Assembly: GCA_015655545.1 (NCBI GenBank)
Contig: JAATET010000031.1
Coordinates: 1 to 64,000, forward strand
Direction of reading: 5' to 3'
Origin: Chthoniobacterales bacterium
Lineage (GTDB): Bacteria > Verrucomicrobiota > Verrucomicrobiia > Chthoniobacterales > JAATET01
DNA length: 64,000 nt
A program made the translations under genes and the position numbers. Shown here piece after piece: positions 1 to 64,000 of this stretch. Under the pieces are notes generated by a model. That model ran no database searches and was not told the origin of the DNA. It saw nothing but the letters and a program-made list of their open reading frames with translations. The stretch's first letter is position 1; every line of letters begins with the position of its first letter.

Positions 1-346
1 GTCGCCGTGCCGTGCGGCAGCGCCGGTTGATGGTCCAGATCGACTCGACAAAAATTCCCGTGTAGGCGGTGAAGGAGGGAAGCCGGGAAGTCACCGATGC
101 ATGGATCACGATCGTGTTGGATATGCATTCGAGCGCGTCACTGCATTTTTCTGCTTCGTGACGTTCTTCATTCGGGCGAGATCATGTCGCGCCATTCGCA
201 TAAATCCCTCGTCACTCGTCGGCAGCATGTCGAACGAGACCATCACGCAATCAATCTCAGGAACGGGGCGTTTGCTGGGAGGCATAACAACGAAGGGAAG
301 CAGTTATTGTTCGTTGCGGCCTTGATCGGCCTTTGGCTTTGAGGGC
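1..346. other. Left edge, no supported gene
   Basis: No reading frame here has convincing protein-like composition. A short forward frame from the window edge runs into a TAG at about 64-66 and could be the tail of a gene that lies outside the window. The base composition is less GC-rich than the region after 2 kb and resembles the following pair of minus-strand genes. Confidence 0.4.
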
Positions 347-652
347 CTAAGCCAACAACTGATGCTTCTCGATGCCGAGAGAAACAGCCGACTCAACAAG
401 GAGACGTATGACGGGATTGCATCCCTTGAAGGTCATTCTCTCAAGCACAGACGGTCCGTGTTGTTCTACAAACCCGGCCATCAGTGCGTTGATGAATGAG
501 CTGTTGGCACTTCGCACACCGGAGAAATCGAGAACGATCTCATGGCAGATGTCGGCGTAAGGATCCATGCGGCTCAGCCGAAATTCCGCAGCCATTGCGC
601 CATCAGCCAACCCGGAGCCAAATTCCTCCGCAAGGTTGAGATCCAACTTCAT
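347..652 (-). CDS. STAS-like (DUF4325-type) protein
   Basis: A 101-residue protein with the look of the STAS-like DUF4325 family: an N-terminal strand, the block IVLDFSGVRSANSSFINAL at about residues 39-57 (strand, turn with conserved Asp-Phe-x-Gly, then a helix starting with Ser), and a C-terminal helix. Such proteins are usually partners of GHKL ATPases in partner-switch or sensory modules. Its ATG overlaps the TGA of the upstream ATPase gene (shared ATGA at 649-652), so the two are probably translationally coupled. The target is unknown. Confident in the fold family, not in the role. Confidence 0.7.
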   Translation of the reverse strand: MKLDLNLAEEFGSGLADGAMAAEFRLSRMDPYADICHEIVLDFSGVRSANSSFINALMAGFVEQHGPSVLERMTFKGCNPVIRLLVESAVSLGIEKHQLLA

Positions 653-1584
653 CAGGTGAATGTAGCACCGCTCTTCCCGCTTGACAAGAGTCCGGCCCGA
701 ACCTTCGCGTCATGAAGGAGTTGCGCGAAATCGTTACTATCTTGCTGACGAAACGCGGCCACAACCAAGGTGCCTGGATAGTGGCCGTTATCTGGCAATA
801 TTTGTGACTCGGGAATTTCCGAGCCTGGCCGCAAAATAACAACTCCATTCCCGCTTACAACGAGGAGCCATCCGCGTGTTTGGCGAACGAGCTCGGACAC
901 CAGCGTCAAACCTACACCCTCATTCGTGGGATGTCCCTTGCTGGATACTCTTGGTTTAAGAGCCCTGAGGATTGCCGTGCAATCAGTGGACTCGCCGGCC
1001 CATTCCAAACCCGCATCAAGAAAGCTTTTCCGGATTCCGTTTCCGTTGTCGCCAACGGCTATCCTCACCAAGCCTTCTCCGCGGGTCACCTGCGCGGCGG
1101 CGTAGCCGATGCCTGCGCTGTGCTGACGGGCATTGTTCGCAATTTCCGTGAAGACATACCAAGCGAGGTCATAGAGCGACGCATTTGGATGGCCGTAGTC
1201 CTCGCCGCCGGGAGCCAAACATGTTGCCAGCTCATGACCCATGTCCTCGACATTGTGAGTCAATGCGCGAACGGGAACAAAACGACCGGCTGAATCATGG
1301 CGTTGAAACCGCTCAGGCAATTCGGCGCCGCAGGCCCGGAGAAAATCCATTCGTTGTAAATATCCGGTGATCGAACACTGTCCCAGATTGAGGAGCGTAA
1401 CCTCGCGATGCTGCCGCAACCACCGGGTGGTTATTGCTGTCAGAGCGATAAGACCTCCTGGAGAAATCCGTCGCAACGGACCGAAGTCCAACTCAATTTT
1501 TTTCTGCTCCTCCACGGAGGATAGCATCGAGAGAAAAGACAGTAATGCTTTGGCGTGAATTTGAGGGGGCAACGAAACCAGCAT
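652..1584 (-). CDS. STAS-GHKL ATP-binding regulatory protein
   Basis: A 310-residue protein. Residues 1-95 look like a STAS-type domain (IELDFGPLRRISPGGLIAL). Residues 110-310 are a histidine-kinase-like ATPase: N box TEIANNARQH at 146-155, G1 box DNGNGI at 179-184, G2 box NEGVGLTLV at 221-229. No phosphoacceptor His domain, receiver or membrane segment is visible, so it is more like an anti-sigma or partner-switch ATPase than a sensor kinase. It is coupled by ATGA overlap to the STAS-like gene. The pair is less GC-rich than neighbouring genes and sits on the 3' side of tRNA-Lys, which is compatible with acquisition. Confidence 0.75.
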   Translation of the reverse strand: MLVSLPPQIHAKALLSFLSMLSSVEEQKKIELDFGPLRRISPGGLIALTAITTRWLRQHREVTLLNLGQCSITGYLQRMDFLRACGAELPERFQRHDSAGRFVPVRALTHNVEDMGHELATCLAPGGEDYGHPNASLYDLAWYVFTEIANNARQHSAGIGYAAAQVTRGEGLVRIAVGDNGNGIRKSFLDAGLEWAGESTDCTAILRALKPRVSSKGHPTNEGVGLTLVSELVRQTRGWLLVVSGNGVVILRPGSEIPESQILPDNGHYPGTLVVAAFRQQDSNDFAQLLHDAKVRAGLLSSGKSGATFT

Positions 1585-1767
1585 GATGCAGCTGTCATCT
1601 TCGATTCGAAATGATGACTGCTGGCAAGCTCACTTTGCTCTCCTCCCCCAACCTTCAAATCCCGAAGCAAGCGTTTAAAACTTGTCAGACCCAAAAGTGC
1701 AGGGGAAATGCAACGGCAGAAAATCGCGTCAGGGAAAAAATCTGCGTAAGTCGCTGATTAATAGAAG

Positions 1768-1839
<72 letters not shown>

Positions 1840-2018
1840 TCGATCCGCGCGGAACGCGCGGGGACGGTGAATCTACATGCCGGCCCGCGAATGCCAAGCG
1901 TGAAGTTGCCAGTGGAAGCGATCGCTCATAAATCGGATCCGCCCCGATCCACCGGCCGGCCGGAGGGGGAACTCCAGCGATCCGAGGAATCTCGAAAGAC
2001 GGCTGACCTACAAAAGCC

Positions 2019-2046
2019 TTGACGCATCGGCGTGCCGGCTTAATTT
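2019..2046 (+). promoter_or_regulatory. Candidate sigma70-type promoter of the riboswitch operon
   Basis: TTGACG at 2019-2024 and TAATTT at 2041-2046 are 16 bases apart and would start transcription near 2052, exactly where the riboswitch P1 helix begins. Position and fit support it. No transcript data are available. Confidence 0.5.
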
Positions 2047-2050
2047 CACG

Positions 2051-2184
2051 GCATCTTATCGAGAGTGGCAGAGGGACAAGGCCCGATGAAGCCACGGCAA
2101 CCGGTTCGACGACGCGCGAGTGTCGGCGGGCGTCAGGTGCCAAATCCTGCTCCGCGGCGCAAGCCAAGGGGGAAGATGAGATGC
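2051..2184 (+). promoter_or_regulatory. SAM-I (S-box) riboswitch
   Basis: The segment has the S-box core in order: a P1 arm GCATCTTATC (2051-2060), GAGAGTGGCAGAGGGAC, GGCCCGATGAAGCC, GGCAACC, then GGTGCCAAATCCTGC and the closing arm GATGAGATGC (2175-2184), which pairs with the first arm over 10 positions (one T-G pair). This class binds S-adenosylmethionine and normally shuts off methionine synthesis or transport genes. There is no U-run terminator between 2184 and the start codon at 2252, so control at translation initiation is more likely than attenuation. It precedes a threonine-synthase-like gene, which is unexpected. Confidence 0.93.
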
Positions 2185-2251
2185 GACAGTCCGTTGCCGG
2201 TCCGTCCAAGCTCACCCTTCGTTCCACCGCTCTCGATGCGATGCGAAAATC

Positions 2252-3529
2252 ATGAGCGACAGACCATTCTTCAGTAATCTCAAGTGCCGCGAGTGCGGAC
2301 GCCTGTATCCCAAGGAGGCGATCCATATTTGCGAATTCGACTTCGGCCCGCTCGAAGCCGCCTACGACTACGACGCGATCAGCGCGTCCATTTCCCGCGC
2401 CGCCATCGAGTCGCGGCCCAAGAGCATGTGGCGCTACCGCGAGCTGCTGCCCATCGATGGCGCGCCGACTGTCGGCGCCCAGGTCGGCTTCACGCCGCTC
2501 GTCAAGGCCGACCGTCTCGCCGCGCGCCTCGGCGTCAAAGAGCTCTACGTCAAAAACGACACCGTCAACTACCCGACTTTGTCTTTCAAGGACCGCGTCG
2601 TCTACGTCGCGCTCAGCCGCGCCTGCGAGCTCGGATTCAAGGTCGTCGCATGCGCCTCGACCGGCAATCTCGCGAACTCCGTCGCCGCGAACGCCGCCGC
2701 CGCCGGCCTCACGAGCTACGTGCTCATCCCGTCGGATCTCGAGCGCAGCAAGGTCGTCAATTCGCTCGTCTACGGCACGAACGTCATCGGCATCGAGGGT
2801 CCCTACGATCAGGTAAACCGCCTTTGTTCCGAGATCGCCGGCAAATATGGCTGGGGATTCGTGAACGTGAACCTGCGCCCCTATTACGCCGAAGGCTCGA
2901 AGTCGATGGGCTTCGAGATCGTCGAACAGCTCGGCTGGAAAACGCCCAGGCACACCGTCATTCCGATGGCCAGCGGCTCGCTGCTCACGAAAATTCACAA
3001 AGCCTACACCGAGTTCGCGAAGGTCGGCATCATCGACGCCGAGCCCTTCAGCGTGCACGGCGCGCAGGCCGCCGGATGCTCGCCAATCAGCACCGCGCTC
3101 AAGAAGGGCACCGACATCGTGAAGCCCGTGCCGAATCCTCAAACGATCGTGAAGTCGCTCGCCATCGGCACGCCCGCGGACGGCTACTATGCCATCCGCA
3201 CGATGAAGGAAACCGGCGGCAGCGCCGAGGATTGCACCGACGAGGAAGTGATCGAAGGCATCAAGCTGCTCGCCGAGACCGAGGGAATTTTTTCCGAAAC
3301 CGCCGGCGGCACGACCGTCGCCTGCGCGAGGAAATTGATCGATTCGGGCAAGATCCCGCGCGACGAATCCATCGTGCTCTGCATCACCGGTCACGGCCTC
3401 AAGACGCAGGAAGCCATCCACGAAAAATGTGGCGCGCCGCGCGTCATCAAACCCAGCCTGCGCGAATTCGACGCCCTCGTGGCCGGCGAACTCGCCGACC
3501 TCGCCAAACTCGAAACCGCCACAGTTTAA
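2252..3529 (+). CDS. thrC: Threonine-synthase-like PLP enzyme under SAM riboswitch control
   Basis: A 425-residue fold-type II PLP enzyme of the threonine synthase family, which converts O-phosphohomoserine to threonine. An N-terminal Cys cluster (C12, C15, C27) resembles the zinc-ribbon start of many family members. The PLP lysine is K113 in LSFKDR, and the phosphate loop is STGNLANS (137-144). The usual PTGSFKDRG is here PTLSFKDRV, and near the C terminus the motif is SETAGGTTVA, so this is a divergent subgroup. The gene follows a SAM-I riboswitch and is 4 bases from a ThiS/MoaD-type sulfur carrier, then a NIL-domain gene. That context points to homocysteine formation from O-phosphohomoserine, a hypothesis. 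The plain threonine synthase call cannot be excluded. Confidence 0.85.
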   Translation: MSDRPFFSNLKCRECGRLYPKEAIHICEFDFGPLEAAYDYDAISASISRAAIESRPKSMWRYRELLPIDGAPTVGAQVGFTPLVKADRLAARLGVKELYVKNDTVNYPTLSFKDRVVYVALSRACELGFKVVACASTGNLANSVAANAAAAGLTSYVLIPSDLERSKVVNSLVYGTNVIGIEGPYDQVNRLCSEIAGKYGWGFVNVNLRPYYAEGSKSMGFEIVEQLGWKTPRHTVIPMASGSLLTKIHKAYTEFAKVGIIDAEPFSVHGAQAAGCSPISTALKKGTDIVKPVPNPQTIVKSLAIGTPADGYYAIRTMKETGGSAEDCTDEEVIEGIKLLAETEGIFSETAGGTTVACARKLIDSGKIPRDESIVLCITGHGLKTQEAIHEKCGAPRVIKPSLREFDALVAGELADLAKLETATV

Positions 3530-3533
3530 TCTT

Positions 3534-3806
<273 letters not shown>

Positions 3807-3812
3807 ATTTTG

Positions 3813-3877
3813 AACAGGAGGAAACGGAGACAACAGAGACAAGGAATTTCCTCCGTTCTCTCCGTTTCCTCCTGTAA
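3813..3877. repeat. Dispersed hairpin repeat, copy 1
   Basis: An imperfect inverted repeat whose arms begin ACAGGAGGAAACGGAGA and end TCTCCGTTTCCTCCTGT. It fills most of the gap between the sulfur carrier gene and the NIL gene inside the operon. Related copies lie at 5661-5727 and 41978-42129. In the mRNA it would form a long stem that could affect processing or relative expression of the two halves of the operon. Confidence 0.85.
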
Positions 3878-3886
3878 ATTTTTCCC

Positions 3887-4135
3887 ATGGCCGAACAATC
3901 AACCCGACTCTGGCTTATGTATCCGGCGCGGCTCATCCAGCGCCCGGTCATCCACGAGCTCAGCAAAAATTTTGCCCTGGTCACGAATGTCCGGCAGGCC
4001 AGCGTGACCGAGGAAATCGGGCTCGTCTCGCTCGAACTCGATGGTGAGCGCGAGGAAATCAAGCGCGCCATCGCCTGGCTCGAAGAGCTCGGCATCAAGG
4101 TCGAGCCGGTCGAGATCCAGACCATCGAAGGCTAG
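3887..4135 (+). CDS. NIL-domain protein
   Basis: An 82-residue protein made almost wholly of one NIL domain: MYPARLIQRPVIHELSKNF, then VRQASVTEEIGLVSLELDG and an amphipathic helix before the final strand. NIL domains occur at the C terminus of the methionine importer ATPase MetN, where they bind methionine, and as small proteins or ferredoxin fusions in organisms with non-canonical homocysteine synthesis. Its place in a SAM-riboswitch operon fits a methionine-related role. The gene ends 5 bases before the GTG of the following gene. Confidence 0.85.
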   Translation: MAEQSTRLWLMYPARLIQRPVIHELSKNFALVTNVRQASVTEEIGLVSLELDGEREEIKRAIAWLEELGIKVEPVEIQTIEG

Positions 4136-4140
4136 CCCCC

Positions 4141-4587
4141 GTGTCCGCTCCTCGTCCGCGCGTGCTGGTCGTGGACGGCCACAGCATGATCTTCCAATGG
4201 CCGGAGCTGCGCGCGCTCCACGCCAAAACGACCGCCTCCGCGCGTGAGCATCTCGCGCGATTGCTGACCCGTTACCAGGATTCCTCCGGCACGCACGTCT
4301 GCGTTGTCTTCGACGGCAAGGGAGACCGGAGCACCGAAGAAAAAAATCCCGGCGGCATTCAAGTCTTCTATTCCGGCAGCTCGAAGACTGCCGACTCCGT
4401 GATCGAGCGCATCGTCGCGGCCTATTCCGCGAAATATGAAATCGTCGTCGCGACCGATGACAACATGGAGCGCACGACGGTCGAGACTTTCGGCGGCTCG
4501 TGGATTTCCTCCGAACAGCTCGCGCTCGAAATGCGCGGCGCGGATGCGGACGTGTCCGCCCGCATCGACCGGCTCAGGCGCCGATAG
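4141..4587 (+). CDS. NYN/YacP-like RNase
   Basis: A 148-residue NYN-domain protein of the YacP (DUF901) type: VLVVDGHSMIF at the N terminus with the first acidic residue, VVFDGKGD in the middle and VATDDNMER in the second half, the spaced aspartates expected of PIN-like metal-dependent nucleases. YacP relatives are implicated in RNA cleavage. It starts with GTG 5 bases after the NIL gene, so it is probably the last gene of the riboswitch operon, but it has no obvious link to sulfur metabolism. Confidence 0.8.
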   Translation: MSAPRPRVLVVDGHSMIFQWPELRALHAKTTASAREHLARLLTRYQDSSGTHVCVVFDGKGDRSTEEKNPGGIQVFYSGSSKTADSVIERIVAAYSAKYEIVVATDDNMERTTVETFGGSWISSEQLALEMRGADADVSARIDRLRRR

Positions 4588-5154
4588 CTATTTCGCCGCG
4601 GGGAAGCCCGACATCACGAGCGCGACCGCGCGATTGATGCGCGTCTTTTGCGCTTCGTAAGGCTTGTCGCGATTGACGCGCGAGCTGACCGCGCCGCGCC
4701 AGAGCGATTCATGATCGATCGCATCCTCGGCGTCGACCACCAGCGTGCCCACTTCGTAGCTCGTTGTGGGAACGCTATTGACCGCCTTGATGAAATGACG
4801 CTCGGGCGCGCGATTCGTTCCAAAATATTGGTCGATGACCTGGGTGGTGGCACCCGCTTTGTAGAGCATGATGAAGCTCACCTCGAGATCGCCGCCTTTG
4901 GCCACGAGCTTGTAGCCCTTTTTCGCGAGCGTAGCGTCGATGTCGGACTTGGCCAGATTGAGATAGAGATCCTGATTGTTGTAGGGATTCAGTTCCGAAG
5001 CGCCGGGGAGCGACCAGTGATAGGTCCTGGCCTTTTCCACCCGCGCCAGATCGCCTTGATCGTAAGCGACGGCGACGATCTTCGGCTGGCTCGTCACGCA
5101 ACCGGTGACCGCAAAAAGAAAAGAAATTCCGAGGAGGGAAAACGCACGCTTCAT
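4588..5154 (-). CDS. DUF4136-like lipoprotein
   Basis: A protein of about 188 residues starting MKRAFSLLGISFLFAVTGC, a lipoprotein signal with lipobox TGC. The mature part resembles DUF4136 proteins: a SWSL-like YHWSLPGA segment, then SDIDATLAKKGYKLV followed by the GDLEVSFIMLY strand. The function of this family is unknown; it is presumably envelope-anchored. An alternative start eight codons upstream would spoil the signal peptide. It is convergent with the NYN gene and abuts it. Confidence 0.75.
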   Translation of the reverse strand: MKRAFSLLGISFLFAVTGCVTSQPKIVAVAYDQGDLARVEKARTYHWSLPGASELNPYNNQDLYLNLAKSDIDATLAKKGYKLVAKGGDLEVSFIMLYKAGATTQVIDQYFGTNRAPERHFIKAVNSVPTTSYEVGTLVVDAEDAIDHESLWRGAVSSRVNRDKPYEAQKTRINRAVALVMSGFPAAK

Positions 5155-5203
5155 GGCCCGATGTGTAGCCGCTCGCATGGAAGACGTGAAGCGCTTTCGG
5201 CGG

Positions 5204-5659
5204 CTATTCCAAAGCGGCCGCCCGATCGCGATTTCGCCAGACGGTCGCCGCGCTCTTCATCCGAGTGAGGATGTAATAGACGGTCTGGCTGCGCTGGCGC
5301 ACGAGATCCGCGCCGACGATCTTCGGCACGAAATCCGCCGGCACTTCGAGCACTTCCTCGATCGTGCGGCCTTCGAGTCCCTTGCAAAGAATCGAGGTCA
5401 TCGCCTTGGTCAGTGTCTGCACCTGCGGTCCGAGCGTCACTCGGTAATGCGTGGTGCGATCGGGATTCACCTTCAAAAAAACGCCGACCGTGTCGGTGCA
5501 TTCCTCGTCCTTGCGCACATCTTCGAGATCGAAGGTCTCGCCTTCGCGCGGCCCCTGGCTCTTCGCCTGATCCGCATACGTGATGAGCGTTTCACGCTTC
5601 TCCAGGTCGGGAAGCGCTTCGAACAAATCAACGATCTGCTGCAGTTTCGGCGGATACAT
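5204..5659 (-). CDS. sufE: SufE-like sulfur acceptor protein
   Basis: A 151-residue SufE-family protein. Family features are the opening PPKLQQIVDLFEALPDLEKRETLI, the cysteine C54 in DEECTDTVGV at the place of the SufE sulfur-accepting Cys, and the segment GPQVQTLTKAMTSILCKGLEGRTIEEVLEVP that forms the second half of the fold. SufE accepts persulfide from a SufS-type cysteine desulfurase. The GCxS context around the Cys is changed to ECTD, so transfer partners may differ. It lies downstream of a sulfurtransferase on the same strand, separated by a hairpin repeat, and close to the sulfur carrier gene. Confidence 0.85.
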   Translation of the reverse strand: MYPPKLQQIVDLFEALPDLEKRETLITYADQAKSQGPREGETFDLEDVRKDEECTDTVGVFLKVNPDRTTHYRVTLGPQVQTLTKAMTSILCKGLEGRTIEEVLEVPADFVPKIVGADLVRQRSQTVYYILTRMKSAATVWRNRDRAAALE

Positions 5660-5660
5660 T

Positions 5661-5727
5661 TTTACAGGAGAAAACAGAGGGAACGGAGAATGGGAAGCTC
5701 TCAGTTTTCTCCGTTGCCTCCTGTAAA
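5661..5727. repeat. Dispersed hairpin repeat, copy 2
   Basis: An inverted repeat with outer arms TTTACAGGAG and CTCCTGTAAA and inner GGAACGGAGAA / TTCTCCGTTGCC, of the same family as 3813-3877. It occupies the whole gap between the sulfurtransferase and SufE-like genes. Confidence 0.85.
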
Positions 5728-5728
5728 A

Positions 5729-6583
5729 CTACGCGCCCTTCTCGATCGGCGAGCGCACGCGGTTGCCCCACTCCGTCCAGGAGCCGTCGTAGTTGCGCAC
5801 TTTTTCGTAACCGAGCAGATAGGTGAGCACGAACCACGTGTGGCTCGACCGCTCGCCGATGCGGCAATACGCCACGACGTCCTCGCCGGGCTTGAGGCCC
5901 GCCTCGCCCTCGTAAATGTCCCGCAGCTCGTCCGCCGATTTGAACGTCCCGTCCGTATTTGCCGCGCGTTTCCACGGCACGCTTTTCGCCCCGGGCACAT
6001 GGCCGCCGCGCAAGACGCCTTCTTGCGGATATTCGGGCATGTGCGTGACCTCGCCGATGAATTCCCCTGGCGAGCGCACATCGATGAGCGGCTTCCTTGC
6101 CTGGCTCTGTGCGAGCGCGTCCTCGTAAAAAGCGCGAATCTCATCGTCCCGGCGCTTTGGCGGCACGGGATATGCCGTCGGCGGGAAGCTCGGGATCTCG
6201 CGCGTGGTTTCGCGATTCTCGGCGACCCATTTATCGCGGCCGCCATCGAGAATTTTTACATTCTCGTGACCGAAAAGTCGGAAGGCCCACAGCGCGTAAG
6301 TGGCCCACCAATTCGACTTGTCGCCGTAAAAAATCACGGTCGTATCCTTGTCGATGCCGTTCTTCGCGCAGAGCTCGGCGAAGCCTTCCGGCGAGATGTA
6401 ATCGCGCACCGTTTGATCCTGCAGATCGGAGCGCCAATCGATGTGCACCGCGCCGGGAATGTGGCCGGTGCTATAGAGCAGCACGTCTTCATTGCTCTCG
6501 ACGATGCGCGTATTCGGCTCGTTCAGGTGCTCGGCCAGCCACTCGGTGCTGACCAGGGCCTCGGGGTGTGCGTAGGAACTCAT
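5729..6583 (-). CDS. Two-domain sulfurtransferase (rhodanese)
   Basis: A 284-residue tandem rhodanese protein. The N-terminal non-catalytic domain contains [19 protein letters not shown], and the C-terminal domain has [10 protein letters not shown] and the catalytic loop [14 protein letters not shown] with C240 as the persulfide cysteine. CRIGERS is typical of thiosulfate sulfurtransferases of the SseA/actinobacterial CysA type. It moves sulfane sulfur from thiosulfate or a related donor to a thiophilic acceptor. Position upstream of the SufE-like gene on the same strand suggests co-transcription and a role in sulfur mobilisation. Confidence 0.9.
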
Positions 6584-6711
6584 GGGATGGGAAATTTAGT
6601 GCGGTCGTTCATTTTCGCCCGCCCTAGCCGCCGCTCAAGGCATTTCGCCGCTTATGACGCTTTCTTCCTCAGCCGGCTCGCGGTCGCACGCCACGCGAAA
6701 TAGTTTGAAAA

Positions 6712-8001
6712 CTACCGTCGTCCACCGCGCCAGCCGCCACCTCGCCGCTGACCGCCCCGCGCTGGCGGATCGCGCGGCACCGGCGGCTTCGCACGCTGAT
6801 GGCTCGGCCGCGGCTGGCCGTGTTCCCGCGGCTCCGTCGAGGCTGCGTTGTAGTCGAAGCCTTCCGCTTTTTTGCGCGTGATGCCGCGGCCGATGAATTT
6901 CTCGAGCGACTTGAGCGGGCCGTAGTCTTCCGACGAAATGAAGCTGATCGCGTCGCCGATCGCCTGGGCGCGGCCGGTGCGCCCGATGCGGTGCACGTAG
7001 TCCTCGGAATGCATGGGAAAGTCGTAATTCACGACGTGCGAGATGCCATCGACGTCGATGCCGCGCGCGGCGATGTCGGTCGCGACGAGGACGCGCACTT
7101 CGCCGTCCTTGAAGGCCTTGAGCGCGCGCAGCCGCTGGTTTTGCGAACGGTTCGAATGCAGCGTCGCCGAGGTGATGCCGACCTGGTCGAGCTTGCGGGT
7201 GATCTTGTCCGCGCCGTGTTTCGTGCGCGAAAAAACAAGCACCATATTCATCTGCGGATCCTGCAGAAGATGGACGAGCAAAGCCGGCTTGAGGTGCTTG
7301 GGCACTTCGTAGGCGATCTGCGTGACGGTCTCGGCGGGGTTCGAGCGGCGGCCGATCTGCACGGTCTTCGGGTGGCGCTGGAATTCATGCGTGAGCGACT
7401 CGATTTCCTTCGAAAGCGTGGCCGAGAAAAGCAGCGTCTGGCGTTTCTGTGGGAGTGCTTTCACGATCTTGCGAATCGAGGGCAGGAAGCCCATGTCGAG
7501 CATGCGGTCCGCCTCGTCGAGCACGAGGAATTCCAAGGCGGAAAAATCCGCGCACCGCTGGCCCATTAAATCCATCAAGCGGCCGGGCGTCGCGATCACG
7601 AGATCGACGCCGGTGCGCAGCGCCTGCATTTGCGGGCGTTCGCTCACGCCGCCGAAGACCGTGGCGACGCGCAGCGGCAGATGCCTGGCATAGGCGGCGA
7701 CGTTTTCGTGGATCTGCGCGACGAGTTCGCGAGTCGGCGCCAGCACGAGCGTGCGGGTGCGGGCCTGCCCGGCGCCGGCGCCGCCAGCAGCACGTCCGAC
7801 TGCGCCTCGGGCCAGGAGATCGAGCATGGGCAGCGTGAAGGCGGCCGTTTTTCCGGTGCCCGTCTGCGCGATCCCGATGAGATCGTGTCCGGCGAGGATT
7901 TCGGGAATGGCCGCGGCCTGGATCGGCGTGGGTTCGGTGTAGCCGGCTTCCTGCACGGCTTTAAAAATGCGGTCGTCGAGACCAAGACTGAGAAAAGGCA
8001 T
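6712..8001 (-). CDS. rhlE: DEAD-box RNA helicase (RhlE type)
   Basis: A 429-residue ATP-dependent RNA helicase with all core motifs in order: Q motif GYTEPTPIQAAAIP, motif I AQTGTGKTAAF, Ia PTRELVAQI, II DEADRMLDMGF, III SATL, V ATDIAARGID and VI HRIGRTGRA. After about residue 385 the tail is basic and Gly/Arg-rich (RGGQRRGGGWRGGRR), a common non-specific RNA-binding extension. Its jobs in this group are ribosome assembly and mRNA turnover, often at low temperature. Monocistronic on visible evidence. Confidence 0.93.
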   Translation of the reverse strand: MPFLSLGLDDRIFKAVQEAGYTEPTPIQAAAIPEILAGHDLIGIAQTGTGKTAAFTLPMLDLLARGAVGRAAGGAGAGQARTRTLVLAPTRELVAQIHENVAAYARHLPLRVATVFGGVSERPQMQALRTGVDLVIATPGRLMDLMGQRCADFSALEFLVLDEADRMLDMGFLPSIRKIVKALPQKRQTLLFSATLSKEIESLTHEFQRHPKTVQIGRRSNPAETVTQIAYEVPKHLKPALLVHLLQDPQMNMVLVFSRTKHGADKITRKLDQVGITSATLHSNRSQNQRLRALKAFKDGEVRVLVATDIAARGIDVDGISHVVNYDFPMHSEDYVHRIGRTGRAQAIGDAISFISSEDYGPLKSLEKFIGRGITRKKAEGFDYNAASTEPREHGQPRPSHQRAKPPVPRDPPARGGQRRGGGWRGGRR

Positions 8002-8037
8002 CCGTCACTATGGGGATTGGGGCTATATCCGCACAGA

Positions 8038-8478
8038 TTATTCGCGGAGCGCCGCCTCGACAGCGCCCGGCAGTGCCCGCGCCCCGTCGCCTCCGAGGGC
8101 GGCATCGATCGCCTCCAGCCGGCGGATGAGATCGAGCACGTCGCGACGCGCATACGGGCCGCCCGCGGCGGGACAAAAATGCGTGCGGCAGCCGAAAGGA
8201 CGATACTCATAAATCATGCAGCGCGCGGTTTCCGGATGGAGCATCGGACACGCGCCGTCCGTGCGCTCGGGAAACTGCTTGCGGCCCGTGGCGCGGAAAG
8301 CTTTCGCCGCGAGCAGCGCTTCGCCCTTCGTCAAATACGGTGTCAGGCCCGTAAGCTTGAAATGGCAGCATTCCGTAAGCAGCGTGCAATTCCGTTCGAT
8401 CGGCCGCCGCGCGAGCTCCGCATAGACGGCGCGCACCTCGGCGAGCGCGCGGCGGATTTTCTCGCGATCCGTTTTCAT
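8038..8478 (-). CDS. YkgJ-family cysteine cluster protein
   Basis: A protein of 146 residues starting MKTDREKIRRALAEV. It has the spread Cys pattern of YkgJ/UPF0153-type proteins that bind zinc or an iron-sulfur cluster: CTLLTECCHF near residue 30, CPMLHPETARCMIYEYRPFGCRTHFCP in the second half. The ATG overlaps the TGA of the upstream flavoprotein gene (ATGA at 8475-8478), so the two are coupled. A much longer open frame continues upstream but is an out-of-frame shadow of the flavoprotein gene. Function unknown. Confidence 0.8.
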   Translation of the reverse strand: MKTDREKIRRALAEVRAVYAELARRPIERNCTLLTECCHFKLTGLTPYLTKGEALLAAKAFRATGRKQFPERTDGACPMLHPETARCMIYEYRPFGCRTHFCPAAGGPYARRDVLDLIRRLEAIDAALGGDGARALPGAVEAALRE

Positions 8479-9701
8479 GTTTTCGCCATGGCCTGGCCCG
8501 CGATCCATCCGGTCGTCCACGCGGCCTGGAAATTGAAGCCGCCGGTGATGCCGTCGAGGTCGAGCACTTCGCCCGCAAAAAACAGCCCCGGTTGCACGCG
8601 GCTCTCCATCGTCTTGAAATCCACCTCGCGCAACCGCACCCCGCCGCAGGTTACGAATTCGTCCTTGTTCAGACTCTTGCCGGTCACGGGAAGTTCGGTT
8701 CGGGTCAGCCGCTCCGCCAGGGCGAGCGCATTGCTCCGCGGCAGGGTGGTCCATTTCACATCGGGTCCGATGCCGGCTTCCCGCACCAAAGCCTCCCAAA
8801 AACGCGCGGGCAGCGCATCGACCGGGCTGTTGCGGATAAATTTTCCGGGCTGCGAAGTGCGCCGCGACTGGAATTCGCCCAGCAGGCTTTCGCCCTTCCG
8901 ATCCGGCAGCCAACTCACGCGCAAGGGGAAATGGTAATCGAGCCGGTGCAGCGCCCTCGCTCCCCACGCGGATAATCGCAGCACCGCCGGGCCGCTCACG
9001 CCCCAGTGCGTCACGAGCAACGGCCCGCGCTCCCGCAGTCGCTCGCCCGGCACGGAGACTTCGGCGTCCTCGATCGCGACGCCCGGAAGTTCGCGCAGCC
9101 ACGGCCTCTCCACATGGAATGTGAACAGCGAAGGCACAGGCGGCTCGATGGCATGCCCGAGTTCCTCGATCCAGCGGCCGTGGGCCGGCGTGCGGCAGCC
9201 GCCCGTGGCGATGCACAGGCGATCGCAAGCGAGCTCCGTGCCATCCGAGAGATCGAGAGCGAACCCGTTTGCTTCGTCGGGCCTCGCGCTCGTCACGCCG
9301 CCGTCGGGCCGCAGCTGGACGCGCGCTTCCTTCGCCGCATGGAGCAGGCAATCGACGACGGTTTCCGAAGAATTCGTGGCCGGGAACACGCGGCCGTCGG
9401 ACTCGGTTTTCAACGTCACGCCGCGCGCGGCGAACCACTCGATCGTGTCGCGCGGCTGGAAGCGATGGAACGGCGCGATGAGTGCCCGGCCGCCGCGCGG
9501 ATACCGCCCCGCGAGCGCGCGCGGCTCGAAGCAGGCGTGGGTGACATTGCAGCGGCCGCCGCCGGAAATACGCACCTTGGTGAGAAATTGCCGCCCGCTT
9601 TCGAGCAGCACGATTTCGTCGTTTGGAGCGGCCTCGGCGCAGGCGATCGCCGCGAAAAACCCCGCCGCGCCACCGCCGACCACCACGATTCGCAGATTCA
9701 T
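8475..9701 (-). CDS. HI0933/YhiN-family flavoprotein
   Basis: A 408-residue FAD-dependent oxidoreductase. The dinucleotide site is IVVVGGGAAGFFAA at residues 5-18, followed by the family signature KVRISGGGRCNVTH. The C-terminal part carries VTCGGVRLREVDFKTMESR and GLFFAGEVLDLDGITGGFNFQAAW, the second FAD contact typical of the YhiN/aminoacetone-oxidase-like family. Substrate is not established for the family. Cotranslated with the cysteine cluster protein that follows, which suggests a shared redox role. Confidence 0.9.
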   Translation of the reverse strand: MNLRIVVVGGGAAGFFAAIACAEAAPNDEIVLLESGRQFLTKVRISGGGRCNVTHACFEPRALAGRYPRGGRALIAPFHRFQPRDTIEWFAARGVTLKTESDGRVFPATNSSETVVDCLLHAAKEARVQLRPDGGVTSARPDEANGFALDLSDGTELACDRLCIATGGCRTPAHGRWIEELGHAIEPPVPSLFTFHVERPWLRELPGVAIEDAEVSVPGERLRERGPLLVTHWGVSGPAVLRLSAWGARALHRLDYHFPLRVSWLPDRKGESLLGEFQSRRTSQPGKFIRNSPVDALPARFWEALVREAGIGPDVKWTTLPRSNALALAERLTRTELPVTGKSLNKDEFVTCGGVRLREVDFKTMESRVQPGLFFAGEVLDLDGITGGFNFQAAWTTGWIAGQAMAKT

Positions 9702-9727
9702 CGGGAGGCGGAATTTCGAGCTCTGTT

Positions 9728-10267
9728 TCAGGGATTCGCGCGGTCGCCGGATGGCGGCGCGTTTTCACCCAGCGAAATCAACGGCGTGGATTCCGCCGGC
9801 CCGCTCGCTGCCGGACCGGAAAAAACTTTTCGCACCAACCGGGACAGGCCGCTCTCCGCGGAATCCTGCTCGGCATTCGCCTCGCGCAACGCTTTTTCCC
9901 AGGCGGGCGCGAAGCCCGGAGCCTGCTCGCGCATGCGGGCGACGGCCGCCTCATGGATTTGCAGCTGCCGCGCCTCGGCGCGGCCGGGCTTGCCTTGCAG
10001 CGCGGCGAAGTTCACCCGCAGCGTCTCGTTCTGCTCCTTGAGCGCGGCGAGTTCGTTTTCCAGCCGTTCGCTGCCGCTGGCGGTGATTTTGAGATGCGTA
10101 TTGATGTGGCGCTGCAGCTCCGCGGTCTCGGCTTTCCACCGCGCGATCTCGCGCCTGAAATGCCCGCGGGCGGTAAATGCATTTTTGAGCACAAACCCCG
10201 CCACCAACAGGCCCAAAGCGAGCCCCCAGGTGAAGGGGCTTTGAATAATCGGCCAGACCCAGTCCAT
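9728..10267 (-). CDS. Membrane-anchored coiled-coil protein
   Basis: A 179-residue protein with one N-terminal membrane segment (SPFTWGLALGLLVAGFVL, about residues 10-27) followed by a charged helical stretch of about 100 residues rich in Glu, Arg, Ala and Leu with heptad character, consistent with coiled coil, and a Ser/Pro-rich tail. Length and layout recall RmuC N-termini, but no nuclease domain follows. No known family recognised. It lies 26 bases before the flavoprotein gene and could be the first gene of that operon. Confidence 0.65.
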   Translation of the reverse strand: MDWVWPIIQSPFTWGLALGLLVAGFVLKNAFTARGHFRREIARWKAETAELQRHINTHLKITASGSERLENELAALKEQNETLRVNFAALQGKPGRAEARQLQIHEAAVARMREQAPGFAPAWEKALREANAEQDSAESGLSRLVRKVFSGPAASGPAESTPLISLGENAPPSGDRANP

Positions 10268-10322
10268 TCCCCAACGCTAAAAGGAGTTCCCGCCGGGGCA
10301 AATCGAAATCGCGTCGCTCGCG

Positions 10323-10475
10323 CTAAATCTGCCCCAGCAGCATCAGGATGATGAGAATCAACAGCACGAGACCCAGTCCTCCGCTCGGGTAATAGCCCCA
10401 GCGGGAGCTATGGGGCCAGGTGGGCAGCGCGCCGAGAAGCAGCAGGATGAGAACGATGATCAGGATGGTGGGCAT
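10323..10475 (-). CDS. DUF3309-like small membrane protein
   Basis: A 50-residue protein, MPTILIIVLILLLLGALP at the start, then WPHSSRWGYYPSGGLGLVL and a second hydrophobic helix ending in LMLLGQI. Two membrane segments around a Trp/Tyr/Gly-rich turn are the signature of the DUF3309 family. A strong ribosome binding site GGGAGAGG lies 6 bases upstream of the ATG. Function unknown; homologues are often stress-associated. Confidence 0.85.
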   Translation of the reverse strand: MPTILIIVLILLLLGALPTWPHSSRWGYYPSGGLGLVLLILIILMLLGQI

Positions 10476-10864
10476 AATTACCTCTCCCTAGCTTCGTATT
10501 TCGCCCGATCCATGGCTGTGCCCTGGAAAAATGCGTCTGAAGTCGCTCCGCGGGCGTATCCATTTCGCATGGCGCTTCGTTTCGCATTTCCGGGCCTGAG
10601 CCTGGCCTGCACCCCGTCCCTTTGATGGAAAATGGCATTCGCTCACTCATCCGGCGCCGCTCGACAAAAACTGGCGGGAAAGCAAGAAGCCCGGAGAAAA
10701 AAATGAAAAACCGAACAGATTTCCGGCGCGCATAAAGAGCGGTCAAGCTGCACCGGAGACGAGGCGGCGCAAGTTCAGCCGCGTCGTCCCTGATGGATCC
10801 TTCAAGGAAATCCCCGACTGGCCCCGACCATGCCACGATGCGAAATTGAGCGAAAATCCCAGTT
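10476..10864. other. Intergenic stretch without a supported gene
   Basis: This stretch must hold the promoter of the minus-strand DUF3309-like gene and perhaps that of the following forward gene. Open frames in it are shadows with no family resemblance. An A-rich stretch lies near 10695-10715. No clear hairpin or RNA gene is visible. Confidence 0.4.
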
Positions 10865-11044
10865 ATGAACGCTCCCAAAACATCCCGCGAACGCCAGATC
10901 GATACCGAAGCCGAAGACCATGCCGAGGAGACCCGCTACGCCGTCGAGCATGGCGGCAAGGAAAAGCATCCCGAGCAGAAGCAACACCCCGAGCGGCAGC
11001 CCTCCGCCAGTCATAAGCCGGAGCCGCCCTGGCAGATCGATTGA
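10865..11044 (+). CDS. Small hydrophilic protein
   Basis: A 59-residue frame, MNAPKTSRERQIDTEAEDH at the start and HKPEPPWQID at the end, rich in Glu, Lys, His, Pro and Gln with no hydrophobic core; probably disordered. It has no strong ribosome binding site, and a long antisense frame overlaps it, so the call rests on position, a plausible start and strongly charged composition. It lies 73 bases before the OsmC gene. Confidence 0.45.
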   Translation: MNAPKTSRERQIDTEAEDHAEETRYAVEHGGKEKHPEQKQHPERQPSASHKPEPPWQID

Positions 11045-11117
11045 ACGGAGAAATCTTCCGGACTTTGACAAGGAATGCGCTCGCCTGGCGGGGCGCATTC
11101 GTGGGAGGTTTTCGCGC

Positions 11118-11543
11118 ATGAAACAAAAAGCATCCGCAGTCTGGACCGGCACTCTCACCGAGGGCAAAGGCACTCTCACCACCGGCTCCGGCGCGCTGTC
11201 CGAGACGCCTTATTCCTTCCGCACGCGCTTCGAAGGCGAAAAGGGCACGAATCCTGAGGAGCTCATCGGCGCGGCGCACGCGGGGTGTTTCTCCATGGCC
11301 TTTTCCATGATCCTCGGCCTCGCTGGCATCACGCCCGAAAAAATCGAGACGACGGCCACGGTGACGCTCGAGAAGCAGGACGACGGGTTTGCCGTGACGG
11401 CCAGCCATCTCGACGTCACGGCGACGATTCCGGGCGTCGATGAGGAGGTATTCCAGGATCTCGCGGGCAAGGCGAAAGCCGGCTGCCCGATCTCGAAGCT
11501 GCTCAACGCGACCATCACGATGGACGCGCGGCTGGCGTCGTAG
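11118..11543 (+). CDS. osmC: OsmC-family peroxiredoxin
   Basis: A 141-residue OsmC-type thiol peroxidase that reduces organic hydroperoxides. The two redox cysteines are C57 in AAHAGCFSMAFSM and C123 in KAKAGCPISKLL, and the N terminus ASAVWTGTLTEGKGTLTTGSG is typical of the OsmC branch. A GGGAGG ribosome binding site precedes the ATG at 11118, which fixes the start although the frame is open further upstream. Confidence 0.92.
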   Translation: MKQKASAVWTGTLTEGKGTLTTGSGALSETPYSFRTRFEGEKGTNPEELIGAAHAGCFSMAFSMILGLAGITPEKIETTATVTLEKQDDGFAVTASHLDVTATIPGVDEEVFQDLAGKAKAGCPISKLLNATITMDARLAS

Positions 11544-11661
11544 AAAATCGCGTCGAAACGGCTTGGTCGCGTGGGGCGTCGGGCGTCGGTGGCGTTTCCT
11601 GCCGCATCGCCGGCCGGCCGGTCTCGAGGTGAGCCTGCGCCTCAGGGCCGCGCCGTAATGG

Positions 11662-12123
11662 CTACATGGGTCCGGAGTTTGCGGCCTGCGTCTTGATTTT
11701 TTGCAACAGCGGCCCGAATTGTCCGGACCAAAGGCCGAGCATCTTGCGATTTTCCTCGAAGCCCGCTTCGCCGGCATCGGTCACGCGCGAGACACGGGTG
11801 CCGAGGCGGTAGTCGTTGCCCGACAGCGGCGTCATCACGAGTTTCACGCGCACCGAGGTCGTGGTGCCATAGCTCCCGTAGAGCAATTTTCCAAAGCCGC
11901 CCGCGGGTTTGTCGAAAGAGATGGAATCCGGGTAGCTCATCGGGCCGGGCGTGTAGCCGTATTGGGCGAAGACGGTTTGCGCGGCGGAAATGAGCGCGGT
12001 GACATTGGTATTCGGCACGGTCACGGCGCCCATGCCGCCGGAGTCATCGACCGGCGTGGCGAGACAGCCGGCCAGCAAGAGAACAAGCGCGCACAAAGAG
12101 AATAGGGAGAATGGTCGTTTCAC
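11662..12123 (-). CDS. Lipoprotein of unknown function
   Basis: A protein of about 153 residues beginning at GTG with KRPFSLFSLCALVLLLAGC, a clear lipoprotein signal. The mature part has NVTALISAAQTVFAQYGYTPG, then SISFDKPAGGFGKLLYGSYGT, VRVKLVMTPLSGNDYRLGTRVSRV, a small alpha/beta pattern seen in many unassigned periplasmic lipoproteins. The frame stays open upstream into the DUF1570 gene, but the signal peptide supports the GTG start. Confidence 0.7.
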   Translation of the reverse strand: MKRPFSLFSLCALVLLLAGCLATPVDDSGGMGAVTVPNTNVTALISAAQTVFAQYGYTPGPMSYPDSISFDKPAGGFGKLLYGSYGTTTSVRVKLVMTPLSGNDYRLGTRVSRVTDAGEAGFEENRKMLGLWSGQFGPLLQKIKTQAANSGPM

Positions 12124-12184
12124 GCAGGCAGAATGAGCGGCGGCGGGAAATTCAGCAAGTTCGACGCGACCACCCGGGCCGAAA

Positions 12185-13390
12185 TTATTTTTTCGCCCCG
12201 GGAAACTCCACGCCGATGCCAATGCGGCGCAGACTTTTTTGCACATCCCTTTGCAAGGCGGAGTAATCGCGATCGCGGAGAAGATATTCTTTGGCCAAGG
12301 GCTCCGAATTTTCCCCGGGCCGCAAGTTGCCCACCGCGCGAACGTAGTTTTTGATCGACGTGCCTTTGCCGTCGCCATCGAGATGGTAGAAATAGTAGGT
12401 CAGCGCGACGGCGGACGCATAGTTCAACGACGCTTCGTTGCCCTCGGTCAAAGCCGCCATCCAGGCCTGGCTGTCGATGGTCATCAAGTTTTCGAGCGGC
12501 ACCATTTGGAATCGCCCTTCGGGGCCTTGCTGGGACAAAAATGCCCGCAGGCGCTTGTCCTGCTGCAGGAAGGAAAAGTGACCGTTGTCATACTTGGCAA
12601 GCTCGACATAGACCGCCGAGCCTTCGATGAACCAGACCGGCAGCCGGTCGAGCCAGTGGTTCATCATCTGGTGGGTGATCTCGTGAACGAGCGTGGCGTA
12701 GTCCTGGGCTCTGTAATCCACAGTCACTTGAGAGCCGAATATCTTCACTCCAAGGCTGTCCAGGGGCAGCATGAGCGCCTTGGCGCGAGTCGTGTATACG
12801 CCCGAGGAGCCTTTCGGCCCGCCCGTGTCATAATAGTCCGAAGCATGTGTGAAAATGCGCGCCTGGAATTTTTTGCGCTGATTTTCGGGGGCGGGCTTGA
12901 AATCGAGCGGGAGCAGGCAATTCACCAGCCACGTGGCTTCGAACACGCGGCTGAATTCCCGCACGAGATTCGCACCCAGCATCGAATCGCACACGAATTC
13001 GTAGTGCTCGGACTCGTAGATGAATTCCTTTTTCGCCGCATCCTCGCGGATCGTTTGGACGACGGGCGTGGAGTTCAGCCCGACCGTGCGCGGCCAGTCC
13101 GTCTCGGCAGGGGGATTGGGGCTTCCGATATTTTCGCCGCCGGCGGCAGCGGGTTTCGACTGCTCCGCGATCCAGCGCCGGTCCGGCTCGGACAGGCTGC
13201 CCAAAGGCACGATCACCTCGCGGCCGTCGCGCCCCTTGAGCGCGGCCTTGTCGCCATCGACACGCTCCAGGGCGGCTTCCATTTTTCGCTGCTGCACGTC
13301 CGTCCAGGTGCGAAAAATCGGCGCTCCGGACTCGGCGGCAAAAAGGGAGCCGAGGCAAAAACCGATCGCGACGAGCAGAGGGAACCGCAC
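12185..13390 (-). CDS. Secreted SHD1-DUF1570-type zinc metallopeptidase
   Basis: A protein of about 401 residues. A signal peptide (RFPLLVAIGFCLGSLFAAES) is followed by an SHD1-like domain (FRTWTDVQQRKMEAALERVDG to VPLGSLSEPDRRWI) and then a peptidase-MA-type catalytic domain with HEITHQ near residue 234 and the downstream WFIEGSAVYVE, which supply two His and a Glu zinc ligand. SHD1 plus DUF1570 is a combination met in Planctomycetes and Verrucomicrobia. The GTG at 13390 gives the best signal peptide; the frame is open to another GTG at 13426. Likely acts outside the cytoplasm on unknown substrates. Confidence 0.8.
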   Translation of the reverse strand: MRFPLLVAIGFCLGSLFAAESGAPIFRTWTDVQQRKMEAALERVDGDKAALKGRDGREVIVPLGSLSEPDRRWIAEQSKPAAAGGENIGSPNPPAETDWPRTVGLNSTPVVQTIREDAAKKEFIYESEHYEFVCDSMLGANLVREFSRVFEATWLVNCLLPLDFKPAPENQRKKFQARIFTHASDYYDTGGPKGSSGVYTTRAKALMLPLDSLGVKIFGSQVTVDYRAQDYATLVHEITHQMMNHWLDRLPVWFIEGSAVYVELAKYDNGHFSFLQQDKRLRAFLSQQGPEGRFQMVPLENLMTIDSQAWMAALTEGNEASLNYASAVALTYYFYHLDGDGKGTSIKNYVRAVGNLRPGENSEPLAKEYLLRDRDYSALQRDVQKSLRRIGIGVEFPGAKK

Positions 13391-13488
13391 GGAAAATGTG
13401 TGACACACTCGCGTGAAGTCGGCCACGCAAAATCGCCGCGGGGCGGTGCTTGCTGACGGCGGACGATTCGCGAAGGATGCGCTCCGCG

Positions 13489-14247
13489 ATGTTCCAAAAG
13501 TTTTGGCAATTTCTCGCCGCGCTCGGCATCAACTTCATCCCCGCGGGCGGCTTCTTTTTTGGCGGCTGGTCTGCGGGCACGACGCTCGGCGTCTATTGGT
13601 TCGAAAATGTCGCCGCCTCGCTGCTCATTGCGCTGCGGATCGTGCTCCACCGACGACTGGCCCCGCGGCAGGGCCATATCCACTACGAGCCGCGCCAGGG
13701 GACGTCGAAAGGCAACGGCTCGCTGCTCGCATATTTTTTGCCGATCAGCCTCATCTTCTCCTTCGCGCATGGCATTTTTCTGGCGGCGATTTTTTTGGTG
13801 CTCACCGCCAGGGGGCATGGCGCCGAGGTCGAGCTCAACGGGCGAGAGTTGCTCCAAGGCTGCGAACTCATGCTTGCCGTGCTCGCGACAAATTTCCTGA
13901 TCGACCTCTGGAGCCTGCGCCAGCGGCCTTTCGCATGGATCGAATGTCTGACGGCGGTGAATCTAAGCCGCGTCCTGCTGGTGCATGTGACCATTGTTTT
14001 CGGCCTCGCGGCCGCCGCTTTCACGGGCATGAACAAAGCTTTTTTCGGCCTGTTCATCGGACTCAAGACGTTGAGCGATCTCGCCGGACTTTTTCCGCGG
14101 TGGAATCCTGCCGTTCCTCCGGCCTGGCTTTGCCGCGTCATGGACAAACTGCCCAAAGCAAAAGCCGGCGAAACCTTCGCCGAATATTTTTCCCGCGATC
14201 AGGTCGAAGAGCTCGCGCGGCGCGCGAGAAATGAAAAACCCGCCTGA
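13489..14247 (+). CDS. DUF6498-like integral membrane protein
   Basis: A 252-residue membrane protein beginning MFQKFWQFLAALGINFIPAG, with the pattern GWSAGTTLGVYWFENVAASLLIALRI that resembles DUF6498 proteins. About six hydrophobic segments are visible, with a cytoplasmic stretch RGTSKGN-like between the second and third. GAAGGA upstream favours the ATG at 13489 over the in-frame ATG at 13477. No function is known. Confidence 0.75.
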   Translation: MFQKFWQFLAALGINFIPAGGFFFGGWSAGTTLGVYWFENVAASLLIALRIVLHRRLAPRQGHIHYEPRQGTSKGNGSLLAYFLPISLIFSFAHGIFLAAIFLVLTARGHGAEVELNGRELLQGCELMLAVLATNFLIDLWSLRQRPFAWIECLTAVNLSRVLLVHVTIVFGLAAAAFTGMNKAFFGLFIGLKTLSDLAGLFPRWNPAVPPAWLCRVMDKLPKAKAGETFAEYFSRDQVEELARRARNEKPA

Positions 14248-14276
14248 CCCGGAAGGACGGCGCGCGGGTTTTTTTG
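14236..14276. terminator. Bidirectional terminator
   Basis: Stem AAACCCGC (14236-14243) with GCGGGTTT (14264-14271) followed by T residues. Read on the other strand the A-rich left side also gives a T-run, so it can serve both the DUF6498-like gene and the convergent DUF3300 gene. Confidence 0.8.
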
Positions 14277-14295
14277 GGGCTGCGCGCCGTGAGGA

Positions 14296-15966
14296 CTAGT
14301 TCTTGTCCTTTTTCTTTTTCTTGTTGCCGCCATTGCCCTGCTGCTGGCCGGAACCGCCGCCTTGAGGCTTTGGCTTGGCCTGCGACTGGTGGACTTGCGG
14401 CTGCTTTTGCTGCTGAGGCCTGGCTTGCTGGGGTTTGGCCTGTTGCGGTTTAGGCTGTTTTTGCTGCGGTCTCGGCTGTTGCTGATGCTGCTGCGGTTTA
14501 GGCTGTTGCTGAACATGGGGCTTGTTCTGCGGCGCGGCCGATGGTTTGGACGGCTGCTGTTTAGGCCGGTCGAGATGGTTCGCGGGTTTTTTGGATGGGT
14601 TGTTATTCCCGCCTGATTTCGAGGGAGCTGAGGAAGGCTTGTGCTTGTGCTTGGGCTTGTCTGCGTTCTGCCCGGGAGCCCGGACGCTTGGGCTCTTGTT
14701 CGAGCTATTCGGATGCTTGTTCTTGCCGGCATTCTGTCCGGACTGGCCGTTGACGGCTGGCGCGGCCGTCGTGGGCTGGTTATGGCGCTTCGGATTTCCG
14801 GGCTTGTTCTTTCCGTTGGCCTGGCTGCCGTTTCCGTTCGGGCCTTTATTCGGATTTTTGTTGTTCTGATTCTTTCCGGCATTGGCGCCGTTGTTGCCAG
14901 CGCCCGGAGCGCGCACGGCGGCATTCGGATGCTTCACGTTATTATTTTTCCGATTGGCCACGTTGATATGGCCTGGCTTGGGAACTCTGGCCGGACGCGC
15001 AGCTGCACGGTTGGCGTGCTGGCCATTCTGGGCGTTCGGATGACGCACTTGAGCGTTAGCCCGGGCGATGCGGGCATTGCCGAGATTCTGGCGCTGGCGT
15101 TGGGTGAACTGGCGACGGCTGTTTGGGCTGGCCTGCCAGCGGTTCACGTTTGAGTTGTTCGTGAAGTTATTGATGTTTGTGTTGTTGACCGTGGTGTTCA
15201 CGATATTGACGTTGCCGTCGCGATAGCCGCGGTCGTTCCAGCGGTTGTGGTTATTCCAGCCGCAGTCGTTGCCGTAGTAGACGCCGCGTCCGCCCCAATC
15301 GCAGTCGTAGTTCAGCCAGGCTCCGACCGCAAAGCCGGCGCCGAAGGCGAGCACGGGGCCGTAGTCGGGCTGGTAGTCACGCACATAGACGATCTCGGGA
15401 TCGTATTGCGGGACGTAGATCACGTCGGGCTCGGTCGGCACGATGCGGATTTCCTGAGTTTGCTTCTCGACGACGACGGTTTGTTGCGGAGTGTTCGTGA
15501 GATTGCCCTTGGCCTTGGCCTCGCCGCGTAGAGCCTGAATGGCGTTCATCACGTCGGCGGGCTGCTCGACGAAGGCTTCGCCGAGGGAGTTTGTCCACTC
15601 GAGGTTGTCGTCCATCCATTTCAGGACGTCGGGATAGCGTGCGAGGCCTTTGACGCTTTCATCCCAAGGCTGGTCATCGACGTTGGCGTCGTCGCCATTT
15701 TGGTTCAAATATCGGGTCGCGAGCGTGATGTCGGACGGCACTGTGGAGGCCGGCAGAATGAGCGCGACGAGTGCGTCGGGATAGAGCGCGATCGGACCGA
15801 GAAGATCGTTCAGATCGTCGGCGGAGAGGGTCTGTGCGGAACTTTCCTGCGACGTTTGGGAAGGCGGCGGGGCAGTCTGCGCGTGGAGGGGGGCAGTCGC
15901 GAACAACGCGACCAGGGCGAGGCTCGGCGCGATTTTTTCGTGCAAGCGGATGAGCTGGATTTTCAT
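14296..15966 (-). CDS. DUF3300 secreted protein with long low-complexity tail
   Basis: A 556-residue protein. Signal peptide IAPSLALVALFATAPLHAQ, then the DUF3300 domain: DLNDLLGPIALYPDALVALILPAST, WDESVKGLARYPDVLKWM, VIYVPQYDPEIVYVRDYQPDYGPVLAFGAGFAVGAWL. After about residue 260 the protein is low-complexity: Asn/Arg-rich, then Asn/Lys/Gly/Pro-rich and finally Gln/Pro/Lys-rich, ending in a run of Lys. The tail is basic and would bind polyanions. The ATG at 15966 places the signal peptide correctly; the frame is open about 34 codons further. Confidence 0.85.
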   Translation of the reverse strand: MKIQLIRLHEKIAPSLALVALFATAPLHAQTAPPPSQTSQESSAQTLSADDLNDLLGPIALYPDALVALILPASTVPSDITLATRYLNQNGDDANVDDQPWDESVKGLARYPDVLKWMDDNLEWTNSLGEAFVEQPADVMNAIQALRGEAKAKGNLTNTPQQTVVVEKQTQEIRIVPTEPDVIYVPQYDPEIVYVRDYQPDYGPVLAFGAGFAVGAWLNYDCDWGGRGVYYGNDCGWNNHNRWNDRGYRDGNVNIVNTTVNNTNINNFTNNSNVNRWQASPNSRRQFTQRQRQNLGNARIARANAQVRHPNAQNGQHANRAAARPARVPKPGHINVANRKNNNVKHPNAAVRAPGAGNNGANAGKNQNNKNPNKGPNGNGSQANGKNKPGNPKRHNQPTTAAPAVNGQSGQNAGKNKHPNSSNKSPSVRAPGQNADKPKHKHKPSSAPSKSGGNNNPSKKPANHLDRPKQQPSKPSAAPQNKPHVQQQPKPQQHQQQPRPQQKQPKPQQAKPQQARPQQQKQPQVHQSQAKPKPQGGGSGQQQGNGGNKKKKKDKN

Positions 15967-16159
15967 GGGATTGAATAGAGAAAATTGGCGGGGCGGAGCG
16001 GGTTTCGGATTTTCGGAACGAGTGCTTGAGAAATCGCATCTCAACGCGGATGCAGATGTATGTTTCATGGATCGTGGATGTGTTCAGGTCTCTTAACGTG
16101 CGGGCACACGAGTTCATTCATCGCAATTTCGCTTGGCCGAAAGGCGAAGGTGCGGACCG

Positions 16160-17086
16160 TCAGACAACCGCCGGATGCCGGATCTCGGGCTGGCCGCAGA
16201 GTCGCTTCGAGAGATCGACCGGATCCCCGACCTGCACCTCTCGCGGATCGATTTGGTAAGACCAGACTTCGAAATAGGTGAGGTCCGCCTGACCGTAGAG
16301 CGTGGTAAAGGCGCAATTCACCGCGTCGTAGCCCGTGGAAATGCGGATGCGCCCGGTGCGGGGCACATTGAAGCGCGCGTCGAAGACCTGCCACCTGCCA
16401 CCCATGTAGACTTCGAAGTAGGCGTGGAAGTCCTCCGGCGTGCCGGGATTTTGAAAGCCGATGTCCGGCACGTATCCGCTCACGTAGCGCGCCGGGAGAT
16501 TGAAGGTGCGGCAGAGCGCGATGGCGGTATGCGCCATGTCGCGGCAGACGCCGTAGCCCCGCATGATGATGTCGTGCGCGGAGAGAAACGGACTGCCCGA
16601 GAGCGTGCGGTATTCGATATTCTCATGCAGCCAGTCGCAGATGCCCTGGACGCGTGCGAGACCGTGTGGCAGCCGCCCGAATTGATGCCACGCGAAGTCG
16701 AGCAGTTTGTCGGAATCGCAATATCGCGTCGGCAGCGTATAGCGCAGGATCGAAGGGGGCAGCAGATGCGGCGGGACCGGCTCGTCGAGCAGGTTGAAAT
16801 CCTCGCGGAGGCTGGAAACTCGCACGATCGCGTCGTAGCGCAGCACGTTGCGCCCCGGCACCAGCTCCATGCGGTAGATCGTATTGCCGTGGTCGTCCTC
16901 GAACTGCGTGGCCGACAAATCCGGCTCAAAACTCACGCGCTCCTGGCGAATGTATTGCCGCTCGTCCTGCTTCGGCTTGAAAGCCAGCAGGATCGGCGTA
17001 TGCACGCTCGTCTCATAGACCAGCTCGCATCCCACCCGCACGGCCAGATCGAGCGCCGGAGCGAATAATGGCGAGGTCTTGATCAT
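16160..17086 (-). CDS. Transglutaminase-like cysteine protein
   Basis: A protein of about 308 residues. The N-terminal beta domain contains VGCELVYETSVHTPILLAFKP, and the transglutaminase core has Cys in GYGVCRDMAHTAIALCR, His in EDFHAYFEVY and Asp in WQVFDARFN, a complete triad. Such proteins in bacteria are cysteine proteases or amide-bond cleaving enzymes rather than crosslinkers. The frame is open upstream to 17272 and the extension could be real; the internal ATG at 17086 matches the usual family start. Confidence 0.85.
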   Translation of the reverse strand: MIKTSPLFAPALDLAVRVGCELVYETSVHTPILLAFKPKQDERQYIRQERVSFEPDLSATQFEDDHGNTIYRMELVPGRNVLRYDAIVRVSSLREDFNLLDEPVPPHLLPPSILRYTLPTRYCDSDKLLDFAWHQFGRLPHGLARVQGICDWLHENIEYRTLSGSPFLSAHDIIMRGYGVCRDMAHTAIALCRTFNLPARYVSGYVPDIGFQNPGTPEDFHAYFEVYMGGRWQVFDARFNVPRTGRIRISTGYDAVNCAFTTLYGQADLTYFEVWSYQIDPREVQVGDPVDLSKRLCGQPEIRHPAVV

Positions 17087-17295
17087 GAATGGAGCGCTGC
17101 GACCGAGGTGCCTGCCACGCAGGACGGCATTCACCATCTCACCCGCCTCGCCGTTCCAGAAGCTTTTCTTCCGGTGCGCGTGCCATAAGGCCAAAAGTTC
17201 ATGCAAATCCGATTGCGAGAGAACGTGGATTTCTCCCCTATGCGACTTGCGCATTCCTCCGTTGCCGCTCACCTTAATCGAAAGTCTCGACTGCC

Positions 17296-18087
17296 ATGAT
17301 CAATCACACCGACCTCATGATTTCCGAGCGCTTTGCCTCCGGGCAAACGACCGTGGATGAGCTCATCGCTCCCCTGGTCGAACAAGCGGCCGATTCTTCG
17401 AGCCTCGTCGTCGGTTACGGGATCAATCAACCGGGCGACCGCGCGAAGATGATTCCGTATTTCCACGTCTGCGGGACGAACAGCGACCACGCCCCCGTCC
17501 GCGCCCTGCTTGTCGGCGGCTGGGTCGGCACCGAGATCGTCACCCCCTATGCGCTCGCCCGGCTCATCGCCGCCCTCGAAGCCGTGGCGCCGCTGGCCGC
17601 CGGCACCGAAGTCACGGCCTATCCCGTCGCGAATCTTGCCGCCCATCGTGAAGGCGTTTTCGCCACCACGGAACAGGCCGGCCAGGCAACCTGCTGGGAG
17701 GAATCGCCCATCGACCACGTCCGCGTGCTCGAAAACGAGCTCAAGCGCTACGACTACGATTTCGTCTTGCTGCTCCGCCAAAATCCACGCGCCCTCTCCG
17801 CCGATGTCGAGGCCTGGTTGCCCACGAAGCCCCAGAAAAACGTCTTCTCCGAGGCGCTCGAGCGCTACGCCGCGACGGATCCGTATTTCAAATGGCGCGC
17901 GAACCCGAGCGCCCCCGTTTACGCGCGCAATTTCACGCCGATTCCAAAAAGCAGCCGCCAGCCGGTGGAAATCACTGTCGGACTCGCCGCCGCGAAATCG
18001 CCTGTCGATCAAGCCAACGAGGCGATCGCCCTCGTGCTCAGCCTCCTGCATGCCGCCCGCCACGCCCGTAGCGAAGGCCTCTTGTAG
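17296..18087 (+). CDS. Uncharacterised protein, possibly M14-like
   Basis: A 263-residue cytoplasmic protein (no signal or membrane segment). The stretch VRALLVGGWVGTEIVTPYALARLIAALEA followed by VTAYPVANLAAHREG recalls the core of M14 zinc carboxypeptidases and succinylglutamate desuccinylases, in which a glycine-rich turn with His and Glu is followed by P-x-x-N. The expected HGxE zinc site is VGTE here, so if homologous it is not an ordinary zinc enzyme. I do not recognise a named family with certainty. Confidence 0.6.
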   Translation: MINHTDLMISERFASGQTTVDELIAPLVEQAADSSSLVVGYGINQPGDRAKMIPYFHVCGTNSDHAPVRALLVGGWVGTEIVTPYALARLIAALEAVAPLAAGTEVTAYPVANLAAHREGVFATTEQAGQATCWEESPIDHVRVLENELKRYDYDFVLLLRQNPRALSADVEAWLPTKPQKNVFSEALERYAATDPYFKWRANPSAPVYARNFTPIPKSSRQPVEITVGLAAAKSPVDQANEAIALVLSLLHAARHARSEGLL

Positions 18088-18108
18088 CTCTCGGCAACGT
18101 TTTTCGCC

Positions 18109-18492
18109 GTGGTCGTGCGATTGACAGCGCGCCGAATCCGCAAAAGGCTTCTCCCCGTGATCGAATCCCCCATCGACCAAGCCCGCCGGATCAACCGCAC
18201 CTGGATCGTCCATGGAAACTTGTCCGCGGATACCGAACGGTATCTTGCCCTTTTGGAAAGCCGGCGGCCCGAATTGCTCCGCGAAGTCTGCGAGCGCGCG
18301 GTGGCTTCGACACGCATCGCATCGAAGGAGCAGCGCGACCCCAAGCCGGATTTTTACGCGGAGATCTTCCGCCATGCCACGCAAGAAGAGCGGGCCGAAT
18401 ATCTCAACAATCATCCCTGGACCCAGAAGCTCCTCGCCCGGCTCTGGACCAATGAACTTGCCGTCGCGCGGAACCCGCCGGACAAATCCTAG
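18109..18492 (+). CDS. Uncharacterised protein
   Basis: A frame of 127 residues from GTG, of which the part from a second GTG at 18157 (IESPIDQARRINRTWIVHG) looks more protein-like than the basic N-terminal extension. It is predicted mainly helical, with charged segments such as LLREVCERAVASTRI and PDFYAEIFRHATQEERAEYL. It lies 21 bases after the preceding gene and a terminator follows at 18529, so it is probably the end of a two-gene operon. No family recognised. Confidence 0.6.
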   Translation: MVVRLTARRIRKRLLPVIESPIDQARRINRTWIVHGNLSADTERYLALLESRRPELLREVCERAVASTRIASKEQRDPKPDFYAEIFRHATQEERAEYLNNHPWTQKLLARLWTNELAVARNPPDKS

Positions 18493-18528
18493 GCGGCCCG
18501 ATTTTCCACGAAACCTTTCGTAAAAAGT

Positions 18529-18561
18529 AAAACCCGCCTCCGTTTCCGAAAGCGGGCTTTA
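18529..18561. terminator. Terminator between convergent genes
   Basis: A hairpin AAAACCCGCC ... AGCGGGCTTT with one internal mismatch, flanked by A-rich sequence on the left and T residues in the right arm. It can end the forward pair and the convergent minus-strand pair. Confidence 0.65.
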
Positions 18562-18613
18562 AGGTTTTGGCACCTGCCGCCACGCTACCTCGCGGAGCCA
18601 TGAAAGCAAGCCG

Positions 18614-18820
18614 CTACTTTTCGAAGCACCACACGTAGAGGCCGAAGGCCACATGCAGCACCACCGCCAGCGTGCAGAGAATAATGGTCAGAAAAATTCT
18701 CGGGTAACGAAGGTAATGATACCATCGATCGGGCGGGCGTGGTGGAGGCATCGGAGTTGCGAACACATTAGCAGCATGCCGGCCGGCGACAAGCGAAGGG
18801 GCCCGCGGACGCTGCGTCAT
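18614..18820 (-). CDS. Small single-pass membrane protein
   Basis: A 68-residue protein whose second half is one membrane helix: YPRIFLTIILCTLAVVLHV, ending FGLYVWCFEK. The N-terminal half is basic and proline-rich. Its ATG overlaps the TGA of the upstream gene (ATGA at 18817-18820), which supports both the start and co-translation. Function unknown. Confidence 0.7.
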   Translation of the reverse strand: MTQRPRAPSLVAGRHAANVFATPMPPPRPPDRWYHYLRYPRIFLTIILCTLAVVLHVAFGLYVWCFEK

Positions 18821-19374
18821 GGGGCTTCCGCGACATCGAGGTATTGCTCGCGGAAAAGCACCCACGTGTCGTTCGCATCCTCGAGGCTGTTGCGGCGCGC
18901 GATATTCAGCGTGATCTGCAGCTCCTGCAGCGCGCGGTCGAAAGCACTCCGCTCGGGCCGCCGGCTCATTCCCAGCTCCTCGCGCAAGACAGCCGTCGGA
19001 TACGGATCGTGGCGGAGAACGGCGTAAATTTTCTGCGCGAGGGCGCTGCATTCCTTCAGCGGACGATGGTGCTTCGGATAATGACTGGCGCGCAGATGAT
19101 CCATGCTCATCAGCACCGCGAGCCCGCCGGAAATTTTGCCGTAAAAAATCTCGTCGGGATAAATGGCGGGCAGCTCGTTCTTCCAGCCCCAGATCGCGGT
19201 CACGCGCCGGCCCCAGCCTTTTTCACCGGGGCGTCGCGTCGGCAGATCGGTCGCATCCCACAAGCTCGGCATGCGTCCTTTCGCGTCCGAGAAGATCCCG
19301 CAGAGCCCGACCTCGAGCACGAAGGCCCGGGCCTGCTTCAACGTTCGGATGGAATGGGTTTTGCGACGCGTCAT
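18817..19374 (-). CDS. AlkZ-related protein
   Basis: A 185-residue protein resembling the AlkZ/YcaQ-related family: RTLKQARAFVLEVGLCGIF at the start, LWDATDLPTRR, then the winged-helix-like part AQKIYAVLRHDPYPTAVLREELGM and FDRALQELQITLNIARR. AlkZ proteins are HTH_42-fold DNA glycosylases that open interstrand crosslinks, but they are about twice as long and need a QxQ or related motif, which I do not see here. So it is a shortened relative and a DNA repair role is only inferred. Confidence 0.6.
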   Translation of the reverse strand: MTRRKTHSIRTLKQARAFVLEVGLCGIFSDAKGRMPSLWDATDLPTRRPGEKGWGRRVTAIWGWKNELPAIYPDEIFYGKISGGLAVLMSMDHLRASHYPKHHRPLKECSALAQKIYAVLRHDPYPTAVLREELGMSRRPERSAFDRALQELQITLNIARRNSLEDANDTWVLFREQYLDVAEAP

Positions 19375-19407
19375 TCAAATAACTTTCCGTGAAAGGCCGG
19401 GGCCGTC

Positions 19408-19731
19408 ATGGTGAATCGGACCATGCCGGATGCCGAACCGAATCTGCGCGAGCTCAAAAGCCGCGCCCAACAGCTCAAGCCCGCCATCCGCCTCGGCAAG
19501 GCCGGATTGACGCCCGAATTTCTCGCCGCCTTCGACGAGACGCTGCAGCGCCTGGCCCTCGTGAAGCTCCGCTTCGAGGACTTCAAGGACGAGCGTAAAA
19601 CTCTTTCCAAACAACTCGCCGAGCAAAGCGGCAGCCGCCTCGTGCAGCAGGTCGGCCACACTGCGGTCTTCTACCGCGCGAAGGCCGCTCCGGCTCCAAA
19701 GACGGAAAGCGCCGCCGCCGACGAAGTCTAG
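19408..19731 (+). CDS. yhbY: YhbY-family RNA-binding protein (CRM domain)
   Basis: A 107-residue protein with one CRM domain at about residues 12-90: LKSRAQQLKPAIRLGKAGLTP, the conserved helix AAFDETLQRLALVKLRF and SRLVQQVGHTAVFYR at the end of the fold. YhbY-type proteins associate with pre-50S ribosomal particles. The C-terminal tail is Ala/Pro-rich. The TAG stop overlaps the TAG of the convergent slyD gene in the palindrome CTAG. Confidence 0.88.
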   Translation: MVNRTMPDAEPNLRELKSRAQQLKPAIRLGKAGLTPEFLAAFDETLQRLALVKLRFEDFKDERKTLSKQLAEQSGSRLVQQVGHTAVFYRAKAAPAPKTESAAADEV

Positions 19732-20210
19732 TGGTGGTGTCCGCCCGGGCCGTGGACATGGCCGTGGGCGACCTCTTCCTCGGTGGCGTCGCGGACGTCG
19801 CGAATCGTCACGTCGAAGTGCAGCGTCGCGCCCGCAAGCGGGTGATTCGCGTCGAGTGTAACCTCATCGCCCTCGATTTTTGTAATCGTGACGACTTGCC
19901 GGCCGTGGCCGCCACTCGCGTGGAGCTGCATGCCGATTTTGAGCTCGCCCACGCCCTGGATGCTCTTTTTCGGCACGACCATGAGGCTGGAATCGTCGCG
20001 CACGCCATAGCCATCCTCCGGCTTGATCGTCACCTGGAGGGAATCCCCCGCGCTTTTGCCGTCGAGTTCCTTCTCGAGGCCGGAAATCAACTGCCCCACC
20101 CCATGGAGATAGGTGAGCGGATCGCCGCCGTCGGAACTGTCGAGGACCTGCTTTTTGTCGTCGGTGAGCGTGTAGTCGATGCTGACCACTTTGCCGGTGG
20201 AGATTTGCAT
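19728..20210 (-). CDS. slyD: FKBP-type peptidyl-prolyl isomerase SlyD
   Basis: A 160-residue SlyD: FKBP half VVSIDYTLTDDKKQVLDSS and PLTYLHGVGQLISGLEKELDG, the inserted IF chaperone domain at about residues 65-125 (GYGVRDDSSLMVVPKKS to VTITKIEGDEVTLDANHPLAG), the return FKBP strand LHFDVTIRDVRDAT and a His-rich tail HGHVHGPGGHHH that binds nickel or other metals. It folds proteins in the cytoplasm and in some bacteria feeds nickel to hydrogenases. Confidence 0.95.
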   Translation of the reverse strand: MQISTGKVVSIDYTLTDDKKQVLDSSDGGDPLTYLHGVGQLISGLEKELDGKSAGDSLQVTIKPEDGYGVRDDSSLMVVPKKSIQGVGELKIGMQLHASGGHGRQVVTITKIEGDEVTLDANHPLAGATLHFDVTIRDVRDATEEEVAHGHVHGPGGHHH

Positions 20211-20314
20211 GCGGGAATCCTCTCCGCAGAAATATGCGTTCGGAAGAAAATTTTCGTCCGCAGCTCGAAAACGCTCGCCGGAGTCAGTCGCCGATCTCCA
20301 CTAATGGTGTGTTC

Positions 20315-21571
20315 ATGCGCATCGTTTTCGCCTCCCTCGGCTCGCTGGGCGACCTCCATCCGATCCTGGCGCTCGCCGCCGCGAGTCGCGACCGGGGGCA
20401 CGTGCCTGTCATCGCCGCCTCCGAGACGTATCGCGGATACGTGGCCTCGCTGGGCTTCGAGTTTCATCGCATCCGGCCCGACTTCGAGCCGGATCCCGTC
20501 GTGCTCGAGCAATTGTTCCATCCGCGCCGCGGGCCGAAGCATCTCATGTGCGAGGAGGTTTTTCCACGGGTGCGCGAGACCTACGCGGATCTGCTCGAGG
20601 CTGGCCGGGCGGCGGATTTTCTCGTGGTCGGCGAGCTGCTTTACGTCGCTCCGCTGGTCGCCGCCAAACTCGGGATTCCATGGACGAATGTCATTCTGGC
20701 GCCGACGTCGTTCCTGTCCGCCTGCGATCCGTGCGTGCTCGCGCCGGTTCCCGCCCTGCATGGCCTTCGCCATTTTGGCACCTGGCCGCATCGGTTGATT
20801 TTTGCGCTGGGCCGCGTCGTGACCTCGCGCTGGAGCGCGCCGCTGCGGGCCTTCCGCCGCGAGCTCGGTTTTCCCGCCGGACCCAGCCCGGTCTTCGACG
20901 GCAAGCATTCGCCGCATCTGGTGCTGGCGATGTTCCCGGATTTTCTGGCCGCGCCGCAGCCGGATTGGCCTGCCAAAGTCGTCCAAACCGGCTTTCCCTT
21001 CTTTGCGCAACCCAGCCGCCCCGGAAATGTGGAAAAATTGGAGGCGTTTCTGGCCGCGGGCGAGCCTCCCCTGGTTTTTACGCTCGGCTCGTCGGTCGTT
21101 CACATCGCGGAGAATTTCTACCAATCCGCCGCCGAAGCCGCCCGCGTGCTGGGACGGCGCGCCATTCTGCTGTCCGGAAAAAATCCATTGCCCGCCACGC
21201 TGCCCGAGGGCGTGATCGCCATCGACTACGCGCCGCTGGAATCGGTGCTGCCGCGCGCCGCCGCGGTCATTCACCAAGGCGGCATCGGCACCTGCGGAGA
21301 GGCCCTGCGCGCGGGCATTCCCTCGCTCGTGATTCCCTTCGGCTTCGATCAACCGGACAATGGCGAGCGCTTGCGCCGCCTTGGCGTCGGGAAAGTTCTT
21401 CGGCGCAACCGATTCTCCCGCGCATCGCTCATCTCCAGTCTGCGCGGGCTTTTGGGCGATCCAGCCATGGCGTCGCGGGCGCGGGAATTTTCCCGCCGCG
21501 TTCGTCCCGACATCGATCTCGCCGAATCCCTCGCGGCGATCGAACGCATCGGCTCGCGAAGCGGGACTTGA
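20315..21571 (+). CDS. UGT/MGT-like glycosyltransferase (GT1)
   Basis: A 418-residue GT-B fold transferase. The N terminus IVFASLGSLGDLHPILALAAA carries the GS-x-GD-x-xP motif of GT1 acceptors, and the C-terminal donor site reads PRAAAVIHQGGIGTCGEALRAGIPSLVIPFGFDQPDNGERL, the classic HxGGxGT ... P...DQ signature. It would transfer a sugar from a nucleotide-sugar to a small molecule, lipid or glycoside acceptor. The ATG at 20315 begins the core fold; the frame is open earlier. It is followed 29 bases on by an ABC exporter, hinting at export of a glycosylated lipid or metabolite. Confidence 0.9.
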   Translation: MRIVFASLGSLGDLHPILALAAASRDRGHVPVIAASETYRGYVASLGFEFHRIRPDFEPDPVVLEQLFHPRRGPKHLMCEEVFPRVRETYADLLEAGRAADFLVVGELLYVAPLVAAKLGIPWTNVILAPTSFLSACDPCVLAPVPALHGLRHFGTWPHRLIFALGRVVTSRWSAPLRAFRRELGFPAGPSPVFDGKHSPHLVLAMFPDFLAAPQPDWPAKVVQTGFPFFAQPSRPGNVEKLEAFLAAGEPPLVFTLGSSVVHIAENFYQSAAEAARVLGRRAILLSGKNPLPATLPEGVIAIDYAPLESVLPRAAAVIHQGGIGTCGEALRAGIPSLVIPFGFDQPDNGERLRRLGVGKVLRRNRFSRASLISSLRGLLGDPAMASRAREFSRRVRPDIDLAESLAAIERIGSRSGT

Positions 21572-21600
21572 TTTGCACGGCCGCCTGTTAAAGTCGGCCG

Positions 21601-23457
<1,857 letters not shown>

Positions 23458-23460
23458 GCG

Positions 23461-24336
23461 TTATTTCGCGACGAGGGCGACGAGCGCCTTCGGCATGGGC
23501 GACGTGAAGCTCATCTCCTCGCCGGTTTTCGGATGCGGGAAGTGCAGCGCGGTCGCGTGGAGGGCGAGGCGTTTGGCGGCATTGGTTTTCGCGTCGTATT
23601 TCTCATCGCCGACGATCGGGCATCCGGCCTCCGCGAGTTGCACGCGGATTTGATGACGGCGCCCCGTCTGCAGCTTCAGCTCGACCAGCGAGCGCGTGCG
23701 ATTCTCGGACAGCACCTGGTAATGCGTCACCGCGTGGCGGGTGTGCTCGCTTTTTTTAGCGGCGAAAACCTTGTGGCGGTTCCGCTCGTCGAGGTCGCAT
23801 TCGAACGTGCCCTTTTTTTCCGGAAGATGCCCCTCGATCACGGCTTCGTAGGTTTTTTCCACGTCCTCCCAGCCGGATTGGAGCGTTTGCTTCGCTTCGG
23901 GAGTCTTCGCGAAAACCATCAGGCCCGAAGTCTCCTTGTCGAGCCGGTGCACGATCCACACCCGCTCGCGGCTGCGGCCGTTCCCCTGGCGCAAATAATC
24001 GGTGAGTTGAAAATAGGCGGTCTTCTCTCCCTCGTCCTTGCTGGCGATGCTCAGCAGATCGGCGGGCTTGTCGATGACGATCAAATGCGCGTCCTCGAAC
24101 CACGCCTTCATGCCGCCGCCGAGCAGGGTCTTCGGCACCGCGTGGCGGTCGGAGCGAATCGCCACGATATCGCCAGGGACGAGCGGATGGTTGAATTGCG
24201 TGACGGGGCGGCCATTCACCGTCACCGCTTGGAATTTCAACCACGTGCGGATCTTGATTTTCTTTACCTCGGGCATCGTGGCGAAGAGATACGCCAGTAA
24301 TTCGGCGGGAGCGGCGACCGTGCTCGGTTTGGACAT
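23461..24336 (-). CDS. RluA-family pseudouridine synthase with S4 domain
   Basis: A 291-residue protein. Residues 1-65 are an S4-type RNA-binding domain (LLAYLFATMPEVKKIKIRTWLKFQAVTVNG), and the catalytic domain holds the RluA motif HRLDKETSGLMVFAKT with catalytic Asp and the downstream TGRRHQIRVQLAEAG. It converts specific uridines in rRNA or tRNA to pseudouridine; the site cannot be told from sequence alone. It lies 47 bases after rsmH on the same strand. The ATG at 24336 is chosen because the frame upstream of it runs inside rsmH. Confidence 0.93.
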   Translation of the reverse strand: MSKPSTVAAPAELLAYLFATMPEVKKIKIRTWLKFQAVTVNGRPVTQFNHPLVPGDIVAIRSDRHAVPKTLLGGGMKAWFEDAHLIVIDKPADLLSIASKDEGEKTAYFQLTDYLRQGNGRSRERVWIVHRLDKETSGLMVFAKTPEAKQTLQSGWEDVEKTYEAVIEGHLPEKKGTFECDLDERNRHKVFAAKKSEHTRHAVTHYQVLSENRTRSLVELKLQTGRRHQIRVQLAEAGCPIVGDEKYDAKTNAAKRLALHATALHFPHPKTGEEMSFTSPMPKALVALVAK

Positions 24337-24383
24337 TGGGACGATGCTAGCAGATTTTTTCGAACGCGCTGCAGATCGTATTT

Positions 24384-25412
24384 TCAGCGTCTTGCCCAGC
24401 GGAGTTTTGCCGAAGTGGCGCGCGGATTCGCACGGCATTCTTCGGCGGAGGGACGAATGACATCCTCCGCGATGGAGGAATATTGCCGCGCGCGCAACGC
24501 GGCCTGGAACGATTTTTTCACGCGACGATCCTCGCCGGAGTGAAAGGTGAGAATTGCCACCCGTCCGCCCGGGTTCAGGCATTCCGGCAGATGGCGCAGG
24601 AGCGTGTCGAGCGCGGTGAATTCTTCGTTCACGGCAATGCGCAGCGCTTGGAAAACACGACGCGCGACTTTATCGCGCTCGTCGTCGGAGACGTTCGGCA
24701 ATGCGGAGCGAATCGCGGCGGCGAGATCGGTCGTGAGCGCGAAGGTTTTGCCCGCGAGCTTTGACGAAAGCACCGCGGCGCGCGGTTCGTCGGCGTTTTC
24801 CGTCAAGAGTTCCGCGAGGGTTTCCGGCCGCACCCGCGCAAGCAACGCGGCCGCGGATTCGCCCTTTTTCGGATTCATGCGCATGTCGAGCGGACCGGGA
24901 TTTTTTAGGGAAAATCCCCGCGCCGGCGTGTCGATCTGCATCGAAGAAACGCCGAGGTCGGCGAGGATGCAGTCCGCGCCGGACAAACCCTCGGCAGCCA
25001 GCACGCGCTTCAGCCCCGCGAAGTTTGACCGCCGCGCGAGAAATGCCTGGGGGCCGAAACCCAGTGCCCGCAAACGCTCTTCGGTGCGCGGTTGCTCGAG
25101 CGGGTCGACGTCGATTCCGATCAGTCGTCCGCCCGGCGCGATTCGCGGGAGAATTTCCCGCGCGTGGCCGCCGTAGCCGAGCGTGCAATCGACCGCGACA
25201 TCGCCGGGTTGCGGAGCCAGCGCATCGAGAATCTCCCGCAGCAAAATCGGCACGTGCATTCCGGCGGGTGTCTTGCCCGATGCGATGACGTGCGCGACGA
25301 TTTCCGGATATTTGAGCGGATCGAGCTCCTTGTATTTTTCCTCGAAGCGGCGGGGATTTTTTCCGGCGTAGCGCGGTCGCCGACGGTGCGGGGCCGGAGC
25401 ATCGTCGCTCAC
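24384..25412 (-). CDS. rsmH: 16S rRNA m4C1402 methyltransferase RsmH
   Basis: A 342-residue RsmH (MraW): HVPILLREILDAL at the start of the fold, SAM loop DCTLGYGGHAREIL, DLGVSSMQIDTPARGFSL and the late motif ILTFHSGEDRRVKK. It methylates N4 of C1402 in 16S rRNA in the decoding site. An extra basic N terminus of about 50 residues precedes the domain. The start is GTG, which overlaps the TGA of the MazG-like gene. It is outside the usual mra/dcw division cluster. Confidence 0.95.
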   Translation of the reverse strand: MSDDAPAPHRRRPRYAGKNPRRFEEKYKELDPLKYPEIVAHVIASGKTPAGMHVPILLREILDALAPQPGDVAVDCTLGYGGHAREILPRIAPGGRLIGIDVDPLEQPRTEERLRALGFGPQAFLARRSNFAGLKRVLAAEGLSGADCILADLGVSSMQIDTPARGFSLKNPGPLDMRMNPKKGESAAALLARVRPETLAELLTENADEPRAAVLSSKLAGKTFALTTDLAAAIRSALPNVSDDERDKVARRVFQALRIAVNEEFTALDTLLRHLPECLNPGGRVAILTFHSGEDRRVKKSFQAALRARQYSSIAEDVIRPSAEECRANPRATSAKLRWARR

Positions 25413-25759
25413 AGTTCGTTGTATTTCCTGTTCGAGCCTTTTGACCTAGCGACCGGATAGCGCTCGTTGTTGCGGGCGAGTTTCGTGCGGATGGCGGCGG
25501 CAAGGTCGATGCGACAATTATCCGCAAGCTCGAGGAGCAGGATCGCCACATTGGCGATTTCGGATTCGATCTCCGCACGGCGCTCGGTCACGCGTCGTTC
25601 GGATTGTTCGGCGCTCTGCCAGACGAAATGCTGGAGCAATTCACCCGCCTCCGCGGTGATGGCGACGGCGAGCTCCTTGGGGTTGTGAAATTGCAGCCAG
25701 TCGCGCGCGTCCCGAAAATCGCGGATCTCGGAGGTCAAAGTCTCGATGGTCGTCGCCAT
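25409..25759 (-). CDS. MazG-like nucleotide pyrophosphohydrolase
   Basis: A 116-residue all-helical enzyme of the MazG/RS21-C6 group: IRDFRDARDWLQFHNPKELAVAITAEAGELLQHF provides the first metal-binding EAGEL-type motif (E..E) and IESEIANVAILLLELADNCRIDL the second (E..ED-like). These enzymes hydrolyse non-canonical or excess NTPs/dNTPs to monophosphates. Coupled by overlap to rsmH (TGA and GTG share bases at 25409-25412). Confidence 0.9.
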   Translation of the reverse strand: MATTIETLTSEIRDFRDARDWLQFHNPKELAVAITAEAGELLQHFVWQSAEQSERRVTERRAEIESEIANVAILLLELADNCRIDLAAAIRTKLARNNERYPVARSKGSNRKYNEL

Positions 25760-25945
25760 GGTCGGAGACTAGAGATTTTCCAGGCAAAAGGAATCCCGGG
25801 ATGGCCTTTCGACACGATGTTTTGGAGGTGGATAAAGATGCACATCAGCCCGAGGCTGTCAGGCGGAAAGAGCACAGAGCGGTGCCGGCCGCCATTTCTG
25901 GCTGGTCACGGCCTTTAGTTACGGACTAATGCTCACGGATTGCCG

Positions 25946-26866
25946 ATGGACCGCTTTTCCATTTACCTGCTCGGAGCGCTTGCCGCAGTGCTCATCGCAT
26001 TCGGGGTGGTGGCCTATTCACGGCATCATGAAGTCGCGGAAACCCCTGCTGATCGTGCGATTTCGGTCACTTCGGCCGCGGTCACTCCGACGCCGACTCC
26101 GCAACCGCTTTTCGCAGCAGCCCCCGGCGGGACGCCTCCCGTCTCTGCGCTGGAAAATGCTTCGTTGGTTCCCCTGGTCTCGGCCAGCGCCACGACATCG
26201 GCGCTCGATATGCCTCTCCTGGCGTCCGTGCCGACGCCGATCCCGTGGAGCCCGCCGAATTACGGAAAAGTGACGACGGTCATTTATCCCGGATTTACGG
26301 TGGTGTATTCCTCGGCGCTGGGAAATCCCGCTGCCGTTCAATACGCGATGGTGCAGGGCGCCAAGCCGAAGCGCTACCCGCAGCCGGTGAAAGTGAAAAC
26401 GCCGGATCCGCGTCTCTTTCACAATGCGGGCTACTCCGCCGGCACGATGGCTTTTCCGGGATCGATCAGCCTTTATTTTGGCAAGCAAGCGGGCGCGAAT
26501 ACGAGCCTCATGCCGAATCTCTGCGCGTTCGACCCGGCGACGTTGGCGGGACCGTGGTCCAAGCTGGCGGAGCTCGAGGTGAAATACGCTTCGACCTACA
26601 AGTGGATCGAGATCGTGACGGGCCCGGTCTTCACGACCCCTCCGACGCAGGCAGGCAGCCTCATCGTGCCGTCCGCGTTCTACCGTGTCTATCGCCGGTC
26701 CTATGGCGATTGTCTGGCTTTCATCGTCCCGCAAGGGGCTGCCTCCACCAAAATGGAGACATATTTGACGAGCGTCTCCACCGTCGAGGCGGCGACGGGA
26801 TTGCCCATTTTTGCAAATACCCTGGTGCCGGAGGCGCGAGATCAAGTCCCGGAGGCGGTATGGTAG
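25946..26866 (+). CDS. NUC1-like endonuclease-fold protein lacking the DRGH motif
   Basis: A 306-residue protein with an N-terminal membrane anchor (YLLGALAAVLIAFGVVAYS), a Thr/Pro/Ala-rich linker to about residue 105 and a domain resembling DNA/RNA non-specific endonucleases: GYSAGTMAFPGSISLYFGKQ, MPNLCAFDPATLAGPWSKLAELE and IEIVTGPVF. In active enzymes the first block reads DRGH, with the catalytic His; here it is SAGT near residue 164, so the catalytic His is missing. It may be a binding protein or an evolved enzyme. Signal/anchor and linker suggest a periplasmic location. Confidence 0.7.
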   Translation: MDRFSIYLLGALAAVLIAFGVVAYSRHHEVAETPADRAISVTSAAVTPTPTPQPLFAAAPGGTPPVSALENASLVPLVSASATTSALDMPLLASVPTPIPWSPPNYGKVTTVIYPGFTVVYSSALGNPAAVQYAMVQGAKPKRYPQPVKVKTPDPRLFHNAGYSAGTMAFPGSISLYFGKQAGANTSLMPNLCAFDPATLAGPWSKLAELEVKYASTYKWIEIVTGPVFTTPPTQAGSLIVPSAFYRVYRRSYGDCLAFIVPQGAASTKMETYLTSVSTVEAATGLPIFANTLVPEARDQVPEAVW

Positions 26867-26985
26867 CGGACCGGGAGTTCGAGAGAGTGCTCGTTGGCTT
26901 CTGAAAATTTGGCAGGGAGAATTTCTGATTTGCAAGTCGCGCGGAATGAGTTAACTTTTCAGCAGATTTCCCCCCCTGAAAACAA

Positions 26986-27025
26986 GGACCGGCCCGAGGT
27001 GCAAACCTCGGGCCGGTCCGGTTTT
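26986..27025 (+). terminator. Strong Rho-independent terminator
   Basis: A perfect 14-bp stem, GGACCGGCCCGAGG with CCTCGGGCCGGTCC, loop of six, followed by GGTTTT. It ends transcription from the NUC1-like gene about 120 bases after its stop. Confidence 0.92.
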
Positions 27026-27046
27026 GAGATTCTTTATAAAAATCCT

Positions 27047-27139
27047 GTTGCACTGGCACGGGAGGTGCATACCTTAAGCCTTGTTCTGGGGGGAACAACA
27101 GGCCGTCGTGGCATTCGTCGCGGCGGCCTGTATTTTTTT
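27047..27139 (+). ncRNA. Candidate small RNA between two terminators
   Basis: After a TATAAA at 27035-27040 the sequence can form three hairpins in a row: GCAC...GTGC, TTGTTC with loop TGGGGG and GAACAA, and a terminator stem ACAGGCCG (27098-27105) with CGGCCTGT (27124-27131) followed by A and seven T. No reading frame is evident. The piece is cut off from the upstream gene by a strong terminator and ends in its own, which is the layout of an independent small RNA. The -35 box is not clear. It could instead be only a second terminator. Confidence 0.4.
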
Positions 27140-27247
27140 CGGTGCGGGCCGAAAGGGAGGAATCGAGCTCTACTTCGGCAATCCAGGCCTTCCCGCGAAT
27201 CCGGCTTGTCAGGCGCGGCTTCCGCTTCTCTATTCGATTTTCGCCCG

Positions 27248-27970
27248 ATGCCTGTCTTCACGAACATTGCAGCCTACAAATTCGCTCCGCTCACGGGCTT
27301 GAAGCCGTTGCGCGAGCGGCTGATCGCGCGATGCAAGGAGGGGGGGCTCCGAGGCACCATCCTGCTCAGCACCGAGGGGATCAATCTCTTCGCTGCCGGC
27401 CCGGCTGCGGAGATCGATCGGCTCCTCGCGGAATTGCGCGAGACTCCGGGACTGGGCGATCTTTCCCCGAAGATCAGCGAGAGCGATCACCAGCCGTTCA
27501 CGCGCATGCTGGTGCGCATCAAAAAAGAAATCATCGCTTTCGGCGTGGAGGGCATCGATCCCGCGGCCCGCCCTTCGCCGAAGCTCGCGGCGCGCACGCT
27601 CAAGCAATGGCTCGACGAAGGCCGCCCGCTCACGCTGCTCGACACGCGCAACGATTACGAAGTGAAGCTTGGCACGTTCCAGGGCGCGCACACGCTCGGC
27701 ATCGATCATTTCCGCCAGTTTCCCGCCGCGGTCGATGCGCTGCCGGCCGCGATGAAGCAGCGGCCGATCGTGATGTTTTGCACGGGCGGGATTCGCTGCG
27801 AGAAGGCGGGGCCGTTCATGGAGCGGCGGGGGTTTCAAAATATTTTCCAGCTCGATGGCGGCATCCTGAAATATTTCGAGGAGGTCGGCGGCGCGCATTA
27901 CGACGGCGAGTGCTTTGTCTTCGACCAGCGCGTCGGCGTGGATCCGGCGCTGCGCGAGACGGATTCGTAG
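27248..27970 (+). CDS. trhO: tRNA uridine hydroxylase TrhO part of a fusion, cut by in-frame TAG
   Basis: A 240-residue TrhO (UPF0176/YceA): N-terminal acylphosphatase-like part [13 protein letters not shown] and a rhodanese domain with [15 protein letters not shown] and the active loop [11 protein letters not shown] (C178). TrhO hydroxylates U34 of certain tRNAs. Family members continue after [26 protein letters not shown] with a Cys-rich C-terminal piece. Here that piece (QCFVCQ ... CPYC) is present in the same frame but behind a TAG at 27968-27970, and it leads straight into a pseudouridine synthase. So the original protein was a TrhO-RluA fusion of about 606 residues, now split by a nonsense codon or a sequence error. 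Confidence 0.9.
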
Positions 27971-28027
27971 CAATGCTTCGTCTGCCAGACTCCGCTCGAT
28001 GCCGCCGACCAGCGCGATCCCCGCTAT

Positions 28028-29068
28028 GTGCCGGGAAAGTCCTGCCCGTATTGCGAAAAAATCCTCGCCGACCGCATGGCGGGGAATCTCGCGCGGCGAA
28101 ACGAATCCCTTCGCCGTGCCGCCACTCCGTTGCCGGGCGCGGAGCCTTATGACAACCGCCGTCCGTTGAATGTGCCGGCCGCGTTCGATGGCGCGACGTT
28201 GATCGATCTGCTTTGCGGGATCTTTCCGCAGGCGTCGCGCGAAGACTGGCTCAAGCTCTGCGAAGGCGGACAATTCGCCAAGGAAGACGGGCGCTTGCTG
28301 GAGGCGAACGAGATTGTGCGCGCGGGCGAGCGCTGCTTTCGGCTGATGCCGGCGACCGTGGAGCCGGCCGTGAATGCCGCCGTCCGCGTTCTTTACGAAG
28401 ACGAGGCCGTCGTCGTGATCGACAAGCCGGCGCCGCTGCCGATGCATCCTTGCGGACGTTTCAATCGCAATACGCTCCAATTCATCTTGAATGCGGCCTA
28501 CGCCCCGCAAAAGCCCCGCCCCGCGCACCGCCTCGATGCGAATACGACCGGCCTCGTCGTCTGCGGGCGCACGCGCCATTTCGCGGCGTTGTTGCAGCCG
28601 CAGTTCGAGCGTGGCGAAGTGAAGAAGACCTATCTCGTCGCGGTGCGGGGGCATCCCGCGCGGGATTCATTCACCTGCGACGCGCGGATTGGCACCGAGC
28701 CGACCGGCCCGGGCGCGCGGCGGATCGACGAGGAAAACGGCCAGCCGGCGCGCACGGAATTTCAAGTGCTGCATCGATATGAAAATGGCACCGCCTTGCT
28801 GGAGGCGCGTCCGCTCACCGGCCGCACGAATCAAATCCGCGTGCATCTCTGGCAGCTCGACCTGCCGGTCTGCGGAGATCCCGCCTACCTGCCCGCGCGA
28901 AAGATCGGCCAGGCCATGACGCTTCCACTGGAGGCGCCTCCGCTGTGCCTGCACGCCTGGCGGCTGGAGATTTGCCATCCACTCACGGGCGCGAGTTTAT
29001 CCTTCGAGGCCGCCGCGCCCGATTGGGTTCGACACTTTTCGGAAAGCGAGTGCAGTGGCATCCCATGA
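28028..29068 (+). CDS. RluA-like pseudouridine synthase, C-terminal half of TrhO fusion
   Basis: The frame continues from the TrhO part after the TAG at 27968. The first residues (VPGKSCPYCEKILADRM) are the TrhO Cys-rich tail. From about residue 45 a basic S4-like segment (NVPAAFDGATLIDLLCGIF) and an RluA catalytic domain follow, with VVVIDKPAPLPMHPCGRF, the catalytic motif HRLDANTTGLVV and LTGRTNQIRVHLWQ. A GTG at 28028 could start a separate protein, but it lies inside the TrhO tail, so independent translation is doubtful. Its TGA overlaps the ATG of the dienelactone hydrolase gene. Confidence 0.8.
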   Translation: MPGKSCPYCEKILADRMAGNLARRNESLRRAATPLPGAEPYDNRRPLNVPAAFDGATLIDLLCGIFPQASREDWLKLCEGGQFAKEDGRLLEANEIVRAGERCFRLMPATVEPAVNAAVRVLYEDEAVVVIDKPAPLPMHPCGRFNRNTLQFILNAAYAPQKPRPAHRLDANTTGLVVCGRTRHFAALLQPQFERGEVKKTYLVAVRGHPARDSFTCDARIGTEPTGPGARRIDEENGQPARTEFQVLHRYENGTALLEARPLTGRTNQIRVHLWQLDLPVCGDPAYLPARKIGQAMTLPLEAPPLCLHAWRLEICHPLTGASLSFEAAAPDWVRHFSESECSGIP

Positions 29069-29805
29069 CCATTATTGAAACCTTCGCCGACCTTCCGACT
29101 TCGCGCGGGCCGATGCGCGCGCATCTTTTCGTTCCCGCCGGCGCGGGCCGCCATCCCGGAGTCATTTTCTATTCCGAGATTTTTCAAGTCACCGGGCCGA
29201 TCCGCCGCATGGCGGCGGCGTTGAGCGGACAGGGATATCTCGTCGCGGTGCCGGAGGTGTATCACGAGTTCGAGCCGCCGGGCTCCGTGCTGGCCTACGA
29301 TCAGGCAGGCTCCGATCGCGGGAATTCGCTCAAGACCACGAAGGAACTCGCGTCCTATGACGAAGATGCCGCCGTCCTCGTGAAATTTCTTTCCACGCAC
29401 GAACGCGGCACGGGAAAAATCGGCGCGTATGGCGTTTGTCTTGGCGGCCACCTGGCGGTGCGCGCCGGCCTGCATTCGGGCGTTCATGCCGTCGCGGCTT
29501 TCTATCCCACGGATCTTCACACCGGTTCGCTCGGCGCCGGAAAAAAAGACAATACCCTGGAACGGCTCGCCGGTGTGGCGACGCCCTTTTTCTTCGTGTG
29601 GGGTCGGCAGGATCCGCATGTCCCGCTCGAGGGTCGGATGAAAATCGCCGCGCGGCTGAACGAAGTCGGCACGGATTTCGAATGGCACGAATTCGATGCC
29701 GCGCACGCGTTCCTCCGCGACGAAGGCCCGCGTTACAATCCCGCCCTCGCGCACGTATGCACGAGCTTGCTGCTGCGTTTCTTCAGCGAGAAACTGCACG
29801 AGTGA
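29065..29805 (+). CDS. Dienelactone hydrolase family protein
   Basis: A 246-residue alpha/beta hydrolase of the dienelactone hydrolase family. The early Glu is in VIFYSEIFQVTG, the nucleophile elbow is GVCLGGH with Cys, the acid is in FFVWGRQDPHVP and the His in EFDAAHAFL. Substrates range from dienelactones to other small esters; none is indicated here. The ATG is coupled to the preceding stop by ATGA. Its 3' end overlaps the convergent gene by 23 bases. Confidence 0.9.
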   Translation: MTIIETFADLPTSRGPMRAHLFVPAGAGRHPGVIFYSEIFQVTGPIRRMAAALSGQGYLVAVPEVYHEFEPPGSVLAYDQAGSDRGNSLKTTKELASYDEDAAVLVKFLSTHERGTGKIGAYGVCLGGHLAVRAGLHSGVHAVAAFYPTDLHTGSLGAGKKDNTLERLAGVATPFFFVWGRQDPHVPLEGRMKIAARLNEVGTDFEWHEFDAAHAFLRDEGPRYNPALAHVCTSLLLRFFSEKLHE

Positions 29806-30241
29806 CTTTTTTCACCACGCGAGTTTTTGGCGCGGCCTTCGCCTTGGGCGCTTTCGCGGCGACCGCGGCTTTCGGCGCTGGTGCGGTTGCGATCGCTTTC
29901 TCCGGAGCCCCATACGGGGGCCGGGGCGTGAAAACCGGACCATTTTCGCGCAAAGATTTCAGGCTCTCGGCCAGCAGAAGGATCGGTTTCCGCACGCCTT
30001 TGTATTGCTTGCCGGTCTTCTTGACCTGGCCATGCTGCACGAGAGTCTGCAATTTTTCGTAAGAGCGCAGCCGCAGCATTTCCTCGCCGCCGCCGGCGAC
30101 GTTACGAGCTTTTAAGGCCGCATGCACTTCCAGAAAAAGCGCCTTGAATTCATACGACTTCGGACCGGACAAAACCTCCACCAGCTCCTCCGTTACGTTA
30201 TCCGGACCACGACGTGAGAAGGAACTGAATTTTGAACTCAT
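29783..30241 (-). CDS. Uncharacterised basic protein with Ala/Lys/Pro tail
   Basis: A 152-residue protein. The first 100 residues look folded and mainly helical (VTEELVEVLSGPKSYEFKALFLEVHAALKAR, RLRSYEKLQTLVQHGQVKKTGKQYKGV), with a helix-turn-helix-like spacing in the second block. The tail from about residue 105 is Ala/Lys/Pro-rich and resembles histone H1-like or nucleoid-binding tails. DNA or RNA binding is therefore plausible. No family recognised. Confidence 0.65.
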   Translation of the reverse strand: MSSKFSSFSRRGPDNVTEELVEVLSGPKSYEFKALFLEVHAALKARNVAGGGEEMLRLRSYEKLQTLVQHGQVKKTGKQYKGVRKPILLLAESLKSLRENGPVFTPRPPYGAPEKAIATAPAPKAAVAAKAPKAKAAPKTRVVKKVTRAVSR

Positions 30242-30621
30242 GCCTACCTATATCACGGATTCGCCAATAACCGCACAACTAAGAGCGATTTCTACAAAAT
30301 CACCGACGGGAGCCCGCAAACTGTCTTGAAATTAGAGAGAGGGAGTTGGCGCCGTTCGTCCCTAGCCCTCTCGGGACTTGCAACGCCGGAGGTTCTCTGG
30401 ATCGGAGCTTCGCTATCCCTTCAGGAATTTCATAAAAGTAATGATCTGGATCAAAAAAAGCATGCATTTAGTAAAAAGGTCTTGCCTCCTGACAAATCAA
30501 CTCGTTCTAATCCGGAGGCTTTGGCTTCCCTCTAAAAAACAGCCCACGAGCGCCATGGCGAATACCCCCCAGATTCCCGTTTTTTTACATCTGCTATGTG
30601 CGGTTATCCCCTCAAAATAAA
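30242..30621. other. Intergenic stretch at the left edge of the accessory region
   Basis: The composition becomes less GC-rich here, which marks the start of the RHS-carrying region. A hairpin-like GAGAGGGAG ... CCCTCTC lies near 30336-30380. No gene with convincing composition is seen. It probably holds promoters for the divergent neighbours. Confidence 0.4.
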
Positions 30622-31242
30622 ATGAAGGCGCATAATAAGAATTTCTTCAGGAAGGGGATACACCTCTCTACGATTGGGGCATTGGCGACGCTCGCCTTCA
30701 CCACCCCGCATCACCTCTTCGGACTTGAGCCTCTGACCTCAGCCGGAAATTTCCAGACTGGTTCCGCGGAGACTTTTCCGACGCCGGAGGGATTGAATTC
30801 GCTCGTTCCTGCCGAACGATTGGCTTCCCTGGAAAAAATGATTTCCGCGGATTACGACCGTAAAGCCTCGATAAGGCTTGCGATGGAAGCGGAGTTAAGC
30901 ACATCCGAGCCTTCCAGTCATGTTTCCGGGCAGCCGGCAAGGGCCACGGGTCCAAGTGACCAGGAATTGAATGCCGAGTGGAGCGAATGGCATATCAACC
31001 ATGCGCTCATGGTGGCGGCCGAAGCCACTCGCCAAAGCCCCGAGTCTTCACCCCAGCGTCCCATTCCGGAACTGGTCGCAATTCACGAAGAAAAGCAGCG
31101 TCTTTTCACGGAGCTCGCAAAAGCCATGGCGACAGGAGGCGGGACATCCGCCACCGCGATGGAAAAATCCACCGCCCTCCTGCTCGAAAATCTCTCTAAT
31201 CCCCCGTCCAGCTCACCAAATCCCAATTCGAGTAACCGATGA
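30622..31242 (+). CDS. Secreted protein, first gene of RHS cassette
   Basis: A 206-residue protein with a signal-like N terminus (KKNFFRKG-type basic start, then LSTIGALATLAFTTPHHLFG). The rest is hydrophilic and helical, rich in Ser, Ala, Glu and Pro, with a long helix IHEEKQRLFTELAKAMATGGG near the end. It has no recognised family. Its TGA overlaps the ATG of the YadA-head gene (ATGA at 31239-31242), so it is made with it and presumably belongs to the same cell-surface system. Confidence 0.6.
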   Translation: MKAHNKNFFRKGIHLSTIGALATLAFTTPHHLFGLEPLTSAGNFQTGSAETFPTPEGLNSLVPAERLASLEKMISADYDRKASIRLAMEAELSTSEPSSHVSGQPARATGPSDQELNAEWSEWHINHALMVAAEATRQSPESSPQRPIPELVAIHEEKQRLFTELAKAMATGGGTSATAMEKSTALLLENLSNPPSSSPNPNSSNR

Positions 31243-32009
31243 ACCCGATCAAAACCACCTTCCTATTATCCATGGGCATGCTTTGCGGCGTGCTTCAGGC
31301 GCAGCAAGTTTTTACCACCGATGTGCAGATCACCAGCACGAACGCCGCGGCGCCAAACCTGAAGACTACCGGCCCTGGCGGCGTGCTTTTTGGCGGCACC
31401 TTCGGCAGCGGGAGTCTTCCGACCACCGGAGATGGCGCGCGATTCATGTGGTATCCGAAAAAGGCAGCCCTCCGAGTCGGCTGGGTGGATTCTGGACGGT
31501 GGGACGACGCCAATATCGGCGATTACTCCATGGGAATCGGAGCCAACTCCATCGCATCAGGCTACAGCACGATAGCGCTCGGGTCCGCTATGGCCTCAGG
31601 GCACCAAGCCTTTGCGGCCGGCTGGGGCTCACAGGCTACGGGCAGCTTTGCCGCGGCGGTTTCCGTTGGCACCGCGACCAATTATTGCACATTTGCCGCC
31701 GCTTTGGGCACCGCCAATGGTTACCAGAGTGTGGCCCTCGGGGGGCTGGCCCTGGGCAGTTATTCCACGGCGATTGGCATAAACGCCCAATCGGTCACGG
31801 TTGGTTCGACGGTGGTGGGGCAATACAATGAGCTGGGCGGGAATCCCACGGTCCCGGCCAATACTGATGCCATCTTCATCGTGGGCACCGGGACGGGAAC
31901 CGGCGATCGAAAGAATGGCTTCGAAGTGCGGCGCGACGGCACCGTGCGCATCGCCAAACGCCAGGGCGACATCGTGATGGGTGTTTTTGGTAACGGCGGC
32001 GGCGATTAG
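31239..32009 (+). CDS. YadA-head-like beta-roll secreted protein
   Basis: A 256-residue protein with a signal peptide ending GVLQAQ. Residues 90-190 are a chain of 14-15-residue repeats of the trimeric autotransporter head type: GDYSMGIGANSIASGYSTIALGSAMASG, then HQAFAAGWGSQATGSFAAAVSVG and so on. Unlike YadA adhesins it has no stalk and no C-terminal membrane anchor, ending with GRRDGTVRIAKRQGDIVMG-like sequence. So it is either a soluble trimeric beta-roll or held by another protein. It is the second gene of the RHS cassette. Confidence 0.75.
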   Translation: MNPIKTTFLLSMGMLCGVLQAQQVFTTDVQITSTNAAAPNLKTTGPGGVLFGGTFGSGSLPTTGDGARFMWYPKKAALRVGWVDSGRWDDANIGDYSMGIGANSIASGYSTIALGSAMASGHQAFAAGWGSQATGSFAAAVSVGTATNYCTFAAALGTANGYQSVALGGLALGSYSTAIGINAQSVTVGSTVVGQYNELGGNPTVPANTDAIFIVGTGTGTGDRKNGFEVRRDGTVRIAKRQGDIVMGVFGNGGGD

Positions 32010-32022
32010 AAGGAACCAACCC

Positions 32023-32790
32023 ATGCGACGTATCAATTTATTGACCGGACTGGCGTGCCTATTGGCATGCGGTCATTTGGACGCAGCGGAGCCTGCTTGG
32101 TGGAGATCCGGTGTGACGCAGTGCATGGATACGACTCCGAGCACCACCGAGAACTATCAGCCCGTAAATCAAGGCCAGCTCAAGAACGTTGCCACCAAGG
32201 CCGCGCTTTATCTAAATGCCACACTGGCGAGCGTGGGTGGCGCGGGCACGGCGGTTAACAACATGGTCGCCAGTTTTCAACATACGTCGGAAGACTATGC
32301 CCCGATCAATATTGGTCAGCTTAAAGCGATAGCTAAGCCATTTTACGACCGCCTCATGGCCGTTGGTTACAACACGAAACTTAGCTTGGCATACCAAGGC
32401 GCTACAGAATGGAGCTATGATTATCCTTGGAATTCGGCGACACCAGCTTCGGAAAATTACGCAATTGCGAATATTGGTCAGTTGAAACTAGTGTTTAGTT
32501 TTGATGTGACCGATTCCGACGCAGACGGGTTGCCTGACTGGTGGGAACTGCAATATGGCGGGTCACTGACCACGTTGAACGGCGATGGCATTCACGACAC
32601 GGACGGGGATGGCATTAGCGACCTGGCGGCGTATCAACTCGGATTGAATCCCGTCTCCAATCATCTGAACAACGCGACCGAGACCGAAAACATTAGCTAC
32701 GACGCGGCGCACCGCATCACGGCTGTGAGCGGCCGAAGTGCGCTCGGCTATACGCAAGATGCGGGTGGCAACTTGGTGCACAGCAATTAG
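32023..32790 (+). CDS. Secreted GQLK-repeat protein with calcium-binding and YD segment
   Basis: A 255-residue protein. After the signal (LLTGLACLLACGHLDA) three copies of an NxGQLK motif occur: QPVNQGQLKNVATKA, APINIGQLKAIAKPF and IANIGQLKLVFSF. They are followed by an acidic Asp-rich stretch like thrombospondin type 3 repeats (DSDADGLPDWWELQYGG, DTDGDGISDLAAYQLGLNP) and a short YD-like end (ISYDAAHRITAVSGRSALGYTQDAGGNLVH). It looks like a detached leader of an RHS protein, and the RHS gene starts 12 bases later. Confidence 0.7.
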   Translation: MRRINLLTGLACLLACGHLDAAEPAWWRSGVTQCMDTTPSTTENYQPVNQGQLKNVATKAALYLNATLASVGGAGTAVNNMVASFQHTSEDYAPINIGQLKAIAKPFYDRLMAVGYNTKLSLAYQGATEWSYDYPWNSATPASENYAIANIGQLKLVFSFDVTDSDADGLPDWWELQYGGSLTTLNGDGIHDTDGDGISDLAAYQLGLNPVSNHLNNATETENISYDAAHRITAVSGRSALGYTQDAGGNLVHSN

Positions 32791-32802
32791 GGGAACATCT
32801 GT

Positions 32803-35800
32803 ATGAAAGACCGGCAGACCGTTGATAGGAAAAGTTGTTTGGTCGCCTTGCTCATCCTGGCATCGTGTGTCTTAATGGGCAATCGCACCAATGCGATGTC
32901 CTCGACAGCCTCCAGCGACGCCGATTACCGCACTCCAGAATTAATCGCCCTAGCCGCGGGATTGAAGAATGATCGGGAATCAATTTTCAAATGGGTGCGT
33001 GAAAACATCCGTTACGTGCAGTATTACGGCTGCAAAAAGGGGGCCTATCTCACATATCTGGAGCGTAGTGGAAATGATGCGGACCAGAGCGCATTACTTG
33101 TCGCTCTTTGGCGGGCTGCGGGTATTTCGTGTCAATATGTCTGGGGCTGGGGAGAATTGCCGATATCTGCCGCGAATAATGTCGATTGGTATCATTACTT
33201 GGGTGCCGATGGTGTGCAGGACGTCGGCAACGGGAATACCTCTCTGGATCAACTGGTTTGGCTGCGTGGCGAACCGACTTATGGATGGTGGGATGGCTCT
33301 TTCTTGGCAAATAGCAAAGGGATGGCGCGAGTGTGGGTGCAAACGAACGTGAATGGCACCTTAAAAAGCTACGATCCTTCCTTTAAGTTAATTCAACCTG
33401 TCGCTGGACTCGCTGTTGCGTCACTGATGAATTACAATAGAGCAAGCTTGTTGAGCAGTTTGGGCGCTGGAACAACGGGAACCAATTCCATCACGGGGCT
33501 GAGTTATTCCGGGTTAAGTGCTTATCTTTCTGGTTGCGCCGCTCAGTTCATAACGACGTATCAAAATTCTCATTTTAATAAAACCGTCGATGAAATCGTG
33601 GGTGGCTGGAAACCTCTTTCAAGCGAGAGTCTTACATTTCCAATCACGTCGGTGATGACCACGAATGACCTATTGGATAACTTGTCCACGACCACCACCG
33701 GTGGGCAAACGGTTTACGTGGGATACGCCTCAATTAAGATCCAGGTGTTTCTTTCGTCCGACACCGGCCACACCAGTCCCATTGTCACTTGGGGGGCGGT
33801 TAATATGGCAAGTTTAAGGGGACGGCGTCTCGGATTGGTCTCCGAGAGCAATAAAGTTACGTTAAAACTGGATGATACCCAGATCGTTCAAGCAGCGTCG
33901 ACCACGACAGTCGGAACGCCCCTGGATATCGTAGTCGATATCACTCATGCGGGTTCTCCATATATAAATCCAGCTTTCAACTTGATCGGCAAGGTTATGA
34001 AGGCAAAGGCGGGTGCAAGTTATGCGCTCGTTTATGGTTTCGATGTATCCTCGGATTATCTCAATACGCGCCAGCAGCAATTGGCAAGCTATAAGGAGCA
34101 GGGATTGGGCGATCAAGATCCCAAAATGATTTTGGAGACGCTGAATATCATAGGCCTGCAATGGATGCTCGAGACCGATTCGGCCCACGGATTAATAGGA
34201 AATCTAAAAAATCTATCGTCCACATTTCTTTATCGCTTTGGTCGGGCGGCGCAGGAACCGACGACATCAGGAAATGCTGTATATGTTGATTTGCCTTTCA
34301 ATTACACCGGATATGTTTCGCGCGTGCCCGACACCGGCGCAGCGAATACCCTGACAGCGGAATCGGCCTACAGCTTTATCATGAGCGCCATGGAGCATGG
34401 CGTGCTGGACCAGATGCAGGCGGTGACGGCTGTTTCGACGGTAAAAGTGCTTAAAATGGCCAATGAACAATCGATTCCCATTTTTCTGGCGAATCCCGGT
34501 AACTGGTCTTCAGTGCGGTCGCAATTGATACCGCTAATTAATATCTTTTCTCCCTATGGAGCCGGGGACCTCGCGCAACTCGACGGCGCTATTAGTGAAG
34601 GTGCCAGTATTTTGCTTCCCAAGAATGGTCACATAACCCAGTCCGGGTGGGCTTGGAATGGGTCTGCTTATGCCGCGATTCTTTGGAATGCGGTCGGGTC
34701 GTCGTATTGGAAAATGATCATTGGTCAGACTTACAATGGGGGTTTTTCAACCCTTCCCAATGTTCAGACCAACCCCAGTTCCGTTCTGACTCAAAGTCAT
34801 GCTCAGGCAAATCTGTTTCAAAAAAACCCGGTGACATTGAAGGTGAGTTACGGTCTCGATCCCGTGAATCTCGCGACCGGTAACTTTACGCACCAGAGGG
34901 AATTGCTCACGGCTGGGGATGGCCTTGTTCGCGGACTCAATTTCTCGGTTAGTTACGATGGGGGGGACAGGCTCAAGAACGACGCCAAGATCGGCTACGG
35001 CTGGACCCACAGCTACTATGTGCGTGCGGTGGAAATGGCGGATGTCGATGGGGCCTTTGGGAAAAAAACACCCATCGAGATGGCGGCAACGCTTGCGGGC
35101 GTCGTGGCGGCGCTGGATGTCTTCGCCAACCGAACAACCGTGAAGGACTGGCTGGGAACGGCCTTGATTGCGAACTGGATGGTGGATCAGTTGACGGGCA
35201 GTGCCGTTTCCATCGTTTCCGGAAACCAGATTTGGCAGTTCCACAAGCAGGCGGACGGCAGCTACTCAGCGCCTCCGGGGGCGACCCAGGTGCTGACCAA
35301 ACCGGCAAACTATCAACTCGTGGAGCGCAACGGTCCCACTTGGAAATTCGATGCGAATAAGCGGCTCTCAGAGATTGAAGACCTTTGGGGGAAGAAGCTG
35401 ACGCTTAACTACAACACGAATGGCGATCTTGGAACCGTAGCGGACGCTTATGGGCGGACTTTGACTTTTAATTACATTGGTTCGGGTGCGGCGGCAGTTT
35501 TGAACACGGTTGCGGACAATAGCTCTCGAAGCGTGACTTTCACGATCGACAGTTCAAAAAATCTGACCGCTTTCACCGATCCGGAAGGCAAATCCGATAA
35601 TTTCGAATATGTCTCCGGACATTTGATCGCAAATTACAAAAACCACGACGGCAATGTCGTGGTCTCGAATGTCTACGATGCCCAGGGACGGGTCGCGACC
35701 CAGGATACCATGGGCGACCCGGCCCAACGCTGGCACCTTTATTATTCTCCCGGGCAGACCATCGAGCAGGAGCCGGGCGGAGCGTCGACACTTCACTTTT

Positions 35801-38790
35801 TCGATGGCCGCAATCGTGAGGTCGAGGTGGACAATGCGTTCGGCCACCGCCTGCTGACCACCTATGACGCACAGGACCGCATCCGGAAAAAGGAACGGAT
35901 CGTCGAGACCACGGTCGACGAGACGATGCTCTACGATTATGACAATAATCATAACCTCACCGTGGAGACCGATCCCAAGGGGAAGACGACGGTCTATGCT
36001 TACGATGGCAGCAATCAGCTCACGAGTGTGAAGGACAAGCGCGGTAATTACACCTATTACCAAAACTACAATGCGCAGCATCAGCCGCAGCAGATTACCG
36101 ATCGGGAAAACCGGGTCGTCACCTGCACCTACAAACCACCCGCCGATCCGGGGGCTGGCTATCTCGCCTCGGTTACGGAGGGCGGGTTTACGACCAGCTA
36201 TGGCTACGACGCCAAGGGCGCGTTGAATTCGATCACCTATCCCGGCGGCGCCGGCGAGAGCATGGTGAATAACGCCTTTGGGGATCCCGCCACCAGAACC
36301 GATGAACTCACCCGGCAGACGCTCATCGAGTATAACCTGCGCCGCGAAGTCACCAGCACGACCACCCCCGGCTCGAGTAGCGGCTCGCGGACAAGCTACA
36401 TGAGCTATGACAATAAGCGCGACCTGCTCGGGATATGGAATCCGCGAGGATATGCGACTTTTACGTTTCAGACCGTGACGCACAAGCCGGGGCAGACGAC
36501 CCTGCCCGACGGCAGCGTGGCGTGGAGCCTCTACGACATCAACGACCGTGTGCAGTGGACCGCCACGTTATTGACGCTCTGGACTCACCACACCCGGGAC
36601 ACGCTGGGGCGGGAGACGGCCCTCACCGATCCCATCGGTCGGACGACGACCACGATCTTTCAGGACGACCTCCGCAAGACGATCGTGCAGAGCCCGTCGC
36701 CGCTCAATATCCAGACCAAGGCGACCGTCGACGAGCGCGGGCAGGTGGTGCGGGACGAGGACGGCCTGGGCAACTATGCGACTCCCGGCTACGACGACAA
36801 CGGCAACAAGACGACGTGGATCGACCGCCGGGGGAAAACGTGGTCATTCGTCTACGACAAGGAGGATCGGCTGATCACGACGACGAGCCCGCTCTCCCGG
36901 GCGACGCAGAGCCCATATAACGCGCGAGGGCTGCTCGATCACATCACCGAGCCCTCCACGCAAGTGACGACGTTCGGCTACGATGGGAGGCGACGCCTCA
37001 CGAGTCGTGCCGACGCCGTGGGAACGATCAATTACGGGCTCGATAACGCGAGCCAACTGCTCACCGTCACGCAAGGCGCGGCGGTGCTCGCGCGCACCTA
37101 TTATGGCAGCGGGGAGGTCGCGACCTATAAGAACGCGAACAACGAGACGACCGGCTACGATTACGACAAGGATGGCAACCTGACCTCGCTGACGTATCCG
37201 GCGGTCGGAAGCGTGCCATCGGCGACGGTGACCTACACGTATGACAATCGCGACCGGCTGACGAGCATGACGGATTGGGCGGGGCGGATCACCACCTATT
37301 CATGGGACGCGGAAGGGAAGCTGACGGGAGTGACCCGGCCTAACGGGACGAAGAGGCGATTGAGCTGGGATTGGGCGGGGGAGATGCTGGCCGTCGAGGA
37401 GAGGCCGGCGAGCGGAGCGCCGCTGGCGGTGCGATCCTTCCATTACGACGCGGCGGGACGAATCGACAAACGCCTGATCTATCCGCAGGCGACGGCGTGG
37501 GCGGAGCCGGCGTGGACGGCGGTTCCCGACAACGACAATCGACTCACGTCGGTGGCCGGAGCGACGTTGAGCTACGACGCGGATGGCAACCTGCAGGGAA
37601 GCCGTTTGCCGGACGGCCCATGGGGATCGAGCGGCACGTCCTCGGGGGTGAGCGGGACATTTACCTGGAATGCGCGCAATCAACTCACGGGCGTAGTCCG
37701 GACCGGAGGGCAGACGGCCGGCTACACCTACGACGCGGAAGGGAATCTCATTCAGACGGTCGATAGTGTGGCGGGAACGACACGGTGGATCATTGACCCA
37801 AACGGAGGCGAGAGCCCGCGCATTCTGGCGAAGGTGGCGCCCAATGGAAACGTGACGCGCTACGTATATGGAGTTGGCCTTGTCTATGAAGTGAGGCAGG
37901 ATGGGAGCGTGCGCTACTATCACTACGATCAGGTGGGGAGCACGGTGGCGTTGACCGACGGCACCGGCGCGGTGACAGGGAGGGCGGACTACAGCCCGTA
38001 TGGCACCCTGCAAAGCACGAGTGGAGAATTGGCCAATGCGAATGCCACGCCATTTCTCTTCGTAGGGGCCTATGGAGTGATGACGGATTCGGTGACGGGG
38101 CTACATCAGATGCGGGCTCGGTGGTATTCAAGCTACTTGCGTCGGTTCCTCAATGAAGACCCCAGCAGATTTGCGGGCGGGGAGAACTTTTATGCTTATG
38201 CTTCAGGCAATCCTATCAGCCTTGTTGATCCGAGTGGATTGTGGGGCGTCCAATTTGGGGAAGATGGAATGAATATTGGGAAAGGAGATCCAACGCTCGT
38301 TTTTACGGCGAGAGGAACGTCGAACGCTTATGGAAGTGTATTAAGCTCTATTGCAGATACGCTCACGCTTTCAGGTGGGCGTCTTTCAGCAGCCAATGAA
38401 AATTTCCGTTCGGGAGGTCGAGAGCCAATCAACGTAAATCCTAATACTCTAGACTTTAGTCAATTGAAACCCGGACAAAAGTTTTATACCTTTCCGATTA
38501 CTTCGCCGGGGGATTTTGTTGTCCATGGAACGGTATTAGTCAATCCTTCCACAATGAGCGTTCGCGACGATTATGATTTTGATCTTAAGCCGTGGACCTT
38601 AAAAACTGCGGTGAGAAATACAGAAACGATAGCAGCCCATTTTATTGCCGATCCGCTTGATGCGTTTACTGATTTCTCTGGTAGAAGAACTGGATCTGCA
38701 AATAAATCTGGGAATGGGGCATTTCCATTTAATTTCACGAGTTCTATTTCGAGTGTCGGCTCAAAATCTTCTGGCTCTATTTGGAAATGA
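32803..38790 (+). CDS. Giant RHS/YD-repeat polymorphic toxin protein
   Basis: A 1995-residue secreted RHS protein. Signal-like start LVALLILASCVLMG; a transglutaminase-like domain at about 40-230 whose Cys is replaced (GNDADQSALLVALW) and His by Arg (MARVWVQT); then a long region and about 900 residues of YD repeats (SYGYDAKGALNSITYPG and many like it). The invariant RHS core RARWYSSYLRRFLNEDPSRFAG ... NPISLVDPSGLWG is at about 1771-1816. The last 180 residues are the variable tip, far less GC-rich, with a DDYDFDLKPW segment; I do not recognise its toxin family. The TGA overlaps the ATG of a small lipoprotein gene. Confidence 0.9.
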   Translation: MKDRQTVDRKSCLVALLILASCVLMGNRTNAMSSTASSDADYRTPELIALAAGLKNDRESIFKWVRENIRYVQYYGCKKGAYLTYLERSGNDADQSALLVALWRAAGISCQYVWGWGELPISAANNVDWYHYLGADGVQDVGNGNTSLDQLVWLRGEPTYGWWDGSFLANSKGMARVWVQTNVNGTLKSYDPSFKLIQPVAGLAVASLMNYNRASLLSSLGAGTTGTNSITGLSYSGLSAYLSGCAAQFITTYQNSHFNKTVDEIVGGWKPLSSESLTFPITSVMTTNDLLDNLSTTTTGGQTVYVGYASIKIQVFLSSDTGHTSPIVTWGAVNMASLRGRRLGLVSESNKVTLKLDDTQIVQAASTTTVGTPLDIVVDITHAGSPYINPAFNLIGKVMKAKAGASYALVYGFDVSSDYLNTRQQQLASYKEQGLGDQDPKMILETLNIIGLQWMLETDSAHGLIGNLKNLSSTFLYRFGRAAQEPTTSGNAVYVDLPFNYTGYVSRVPDTGAANTLTAESAYSFIMSAMEHGVLDQMQAVTAVSTVKVLKMANEQSIPIFLANPGNWSSVRSQLIPLINIFSPYGAGDLAQLDGAISEGASILLPKNGHITQSGWAWNGSAYAAILWNAVGSSYWKMIIGQTYNGGFSTLPNVQTNPSSVLTQSHAQANLFQKNPVTLKVSYGLDPVNLATGNFTHQRELLTAGDGLVRGLNFSVSYDGGDRLKNDAKIGYGWTHSYYVRAVEMADVDGAFGKKTPIEMAATLAGVVAALDVFANRTTVKDWLGTALIANWMVDQLTGSAVSIVSGNQIWQFHKQADGSYSAPPGATQVLTKPANYQLVERNGPTWKFDANKRLSEIEDLWGKKLTLNYNTNGDLGTVADAYGRTLTFNYIGSGAAAVLNTVADNSSRSVTFTIDSSKNLTAFTDPEGKSDNFEYVSGHLIANYKNHDGNVVVSNVYDAQGRVATQDTMGDPAQRWHLYYSPGQTIEQEPGGASTLHFFDGRNREVEVDNAFGHRLLTTYDAQDRIRKKERIVETTVDETMLYDYDNNHNLTVETDPKGKTTVYAYDGSNQLTSVKDKRGNYTYYQNYNAQHQPQQITDRENRVVTCTYKPPADPGAGYLASVTEGGFTTSYGYDAKGALNSITYPGGAGESMVNNAFGDPATRTDELTRQTLIEYNLRREVTSTTTPGSSSGSRTSYMSYDNKRDLLGIWNPRGYATFTFQTVTHKPGQTTLPDGSVAWSLYDINDRVQWTATLLTLWTHHTRDTLGRETALTDPIGRTTTTIFQDDLRKTIVQSPSPLNIQTKATVDERGQVVRDEDGLGNYATPGYDDNGNKTTWIDRRGKTWSFVYDKEDRLITTTSPLSRATQSPYNARGLLDHITEPSTQVTTFGYDGRRRLTSRADAVGTINYGLDNASQLLTVTQGAAVLARTYYGSGEVATYKNANNETTGYDYDKDGNLTSLTYPAVGSVPSATVTYTYDNRDRLTSMTDWAGRITTYSWDAEGKLTGVTRPNGTKRRLSWDWAGEMLAVEERPASGAPLAVRSFHYDAAGRIDKRLIYPQATAWAEPAWTAVPDNDNRLTSVAGATLSYDADGNLQGSRLPDGPWGSSGTSSGVSGTFTWNARNQLTGVVRTGGQTAGYTYDAEGNLIQTVDSVAGTTRWIIDPNGGESPRILAKVAPNGNVTRYVYGVGLVYEVRQDGSVRYYHYDQVGSTVALTDGTGAVTGRADYSPYGTLQSTSGELANANATPFLFVGAYGVMTDSVTGLHQMRARWYSSYLRRFLNEDPSRFAGGENFYAYASGNPISLVDPSGLWGVQFGEDGMNIGKGDPTLVFTARGTSNAYGSVLSSIADTLTLSGGRLSAANENFRSGGREPINVNPNTLDFSQLKPGQKFYTFPITSPGDFVVHGTVLVNPSTMSVRDDYDFDLKPWTLKTAVRNTETIAAHFIADPLDAFTDFSGRRTGSANKSGNGAFPFNFTSSISSVGSKSSGSIWK

Positions 38791-39110
38791 ATTTCTTTAA
38801 ATGGCGGTTTCTATTTGAGATAGCAATGGGAGTGGTTTACCTAACGGGGTGCCACGAACTTAAGATTGATGAAAAGGAAGCTCGAAAGTATGCACAACAG
38901 CGCTTTGAAAAAGATTGCGAAATGATCAATCAACGAGCGGATAAGTTCGTTGGGCCGCAATTCACAGGAACAAGTAAAGGTAATACAGGGGAAATATGGT
39001 ATCAATACGTGTGGGAAAATAAACTTTCCAATACGGAAATTATCGTTGGAGTGTCTGAATCTGGAGAAATCGCAGGAGGGACAGGCCCGATTGAGCGACG
39101 GCAACCATAG
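38787..39110 (+). CDS. Candidate immunity lipoprotein for the RHS tip
   Basis: A 107-residue protein with a lipoprotein signal (FEIAMGVVYLTGC) and a hydrophilic mature part of about 83 residues rich in Lys, Glu and Gln. The ATG overlaps the TGA of the RHS gene (ATGA at 38787-38790). Tip domain plus tightly coupled small gene is the usual arrangement of a polymorphic toxin and its immunity protein. A lipoprotein would place protection at the envelope, which would fit a toxin acting in the periplasm or at the membrane. No family recognised. Confidence 0.65.
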   Translation: MNFFKWRFLFEIAMGVVYLTGCHELKIDEKEARKYAQQRFEKDCEMINQRADKFVGPQFTGTSKGNTGEIWYQYVWENKLSNTEIIVGVSESGEIAGGTGPIERRQP

Positions 39111-39177
39111 CAACAGAGGTGCCAAAGATTTGAAGAGAATCACGACAAGCTTCTTAAACTCTGAAGAAAAAGAAAAA

Positions 39178-40157
39178 GGGTCAGTCCTCATTATTGACAA
39201 AAGAGGGATGAGAAGTTAAAGGGCGAGGATGCCGAGGCAGGCGCGGATTGAATACGAAGGGGCGATTTACCATGTGATGAACCGCGGGGACCGGCGGGAG
39301 AACATCGTGCATGGGGACGAAGACAGAAAATCTTTCGTGAAGACGTTGGGGGAGGCTTGCGGGAAATGCGGATGGGAGGTTCACGCATGGTGCCTGATGT
39401 CGAACCATTTTCATTTGGTGGTGGAAACTCCACTCGGCAATCTAGTGGCGGGAATGAAATGGCTCCTGGGCACCTATACGATCCGGTTCAATGCACGGCA
39501 TCGACTGCGCGGGCACCTGTTTGCGGGGCGCTACAAATCTGTAGTTGTCGACGACGCGGATCACCATTACTTGCGTCGGGTGAGCGACTACGTGCATCTC
39601 AATCCCGCCCGTGCAGGATTGATCAGCCAGAGCGAGCCTTTGGAAGCCTACCCGTGGAGCAGCTATCGGGCCTATCTGCAAAAGAAGCGTCCACCTTGGC
39701 TCAGGGTGGATCGTGTCCTCGGCGAGCATGGCGTGCAAATCGATAACCATGCGGGACGGCTTGAATTCGCGCGATGCGTGGAAGCCATTCGGAATGATCC
39801 AGAGGCTGAGGCGAGTGATCGAAGCCTGTTGCGGGGATGGCGCGCCGGGAGCGAAGAATTTGTCGCCCGGTTGCTGGACAGGCTCGAGGGAAAAATCACG
39901 CCGCACCACTCTGCCGATATGCGGAGCGAGGTGATGTCACTGCGGGCCGACAGATTGATTGCGGAAGGTCTTGCCAAGGCAAACTGGACAGCAGATCGGC
40001 TTGCGCACGAGAAAAAGAGCCACCCGGTAAAAGTCGCCATTGCCAAGCAACTGCGATCCCAAACCACTATGAGCCTAGCTTGGATTGCGGACCGACTCCA
40101 CATGGGACGTTGGACGTATGTTTCCAGTCTTTTAAGACAACAATGAGGACTGACCCC
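39178..40157 (+). mobile_element. REP-associated transposase unit with inverted ends
   Basis: The element is bounded by GGGTCAGTCCTCATT at 39178 and AATGAGGACTGACCCC ending at 40157, an inverted pair over about 15 bases with a weaker match beyond, and holds one Y1 transposase gene. A third copy of the end sequence stands alone at 41646. IS200-like and RAYT elements normally have short palindromes rather than classical terminal repeats, so whether these ends are the transposase recognition sites or separate REPs is not settled. The right end overlaps the transposase stop codon. Confidence 0.7.
39229..40146 (+). CDS. REP-associated tyrosine transposase (RAYT)
   Basis: A 305-residue Y1 transposase of the IS200/RAYT branch: opening RIEYEGAIYHVMNRGDRRENI, HUH motif SNHFHLVVETP, then RARHRLRGHLFAGRYKSVVVDD and the catalytic-region tyrosine in RRVSDYVHLNPARAG, followed by PWSSYRAYL. 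The C-terminal extension of about 130 residues is typical of the domesticated or RAYT-type group, whose members process hairpin repeats. Several families of hairpin repeats are present in this window, which fits such a role. Codon use is like the host rather than the AT-rich neighbours on either side. Confidence 0.92.
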   Translation: MPRQARIEYEGAIYHVMNRGDRRENIVHGDEDRKSFVKTLGEACGKCGWEVHAWCLMSNHFHLVVETPLGNLVAGMKWLLGTYTIRFNARHRLRGHLFAGRYKSVVVDDADHHYLRRVSDYVHLNPARAGLISQSEPLEAYPWSSYRAYLQKKRPPWLRVDRVLGEHGVQIDNHAGRLEFARCVEAIRNDPEAEASDRSLLRGWRAGSEEFVARLLDRLEGKITPHHSADMRSEVMSLRADRLIAEGLAKANWTADRLAHEKKSHPVKVAIAKQLRSQTTMSLAWIADRLHMGRWTYVSSLLRQQ

Positions 40158-40161
40158 ATAG

Positions 40162-40239
40162 CCGGCCGAAAATCGGAACAACTATGTTTACGAGGTTATT
40201 TACAACGAATTTGAGGGCCACGCATCATACCAAGAATGA
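40162..40239 (+). pseudogene. 3' remnant of a gene cut by the transposase unit
   Basis: Immediately right of the element a frame reads ENRNNYVYEVIYNEFEG ... SYQE and stops with TGA at 40237-40239, overlapping the ATG of the next gene. The left end of this frame meets a stop at 40159-40161, at the edge of the element. The overlap and the Tyr/Asn-rich composition suggest the tail of a displaced gene, perhaps a toxin tip or an immunity gene. It is short, so the call is weak. Confidence 0.35.
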
Positions 40240-41084
40240 AACTTTTTTTCTTAAGTCTATTCATGCTCGTCAGCCCTGCTTTGATAGTAAAGGGCAACGG
40301 ATCAATCACCGATCCTGTAAAGGACTATTTATCTAAGTTTACATTTTACGATGGTCGTAAAAATTTCTATTCTGATGACAGGTTGCTTCGATTAGACATA
40401 GATTTAAATAATGACGGTCAACAGGAAATGTTGCTCTCATTAGCAAGGGATAAAAACGGTAAACAGGGGAACACTTGGGCTGTATATCGGAAAACAAAAA
40501 TCGGCTATGAAGACATAGGCGGAATGACTTTTAGCTCAAGTGGTTTTTACCTTGGACATATCAACGATACTGATGACTATGGGATTGTAAGCTTCTGGCC
40601 GGGAGGTGCTGGAGAAGGGATGTTGTTGGCACACATCTTCGATGGTTCGGAGATCAAAGAGATACAAATTGGAGAGATAAGACGGGATCCAATCACTGGA
40701 AAACTCGAAGGCAAAGAACTTCTTGATAAATATTCGGGCTCTCATGCGATAAATGGTGACAACGTGATTACTACCATAAGTGCCGTCCAACTAGCCAAAG
40801 ATTACGGAATTACTATTGAACCCCAAACTTATCTCCAAGCCCTGCAGGAGGGCTTGCCAGCATCGACTCCGATAAGAACTCCTCTAGCTTCGGCTGTGGC
40901 AACACCGCCACTGGAAATGCCTAAGCCGTCCCCGTCAGCCGTAGCATCGACACCGCGACCGAGTGCGACCGCGACGACCGCCACGGAAAAGCCAGCTTCC
41001 AGCTTCTCTATCGTTTCCGCAGTGATTCTGACGGGGATAATCACGGGTGTGTCGGTGTTCATGTGGTGGCGGAAATCTCGCTAA
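40236..41084 (+). CDS. Secreted/membrane-anchored protein with VCBS-like segment
   Basis: A 282-residue protein with a signal (FFLSLFMLVSPALIVKGNG), a hydrophilic body with an FG-GAP/VCBS-like calcium loop LDIDLNNDGQQEMLLSLARD at about residue 50, a Pro/Ser/Thr/Ala linker and a C-terminal membrane helix FSIVSAVILTGIITGVSVFMWWRKSR. Base composition is AT-richer than the core genome, like the RHS tip. Its ATG overlaps the stop of the preceding remnant, so it may be an orphan immunity gene of an earlier toxin. No family recognised. Confidence 0.6.
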   Translation: MKLFFLSLFMLVSPALIVKGNGSITDPVKDYLSKFTFYDGRKNFYSDDRLLRLDIDLNNDGQQEMLLSLARDKNGKQGNTWAVYRKTKIGYEDIGGMTFSSSGFYLGHINDTDDYGIVSFWPGGAGEGMLLAHIFDGSEIKEIQIGEIRRDPITGKLEGKELLDKYSGSHAINGDNVITTISAVQLAKDYGITIEPQTYLQALQEGLPASTPIRTPLASAVATPPLEMPKPSPSAVASTPRPSATATTATEKPASSFSIVSAVILTGIITGVSVFMWWRKSR

Positions 41085-41743
41085 TCGTCTGGTTCTGCTC
41101 GTCCCCATTGATTTAAAGGAGGTCGATGAAAAGGATCAACGATGGAATCGAGCCCCTTCGCCTAAGCGTCCTCCTTATGCCAACGATATCGGTCTTCCCG
41201 CGGACCAGATTAACAACACCGTCTATGTAGCGGTCGAGCCAACTAGCTCAAAAGTTGAACTCATCGTTAAAACATCCACTCCGAGTTTGGGGGACATGCA
41301 CGCCCTGTGCGGGGTGCGTGATTTGCAGACGAACACCATCTTGGACGACGTGGCCGTTACCAATCCTTCAGGGGAAACGGAGCTTTCTTTCACCCCTTCG
41401 GGAAGCGTCCACCAGAAGCTATTTAGAGTGGTTATCGGGCTGGATCGAAACAAAGATGGAAAGCTAGGAAATGACGAGGTGGACAGCGATAACCTGCCTC
41501 AAAATCAGCGACTCTATGTGCGCGCTGTTTCAGCTCAAGATTACCAGGATTCGCTTTCCTACCTGCAAAATCGCTCTTGGTTGCTGCTTCCTTTATCAGT
41601 TTCAGCAGACTTCTTCGATTATTTCTCGGGGAATGGTTCTGGAACGGGGTCAGTCCTCACTATCGACACATCGCCAGTAAGATTCGGTCGCCACTTATAT
41701 AATTCCATCGATTCCTTGTTACGAAATCCTAAAGTGAAATTCG
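41085..41743 (+). pseudogene. Fragment of a secreted-protein gene
   Basis: An uninterrupted frame without its own start carries RLVLLVPIDLKEVDEKDQRWN, NTVYVAVEPTSSKVELIVKTSTP, GETELSFTPSG and an EF-hand-like GLDRNKDGKLGNDEVD. This kind of module sits near the C terminus of large surface proteins in RHS loci. The 5' part is missing and the frame begins right after the preceding gene. A copy of the transposon-end sequence lies in it at 41646, after which the frame runs into the next small gene out of phase. Confidence 0.5.
41646..41669 (+). repeat. Solitary copy of the transposase-end sequence
   Basis: GGGGTCAGTCCTCAC at 41646-41660 followed by TATCGACAC matches the left end of the transposase unit at 39178 (GGGTCAGTCCTCATTATTGAC) with few changes. 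It stands alone, 1.5 kb from the element, inside a gene fragment. Confidence 0.7.
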
Positions 41744-41950
41744 GTGAAACTGCAGCAGGATCAAATCTGGAAACAAGGGGACGTTTATTTGCGAATCGTC
41801 CGTCTCGAGCGCCTGAAGGTGGAATACAAAGCGCAAAAGAACATCCACTTGCGCGACGGAAAACATCATCACGTCACCAAAAAAGAATTCTGCCGCCTCA
41901 TCAAAGGCGCGACGCTGCTTCCGATGACGGTGTCCGAAGAACCTGCCTAG
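41744..41950 (+). CDS. Small basic protein
   Basis: A 68-residue protein, MKLQQDQIWKQGDVYLRI at the start, RLKVEYKAQKNIHLRDGKHHHVTKKEF in the middle, ending in MTVSEEPA. It looks like a short beta-rich domain. A GAAATTCGGTG stretch upstream gives only a weak ribosome binding site. It is out of phase with the preceding fragment. No function known; a host gene to the right of the accessory region is plausible. Confidence 0.6.
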   Translation: MKLQQDQIWKQGDVYLRIVRLERLKVEYKAQKNIHLRDGKHHHVTKKEFCRLIKGATLLPMTVSEEPA

Positions 41951-41977
41951 AGGCAGTCGAGAATTTCTGGAAATATG

Positions 41978-42129
41978 AACAGGAGGAAACGGAGAGAACG
42001 GAGACCAGTATTAACAGAAGGATGCGAAGGATGCGAAGGATGCGAAGGGGATGATTCCTCGGGCCTTTCTTTGCATCCTTCTGTTAAAAATTCCCTTCCT
42101 TCCTCACTTCCCTCCGTTGCCTCCTGTAG
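41978..42129. repeat. Dispersed hairpin repeat, copy 3, interrupted by a second hairpin
   Basis: The outer arms AACAGGAGGAAACGGAGAG and CCCTCCGTTGCCTCCTGTAG belong to the family of 3813-3877 and 5661-5727. Between them lies a different palindrome (42011-42087) with its own arms, so one hairpin unit has landed inside another or the two have fused. Confidence 0.85.
42011..42087. repeat. Inner hairpin with tandem units
   Basis: Arms TTAACAGAAGGATGCGAAGG and CTTTGCATCCTTCTGTTAA form the stem. The left arm carries the 10-base unit GATGCGAAGG, or a close copy, about three times in a row, so the hairpin can pair in several registers. It is nested within the outer repeat 41978-42129. Confidence 0.85.
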
Positions 42130-42155
42130 AAGTTCAGGACATCCTCTAGGCGAGC

Positions 42156-42674
42156 CTATAAAAGCATCGACTGCGGCCCGCTGGCGCTCGCTTCCACAAA
42201 TTCCCGCAGGCGCAACTTCAATTCCTCCTGGGAAAACTCCGCCTGGATTTTATCGATCGCCACATTGGCGAGCACGTCGCACCGCTCGTTTCCCTCGTGT
42301 CCCGCGTGCCCCTTCAGCCACTCTCACTGCACCTGGTGTTTCGATGCCGCCGCGTCGAGGACGCGCCAAAGGTCGGCATTTTTGACCGGCTGTTTGGCTT
42401 TGGTGCGCCAGCCGTTGCGCTTCCAGCCCGCGAGCCATTGCGAAATGCCATTCTGCACGTATTTCGAATCGGTATAAAACTTCACGCGGCACGGTTGGGT
42501 CAGCGAGGCGAGCGCTTCGATGGCGGCCTGGAGTTCCATGCGATTGTTCGTCGTCGCCGGCACCCCGCCGCTCAGTTCCTTGAGAATTTCGCCATACGTC
42601 AGCACGGCGGCCCACCCGCCAGGACCCGGGTTCCCGCGACAGGCTCCGTCCGAATGCACCACCACTTCCTTCAT
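42156..42674 (-). pseudogene. rnhA: RNase HI with in-frame TGA
   Basis: RNase HI removes RNA from RNA-DNA hybrids. The N-terminal 116 residues carry three of the four active-site acids: D9 in [16 protein letters not shown]47 in NNRMELQAA and D69 in [12 protein letters not shown] at 42324-42326 follows KHQVQ. The same frame continues with EWLKGHAGHEGNERCDVLA, which holds the fourth acid (D133) and the conserved His, to a TAG at 42156. In relatives the stop position is a Trp (QWEW-like), so one G to A change from TGG explains it. The truncated product would lack the fourth acid. Either recent inactivation or a sequence error. Confidence 0.88.
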
Positions 42675-42753
42675 GGGTTCTTCCTAGCGCAGAGCGGCAT
42701 TTAAAACACCGATAAACCCCGCCGGATTCGGGCCGGCATGCGAACTGTTTTTG

Positions 42754-43206
42754 ATGAAAGACCAAACTGTAATCACCCGCGAGCGCATGGTCGAACTGCT
42801 TAACGAAGACCTGGCCCGCGAATTTCAGGCAATCCTGGCCTACGTCATTTACAGCCAGACGATGAAGGGCGCGGAATACACGGCCATCGCCGCCGAGCTC
42901 GAGAAGCACGCCGCCGAAGAGCTCAATCATGCCCTGCTCATCACCAAGCAGATCGATTACTTCAGCGGCACGCCGATCAACGCACCGAAGGAAGTGAAAA
43001 TTTCCAGCGACCCGAAGAAGATGCTCGGGTTCGACCTCGAGAACGAAAAGGAAACCATCCTCAACTACCGCGATCGCATCCGGCAGGCCGACGCCATGGG
43101 CGAATTCGCGCTCGGGGAAACTCTCCGCAAAATTATCGCCGAGGAACAGGATCACCTTCAGGATCTCGCCGACGCGCTGGGCATCGACACGCCGCGGATC
43201 GCGTAG
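42754..43206 (+). CDS. Ferritin-like (bacterioferritin-type) protein
   Basis: A 150-residue four-helix protein: RERMVELLNEDLAREFQAILAYVIYSQTMKG, TAIAAELEKHAAEELNHALLI, then a long link and ILNYRDRIRQADAMGEFALGETLRKIIAEEQDHLQDLADALG. The Glu and Glu-x-x-His pairs in helices 1, 2 and 4 (EEL-NH, EEQDH) make the di-iron site. It stores iron or protects against peroxide. The ATG at 42754 follows TTG in the same frame. Confidence 0.88.
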   Translation: MKDQTVITRERMVELLNEDLAREFQAILAYVIYSQTMKGAEYTAIAAELEKHAAEELNHALLITKQIDYFSGTPINAPKEVKISSDPKKMLGFDLENEKETILNYRDRIRQADAMGEFALGETLRKIIAEEQDHLQDLADALGIDTPRIA

Positions 43207-43212
43207 CGACCG

Positions 43213-44987
43213 CTATTGCCCGGGCTGCCGGGCAAGCTTTGCCAGGGGCTCTTCTCCGGCCGCGGCGGCCTCGATCGGTGCAGATTCGGCCGGAGCAATT
43301 TCGGCGGGAGCGTGCGGCGCGGAAGTCGCTGCCGGAGCTTTTTCGTTGCGCGGTCGTGGCGCTTTGGACACTGGCGGTTTTGGGCGCCGGCCGCCTCGAG
43401 CCCGCGTTTGGCAAAATCGATCACGTGACCCTCGCGCAGCAGCCAGAAAAGGTCGGCCGCCACCGCGGTTTCACGCAGCGTCTCGGAGCTACCGGCCGGC
43501 AAGGGGCGCAATTCCACCAGGGCTTTCCATTGCTCCGCGCGCGGTGCGGAACGATGGCCTTCGATATACTCGAGCATGTTGCGCAACGCATCCGAGACGG
43601 GCGTGGCGGCGACGTCGAGATAATGGGGGCGGGCCACGCCGACGTGGGTGATGTTGTCCTGCGTCTTGAAAATTTGCACGCCCTTCGCGGCGAGTTGCTG
43701 GCCGAGAATGTGCGCCAGCGGCAGCGGAAATTTTTCGAGCTCCTCCCACATGCCGCGAGTGAGCCGCAGGACCGCGGAGGCGGATTCGTTCAGCGCGGCC
43801 GGGCCGGGCACCATCACGCGATCGCGGATGCGAACGACGGCTTTCGCCGCATGGTTTTCGCGAAAGTGCCGCTCCACCTCGGCGACCGAGCTGAGCTTTT
43901 GCGCGTCGGTCGCCGGCTCCCCCGCACGTTCCGATGCGGGTTCCTCCGGTTCCGCGCTCGCTTCAACGGCTTCCGCGACGGGCTCCGTGGGTGCTTCCGA
44001 TGCGGGTTCGGTTTGCTCCGTCGGCGGCTCGGCATTTTCCGCGACCAGCTCCGATTCCGCGACGGGCGCTTCGATCGGTTCGCTTTCCGCGGTTTCCACC
44101 GAAGCCGCCGCTTCTTCAGCCGCGGAAGGCTCGGGGACTGGTTGCGGCTTCGTCGCCTCGGAAAGATCGATCGGATAAAAGACGTCCCGCGCGCTTTGCT
44201 CTTCCTTCCATTTTTCGATCAAGGCCTCGTCGCGCTCCATGCGGATGCGGCTCTTGAAGGCTTCGAAGGGCATGTTCGCAAACTTCTCGGCGTGCAGCTG
44301 GCGAATCTTTGTCTGGTAGTCGTGGTAGTTGGGCGGCCCGAGCAGCACGCCGCTCATTCCGCACACGGCCACGAATGGATAGACGCCCTTCGGCGGATCG
44401 ACGGCCACCCGCTCGCGGCGATAAAATTTATCGAGTTGTGTGGCCAGCGCATGCGTCACCGCCTCGGCCTCGCTCAACCACAGGCTGCCGTCGGATTTAA
44501 GCTGGAACAACGGCGTCGCGGTCTCGGCCGCGCGCTTGAAGCCGACGAGATAACGCTCGGATTTTTCGAGAACCAAACGCGCGAGATCGAAAAGAGGATA
44601 AGCCTTCGCGGAGGTTTTGATTTGTTTGGCCAGTCCGTCCACGCCATGGCGGTCGGGCATGAATTGAATTTCCCAACCGTTCAGCGCGGGTTCGGGCGCG
44701 CGCTCCGGGCGGCGTTCTTCGCGCCGGCCATCGTGGCGCTCGGGCCGCCCGCCGCCGGGTCGTTTGCCCGTGCCGCCGCCGTCACGCCGGGGAGGCCTGC
44801 GATCGGATCTCGGTCCCCGATCCTGCCATTTGCCGCCGCCGCGCTCGGGGCGATCTCCGCCGCCGTGTTTCGCGGCCAATTTCGCGAGCCGCTCGCCGGA
44901 ATCCGCTTCCTTCGCCCAGGCCGGGGCAAAGCTCAGGGACAGATCGATCGCGGCAAGATCGGGGGGCGAAGACGGCTCATCATTCAT
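43213..44987 (-). CDS. Large uncharacterised protein, probably frameshifted near its end
   Basis: A protein of about 590 residues. Residues 25-95 are Arg/Gly-rich (RGGGKWQDRGPRSDRRPPRR), an RNA-binding style; 105-275 form a folded domain (WEIQFMPDRHGVDGLAKQIK, FDLARLVLEKSERYLVGF, VYPFVAVCGMSGVLLGPPNYHDYQ); then an acidic Ala/Glu/Pro linker and a second domain with FRENHAAKAVVRIRDRVMVPG. The raw frame runs to 43158 through an implausible basic tail and into the ferritin-like gene. Shifting by one base at the C run near 43382-43384 restores an Ala/Pro/Glu tail ending at a TAG at 43213-43215. No function known. Confidence 0.7.
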
Positions 44988-45102
44988 GGGGTGAAAACGC
45001 TAACCTGCATTGTCCACAAACTCCAACTCCGACTTGGAGGCATCGCTGTCACGATTTCGTTTTTGTGTTCGCCGGGCCGCGCCTTTGTGATCGCCTGATC
45101 CG

Positions 45103-47910
45103 ATGGTTGTCTTTCAAAAAGGCCAGCGCTGGATTAGCGAGTCCGAGCCGGAGCTCGGCGTCGGCGTGGTCGTCGATGCCGCGCCCGGCCGCGTCTTCCT
45201 GCTTTATCGCGCCAGCAACACGCTGCGCCAATACGCCACCGACTCCGCGCCGATCAAGCGCGTGGAATTTCGACCCGGCGACACGATCAAGACGCACGCG
45301 GACGAAGCGCTGCTCGTGGAGTCCGTCGAGCTGCGCGCCGACGGCGTGCTGGTATATCGTGGCGGCGGCCGAGAATTGCCCGAGACGGATCTCTCCGACA
45401 CGCTCAGCTTCGGCAAACCCGAGGAGCGGCTCTACGCCGGACAGGTCGATGGGAACGAGGTCTTCGATCTTCGCTACGAATCCCACCGCCGCCGGCATCA
45501 AATCCGCAACTCTCCGGTGCGCGGCCTGGTCGGCGCCCGCATCGACCTTATTCCGCACCAGCTTTACATCGCGCAGGAGGTCGCCGCGCGCGCCCTCCCG
45601 CGCGTGCTTCTCGCGGACGAGGTCGGGCTGGGAAAAACGATCGAGGCCTGCCTCGTGCTCCACCGGCTCCATCGCAGCGGGCGCGCGGGGCGCATCTTGA
45701 TCCTCGTCCCCGAGCCGCTCGTCCATCAATGGTTCGTCGAGTTGTTGAGACGGTTCAATCTGCTCGTGAGCATTTTCGACGAAGAGCGCTGCCAGTCCAT
45801 CGAGGCCGGAGAGGCCGGAGCGAATCCTTTTCTCGACGACCAGGTGATTCTTTGCCCGCTGCCACTGGCCGCGCAAAATCAAAAACGCGCGCGGCAGGTC
45901 GTCGAGGCGGGCTGGGATCTCGTCGTCGTGGACGAGGCGCATCATCTCGAGTGGACGCCGAAAATCGCGAGCCCGGAATACCAGGTCGTCGAGGCCATCG
46001 CCGCCGTCGTGCCCGGGGTGATCCTGCTCACCGCGACGCCCGAGCAGCTCGGCACGGAAGGTCATTTCGCCCGCCTGCGCCTGCTCGATCCCGATCGCTA
46101 TGGCGATTTCTCGAAGTTCGAAAACGAACGCGCGGAATATCGGAAAACCGCGAAGGTTGCGGCCAGGCTGCTTGACGGAAAATCGCTTGCCGCCACGGAC
46201 CTCAACGCCATCCGAAGCCTTTGCCAGGCCGATCCCGAGCGGCTCGGACAGCATCTCGCGGCCTTGAAGAAAAAGGAGCCGTCCGCAAAAGACGCGCTGA
46301 TTCGCGAGCTGCTCGACCAGCATGGCACCGGTCGCGTGATGTTCCGAAACACCCGCGCGACGATGAAGGGCTTTCCGAAGCGGCGCGTTCATCTCGAGCC
46401 TCTCGCCGAGGCGGCTTTGAGGGAGGAATTGGAAGCCGACAACTCCGCGGAAGGCCGTTCCTACAAGCTCGCGAAAGACGCCCGCATGGAGTGGCTCGTG
46501 GAATTTCTGCAGAAAAAACGCCAGGCCAAAGTGCTGCTCATCTGCCGCACGCGCGAAAAAGTGCTCGCGCTCGACAAGGCTTTGAAAGCACGGCTGAGCC
46601 TCAAGATCGGACTCTTTCACGAAGACCTCACGCTTCTCCAGCGCGACCGAAACGCCGCCTGGTTTTCGGAAGAAGACGGCGCGCGGATTCTGCTTTGCTC
46701 CGAGATCGGCAGCGAAGGGCGGAATTTCCAGTTCGCGCATCATCTGGTGCTTTTCGATCTGCCGACGAATCCCGAACTCCTCGAACAGCGCATCGGCCGT
46801 CTCGACCGCATCGGGCAGACCGAGACGATCTCGATTCACGTGCCGTTTCCGCGCGGAAGCCATCTCGAAGTTTTGGCGCGCTGGTATCACGAGGGGCTCG
46901 ATGCGTTTGAAAAATCCCTCGAAGGCGGCCGCGAGCTCGTCGCAAAATTCGGCCAACGGCTCGAGGGCTTCATCGCGGGCGGGAAGCCGGCTTCAGAGTT
47001 CGCAAAATTCCTCGCCGAGACACGCGAATACCACGCCAAAATCACGAAGGAACTCGCGCAAGGACAGGATCGTCTTTTGCAGATGAACTCGTGCCGGCCG
47101 GAAGTCGCGAGGCAGATTGTCGGGCAGATTGCCGCGCTCGATCGCGACCTTTCGCTCGACGCTTACCTCCTGCGCATGTTCGACCATTTCGGCGTGCACG
47201 TGGAGGAGTTGTCGGCGCGCACCTATCTGGCGATTCCGGCGAATCTCACGACGGATGCGTTCCCGGAGCTGCCCGAGGAAGGGCTCGCGCTCACCTGCGA
47301 TCGCGCGAAGGCGCTGAGCCGCGAGGAAATCGGCTTTCTCACCTGGGATCATCCGATCGTCACCGGCGCGATCGACCTGCTGCTCGGCTCCGAGCAAGGA
47401 AACAGCGTCTTCGCCATGTGGTCGGGCGGCTCCGAGCAGGGCATGTATCTCGAAACGATCTACGTGCTCGAGCCCGTCGCGCCGCCGTCGCTCCACGCGG
47501 ATCGATTCCTGCCGCCGACACCGCTGCGGATCGTCGTCGATGCCAGGGGCGAGGACGTTTCCGCCGACGTGAATCCGGAATCCGGCGATCTTCAGGCCGG
47601 CTCGGTGCTGCATCTGCTCGACAACCGCCGCATCAAACAAAAAGTCCTGCCCGACATGCTCGAGAAAAGTCGGGACTACGCGGGGGAGCGTGCGATCGCG
47701 GTCGTGCGGACGGCGACCGAAAAAATGCAGACGCTGCTTCGCGGTGAGGCCGAGCGGCTGCGGGATTTGCAAAAGATGAACGACCACATTCGCGACGAGG
47801 AAATCGCGCTGGTCGAATCGCAGATCGAGGATCTGGCGACGCGTCTCAAGGATGCGCCGTTGCGACTGGATGCGGTGCGATTGATTTGGCGCACGCCGGG
47901 CGGAGCTTGA
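45103..47910 (+). CDS. rapA: RapA-like SNF2 helicase
   Basis: A 935-residue RNA-polymerase-associated SWI2/SNF2 ATPase. The N-terminal 130 residues form the tandem KOW/Tudor-like part (GQRWISESEPELGVGVVVDAA). The ATPase has LADEVGLGKTIEA (GLGKT at 175-179), ILVPEPLVHQW, VVDEAHHLEW near 275, LLTATPEQLG, then the second RecA lobe with ICRTREKVLAL and LEQRIGRLDRIGQ. RapA recycles RNA polymerase after transcription. Length matches the family (about 960 in E. coli). Confidence 0.94.
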   Translation: MVVFQKGQRWISESEPELGVGVVVDAAPGRVFLLYRASNTLRQYATDSAPIKRVEFRPGDTIKTHADEALLVESVELRADGVLVYRGGGRELPETDLSDTLSFGKPEERLYAGQVDGNEVFDLRYESHRRRHQIRNSPVRGLVGARIDLIPHQLYIAQEVAARALPRVLLADEVGLGKTIEACLVLHRLHRSGRAGRILILVPEPLVHQWFVELLRRFNLLVSIFDEERCQSIEAGEAGANPFLDDQVILCPLPLAAQNQKRARQVVEAGWDLVVVDEAHHLEWTPKIASPEYQVVEAIAAVVPGVILLTATPEQLGTEGHFARLRLLDPDRYGDFSKFENERAEYRKTAKVAARLLDGKSLAATDLNAIRSLCQADPERLGQHLAALKKKEPSAKDALIRELLDQHGTGRVMFRNTRATMKGFPKRRVHLEPLAEAALREELEADNSAEGRSYKLAKDARMEWLVEFLQKKRQAKVLLICRTREKVLALDKALKARLSLKIGLFHEDLTLLQRDRNAAWFSEEDGARILLCSEIGSEGRNFQFAHHLVLFDLPTNPELLEQRIGRLDRIGQTETISIHVPFPRGSHLEVLARWYHEGLDAFEKSLEGGRELVAKFGQRLEGFIAGGKPASEFAKFLAETREYHAKITKELAQGQDRLLQMNSCRPEVARQIVGQIAALDRDLSLDAYLLRMFDHFGVHVEELSARTYLAIPANLTTDAFPELPEEGLALTCDRAKALSREEIGFLTWDHPIVTGAIDLLLGSEQGNSVFAMWSGGSEQGMYLETIYVLEPVAPPSLHADRFLPPTPLRIVVDARGEDVSADVNPESGDLQAGSVLHLLDNRRIKQKVLPDMLEKSRDYAGERAIAVVRTATEKMQTLLRGEAERLRDLQKMNDHIRDEEIALVESQIEDLATRLKDAPLRLDAVRLIWRTPGGA

Positions 47911-47971
47911 AGAATTTCGAGTTGGCCGGTGTTGACCGACTCGTTACTCTGGTGGAAAACCAAGGAGCATT

Positions 47972-48061
47972 ATGGGCAAAGGCAATCACAGTCATCGCAA
48001 GGAAGTCATAAAGCCCAAGCAGGAAAAGCCGAAGCCGCTGCCCGTCAGCAAGCGGCCGTAA
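47972..48061 (+). CDS. Small basic protein, 29 residues
   Basis: MGKGNHSHRKEVIKPKQEK then PKPLPVSKRP. The opening MGKGN followed by basic and Asn/His residues is shared by short conserved proteins found in many bacteria. A ribosome binding site AAGGAG lies 6 bases before the ATG. No function known; too short for ordinary gene finders. Confidence 0.75.
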   Translation: MGKGNHSHRKEVIKPKQEKPKPLPVSKRP

Positions 48062-48102
48062 GCGATAAATCCGCGGGCGGGTTTCCGGGCTCTGTCCCCT
48101 AA

Positions 48103-48133
48103 AAGGGAAACGCCCGGTTTTGCAACCGGGCGT
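48103..48133 (-). terminator. Terminator of the RRM gene
   Basis: A perfect 10-bp stem ACGCCCGGTT/AACCGGGCGT (48110-48119 with 48124-48133) with a four-base loop. On the minus strand it is followed by TTCCCTTTT, so it ends the RRM gene; no comparable T-run follows on the plus strand. Confidence 0.85.
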
Positions 48134-48157
48134 CTGCTTGAAATTTACCAACCGAGA

Positions 48158-48493
48158 TTAGTAACGACCGCGGCTGCCGCCATCGCGACCGCCACCGCCA
48201 CGGTTTCCGCCGCCGCCGCCGAACTTGCGTCCGCCGCCGCCTTCTTCACGCGGGCGGGCTTCGTTGACCGTAAGATTACGGCCGTCGAGGTCCTTGCCGC
48301 TGAACTGCGAGATCGCCGCCTGGGCTTCCGAGTCGGAAGACATGGTGACGAACGCGAATCCACGCGAGTTGCCGGTTTCGCGATCGGTCACGAGAGCGGC
48401 TTCGCTCACGGTGCCAGCCTGCGAGAAGAGGCTCTTGAGTTCGGATTCGGTGGTGTTGAAGGAAAGATTTCCAACGTAGAGTTTGCTACCCAT
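48158..48493 (-). CDS. RRM RNA-binding protein with Gly/Arg tail
   Basis: A 111-residue protein with one RRM at residues 3-80: RNP2 LYVGNLSF and RNP1 RGFAFVTM, then a tail of Gly and Arg (EEGGGGRKFGGGGGNRGGGG). Single-RRM glycine-rich proteins bind single-stranded RNA and are often cold-induced in cyanobacteria and related groups. A leader of some 280 bases without a gene lies upstream (48494-48772), which could hold a regulatory 5' UTR; I see no known riboswitch there. Confidence 0.93.
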   Translation of the reverse strand: MGSKLYVGNLSFNTTESELKSLFSQAGTVSEAALVTDRETGNSRGFAFVTMSSDSEAQAAISQFSGKDLDGRNLTVNEARPREEGGGGRKFGGGGGNRGGGGRDGGSRGRY

Positions 48494-48772
48494 AACTAGT
48501 GTTTTCTATTTAAATTGCTGAGTCTTCGCCGCGGATTCCGGTCATCGGATTCGAATCGCCACAGGAAGGGTCATGGCCGAAGCCACTCTGCAAACACTAC
48601 TAGCTAATCTACCTACGCCCAAAGGGGCTCTGCAAGGTGAAGCAAACCACGGATCGGCGAATCCACAAGGGAAATCGTGGAAAGCTTTTCCGGACCCGCT
48701 CCGCAAACTCCGCGCTTGCGCCGGCGAAGTTACGCTTTAGGGATTTCAGGAACGCTTTCGTTTTGATCCATC

Positions 48773-50362
48773 ATGCTTTCTCCTTTCGCTAGAATTCTTG
48801 TCGTTCTCGCGCTGGCAGATGCGGGGGCATTTCGCGCCGGCGCGCAGACAACCCCTCCGCCCGCTCCGCGCGTGGAACCGGGCCTCGAGACGGCGGTAAA
48901 ATGGATCTGGAAAGTCGAGCCTTCGCCGCCGGGAAACTGGGGACTTCCCTTGCCGGCGATCCCGGTTCCTCCGACCATGGCGCGGGCGGAATCGCTGCCC
49001 GGAACTTCGACCATTCCCCGGGGGACTGCGGTCGCGCCGGCGGGGTTTTCGGGATCGGCGGGCGCTTATACCGTGAAAAAAGGCGACGCGCTGATTTTGA
49101 TCGGCCGGCGATTCCGGGTGCCGGTGGATTTGCTCAAGGAGGTCAACGGTCTCACGACCAGCAATATTCGCGTTGGCCAGGTCTTGCGCATTCCATCGCC
49201 GGAAGAAGTGCGGGCTCGTGCCCCCGCTCCGGCTGTCCTGCCAACCGCCGTCGCCCGCAACCCGGCCGCGCCCGTAAAAAAGACGCCGGCGCCGGCGGAG
49301 AATGACAACCTCGCGCTGCAGGTTTTCCTCGATCGGCAGGGCTTTTCGAGCGGCCCGATCGACGGACAGGACAGCCCGGCGCTTCAAAAAACCGCGCAGC
49401 TTTATCGAGACAGCCACGAAAATGCAAAAGATCCCGCCGTACTTCTCCAGATGGCGCAGGCCGCCGGCGATCCCGTCACCATTTACACGCTCAAGGTGGA
49501 AGACTTTCGATTTATTGCGCCACCTCGCGCGGCAAGGGCGGAAGCCGGAAGCACTCCCGAACCCGCGGGCAAAAAATCCCGGAAAGGTTCGTCCATCGTG
49601 CAGCCGCAGGCGAAGCCGTCTTATCACGACCTGACTTCCGCGATCATGCTGGCTTACCGCACGCCTTGGGAGTTCATCGCCGAGCGCTTCCATTGCGACG
49701 AGGCCTATCTGCATCATCTCAACGCGCAGCTTCGCGATGTGCCGACCATCGGCACCGAGCTGCGCGTGCCGAACGTGATTCCTTTTGCGATCGAGCGCGC
49801 GCTGGCCGAGCCGCTGCAGCCGCCGGCCGATGCGCAACCATCCGTCACCGCGGCCGTGGTCGATCTCTCGCGGCTGGAAATTTCCCGCGGCGGCGCATTG
49901 GTCGCGGTGATGCCGCTCTCGATGGCCCGGCCCGGTTTGAAAGGACGCGATCCCTGGGTGATTCGGGATGCCATTCCGCGCCCCTGTCTCGTCACGGAGC
50001 AGGAATTGCGCGTGAAGCCGCAGCCCGCCACCCGCATCTTCGGCCGCGACGACCCCTCCGCCACGCCCCCGCCCACGAAAGTGCACGCCCGCGTGGAGCA
50101 AACCCTCGCCGCCGGCCCGAATAATCCGGTCGGCATCCTTTGGGTCAATCTCGCCAAGGCGGACGGCGCCGAGCCCCTGCCCTATGGATTGCACGGCACG
50201 AGCATTCCCGACCACATGCGCGCGCAGGAAAGCCTCGGCGGACTGCGCCTGACGAATTGGGATATCGCCCGCGCGGTGCATCTGCTGCCTCCGGGAACGA
50301 AGCTCGAGTGGAAGCAAAGCGGCCCGATGATGCCCGTTCCCGTCGCGCGCCCCGCCATGTAG
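48773..50362 (+). CDS. LysM protein with degenerate L,D-transpeptidase domain
   Basis: A 529-residue secreted protein. Signal peptide [18 protein letters not shown]; a LysM domain at about 98-140 ([29 protein letters not shown] ... VGQVLRIP); a peptidoglycan-binding-like motif ([32 protein letters not shown]); a second LysM-like segment ([21 protein letters not shown]); and a C-terminal YkuD-like domain with [27 protein letters not shown]. Active enzymes have SHGCxRL; here it is SLGGLRL, so the catalytic Cys is Gly490 and the His is Leu488. It probably binds peptidoglycan without transpeptidase activity. Confidence 0.85.
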
Positions 50363-50416
50363 CGGCGAGAGCAAAGGTTGCTATCTCGGGAAACTGGCGC
50401 ATGGTAGCGCCCCCGC

Positions 50417-50677
50417 ATGCAGCATTATCAATCCCTGGGCCTTAAATTCGACGCGACCCGGGACGAAATAAAATCCGCTTACCGCCGTCTCGCGGGCGTG
50501 CATCACCCCGACCGTGGCGGCTCGCCGGAAGTTTTCCACCGCATCCAGGCCGCCTACGAAGTGATCGGCGATGCAAAGAGCCGCCGGGAATACGATGTGA
50601 CGTGGAGCAGGAAACCGGTGACCTCGGTGCGCGAGACCGCCCGCGAACTCGCGGCAGACTATTTCGACAAGTGTTGA
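50417..50677 (+). CDS. J-domain protein, start of an operon of unknowns
   Basis: An 86-residue protein that is nearly only a J domain: YQSLGLKFDATRDEIKSAYRRLAGVHHPDRGGS with the HPD motif at 30-32, and AAYEVIGDAKSRREYD. J domains recruit and stimulate DnaK. The tail RKPVTSVRETARELAADYF is short, with no zinc or client domain. It begins a run of four closely spaced forward genes. Confidence 0.9.
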   Translation: MQHYQSLGLKFDATRDEIKSAYRRLAGVHHPDRGGSPEVFHRIQAAYEVIGDAKSRREYDVTWSRKPVTSVRETARELAADYFDKC

Positions 50678-50688
50678 GGAAAAATTTG

Positions 50689-51168
50689 ATGACCAATATA
50701 ACCGCCGGCGTTCAGGAAGAGTTCAACGAGCAGGTCCAATCCGTCTACCGGCGGACCAAGGGCCGGCTGGAGGGGGAGCGGGAATTGATCAGCCAAGGCG
50801 ACGCGCTGCTCGGCCAAATCGAGTCGCTCGCGGAAAGCCCCCAGGAATTCCAAGTCTACATCGGCCTCGCGTTTCACCGCCGGCTGCTCTTCGAGAAAAA
50901 AGCGATGCTCGAGCGGCTCATCGTCTCCGCCCCCTGCCCGACGACCGTGCTGGAAAGTCTCAAGACCCACAAAATGGTGCGCGTCGCCGCGTCCGCGAAA
51001 ACCGCGTGGGACGGACTCTGGGACAAGCAGCCGCAGGCCATGTGGGATGCCGTGATTCTCAACGCCCGCGAACAAATCAAGGCGGCCCGGGCAGCGGAAG
51101 CCGCGACTGAGGAAACCGAGTCCGACGAGGACGAAGCAGACGAGGACATCGATAATGACAACGACTGA
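50689..51168 (+). CDS. Uncharacterised acidic-tail protein
   Basis: A 159-residue mainly helical protein (VQEEFNEQVQSVYRRTKGRLEGERELISQGDALLGQ, FQVYIGLAFHRRLLFEKKAMLERLI) ending in an acidic tail TEESDEDEADEDIDND. The ATG is 11 bases after the J-domain stop and the 3' end overlaps the next gene by 14 bases, so all belong to one operon. No family recognised. Confidence 0.65.
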   Translation: MTNITAGVQEEFNEQVQSVYRRTKGRLEGERELISQGDALLGQIESLAESPQEFQVYIGLAFHRRLLFEKKAMLERLIVSAPCPTTVLESLKTHKMVRVAASAKTAWDGLWDKQPQAMWDAVILNAREQIKAARAAEAATEETESDEDEADEDIDNDND

Positions 51169-51850
51169 AAATCCCCAAACCGCACTCGTGCGCGCAGCTT
51201 TGGCAAGCGGCGCCTCCGCCGGCGAACACAGCCTGCTGGCCCTCGCCAGGGACACCGACGACACGCAGCTCGCGGTGATCGTGGGCGAACTTCCCGCCGC
51301 CGACATTCTGGCTCTCGCGCTGGAAGCGGACATCACGAAGGTCTCGATGGTGCACCTCTTCGCCACGCCCGAGCAGATGCTTGCGGCCTTCGAGCGCATC
51401 GGCTCGCACTGGAGCCAGCTCGCGAAAGTCCCGAGCGCCGAGGACTATTTGATCCGCCGGCAGGACATCGAGGACTTTCTCTGCCCGATGATGTTCGGCA
51501 CCAACGACGCGGTTCGTGCGAAAGAAATGATGAAAGCCTTCCTCACGAAGGAATACGCCGTGGACGCGCTCTATTTTCTCGGCATCGGCCAGAACGGCCG
51601 CGAACAACTCCTCACCCAGGCCGCCACCGCCCCCTTTGCCCGCGACAGCTGGCAGCAGCTTTGGGAAATCGCCTTCGAGCTCCAGCCGCGCGCCCGCAAG
51701 ACGATGCGTTCGCATTACGACGGCACGCTCGAAAGCACCAGGGACGTCGATGGCATGTTCGCCCGCGACATTTTGAACGAGCTCCAGCGCGTCGCCGCCT
51801 CGCACCAGCCCGAGCAGATCGAGGCCGAAGACGAGTTCGTGGATATCTAG
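51155..51850 (+). CDS. Uncharacterised helical protein
   Basis: A 231-residue helical protein: LARDTDDTQLAVIVGELPAADILALALEADITKV, DIEDFLCPMMFGTNDAVRAKEMMKAFLTKEYAVDALYFLGIG, ending in QIEAEDEFVDI. There is no signal or membrane segment. It overlaps the preceding gene by 14 bases and precedes the next by 3. It could be a partner of the J-domain protein. Function unknown. Confidence 0.65.
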   Translation: MTTTENPQTALVRAALASGASAGEHSLLALARDTDDTQLAVIVGELPAADILALALEADITKVSMVHLFATPEQMLAAFERIGSHWSQLAKVPSAEDYLIRRQDIEDFLCPMMFGTNDAVRAKEMMKAFLTKEYAVDALYFLGIGQNGREQLLTQAATAPFARDSWQQLWEIAFELQPRARKTMRSHYDGTLESTRDVDGMFARDILNELQRVAASHQPEQIEAEDEFVDI

Positions 51851-51853
51851 CCG

Positions 51854-52654
51854 ATGCTTCTCGCGACCACGGATGACCGCGATCCTTTGACCGCGGCGAT
51901 CGCTGCGGCGAAACGGGCCGGCCACGCGGATTGCGCGAAATGGCAGGAAGACCTCACGGTCATGACCGCCGAGCTGTCGTCGAAATTCTTCGGCACGCGC
52001 AGCGTCGAGATGATCCGCTCCGGCCTCGCAATGTCCGTGAAGCTTCTCGGCATGGGCCTGCTCGAGCACAGCAAAGGCGCGCCGGATGTCGATCTCTGGC
52101 TGCAGTCGCTCGAACGACTCGGCATCAAAGGCGTGACCTCCACCGCCATCGAGCGAATCAAAATCGTCGCCACGCTGCCGGAGTCTCCCGTGCTCAAGGG
52201 CCTCGAAGAAACCGAGCCGCGCACGCTGCTCCTGCTCTGCACGTCCTGCACCGACGCCAGGGAGGCCTGGCTCTGGCTCGAGGACCACGCGCAGTGCCGC
52301 CGGGAATATTTAAGCTCCATCCGCCTCGCCAAATGGCTGCTCGCGCAGACGCCCAGCGGCCGGGTGAAGGATCGCAATCTCCGCCACTCCGACGACGGCA
52401 CCGACATGCTGCTCAGCGACGAAGTCATCGACGAAGTCATGGCCAATATCTGCGGCCTGCCGCGCAGCCTCGACGACATCGGCGTCGTCGAGCCGTGCAA
52501 GCTCGCACCTGTAAAATATCGCGAAGCCCGCGAAGCCTACGACGCTCTCGTGGCACGCCTCGACGCCGGCCTCCGGAAAGCTTTGCTCTTCGATGGCAAG
52601 CCCTGGTTCGACCGCTACGTTTTGCAAAGCAAGGCGGCCAAAGCCGTCCGGTGA
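51854..52654 (+). CDS. Uncharacterised protein, last of J-domain operon
   Basis: A 266-residue protein, mostly helical, with TAELSSKFFGTRSVEMIRSGLAMSVKLLGMGLLEH near residue 40, TSTAIERIKIVATLPES, and a Cys-rich-ish stretch LLLLCTSCTDAREAWLWLEDHAQCRREYL. It begins 3 bases after the preceding stop with no room for an independent promoter. No family recognised. Confidence 0.65.
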   Translation: MLLATTDDRDPLTAAIAAAKRAGHADCAKWQEDLTVMTAELSSKFFGTRSVEMIRSGLAMSVKLLGMGLLEHSKGAPDVDLWLQSLERLGIKGVTSTAIERIKIVATLPESPVLKGLEETEPRTLLLLCTSCTDAREAWLWLEDHAQCRREYLSSIRLAKWLLAQTPSGRVKDRNLRHSDDGTDMLLSDEVIDEVMANICGLPRSLDDIGVVEPCKLAPVKYREAREAYDALVARLDAGLRKALLFDGKPWFDRYVLQSKAAKAVR

Positions 52655-52689
52655 ACGCCGGACGAAAGCCAGCCATCACAGAACCGCTG

Positions 52690-53112
52690 CTATTTCTCGG
52701 GGACAAACGGGTTTACGACCCGCACGCCGCCGTAGTCCTGACCGTGGCTGAGATCTTCGGAGTAGATGACCTGCGCGGACAGCTCATGGGCGGCAGCGAT
52801 GATCGCGGCGTCCCAGTAAGAAATCTGGAATCGTGAATGAAGCTGAAAAGCCGCTTGCACGAGCTCGCCGGAAATCGGAACGACGGGATATTCCATCAAG
52901 ATAGATAGCGTTTCTCCCGCTTCTTTCGCCGTGATGCCGAGGCGTTTTTTGGCAAACGCGACCGCGATGAATTCCTGCAGAACCTGGGCGGAAATTCCGA
53001 TGTCTTCGGCCTCGATAATCTTGCGCGCGACTTCCCGTTTCGTGGCGTCTTCGGGAGCTTTCGAGCCGGCGTAAAGAAACAGATTAGTGTCTGCGAAGCA
53101 CCGGGCGGTCAT
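52690..53112 (-). CDS. vapC: PIN-domain toxin (VapC-type)
   Basis: A 140-residue PIN-domain RNase: acids in CFADTNLFLY (D8), EDIGISAQVLQEFIAVAF (E in the middle) and ISYWDAAIIAAA with VIYSEDLSHGQDYGGVRVVNPF at the end, the standard PIN arrangement. As a toxin it cleaves tRNA or rRNA. It overlaps the upstream RHH antitoxin gene by 29 bases. Confidence 0.88.
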   Translation of the reverse strand: MTARCFADTNLFLYAGSKAPEDATKREVARKIIEAEDIGISAQVLQEFIAVAFAKKRLGITAKEAGETLSILMEYPVVPISGELVQAAFQLHSRFQISYWDAAIIAAAHELSAQVIYSEDLSHGQDYGGVRVVNPFVPEK

Positions 53113-53332
53113 AGATTTCTTCGCGCTGCAACGGGCCGACGGATACGGTATTGCGTCCGTTATCCAGGGTGGCCAGCAAACGCTCGGCGCGATTATTCGC
53201 CTTGGCTGTTTCCGTATCCGTCACGATCTGCAGGCCCGCGATGACCAGCTCTTTCAACGTCGTGCGTCGTTGTGCGGCCACCACCTTGGCGCGGTAAAGC
53301 ACTTCTTCAGGCAGATCAATGGTGGTTTTCAT
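53084..53332 (-). CDS. RHH antitoxin of the PIN pair
   Basis: An 82-residue protein beginning MKTTIDLPEEVLYRAKVVAAQRRTTLKELVIAGLQ, a ribbon-helix-helix DNA-binding start typical of VapB-type antitoxins; the C-terminal half would wrap the toxin. The ATG at 53332 starts the RHH motif, although the frame is open upstream. The pair probably autoregulates through this protein. Confidence 0.85.
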   Translation of the reverse strand: MKTTIDLPEEVLYRAKVVAAQRRTTLKELVIAGLQIVTDTETAKANNRAERLLATLDNGRNTVSVGPLQREEIYDRPVLRRH

Positions 53333-53392
53333 ATGGCCATATATACAGCTATAAGGCTGCGGCGTCAATTTTACAGAAGAACTTGATGAAAA

Positions 53393-55234
53393 TTACTTTG
53401 CCACCAGCTGCTCGAGCAGCGAGTTGATGCGCTTGAGCATCGCGTTCGGGTCCTCGAGCAGGCCGGCGCTGATGAGGGCGTTGTCGAAGACCTGCTCGGC
53501 GACTTGCTTGGCGAGTTCGGGATTCGTCTGCCGCGCCGCTTCGAGACCCGCCATCATCGGATGCGCGGGATTGATCTCGAGGTTTTGCTTGAACGGATTC
53601 GCTTCGCCGCGATTCAGATTTTTGAGGATGCGCCGCATGCTCGAGGTCATGTGCTTGTCGCTTTCGACCACGACGGCAGGGCTGTCCACGAGGCGTGAGG
53701 AAATCCCGACTTCGTCCACCTTGTCGCCGAGGCTTTCCTTGATGAAGTTGCAGAGCAGCCGCGCCGCGTCGTCGTCGAGTTTGCTCTCGGCTTTATCGAG
53801 CGCGATTTCGGCTTTTTCGGCGGCGATGAGCTTCTTGCCGTCGAATTCCTGCAGGTGATCCATGACGAATTCATCCCAAGGGTCGAAAAGGAACAGCACT
53901 TCGTAGTTCTTGGCCTGGAGGCCTTCGTAATACGGGCTGGCCAGGCAGGCCTCGCGGCTCGACCCCGAGATGAAATAAATATCCTTCTGCTCCTCGGGCA
54001 TGCGCGAGACATAATCGGCGATCGCGGCGGGAGTCTCGGAAGCCGAGGTCTCGTAGCGCAGCAATTTGGCGAGCGCCTCGCGGTGCGTGTAATCGCTGAC
54101 GATGCCTTCCTTGAGGAAGTGGCCGAACTCCTTGAAGAACTCCGCGTATTTCTCCGCGTCGCCCTTCGCTTCCTCGTCGAGGAATTTGAGGAATTTCGTG
54201 CTCAGCACCTTGTTGAGTTTCTGCATCAACGCGGAATCCTGCATCGTCTCGCGCGAGATGTTCAACGGCAGGTCTTCGCTGTCGACGACCCCTTTGAGGA
54301 AGCGCAGCCATTCCGGGAAAAGTCCCTTGGATTTCGACTGGATGAGGATCTTGCGGCAGTAGAGATGCACCTCGGATTCGGTCTTCGGCATGCCGAGCTT
54401 TTCGCGGCTGTGCTTCGGGACGAAGAGCAAGGCCTTGATGTCGATCGGCGCGTCGGCGCTGAAATGCAGGCGGTAGAGCGGCGCGTCGATGTCGTGACCG
54501 ATGAACTTGTAGAATTCCTCGTATTCCGTGTCGGTGACCTCGGATTTGCCGCGCGTCCAGATGGCGTTGATCGTATTGACGGCGGTGCCGTTGAGCTCGA
54601 TGGGCGCGCCGACGAAATTCGAGTAGCGCTTGATGACGGATTCGACGCGGTGGGCGTTGGCGTATTCCTGGTCCGCCTCGGTGAGCTGGATGACGATTTT
54701 CGTGCCGCGCGGCAGATCGGCGGCGGGCTCGATCTCGTAGCTGCTGACGCCGTCGGACGTCCAGCTCCAGCCGCTCTCCGCGGGTTGATAGCTGCGCGTG
54801 TGGACCGAGACCTTCGAGGCGACCATGAACGCGGAATAAAAACCGACGCCGAACTGGCCGATGATCTCGGCGGCGCCAGTGCCGCCCTTTGCCGCGGCGG
54901 TCTGCTTGATCTGCTCGAGGAAGGCCTTCGACCCGGAGTGCGCGATCGTGCCGAGATTTTCGATGAGCTCGGCATGCGTCATGCCGATGCCGGAGTCGGC
55001 GATGGTGATGGTTTTGGCTTCCTCGTCGGTATGGACGGTGATCGCGAGGGGGCGCTCGGGCTCGAAGATTTCCGTGCCCGAGGTTTGGAGAAATTTCAGC
55101 TTCTCGCTGGCGTCGGCGGCATTCGAGATGAGCTCGCGAATGAAGATTTCCTTATCCGTGTAGAGGGAGTGGATGACGATGTTGAGGAGCTGGGCGATCT
55201 CGGCCTGGAACTCGTGTTTTTCGGGTGTGCTCAT
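53393..55234 (-). CDS. htpG: Chaperone HtpG (Hsp90)
   Basis: A 613-residue Hsp90. The N-terminal GHKL ATPase has ELISNAADASEK, DSGIGMTHAEL, GTIAHSGSKAF and GQFGVGFYSAFMV. The middle domain contains LPLNISRETMQDSALM, and the C-terminal dimerisation domain ends with ERINSLLEQLVAK-like sequence. Length is close to E. coli HtpG (624). It folds client proteins with DnaK in the cytoplasm. Single gene on this strand. Confidence 0.97.
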   Translation of the reverse strand: MSTPEKHEFQAEIAQLLNIVIHSLYTDKEIFIRELISNAADASEKLKFLQTSGTEIFEPERPLAITVHTDEEAKTITIADSGIGMTHAELIENLGTIAHSGSKAFLEQIKQTAAAKGGTGAAEIIGQFGVGFYSAFMVASKVSVHTRSYQPAESGWSWTSDGVSSYEIEPAADLPRGTKIVIQLTEADQEYANAHRVESVIKRYSNFVGAPIELNGTAVNTINAIWTRGKSEVTDTEYEEFYKFIGHDIDAPLYRLHFSADAPIDIKALLFVPKHSREKLGMPKTESEVHLYCRKILIQSKSKGLFPEWLRFLKGVVDSEDLPLNISRETMQDSALMQKLNKVLSTKFLKFLDEEAKGDAEKYAEFFKEFGHFLKEGIVSDYTHREALAKLLRYETSASETPAAIADYVSRMPEEQKDIYFISGSSREACLASPYYEGLQAKNYEVLFLFDPWDEFVMDHLQEFDGKKLIAAEKAEIALDKAESKLDDDAARLLCNFIKESLGDKVDEVGISSRLVDSPAVVVESDKHMTSSMRRILKNLNRGEANPFKQNLEINPAHPMMAGLEAARQTNPELAKQVAEQVFDNALISAGLLEDPNAMLKRINSLLEQLVAK

Positions 55235-55332
55235 AGGAAAATCGATGGGGCGGAAACCATAGCGGGCACGCGGTCGTGTCGAAAGATTTAATCGATTGAC
55301 GGAGCGGCGGCGGCCGCGCGGTATGGCGGGCG

Positions 55333-56361
55333 ATGGAGATCAAAATCACGGCGGCGGATTGGCGGCGGCTGCGCGCGCTGCGCGACCGATTCCTGGGCGA
55401 CGCGAGTGAGGAATATTGGACGGAACGCGATCTCGAGCTTTACGACGCCACTTTTGCCCGGCGGATCGGCTGGAAATGGGAAGGGGTGCTGGAGAGCCTG
55501 ACCCGCGCGCATTGGAAGCCGGCGTCGACGCGGATTCTCGACTGGGGCTGCGGGACCGGCATCGCCGCCCGCGCGGTGGCGGCGTGGAGCGGGATTGGGG
55601 ACGCGGAGGTGTTCGATCAATCCGCGCTGGCCGCCGCCTTCGCGAGGGAAAGCCTGCAACAACGAGGCGTGCGCGCGCAGCGGAAAAACGGGGAAGGGCC
55701 GGTCGAGCCGGGCACGCTGCTGCTGCTCAGCCACGTCGCCGGCGAACTGAAGGACGAGGAGTTGACCCGCCTCGCCCAAATGGCCGCGACGGCGGAGGAG
55801 GTGATCTGGGTGGAGCCGGGCTCCCGCGAGATCAGCAGGCGGCTCGGGGCGGCGAGAGAGATTTTACGCGCGGCGGGGCATCGATTCGCCGCGCCCTGCA
55901 CGCACGATCGAGCTTGCCCCATGCTCGCGCCGGAGAACGAGCGGCACTGGTGCCATTTCTTCGCGCGTCCGCCGACGGAAGTTTTCCAATCGCCGTTCTG
56001 GCGCGAGTTTTCCACGCGGCTCGAGATCGACCTGCGCAGCCTGCCCTACAGTTTTCTCGCCGCTTCGCGCCGGGAAATTCCCGCATGGCCGGCGGACGCG
56101 GAGCGGTTGATCGGGCGGCCGCGAGAGTTGAAGGCGCACGCCGAGTTATTCTGCTGCGGAGCGGATGGCTTGCACGAACGCATGCTCCAAAAACGCGACG
56201 AGCCCCGGCTCCATCGCCGCGTTACCAAAAAAGGGTTGGACGGGGTGTTTGCGTGGAATTTGGATTCCGGGAAACCCGATCGCGTCCTCCGGGGGCGGCT
56301 CGTGGACGGCGATGATCCCGCGGGGCGGGATTACTTGAACGGCACGGGCGAGATCTCGTAG
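55333..56361 (+). CDS. Rsm22-like small-subunit methyltransferase
   Basis: A 342-residue SAM-dependent methyltransferase with SAM loop ILDWGCGTGIAARAV. A Cys motif CTHDRACPMLAPENERHWCHFF in the middle is shared with Rsm22/METTL17, in which the cysteines bind an iron-sulfur cluster. Family members act on or assist assembly of the small ribosomal subunit. The 3' end overlaps the convergent prfC gene by 31 bases. Confidence 0.8.
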   Translation: MEIKITAADWRRLRALRDRFLGDASEEYWTERDLELYDATFARRIGWKWEGVLESLTRAHWKPASTRILDWGCGTGIAARAVAAWSGIGDAEVFDQSALAAAFARESLQQRGVRAQRKNGEGPVEPGTLLLLSHVAGELKDEELTRLAQMAATAEEVIWVEPGSREISRRLGAAREILRAAGHRFAAPCTHDRACPMLAPENERHWCHFFARPPTEVFQSPFWREFSTRLEIDLRSLPYSFLAASRREIPAWPADAERLIGRPRELKAHAELFCCGADGLHERMLQKRDEPRLHRRVTKKGLDGVFAWNLDSGKPDRVLRGRLVDGDDPAGRDYLNGTGEIS

Positions 56362-57962
56362 TCGGGATTCTTGGTTTCGAAATAGCCGAGCGACCACGCG
56401 TTCGTGAGCAGGGCGAGATCGAGGCCGTTTGCGTCCTTCGCCTGTTTCGCTCCGGTGGGCAAGGTCAGCTCGGGGGTGCCGGTGGAGCCGTCCTTCGCGC
56501 GCACCCAGCGGACCACGCTCCAGGGGGCGGTCTCGATGCGGCAGAGCGCGCCGTATTCGGACTCGAGGCGGTATTGGAGCACTTCAAACTGCAAGGGGCC
56601 GACCGCGCCGAGCAGGGGCGTGCGCGTGAGGGAATCGTTCAATTCGAAGGCCTGCGCGACGCCTTCGCGGAGCAGCTGGTCGAGGCCTTCGCGGAAGCGT
56701 TTTCCGGTCGCGGTGCTGGAGCTGTGGATCTGGGCGAAGCACTCGGGCACGAAGCGCGGGAGCTCGTCGAAGCGGACCGAGGGATTCTCCGCGAGCGTGT
56801 CGCCGATCTGGAAATCCTGGTTGCCGACGATGCCGACGACATCGCCCGCCCACGCGGTGTCCACGGTCTCGCGATCCTGCGCGAAGAGCCGCTGGGAGTT
56901 CGACAGGCGCACGGGTTTTCCGGCCCGCGGATGCTGCACGACCATGTCGCGCTGAAATGCGCCGGAGACGATGCGGATGAAGGCCACGCGGTCGCGGTGT
57001 TTCGGATTCATGTTGGCCTGAATCTTGAAGACAAATCCGGAAAATCCCGGGTCGAGCGGAGAGACCACGCCCGTCCGGCTTTCCCGCGGCGTCGGGGCCG
57101 GAGCGAGGGAAAGAAACCGGTCGAGCAGCAGCTGCACGCCGAAGTTGTTCATGGCGCTGCCGAAGAAAACGGGCGTGAGCCGGCCGGCGCGGATTTCGTC
57201 CAGATCGAAGGCCGCGCCCGCGCCGTCGAGGAGATCGAGCTCGTCGCGGAATTGCGCGTAGACGTCCGGCGCCATCGCTGCCTTCACGAGCGGATCGTCC
57301 ACGCCGCCGACCTGCTCGGGCGCGCGGTAGGCGCCGCGGGGCGTTCGCTCGAAGAGATGCACCTCGCTGGACTGGCGGTCGTAAATGCCGCGAAAATCCG
57401 TGCCGCTGCCGAGCGGCCAATTGATCGGCATCGCGTGAATGCCGAGGACGTTTTCGAGCTCGTCGAGCAGGTCGAGAGGCGGCTTCGCGGGCCGGTCGAG
57501 CTTGTTCATGAAGGTGAAAATCGGCACGCCGCGCTGGCGGCAGACTTCGAAGAGCTTGCGCGTCTGCGCCTCGATGCCCTTCGCGGCATCCACGACCATC
57601 ACGGCCGCATCCACGGCGGTGAGCACGCGATAGGTGTCCTCGGAGAAATCCTTGTGGCCGGGCGTGTCGAGGAGGTTGACGACGCAGCCGCCGTATTCGA
57701 ATTGCAGCACGGTCGAGGAAATCGAAATGCCGCGCTGGCGCTCGAGCTCCATCCAGTCGCTCGTCGTCGCGCGCTGGTCCTTGCGCGCGGTCACGCTGCC
57801 GGCGAGCTGGAGCGCGCCGCCGTAGAGCAGGAATTTTTCGGTGAGCGTGGTCTTGCCGGCGTCGGGGTGCGAGATGATGGCAAACGTGCGACGGCGGGCG
57901 ATCTCGCGGGCGGCCTGCTCCGAAGGCGCGATGGTGGCGGATGGATTTTCCAAAACGGGCAT
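56331..57962 (-). CDS. prfC: Peptide chain release factor 3
   Basis: A 543-residue RF3 GTPase: P loop ISHPDAGKTTLTEK, switch I region ERQRGISISSTVLQF, G3 DTPGHKDF, G4 FMNKLDR and the later beta-barrel domains. RF3 removes RF1 and RF2 from ribosomes after termination. The start is the ATG at 57962 (PVLENPSATIAPSEQ), with the frame open upstream for 14 codons. Confidence 0.95.
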   Translation of the reverse strand: MPVLENPSATIAPSEQAAREIARRRTFAIISHPDAGKTTLTEKFLLYGGALQLAGSVTARKDQRATTSDWMELERQRGISISSTVLQFEYGGCVVNLLDTPGHKDFSEDTYRVLTAVDAAVMVVDAAKGIEAQTRKLFEVCRQRGVPIFTFMNKLDRPAKPPLDLLDELENVLGIHAMPINWPLGSGTDFRGIYDRQSSEVHLFERTPRGAYRAPEQVGGVDDPLVKAAMAPDVYAQFRDELDLLDGAGAAFDLDEIRAGRLTPVFFGSAMNNFGVQLLLDRFLSLAPAPTPRESRTGVVSPLDPGFSGFVFKIQANMNPKHRDRVAFIRIVSGAFQRDMVVQHPRAGKPVRLSNSQRLFAQDRETVDTAWAGDVVGIVGNQDFQIGDTLAENPSVRFDELPRFVPECFAQIHSSSTATGKRFREGLDQLLREGVAQAFELNDSLTRTPLLGAVGPLQFEVLQYRLESEYGALCRIETAPWSVVRWVRAKDGSTGTPELTLPTGAKQAKDANGLDLALLTNAWSLGYFETKNPDYEISPVPFK

Positions 57963-57975
57963 GAGAATGATCGAA

Positions 57976-58707
57976 CTATTCCGTTTGCGCCAGCCGCGCG
58001 ACATAGACGGTGCTCGCGGACTCGCGGTCCTGCAGCGGATTGTCGAACGTCACGATGCGGCTTGCGGAAGCGGCGAAAACGGCGGCGAGTTTTTCCAGGA
58101 ACGTCGCGTCGGGCGGATCGTCGGACCACAGGGCAAAGACGCCGCCGGGTTTGAGCTGCGCGGCGAGGCGGCGCAGGCCTTCGAGCTCGTAGAACGAACC
58201 ATGCCGCGCGTGCAGGAGGTGGTCTGGGGAGTGATCGATGTCCAGCAGCACGGCGTCGAATCTGCGGCCGGGTTGCGCGGAATCGAATCCTTCCTCGGGG
58301 TTGTCCGCGAGCGCGAAGAAGTCGCCGTTCACGAAGCGGCAGCGGGGATCGGAGGTCAGCTTCGGGCCGAGTGGGAGCAGGCCGCGGCGATGCCAGTCGA
58401 TGACGGCGTCGAGGGCATCGACGACGAGCAGCGAGCGGACGGCGGGATTTTGCAATGCGGCGTGGGCGGTGCAGCCGAGCCCGAGGCCGCCGACCACGAC
58501 ATCCAGCTCGTGGGATTCGAGCCCGGCGAGGCCGATTTCCGCGAGCGCTTCTTCGACGCGCGTGAAGAGGCTCGACATGAGGAACGCCTCGCCGAGCTTG
58601 ATCTCGAAAACATCGAGGTCGCCGAGCGAGGGCACGCGCCGGCGGCGCAGGCTGAGGTCGCCGAGCGGCGTGGGGCGAAAGTCCAGCTCCTCGAATTGCA
58701 TGCTCAT
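57976..58707 (-). CDS. Spermidine-synthase-like protein
   Basis: A 243-residue Rossmann-fold protein resembling spermidine synthases: EIKLGEAFLMSSLFT, VVGGLGLGCTAHAAL with the glycine loop, LLVVDALDAVIDWHR and the DAVLLDIDHSP block where aminopropyltransferases have their catalytic Asp. It lacks the N-terminal beta barrel of true spermidine synthases, so the substrate is uncertain. Its ATG overlaps the TGA of hflX (ATGA at 58704-58707). Confidence 0.75.
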   Translation of the reverse strand: MSMQFEELDFRPTPLGDLSLRRRRVPSLGDLDVFEIKLGEAFLMSSLFTRVEEALAEIGLAGLESHELDVVVGGLGLGCTAHAALQNPAVRSLLVVDALDAVIDWHRRGLLPLGPKLTSDPRCRFVNGDFFALADNPEEGFDSAQPGRRFDAVLLDIDHSPDHLLHARHGSFYELEGLRRLAAQLKPGGVFALWSDDPPDATFLEKLAAVFAASASRIVTFDNPLQDRESASTVYVARLAQTE

Positions 58708-60005
58708 CGGCTCACGGCCGGTGCGCCGGCATGGGTGGCCTGGAAGGCGGAAAGCTCCCGCGCGATGCGGTCGGAGATGGTGGCGCGGACGCGGACGAAT
58801 GCCTCCTCGTAGTCGACCTGCCGCACGGCGCCTTCGCGATGCAGGCGGGCGAGCAGATCGGCGCGCTCGATGGGCAATCGCAGCTCCACCGTGCCGGTGC
58901 CGGCGCTCACGAAATCCGAGATGCGGTGCACGAGCTCGTCGAGACCTTGTCCGTCGTGCACGGAAATGAAGACGGCTTCCGGGAAATGCCTGCGCAGGAT
59001 CGCGCGCGTCGCCGGGTCCTCGACTTTGTCCATCTTGTTGAAGGCGACGAGCGTCTGTTTCGTGTCCGCGCCGAGGTCGGCGAGCACCTTCATCGTCGTG
59101 TTGTAAAATTCCATCACGCGCGGGTGCGACGCATCGAGGACGTGGATCAGGAAATCCGACAGGGCGGCTTCTTCGAGGGTGGCGTTGAAGGACTCGACGA
59201 GCTGGTGCGGGAGCTTGCGGACGAAGCCGACGGTGTCGGTGAGCAAAAGGGGCTGCTTGTTGGGCAGGGCGATTTTGCGCGTGGTGGTGTCGAGCGTGGC
59301 GAAGAGCTTGTTTTCCACGAGCACGTCGGCGCCGGTGAGCTTGCGCAGGAGCGAGGATTTTCCGGCGTTCGTGTAGCCGACGATGGCGGCGTTTGGCACG
59401 GGGGCGCGTTTGCGATCCTTGCGCTGGATGGCGCGGGATTGGCGGACGTTGACGAGCTCTTTTTTAAGGCGGTCGATCTGGCCGCGGATCTTGCGGCGAT
59501 CCTGCTCGAGCTGGCTCTCGCCTTCGCCCTTCGCGCCGATGCCGCCGCCCTGTTTGCCGAGGTGGCCCCACGCGCGGGTGAGACGCGGCATCGAGTAGGC
59601 CATGCGCGCGAGATCGACCTGGATGCGCGCCTCGCGGGTCTGCGCGCGCATGCCGAAGATATCGAGAATGATCTCCGCGCGATCGATGACGGTGACTTTG
59701 GAAAGATCCTCCCAATTCCGCTGCTGCGCGGGGGTGAGCTCGTTGTCGAAAATAATGACGTCGCAGTTCCGCGCCTGGAGATGGTCGCAGATTTCCTGCG
59801 CCTTGCCGGAGCCGAGAAGAAATCGCGCCTGCGTCTCGCGCATGTGCACGAGCATGCGGTCGACGATCGGGATGCCGAGCGTGCGCACGAGCTCGCCGAG
59901 CTCGTCGAGCAGATCCTGGGCGTCGGCTTTGTCCGCCGGATCGACGTAGGCGCCGACCAGCAGCGCCCGCTCGACGATTTTATCGCGTGGCTTGATTTCG
60001 AACAT
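58704..60005 (-). CDS. hflX: Ribosome-associated GTPase HflX
   Basis: A 433-residue HflX: N-terminal domain with RFLLGSGKAQEICDHLQ, VIIFDNELTPAQQRNWE and TVIDRAEIILDIFGMRAQTREARIQVDLARM, a GTPase with P loop VGYTNAGKSSLLRKL, G3 DTVGFVRKLPHQLVESF and G4 FNKMD. HflX splits stalled ribosomes after heat shock. Coupled to the spermidine-synthase-like gene. Confidence 0.95.
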   Translation of the reverse strand: MFEIKPRDKIVERALLVGAYVDPADKADAQDLLDELGELVRTLGIPIVDRMLVHMRETQARFLLGSGKAQEICDHLQARNCDVIIFDNELTPAQQRNWEDLSKVTVIDRAEIILDIFGMRAQTREARIQVDLARMAYSMPRLTRAWGHLGKQGGGIGAKGEGESQLEQDRRKIRGQIDRLKKELVNVRQSRAIQRKDRKRAPVPNAAIVGYTNAGKSSLLRKLTGADVLVENKLFATLDTTTRKIALPNKQPLLLTDTVGFVRKLPHQLVESFNATLEEAALSDFLIHVLDASHPRVMEFYNTTMKVLADLGADTKQTLVAFNKMDKVEDPATRAILRRHFPEAVFISVHDGQGLDELVHRISDFVSAGTGTVELRLPIERADLLARLHREGAVRQVDYEEAFVRVRATISDRIARELSAFQATHAGAPAVSR

Positions 60006-60104
60006 GCTGCCTCACCATAGCAGGCGCGGGAGATCGCGCCAGATTCGACGGGCGATGCCTGGCGCGGCTTCATTCGCGATCGCCGGCTGCCCTTTGCGGA
60101 GTTT

Positions 60105-61211
60105 TCAAGGGGCGGCGATCTGGACGGCCTGGACGGACTTTGCAGACTCACGCGCGGCGTCGAGGATCTCGACGACGGTGACATTCATGGGGAGCGATGA
60201 GGGGCCGCCGGCGGGGTCTGCTTTTCCGCGCACGACGGCGGCAAAGTAGCTGAACGGATTGTCGTAGGGCGCCTCCGGCAGAGGCAGCTCGCGGCTTTTT
60301 TCTTCGGAGCCGTGGCGGAGGCGGAGATGGGTGCGGTCGTCCGCGAAGGCAGCGCCTTTCGTGCCGTAAACTTCGAGATTTTTTCGACCGTATGGCCAGT
60401 TCCAGGAAGCCTGGATGATGCCTTGCGCGTGCGCGTAGAGCAGCAGGATCGTGGCCTCGTCCTCGACTTTCGCGTAGGCCGGATCGGTTTTGAATTTCTG
60501 CGTTGCGGCCACGATGGACTGGGGCCGTTCGCCGTTCATCAGCCACGTCATCAGATCCGCGCCGTAGCAGCCAAAATCGACCAGGGCGCCGCCGCCGTTC
60601 AATACGGGGTCGGTGAGCCAGGCGAGGAATTCCGGCGGGATGTTGATTTCCTTCGGCCCCTCGTGGCCGTCGCAGGCGATCATTTTTCGAATCTCGCCGA
60701 GTTCGCCTTTCGCCACGAGCCGTTGCGCTTCCTGCACGGTGGGATACCAGGTCGTTTCGTAGTTCGTGAGCACCTGGACGTCATGCTCGGCGGCGAGTTT
60801 TTCGATTTCCCGAGCGTCCTATCCGTTCGAGGCGAGCGGCTTCTCGACCATGATGTCGATTCCGTGTTTCGCGCACGCGCGGATGATTTCGAGATGGTCG
60901 TGGATCGAGGTGAATACCACGACAGCTTCGGGTTTCGCGGTATCGAGCATGCGGTCGATGTCGGGCTGGACGATGCCCGGGTCGAAGTGAAACCGCGCGG
61001 CCATCTGCTGCGCCAGCGCCGCGTCCGGTTCGGAGATGCCGACGATCCGGATATCCTTCCGGTCGAGGTGGCTGAGAATGTTGCCGACATGCCCGTGCAC
61101 GAGGCCGTCGACGCCGAGGCGAAGAGGTTTTTGGCCGGAAGCGGGAGTCTGCGCGGGAGAGGGGAGGATAGCCACGCTGGTCAGAGCGAGCAGGAGGAGT
61201 GGGCTTTTCAT
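60105..61211 (-). pseudogene. Secreted Gfo/Idh/MocA oxidoreductase with in-frame TAG
   Basis: A single frame of 369 codons split by TAG at 60819-60821. The N-terminal part has a signal peptide (LLLLALTSVAILPSPAQ), a Rossmann start LRLGVDGLVHGHVGNILSHLD and the family motif VEKPLASNG, just before the stop. After it the frame continues DAREIEKLAAEHDVQVLTNYETTWYP, then the substrate-binding domain with EGPKEINIPPEFLAWLTDP and GGALVDFGCYGADLMTWLM. In relatives the stop position holds a residue such as Lys or Gln, and one C to T change from CAG would give it. Recent inactivation or sequence error. Confidence 0.85.
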
Positions 61212-61422
61212 GAGGGGGGCGGATGAGAGTTATATCGGCGGCGTGGAGGGGCTGCAATATTCCGAACGGCGAGTGGCTTGCGGTCTGGCGCCGGTGTTTG
61301 CTGCCCGGACGGGCGCCGTCCCACCCGCGAACTTCGGGTCGGCCCTGGGAAAAGTCGCTCTTGATGGGATCGCGGCGACGGCCCTTGAATCGGGCCGCGA
61401 AGTCGGGCTAGCGTATCGGGCG

Positions 61423-61758
61423 ATGAGCAAACCCGCCTGCCCGATGTGCGAAATGGACGATGTGCTGGACCACGCGGATCGCTGGGAATGCGTCACCTGC
61501 GGGCACGAGTGGCCGCGGGAGGCCGAGCCGGTCGAGGCCGCCGGAGCGCGCGTCGTCAAGGACGCCTACGGCACGGTGCTCGCGGATGGCGACTCGGTGA
61601 CGCTGATCAAGGATTTGAAACTCAAGGGCTCGTCTCAGGTCATCAAAGGCGGAACGAAGGCGAAGGGCATTCGCCTCGGGGACGGCGATCACGAAATCTC
61701 CTGCAAGATCGATGGCAGCGCCATTGGATTGAAGGCGTGTTTCGTGAAAAAGGCCTGA
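61423..61758 (+). CDS. PhnA-like zinc-ribbon protein
   Basis: A 111-residue protein: a zinc ribbon (CPMCEMDDVLDHADRWECVTCGHEW) and the PhnA C-terminal domain VVKDAYGTVLADGDSVTLIKDLKLKGSSQVIKGGTKAKGIRL. The family was once linked to phosphonoacetate hydrolysis, but that activity belongs to an unrelated protein. Function of this one is unknown. Confidence 0.88.
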   Translation: MSKPACPMCEMDDVLDHADRWECVTCGHEWPREAEPVEAAGARVVKDAYGTVLADGDSVTLIKDLKLKGSSQVIKGGTKAKGIRLGDGDHEISCKIDGSAIGLKACFVKKA

Positions 61759-61778
61759 AAAATTCTCCGGTCGTCCGG

Positions 61779-62900
61779 TCAGGCGGCGAGTTCCGCTCCG
61801 GCGGCAGCGATGACGTCGGAGAGGCTGGTCGATTTCCTGGCCTGGAGTTTCTTCATCCCGGACTGAACGGCGGGCAGAATGTCGTCCAGCTCCCGGGCGA
61901 CCACGAAATCGCCGACGACGCACATGCTGCCGAGCAGATCGATGAGCGGATCCCAAAAATGGAGCCCGGCGTGGTTTTGCCGATTGAAGATCACCACCGG
62001 CTTGCCTTCCATGAGCGGATGTTTCTGGTGTTTGAAGATCATCAACGCCAGGAGCTCCTGCACCGTGCCGGCGCCGCCGGGGAGAATGATGAAGGCGTCG
62101 GAATGCTGGATCATCACCTCCATGCGGGTGTAGATATCCGGCCGGGGCCAGAAGCAGGAAAGTCCATCGGGCAGGCCCTCGAGCTCGATGATGTGCGGGA
62201 CGTTCGATCCGGCGGTCCATCCTCCCGCATTCACCGAGCCTTTTACGACCGCGCCCATGATGCCGGAGCGGCCCGCGCCGGAGATGCAGCCGATTTTGTT
62301 TTCGGCCAGGATGCGCCCCATGGCCTCGCCATCCGCCAGGTAGGAAGGTTCCTTGAGCGACGCGGAGCAGAAGACGCAGGCGCTGCCGATGTAATCCTCG
62401 GGAATCGGAGCATCGATGACGGTGCCGCTGGCTTCCGCGATCTTGTGGCGCCGCGCATCCGGAGTGCCTTGCGACTTCGCGAGCTCCAGGCTATCGAGCA
62501 CGGCCTCGGCGGAATCGACCGCGAGCAGGAAGTCTTCGTGGTTCTGGAGAACAGCGCCGAGTTTCCGCAGATGCGCCAGCACCGCGAAGAACGGATTCCA
62601 GGACGCATCTTCGTTGAGGATGATGGTCGGCTTGCCGGCCAGATTGCGGTCGAGCGTCTGGAAGCCGACGAAGATGGAGATCGCCTTGAACATGTCCTCC
62701 AGCGTCGCTCCGGGCGTGAAAACGAAGGCGTCGGATTCGATGATTTTTTTCTCGATGTTCGAGAGCGTGATCCGCTGGTCGCCATTCGAGTTATAGATGT
62801 CCCATCCTTTTGCGAAGAGGAGGTAGAGAAGCCTGGCGCGAGAGGCGCGACTGGGGTCATCGGCGCCGAGAACGGTTCCGGAAAGTCTGATTTTTGGCAT
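61779..62900 (-). CDS. LOG-family protein, apparently with two LOG-like halves
   Basis: A 373-residue protein, much longer than the usual 190-residue LOG proteins. The C-terminal half has the LOG signature PGGAGTVQELLAL at 274-286 with ISGAGRSGIMGAVVKG upstream. The N-terminal half contains a similar but decayed segment, SDAFVFTPGATLEDMFKAISIF (56-77), followed by AGKPTIILNEDASWNPFF, which parallels MEGKPVVIFNRQNHAGLHFW. LOG proteins cleave nucleoside 5'-monophosphates to release bases (cytokinin-activating in plants). The N-terminal half lacks the GG-x-GT-x-x-E motif. Confidence 0.85.
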   Translation of the reverse strand: MPKIRLSGTVLGADDPSRASRARLLYLLFAKGWDIYNSNGDQRITLSNIEKKIIESDAFVFTPGATLEDMFKAISIFVGFQTLDRNLAGKPTIILNEDASWNPFFAVLAHLRKLGAVLQNHEDFLLAVDSAEAVLDSLELAKSQGTPDARRHKIAEASGTVIDAPIPEDYIGSACVFCSASLKEPSYLADGEAMGRILAENKIGCISGAGRSGIMGAVVKGSVNAGGWTAGSNVPHIIELEGLPDGLSCFWPRPDIYTRMEVMIQHSDAFIILPGGAGTVQELLALMIFKHQKHPLMEGKPVVIFNRQNHAGLHFWDPLIDLLGSMCVVGDFVVARELDDILPAVQSGMKKLQARKSTSLSDVIAAAGAELAA

Positions 62901-62998
62901 GCGTCGCTTAGGTCGTATCGAGAAGTATAGCAGTAAATGGGCCGATGGGAGCAATGTTCGTGCGCTGATTGCGTGGAGGCATTCAGGTTGAAATCGCG

Positions 62999-64000
62999 CT
63001 ACGAGCCCGGTGCGACCGGACTCCATCGGGCAAGCATCCCGGAGAGATCGCGGGGATGGATCGGCTTGGAGAGATAGTCCGACATGCCCGCGGCGAGGCA
63101 GAGCTCGCGGTCGCCCTTCACGGCATTGGCCGTCATCGCGATGATCGGAATGCGGGCATTCGCCGTGCCGCCGGCGCGAATCCGCCGGGTCGCTTCGTAG
63201 CCGTCCATCACGGGCATTTGACAATCCATCAACACCACGTCGTAGGCGTGCGCCGCCAGTGCCTCGATGGCGGCTTGTCCGTTGGCCACGGCCCGCGTCT
63301 CGCAGCCAAGCTTGGACAACACGGCAAGAGCGACCTTTTGATTGGTCGCATTATCCTCCACGAGCAGGACGCGCAGGTTCTCGGGTTTGCGCCCCTCGGG
63401 TGCGGAAAGGTCCTGTTCCGGGGGGAGCGCCTTTCCTTCGCGACACGGCACGGTGAACCAGAAAGCCGACCCGACTCCGGGCGTGCTATCCAGCCCGATC
63501 CGCCCGCCCATCAGCTCGACCAGGTTCTTGGAAATCGCGAGTCCCAGTCCGGAGCCGCCATGGATGCGGGTCGTCGAGGAATCCGCCTGCGAAAAGGGCC
63601 GGAAGAGGTGCGCGGCCTGCTCTGGAGAAATCCCCGCGCCCGTGTCGGACACCTCGAAGCGCAGGTCGTCGCCCTCGCGGGAGACGGAGATGCGGATGCT
63701 CCCCGCGTCGGTAAATTTCACGGCATTTCCGCCGAGATTCAGCAGCACCTGGCGCAGCCGCGTGGGGTCGCCGAGCAGATAACGCGGCACCTCCGGAGCG
63801 AAACGAGTTTCCAGCACCAGCAGCTTCGAGCGGCAGGTCACGGCGAGCATGTCGGCGGTGGAGGAAACCAGGTAGTGGCTGTCGAAATCCAGCTCTTCGA
63901 GCTCCACCTGGCGGGCCTCGATCTTCGAGAAATCGAGCACGTCGTTGATCGTGGCCAGCAGCGCATCCGCGCTGGTCTGGATGGTCTCGACATACCGCAG
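62999..64000 (-). CDS. Hybrid histidine kinase/response regulator, 5' part outside
   Basis: The C-terminal 333 residues of a hybrid kinase whose start is beyond the window edge. The end of a HisKA domain (LRYVETIQTSADALLATINDVLDFSKIEA) is followed by a HATPase with N box LNLGGNAVKF, G1 DTGAGI and G2 GSGLGLAISKNL, and a receiver with acidic pair VEDN, phosphoacceptor Asp in VVLMDCQMPVMDG and Lys in DYLSKPI. The phosphoacceptor His of the kinase is outside. It is probably a sensory phosphorelay protein. Confidence 0.92.
   Translation of the reverse strand: MRYVETIQTSADALLATINDVLDFSKIEARQVELEELDFDSHYLVSSTADMLAVTCRSKLLVLETRFAPEVPRYLLGDPTRLRQVLLNLGGNAVKFTDAGSIRISVSREGDDLRFEVSDTGAGISPEQAAHLFRPFSQADSSTTRIHGGSGLGLAISKNLVELMGGRIGLDSTPGVGSAFWFTVPCREGKALPPEQDLSAPEGRKPENLRVLLVEDNATNQKVALAVLSKLGCETRAVANGQAAIEALAAHAYDVVLMDCQMPVMDGYEATRRIRAGGTANARIPIIAMTANAVKGDRELCLAAGMSDYLSKPIHPRDLSGMLARWSPVAPGS

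What the first reader, a model, noticed from the sequence alone, without database searches (positions are those of the whole stretch)
38250..39110. RHS variable tip with ATGA-coupled lipoprotein as toxin-immunity pair
After the invariant core ending LVDPSGLWG, 180 low-GC residues without a recognised toxin family follow, and the stop is coupled to a 107-residue lipoprotein. This is the textbook layout of a polymorphic toxin and its immunity protein, and the lipoprotein signal points to a toxin acting at the envelope.
Basis: partly seen in the sequence, partly recalled or inferred. Interest (0 to 1): 0.65.

Follow-up and report, generated by a model that had tools for sequence, protein, structure and literature searches.

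The report
Colicin M-like toxin on RHS tip
The end of a giant exported bacterial RHS protein carries a very diverged relative of colicin M, a toxin that destroys the cell-wall building block lipid II, followed by a small membrane-anchored protein that probably protects the producer; the layout is ordinary for such weapons, but this toxin branch and its protector match no curated family.

Summary
A 1995-residue Sec-exported RHS protein (32803-38790) ends its core at LVDPSGLWG, continues with a 181-residue low-GC tip (43.6% against 60%) and overlaps by ATGA a 107-residue membrane-anchored protein with a lipobox-like LTGC. No Pfam, NCBIfam, PHROGs or PDB model hits the tip. A pattern search built on its YDFDxKPW motif uncovered an uncurated family of C-terminal domains, mostly RHS tips, in Bacteroidota and in this lineage, each followed by a lipoprotein or membrane-anchored small protein. 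The window tip is related to one member even with the motif masked (score 64 against a shuffled 28 +/- 4.5). That member is related to a tip in the same class, which passes Pfam's Colicin_M cut-off (2.9e-9) and hits colicin M and PaeM structures (1e-6). So the tip is most likely a diverged colicin M-like lipid II hydrolase acting in the periplasm. D226, Y228, D229 and probably R236 are kept; H235 is lost, as in the active burkhocins. The partner is most likely a periplasmic immunity protein, unrelated to Cmi/YebF. New variant of a known kind. Toxicity, lipid II cleavage, protection and delivery are untested; two AlphaFold models were unusable.

The parts
32803..38790 (+). Exported RHS polymorphic toxin, 1995 aa: N-terminal export signal (MKDRQTVDRKSCLVALLILASCVLMG..; SPI or lipobox LASC), transglutaminase-like domain (res. 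60-122), DUF6531 plug, RHS/YD repeats, Rhs_assc_core
   Evidence: Pfam/NCBIfam hits RHS_repeat 1.5e-49, Transglut_core 1.5e-8, DUF6531 2.3e-5, Rhs_assc_core 5.6e-18; export signal read from sequence by eye
38157..38244 (+). Core end EDPSRFAGGENFYAYASGNPISLVDPSGLW: both aspartates of the RHS aspartyl self-cleavage motif kept, D-to-D spacing 23 (as D1141/D1164 of Tse5); first DPxG is DPSR
   Evidence: motif and Tse5 comparison PMC10684867
38245..38787 (+). Variable tip, 181 aa, GC 43.6%
   Evidence: core alignments to other RHS genes stop here
38398..38787 (+). Colicin M-like domain (tip residues 52-181; best-conserved part residues 80-150)
   Evidence: W-L057 motif-masked score 64 vs 28+/-4.5; L057-L073 104 vs 25; L073-ColM 107 vs 27; hhalign to ColM 88.9-95%; L073 passes PF14859
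38566..38577 (+). D108-D109-Y110-D111, equivalent of colicin M D226-x-Y228-D229
   Evidence: alignments A5, A7, A4 and hhalign; essential residues PMC8469651
38614..38616 (+). R124, proposed equivalent of colicin M R236 (no equivalent of H235)
   Evidence: R kept in most of the tip family as RN/RS; the exact register across the KPW insertion is inferred
38787..39110 (+). Immunity candidate, 107 aa, start overlaps the toxin stop (ATGA); N-terminal membrane anchor with lipobox-like LTG-C22, periplasmic domain 23-107
   Evidence: homologue L043:4864-5187; no Pfam

Best explanation
The pair is a toxin-immunity module of a Sec-exported RHS polymorphic toxin. The tip is a very diverged colicin M-superfamily domain that, once released from the RHS shell by the aspartyl self-cleavage site, hydrolyses lipid II (undecaprenyl-PP-MurNAc-GlcNAc) on the periplasmic side of a rival's inner membrane and stops peptidoglycan synthesis. 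The downstream protein is exported, anchored in the membrane and blocks the domain in the periplasm. The producer needs it there both because sisters attack from outside and because its own RHS protein passes through its periplasm. Shown: layout, polymorphic boundary, homology to the colicin M superfamily through intermediates, catalytic aspartates and tyrosine kept, partner real and anchored, and membrane anchoring of the partners throughout the tip family. Inferred: enzymatic activity, self-cleavage, protection. Unknown: how the toxin reaches the target cell.
For: Homology chain with controls: window tip-L057 100 vs 52.6+/-5.6, motif masked 64 vs 28+/-4.5; L057-L073 104 vs 25+/-4; L073-colicin M 107 vs 27+/-5. 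L073 hits PF14859 Colicin_M at 2.9e-9, above cut-off, and PaeM/colicin M in the PDB at 8e-7/2e-6. hhalign of the family without L073 against colicin M: probability 88.9%, score 38, against at most 17.6 in 100 column-shuffled decoys and 11.9 reversed. D226/Y228/D229 and probably R236 kept. Every family member has an adjacent small lipoprotein or membrane-anchored protein, most overlapping or within about 10 nt of the toxin stop. Known colicin M immunities are periplasmic or membrane proteins of many unrelated types (PMC5821083). Colicin M is lethal only when it reaches the periplasm (PMC8469651); DUF3289, proposed as a colicin M homologue, is toxic in the periplasm (PMC11148199).
Against: No direct profile hit of the window tip to Colicin_M or DUF3289, and the tip alone against the ColM profile is not significant. 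H235, essential in colicin M, is missing. The tip has a C-terminal tail of about 30 residues not shared by relatives. AlphaFold failed (pLDDT 30 and 37), so the fold is not confirmed. No T6SS sheath gene was found, so delivery is unexplained. The anchor has a Glu in its hydrophobic stretch.
Confidence: 0.72

Rival explanations
1. The tip has the colicin M fold but no longer hydrolyses lipid II: it is either a dead remnant or a domain that binds lipid II or acts on another lipid-linked pyrophosphate substrate.
For: H235 replaced, KPW insertion between D229 and R236, shortened strand before the motif; some ColM-domain hybrids have degenerate motifs thought inactive (PMC5821083).
Against: The D-x-Y-D-F and R pattern is kept across two distant groups of bacteria, which a dead domain would not do. 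Burkhocins lack the histidine and are active bacteriocins (PMC4661593). The partner gene is intact and coupled.
Confidence: 0.17
2. The tip is an unrelated envelope toxin (pore former or other cell-wall enzyme); the likeness to colicin M is convergence around a YDF motif.
For: No direct database hit; the motif occurs by chance elsewhere, e.g. phage proteins.
Against: Motif-masked score to L057 is 8 SD above shuffles; L057-L073-ColM links are 16-19 SD above shuffles without motif selection; 0 of 100 decoys reach the profile score.
Confidence: 0.08
3. Orphaned or decayed module: the RHS gene is silent or its tip was displaced, and the downstream gene is retained as a stand-alone immunity or a domesticated envelope protein.
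For: A Y1 transposase gene follows directly; a homologue of the partner is an orphan in another genome; three same-genus genomes lack the pair.
Against: The whole 5985-nt frame is intact, both aspartates of the cleavage site are kept and the genes still overlap.
Confidence: 0.05

Closest known systems
Colicin M / ColM bacteriocin family (Pfam PF14859; colicin M, pectocin M, PaeM, syringacin M, burkhocin)
   Same: C-terminal domain homologous through L057 and L073; D226, Y228, D229 and probably R236 kept; immunity anchored at the membrane facing the periplasm.
   Different: Carried by an RHS shell, not by a TonB-dependent uptake module; H235 absent, KPW insertion, below Pfam threshold; immunity not YebF/Cmi.
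DUF3289-DUF943 T6SS effector-immunity pair (proposed colicin M homologue)
   Same: Colicin M-like domain recruited by a contact-dependent system; toxic in the periplasm, neutralised by a neighbouring partner (PMC11148199).
   Different: No PF11692 match in the own genome, including the window; no T6SS sheath gene found; partner unrelated by Pfam scan. Profile-profile comparison with DUF3289 not done.
Burkhocin M (BurM) with BmiB immunity
   Same: Histidine of the catalytic motif absent yet active; immunity with one N-terminal hydrophobic helix (PMC4661593).
   Different: Free bacteriocin, not RHS.
RHS effectors such as Tse5, RhsA, Rhs1
   Same: DUF6531 plug (Tse5), YD-repeat shell, aspartyl self-cleavage motif, variable tip plus immunity gene.
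   Different: Sec signal and transglutaminase-like domain instead of PAAR/T6SS parts; tip enzyme different.

Membership tests
Rhs polymorphic toxin-immunity module | RHS/YD-repeat core ending in Rhs_assc_core and DPxG | tested here: met
Rhs polymorphic toxin-immunity module | Tip differs between homologous cores, with a sharp boundary | tested here: met
   Core alignments stop at 1812-1814; G050 homologue of the same long architecture has an unrelated 189-aa tip
Rhs polymorphic toxin-immunity module | Aspartyl protease DPxG-x18/19-DPxG | tested here: inconclusive
   Both Asp kept at spacing 23, first motif DPSR; cleavage not testable
Rhs polymorphic toxin-immunity module | Small immunity gene directly downstream | tested here: met
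   ATGA overlap, 107 aa; protection not testable
Colicin M superfamily (PF14859) | Direct profile match above cut-off | tested here: not met
Colicin M superfamily (PF14859) | Homology by intermediates with controls | tested here: met
Colicin M superfamily (PF14859) | Catalytic motif DxYDx5HR | tested here: inconclusive
   DxYD met (D108, Y110, D111); R at a longer spacing (R124); H not met. H also absent in active burkhocins (PMC4661593)
Colicin M superfamily (PF14859) | Colicin M beta-barrel fold | tested here: inconclusive
   Models pLDDT 30 and 37
Colicin M superfamily (PF14859) | Lipid II hydrolysis | not testable with these tools
   needs the enzyme assay
DUF3289 (PF11692) | Profile match | tested here: not met
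Cmi/YebF immunity | YebF-type domain with two conserved cysteines | tested here: not met
   hhalign probability 0.9%; one non-lipobox Cys only
Bacterial lipoprotein (immunity candidate) | Signal peptide with lipobox [LVI][ASTVI][GAS]C | tested here: inconclusive
   LTGC present with K5/R7, but Glu11 in the hydrophobic stretch and Cys not kept in the homologue

The most novel reading that the evidence does not exclude
This is a separate, uncurated branch of the colicin M superfamily, spread by RHS proteins in Bacteroidota and in the window's (probably Verrucomicrobiota) lineage. It has replaced the catalytic histidine by a KPW-containing loop and pairs with at least four unrelated membrane-anchored immunity families, DUF3997 among them: lipid II destruction delivered by Sec-exported RHS shells without a T6SS.
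Probability: 0.45. Interest if true: 0.6.

Novelty: new variant of a known kind. Interest (0 to 1): 0.48.

Why it matters
It gives a named, testable activity to a toxin tip that no curated library recognises. It extends lipid II-degrading toxins from mainly proteobacterial bacteriocins and T6SS effectors to RHS proteins of Bacteroidota and a distant lineage, and suggests a function (colicin M-type immunity) for DUF3997. It also offers a natural comparison for whether H235 is needed, an open point in the colicin M mechanism.

Tried and rejected
Direct searches of the tip: Pfam, NCBIfam, PHROGs, PDB, plasmids, viral contigs, 8-mer scan of genome contigs: nothing. PDB hit DarT (0.024) was not reproduced with the domain alone. 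The G144 hit is diaminopimelate epimerase: chance. YDF-motif matches in viral contigs are phage structural and other proteins: chance. Alteromonas, Rhodococcus and some other pattern hits are chance. Weak profile hits in G486, G286, G124, G736, G741, G666 and G661 showed no tip of this kind where looked at; the remaining weak hits were not followed. hhalign of the immunity with Cmi/YebF was negative. Two AlphaFold jobs gave unusable models, so no Foldseek search was made. T6SS delivery: no VipB gene in the own genome (84% complete).

Full report
Observation. The 1995-residue frame 32803-38790 is an exported RHS protein: an N-terminal hydrophobic export signal (read by eye), a transglutaminase-like domain, DUF6531, nine RHS repeats and the RHS-associated core. 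The core ends ...NEDPSRFAGGENFYAYASGNPISLVDPSGLW at 38244. The remaining 181 residues have 43.6% GC against 60% in the core before it. The stop TGA overlaps the start of a 107-codon frame as ATGA. By base composition such a frame would arise at about 3e-4.

Boundary and polymorphism. When the core was searched in 38 related genomes, the alignments repeatedly stopped at residues 1812-1814. Beyond that point the tips are unrelated in sequence, including the only full-length homologue, G050, at 35% identity. So the tip is the variable module. The two aspartates of the RHS self-cleavage site are present with a spacing of 23, as in Tse5 D1141/D1164 (PMC10684867), although the first DPxG reads DPSR.

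Finding relatives. The tip gave no hit in Pfam, NCBIfam, PHROGs, the PDB, plasmids or viral contigs, and no convincing homologue in the genomes of its order and class that were searched with the single sequence. A pattern search for YDFDxKPW in 84,980 genomes returned 15 stretches, about the number I expected by chance. Yet eight of them lie 36-58 residues before the end of C-terminal domains, several with a readable RHS core, and each is followed by a small frame with a lipoprotein signal or membrane anchor. Profiles of these found two more RHS tips in the window's own class, G281 (L073) and G366 (L090), again with an overlapping, anchored partner.

Identity. L073 passes the Pfam cut-off for Colicin_M (2.9e-9) and hits PaeM, colicin M, other bacteriocins and pectocins in the PDB (8e-7 to 7e-5). 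Because L057 and L052 were picked by a motif, I tested similarity with the motif masked: window-L057 scores 64 against 28 +/- 4.5 in 500 shuffles. The following links need no masking: L057-L073 104 against 25, L073-colicin M 107 against 27. Window-L052 is weaker once masked (31 against 23 +/- 4), so L057 carries the argument. A profile of the window tip with L057, L052, L045 and L090, without L073, aligns to a six-sequence colicin M profile with probability 88.9% and score 38, against at most 17.6 in 100 column-shuffled decoys. With L073 it is 95%. The window tip alone does not reach significance against colicin M. Membership therefore rests on the chain.

Catalytic residues. Colicin M needs D226, Y228, D229, H235 and R236 (PMC8469651). 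The window tip has D108-D-Y110-D111-F, and an arginine, R124, kept through most of the family as RN or RS. There is no histidine; a KPW segment lies between. Burkhocins also lack the histidine and are active (PMC4661593). So the missing H lowers but does not remove the expectation of activity.

Partner. The 107-aa protein has a positively charged start and a hydrophobic stretch ending LTG-C22. A homologue in G111 (BLASTP 5e-8) is an orphan with a membrane anchor and no cysteine at that place. It is not Cmi/YebF. The other tips carry different partners: one group in Bacteroidota without a Pfam family, DUF3997 with L057 and L090 (3e-6 and 8e-11, both above cut-off), and a 98-aa anchored protein with L073. 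Colicin M itself is known for a variety of unrelated, membrane-associated immunity proteins (PMC5821083), so this variety fits.

Mechanism. Shown here: module layout, boundary, homology and anchored partners. Inferred: Sec export of the RHS shell, self-cleavage, hydrolysis of lipid II in the periplasm, neutralisation by the partner. Delivery is open: no T6SS sheath gene was found in the 84%-complete genome.

Known and new. RHS toxins with tip and immunity are textbook. Colicin M domains are known as bacteriocins, as DUF3289 T6SS effectors (PMC11148199, PMC12135965) and as a further colicin M-like toxin domain reported in a 2025 survey (PMC12419801). I found no paper describing RHS-borne colicin M tips in these groups, but most subscription journals are not in the library. 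I rate the finding a new variant of a known kind.

Noticed in passing
L057 (partner after 6025) and L090 (partner overlapping the stop at 2984): Partners of two colicin M-like tips are DUF3997 (PF13162) proteins with signal/anchor; no paper in the library mentions DUF3997. Candidate immunity family.
   Followed up: partly
31981-32790: Short frame just upstream of the RHS gene with a weak TSP3 repeat and one weak RHS repeat at its end: RHS remnant or companion.
   Followed up: no
39229-40146: Y1 (IS200-like) transposase gene directly after the immunity gene; may have helped move the module.
   Followed up: no
40236-41084: 282-aa probably exported protein of low GC (46%) with no Pfam or PHROGs match; could be a further cargo gene of the RHS island.
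   Followed up: no
L043:4864-5190: Orphan homologue of the immunity candidate between a fabF-like and a rarA-like gene, away from any RHS gene.
   Followed up: partly
L030 (G000:C102, about 35000-37500): Second RHS gene of the same genome with a glycine-rich tip that does not look like an enzyme.
   Followed up: no
32803-32880: The RHS protein's own start contains LASC, so it may itself be a lipoprotein.
   Followed up: no
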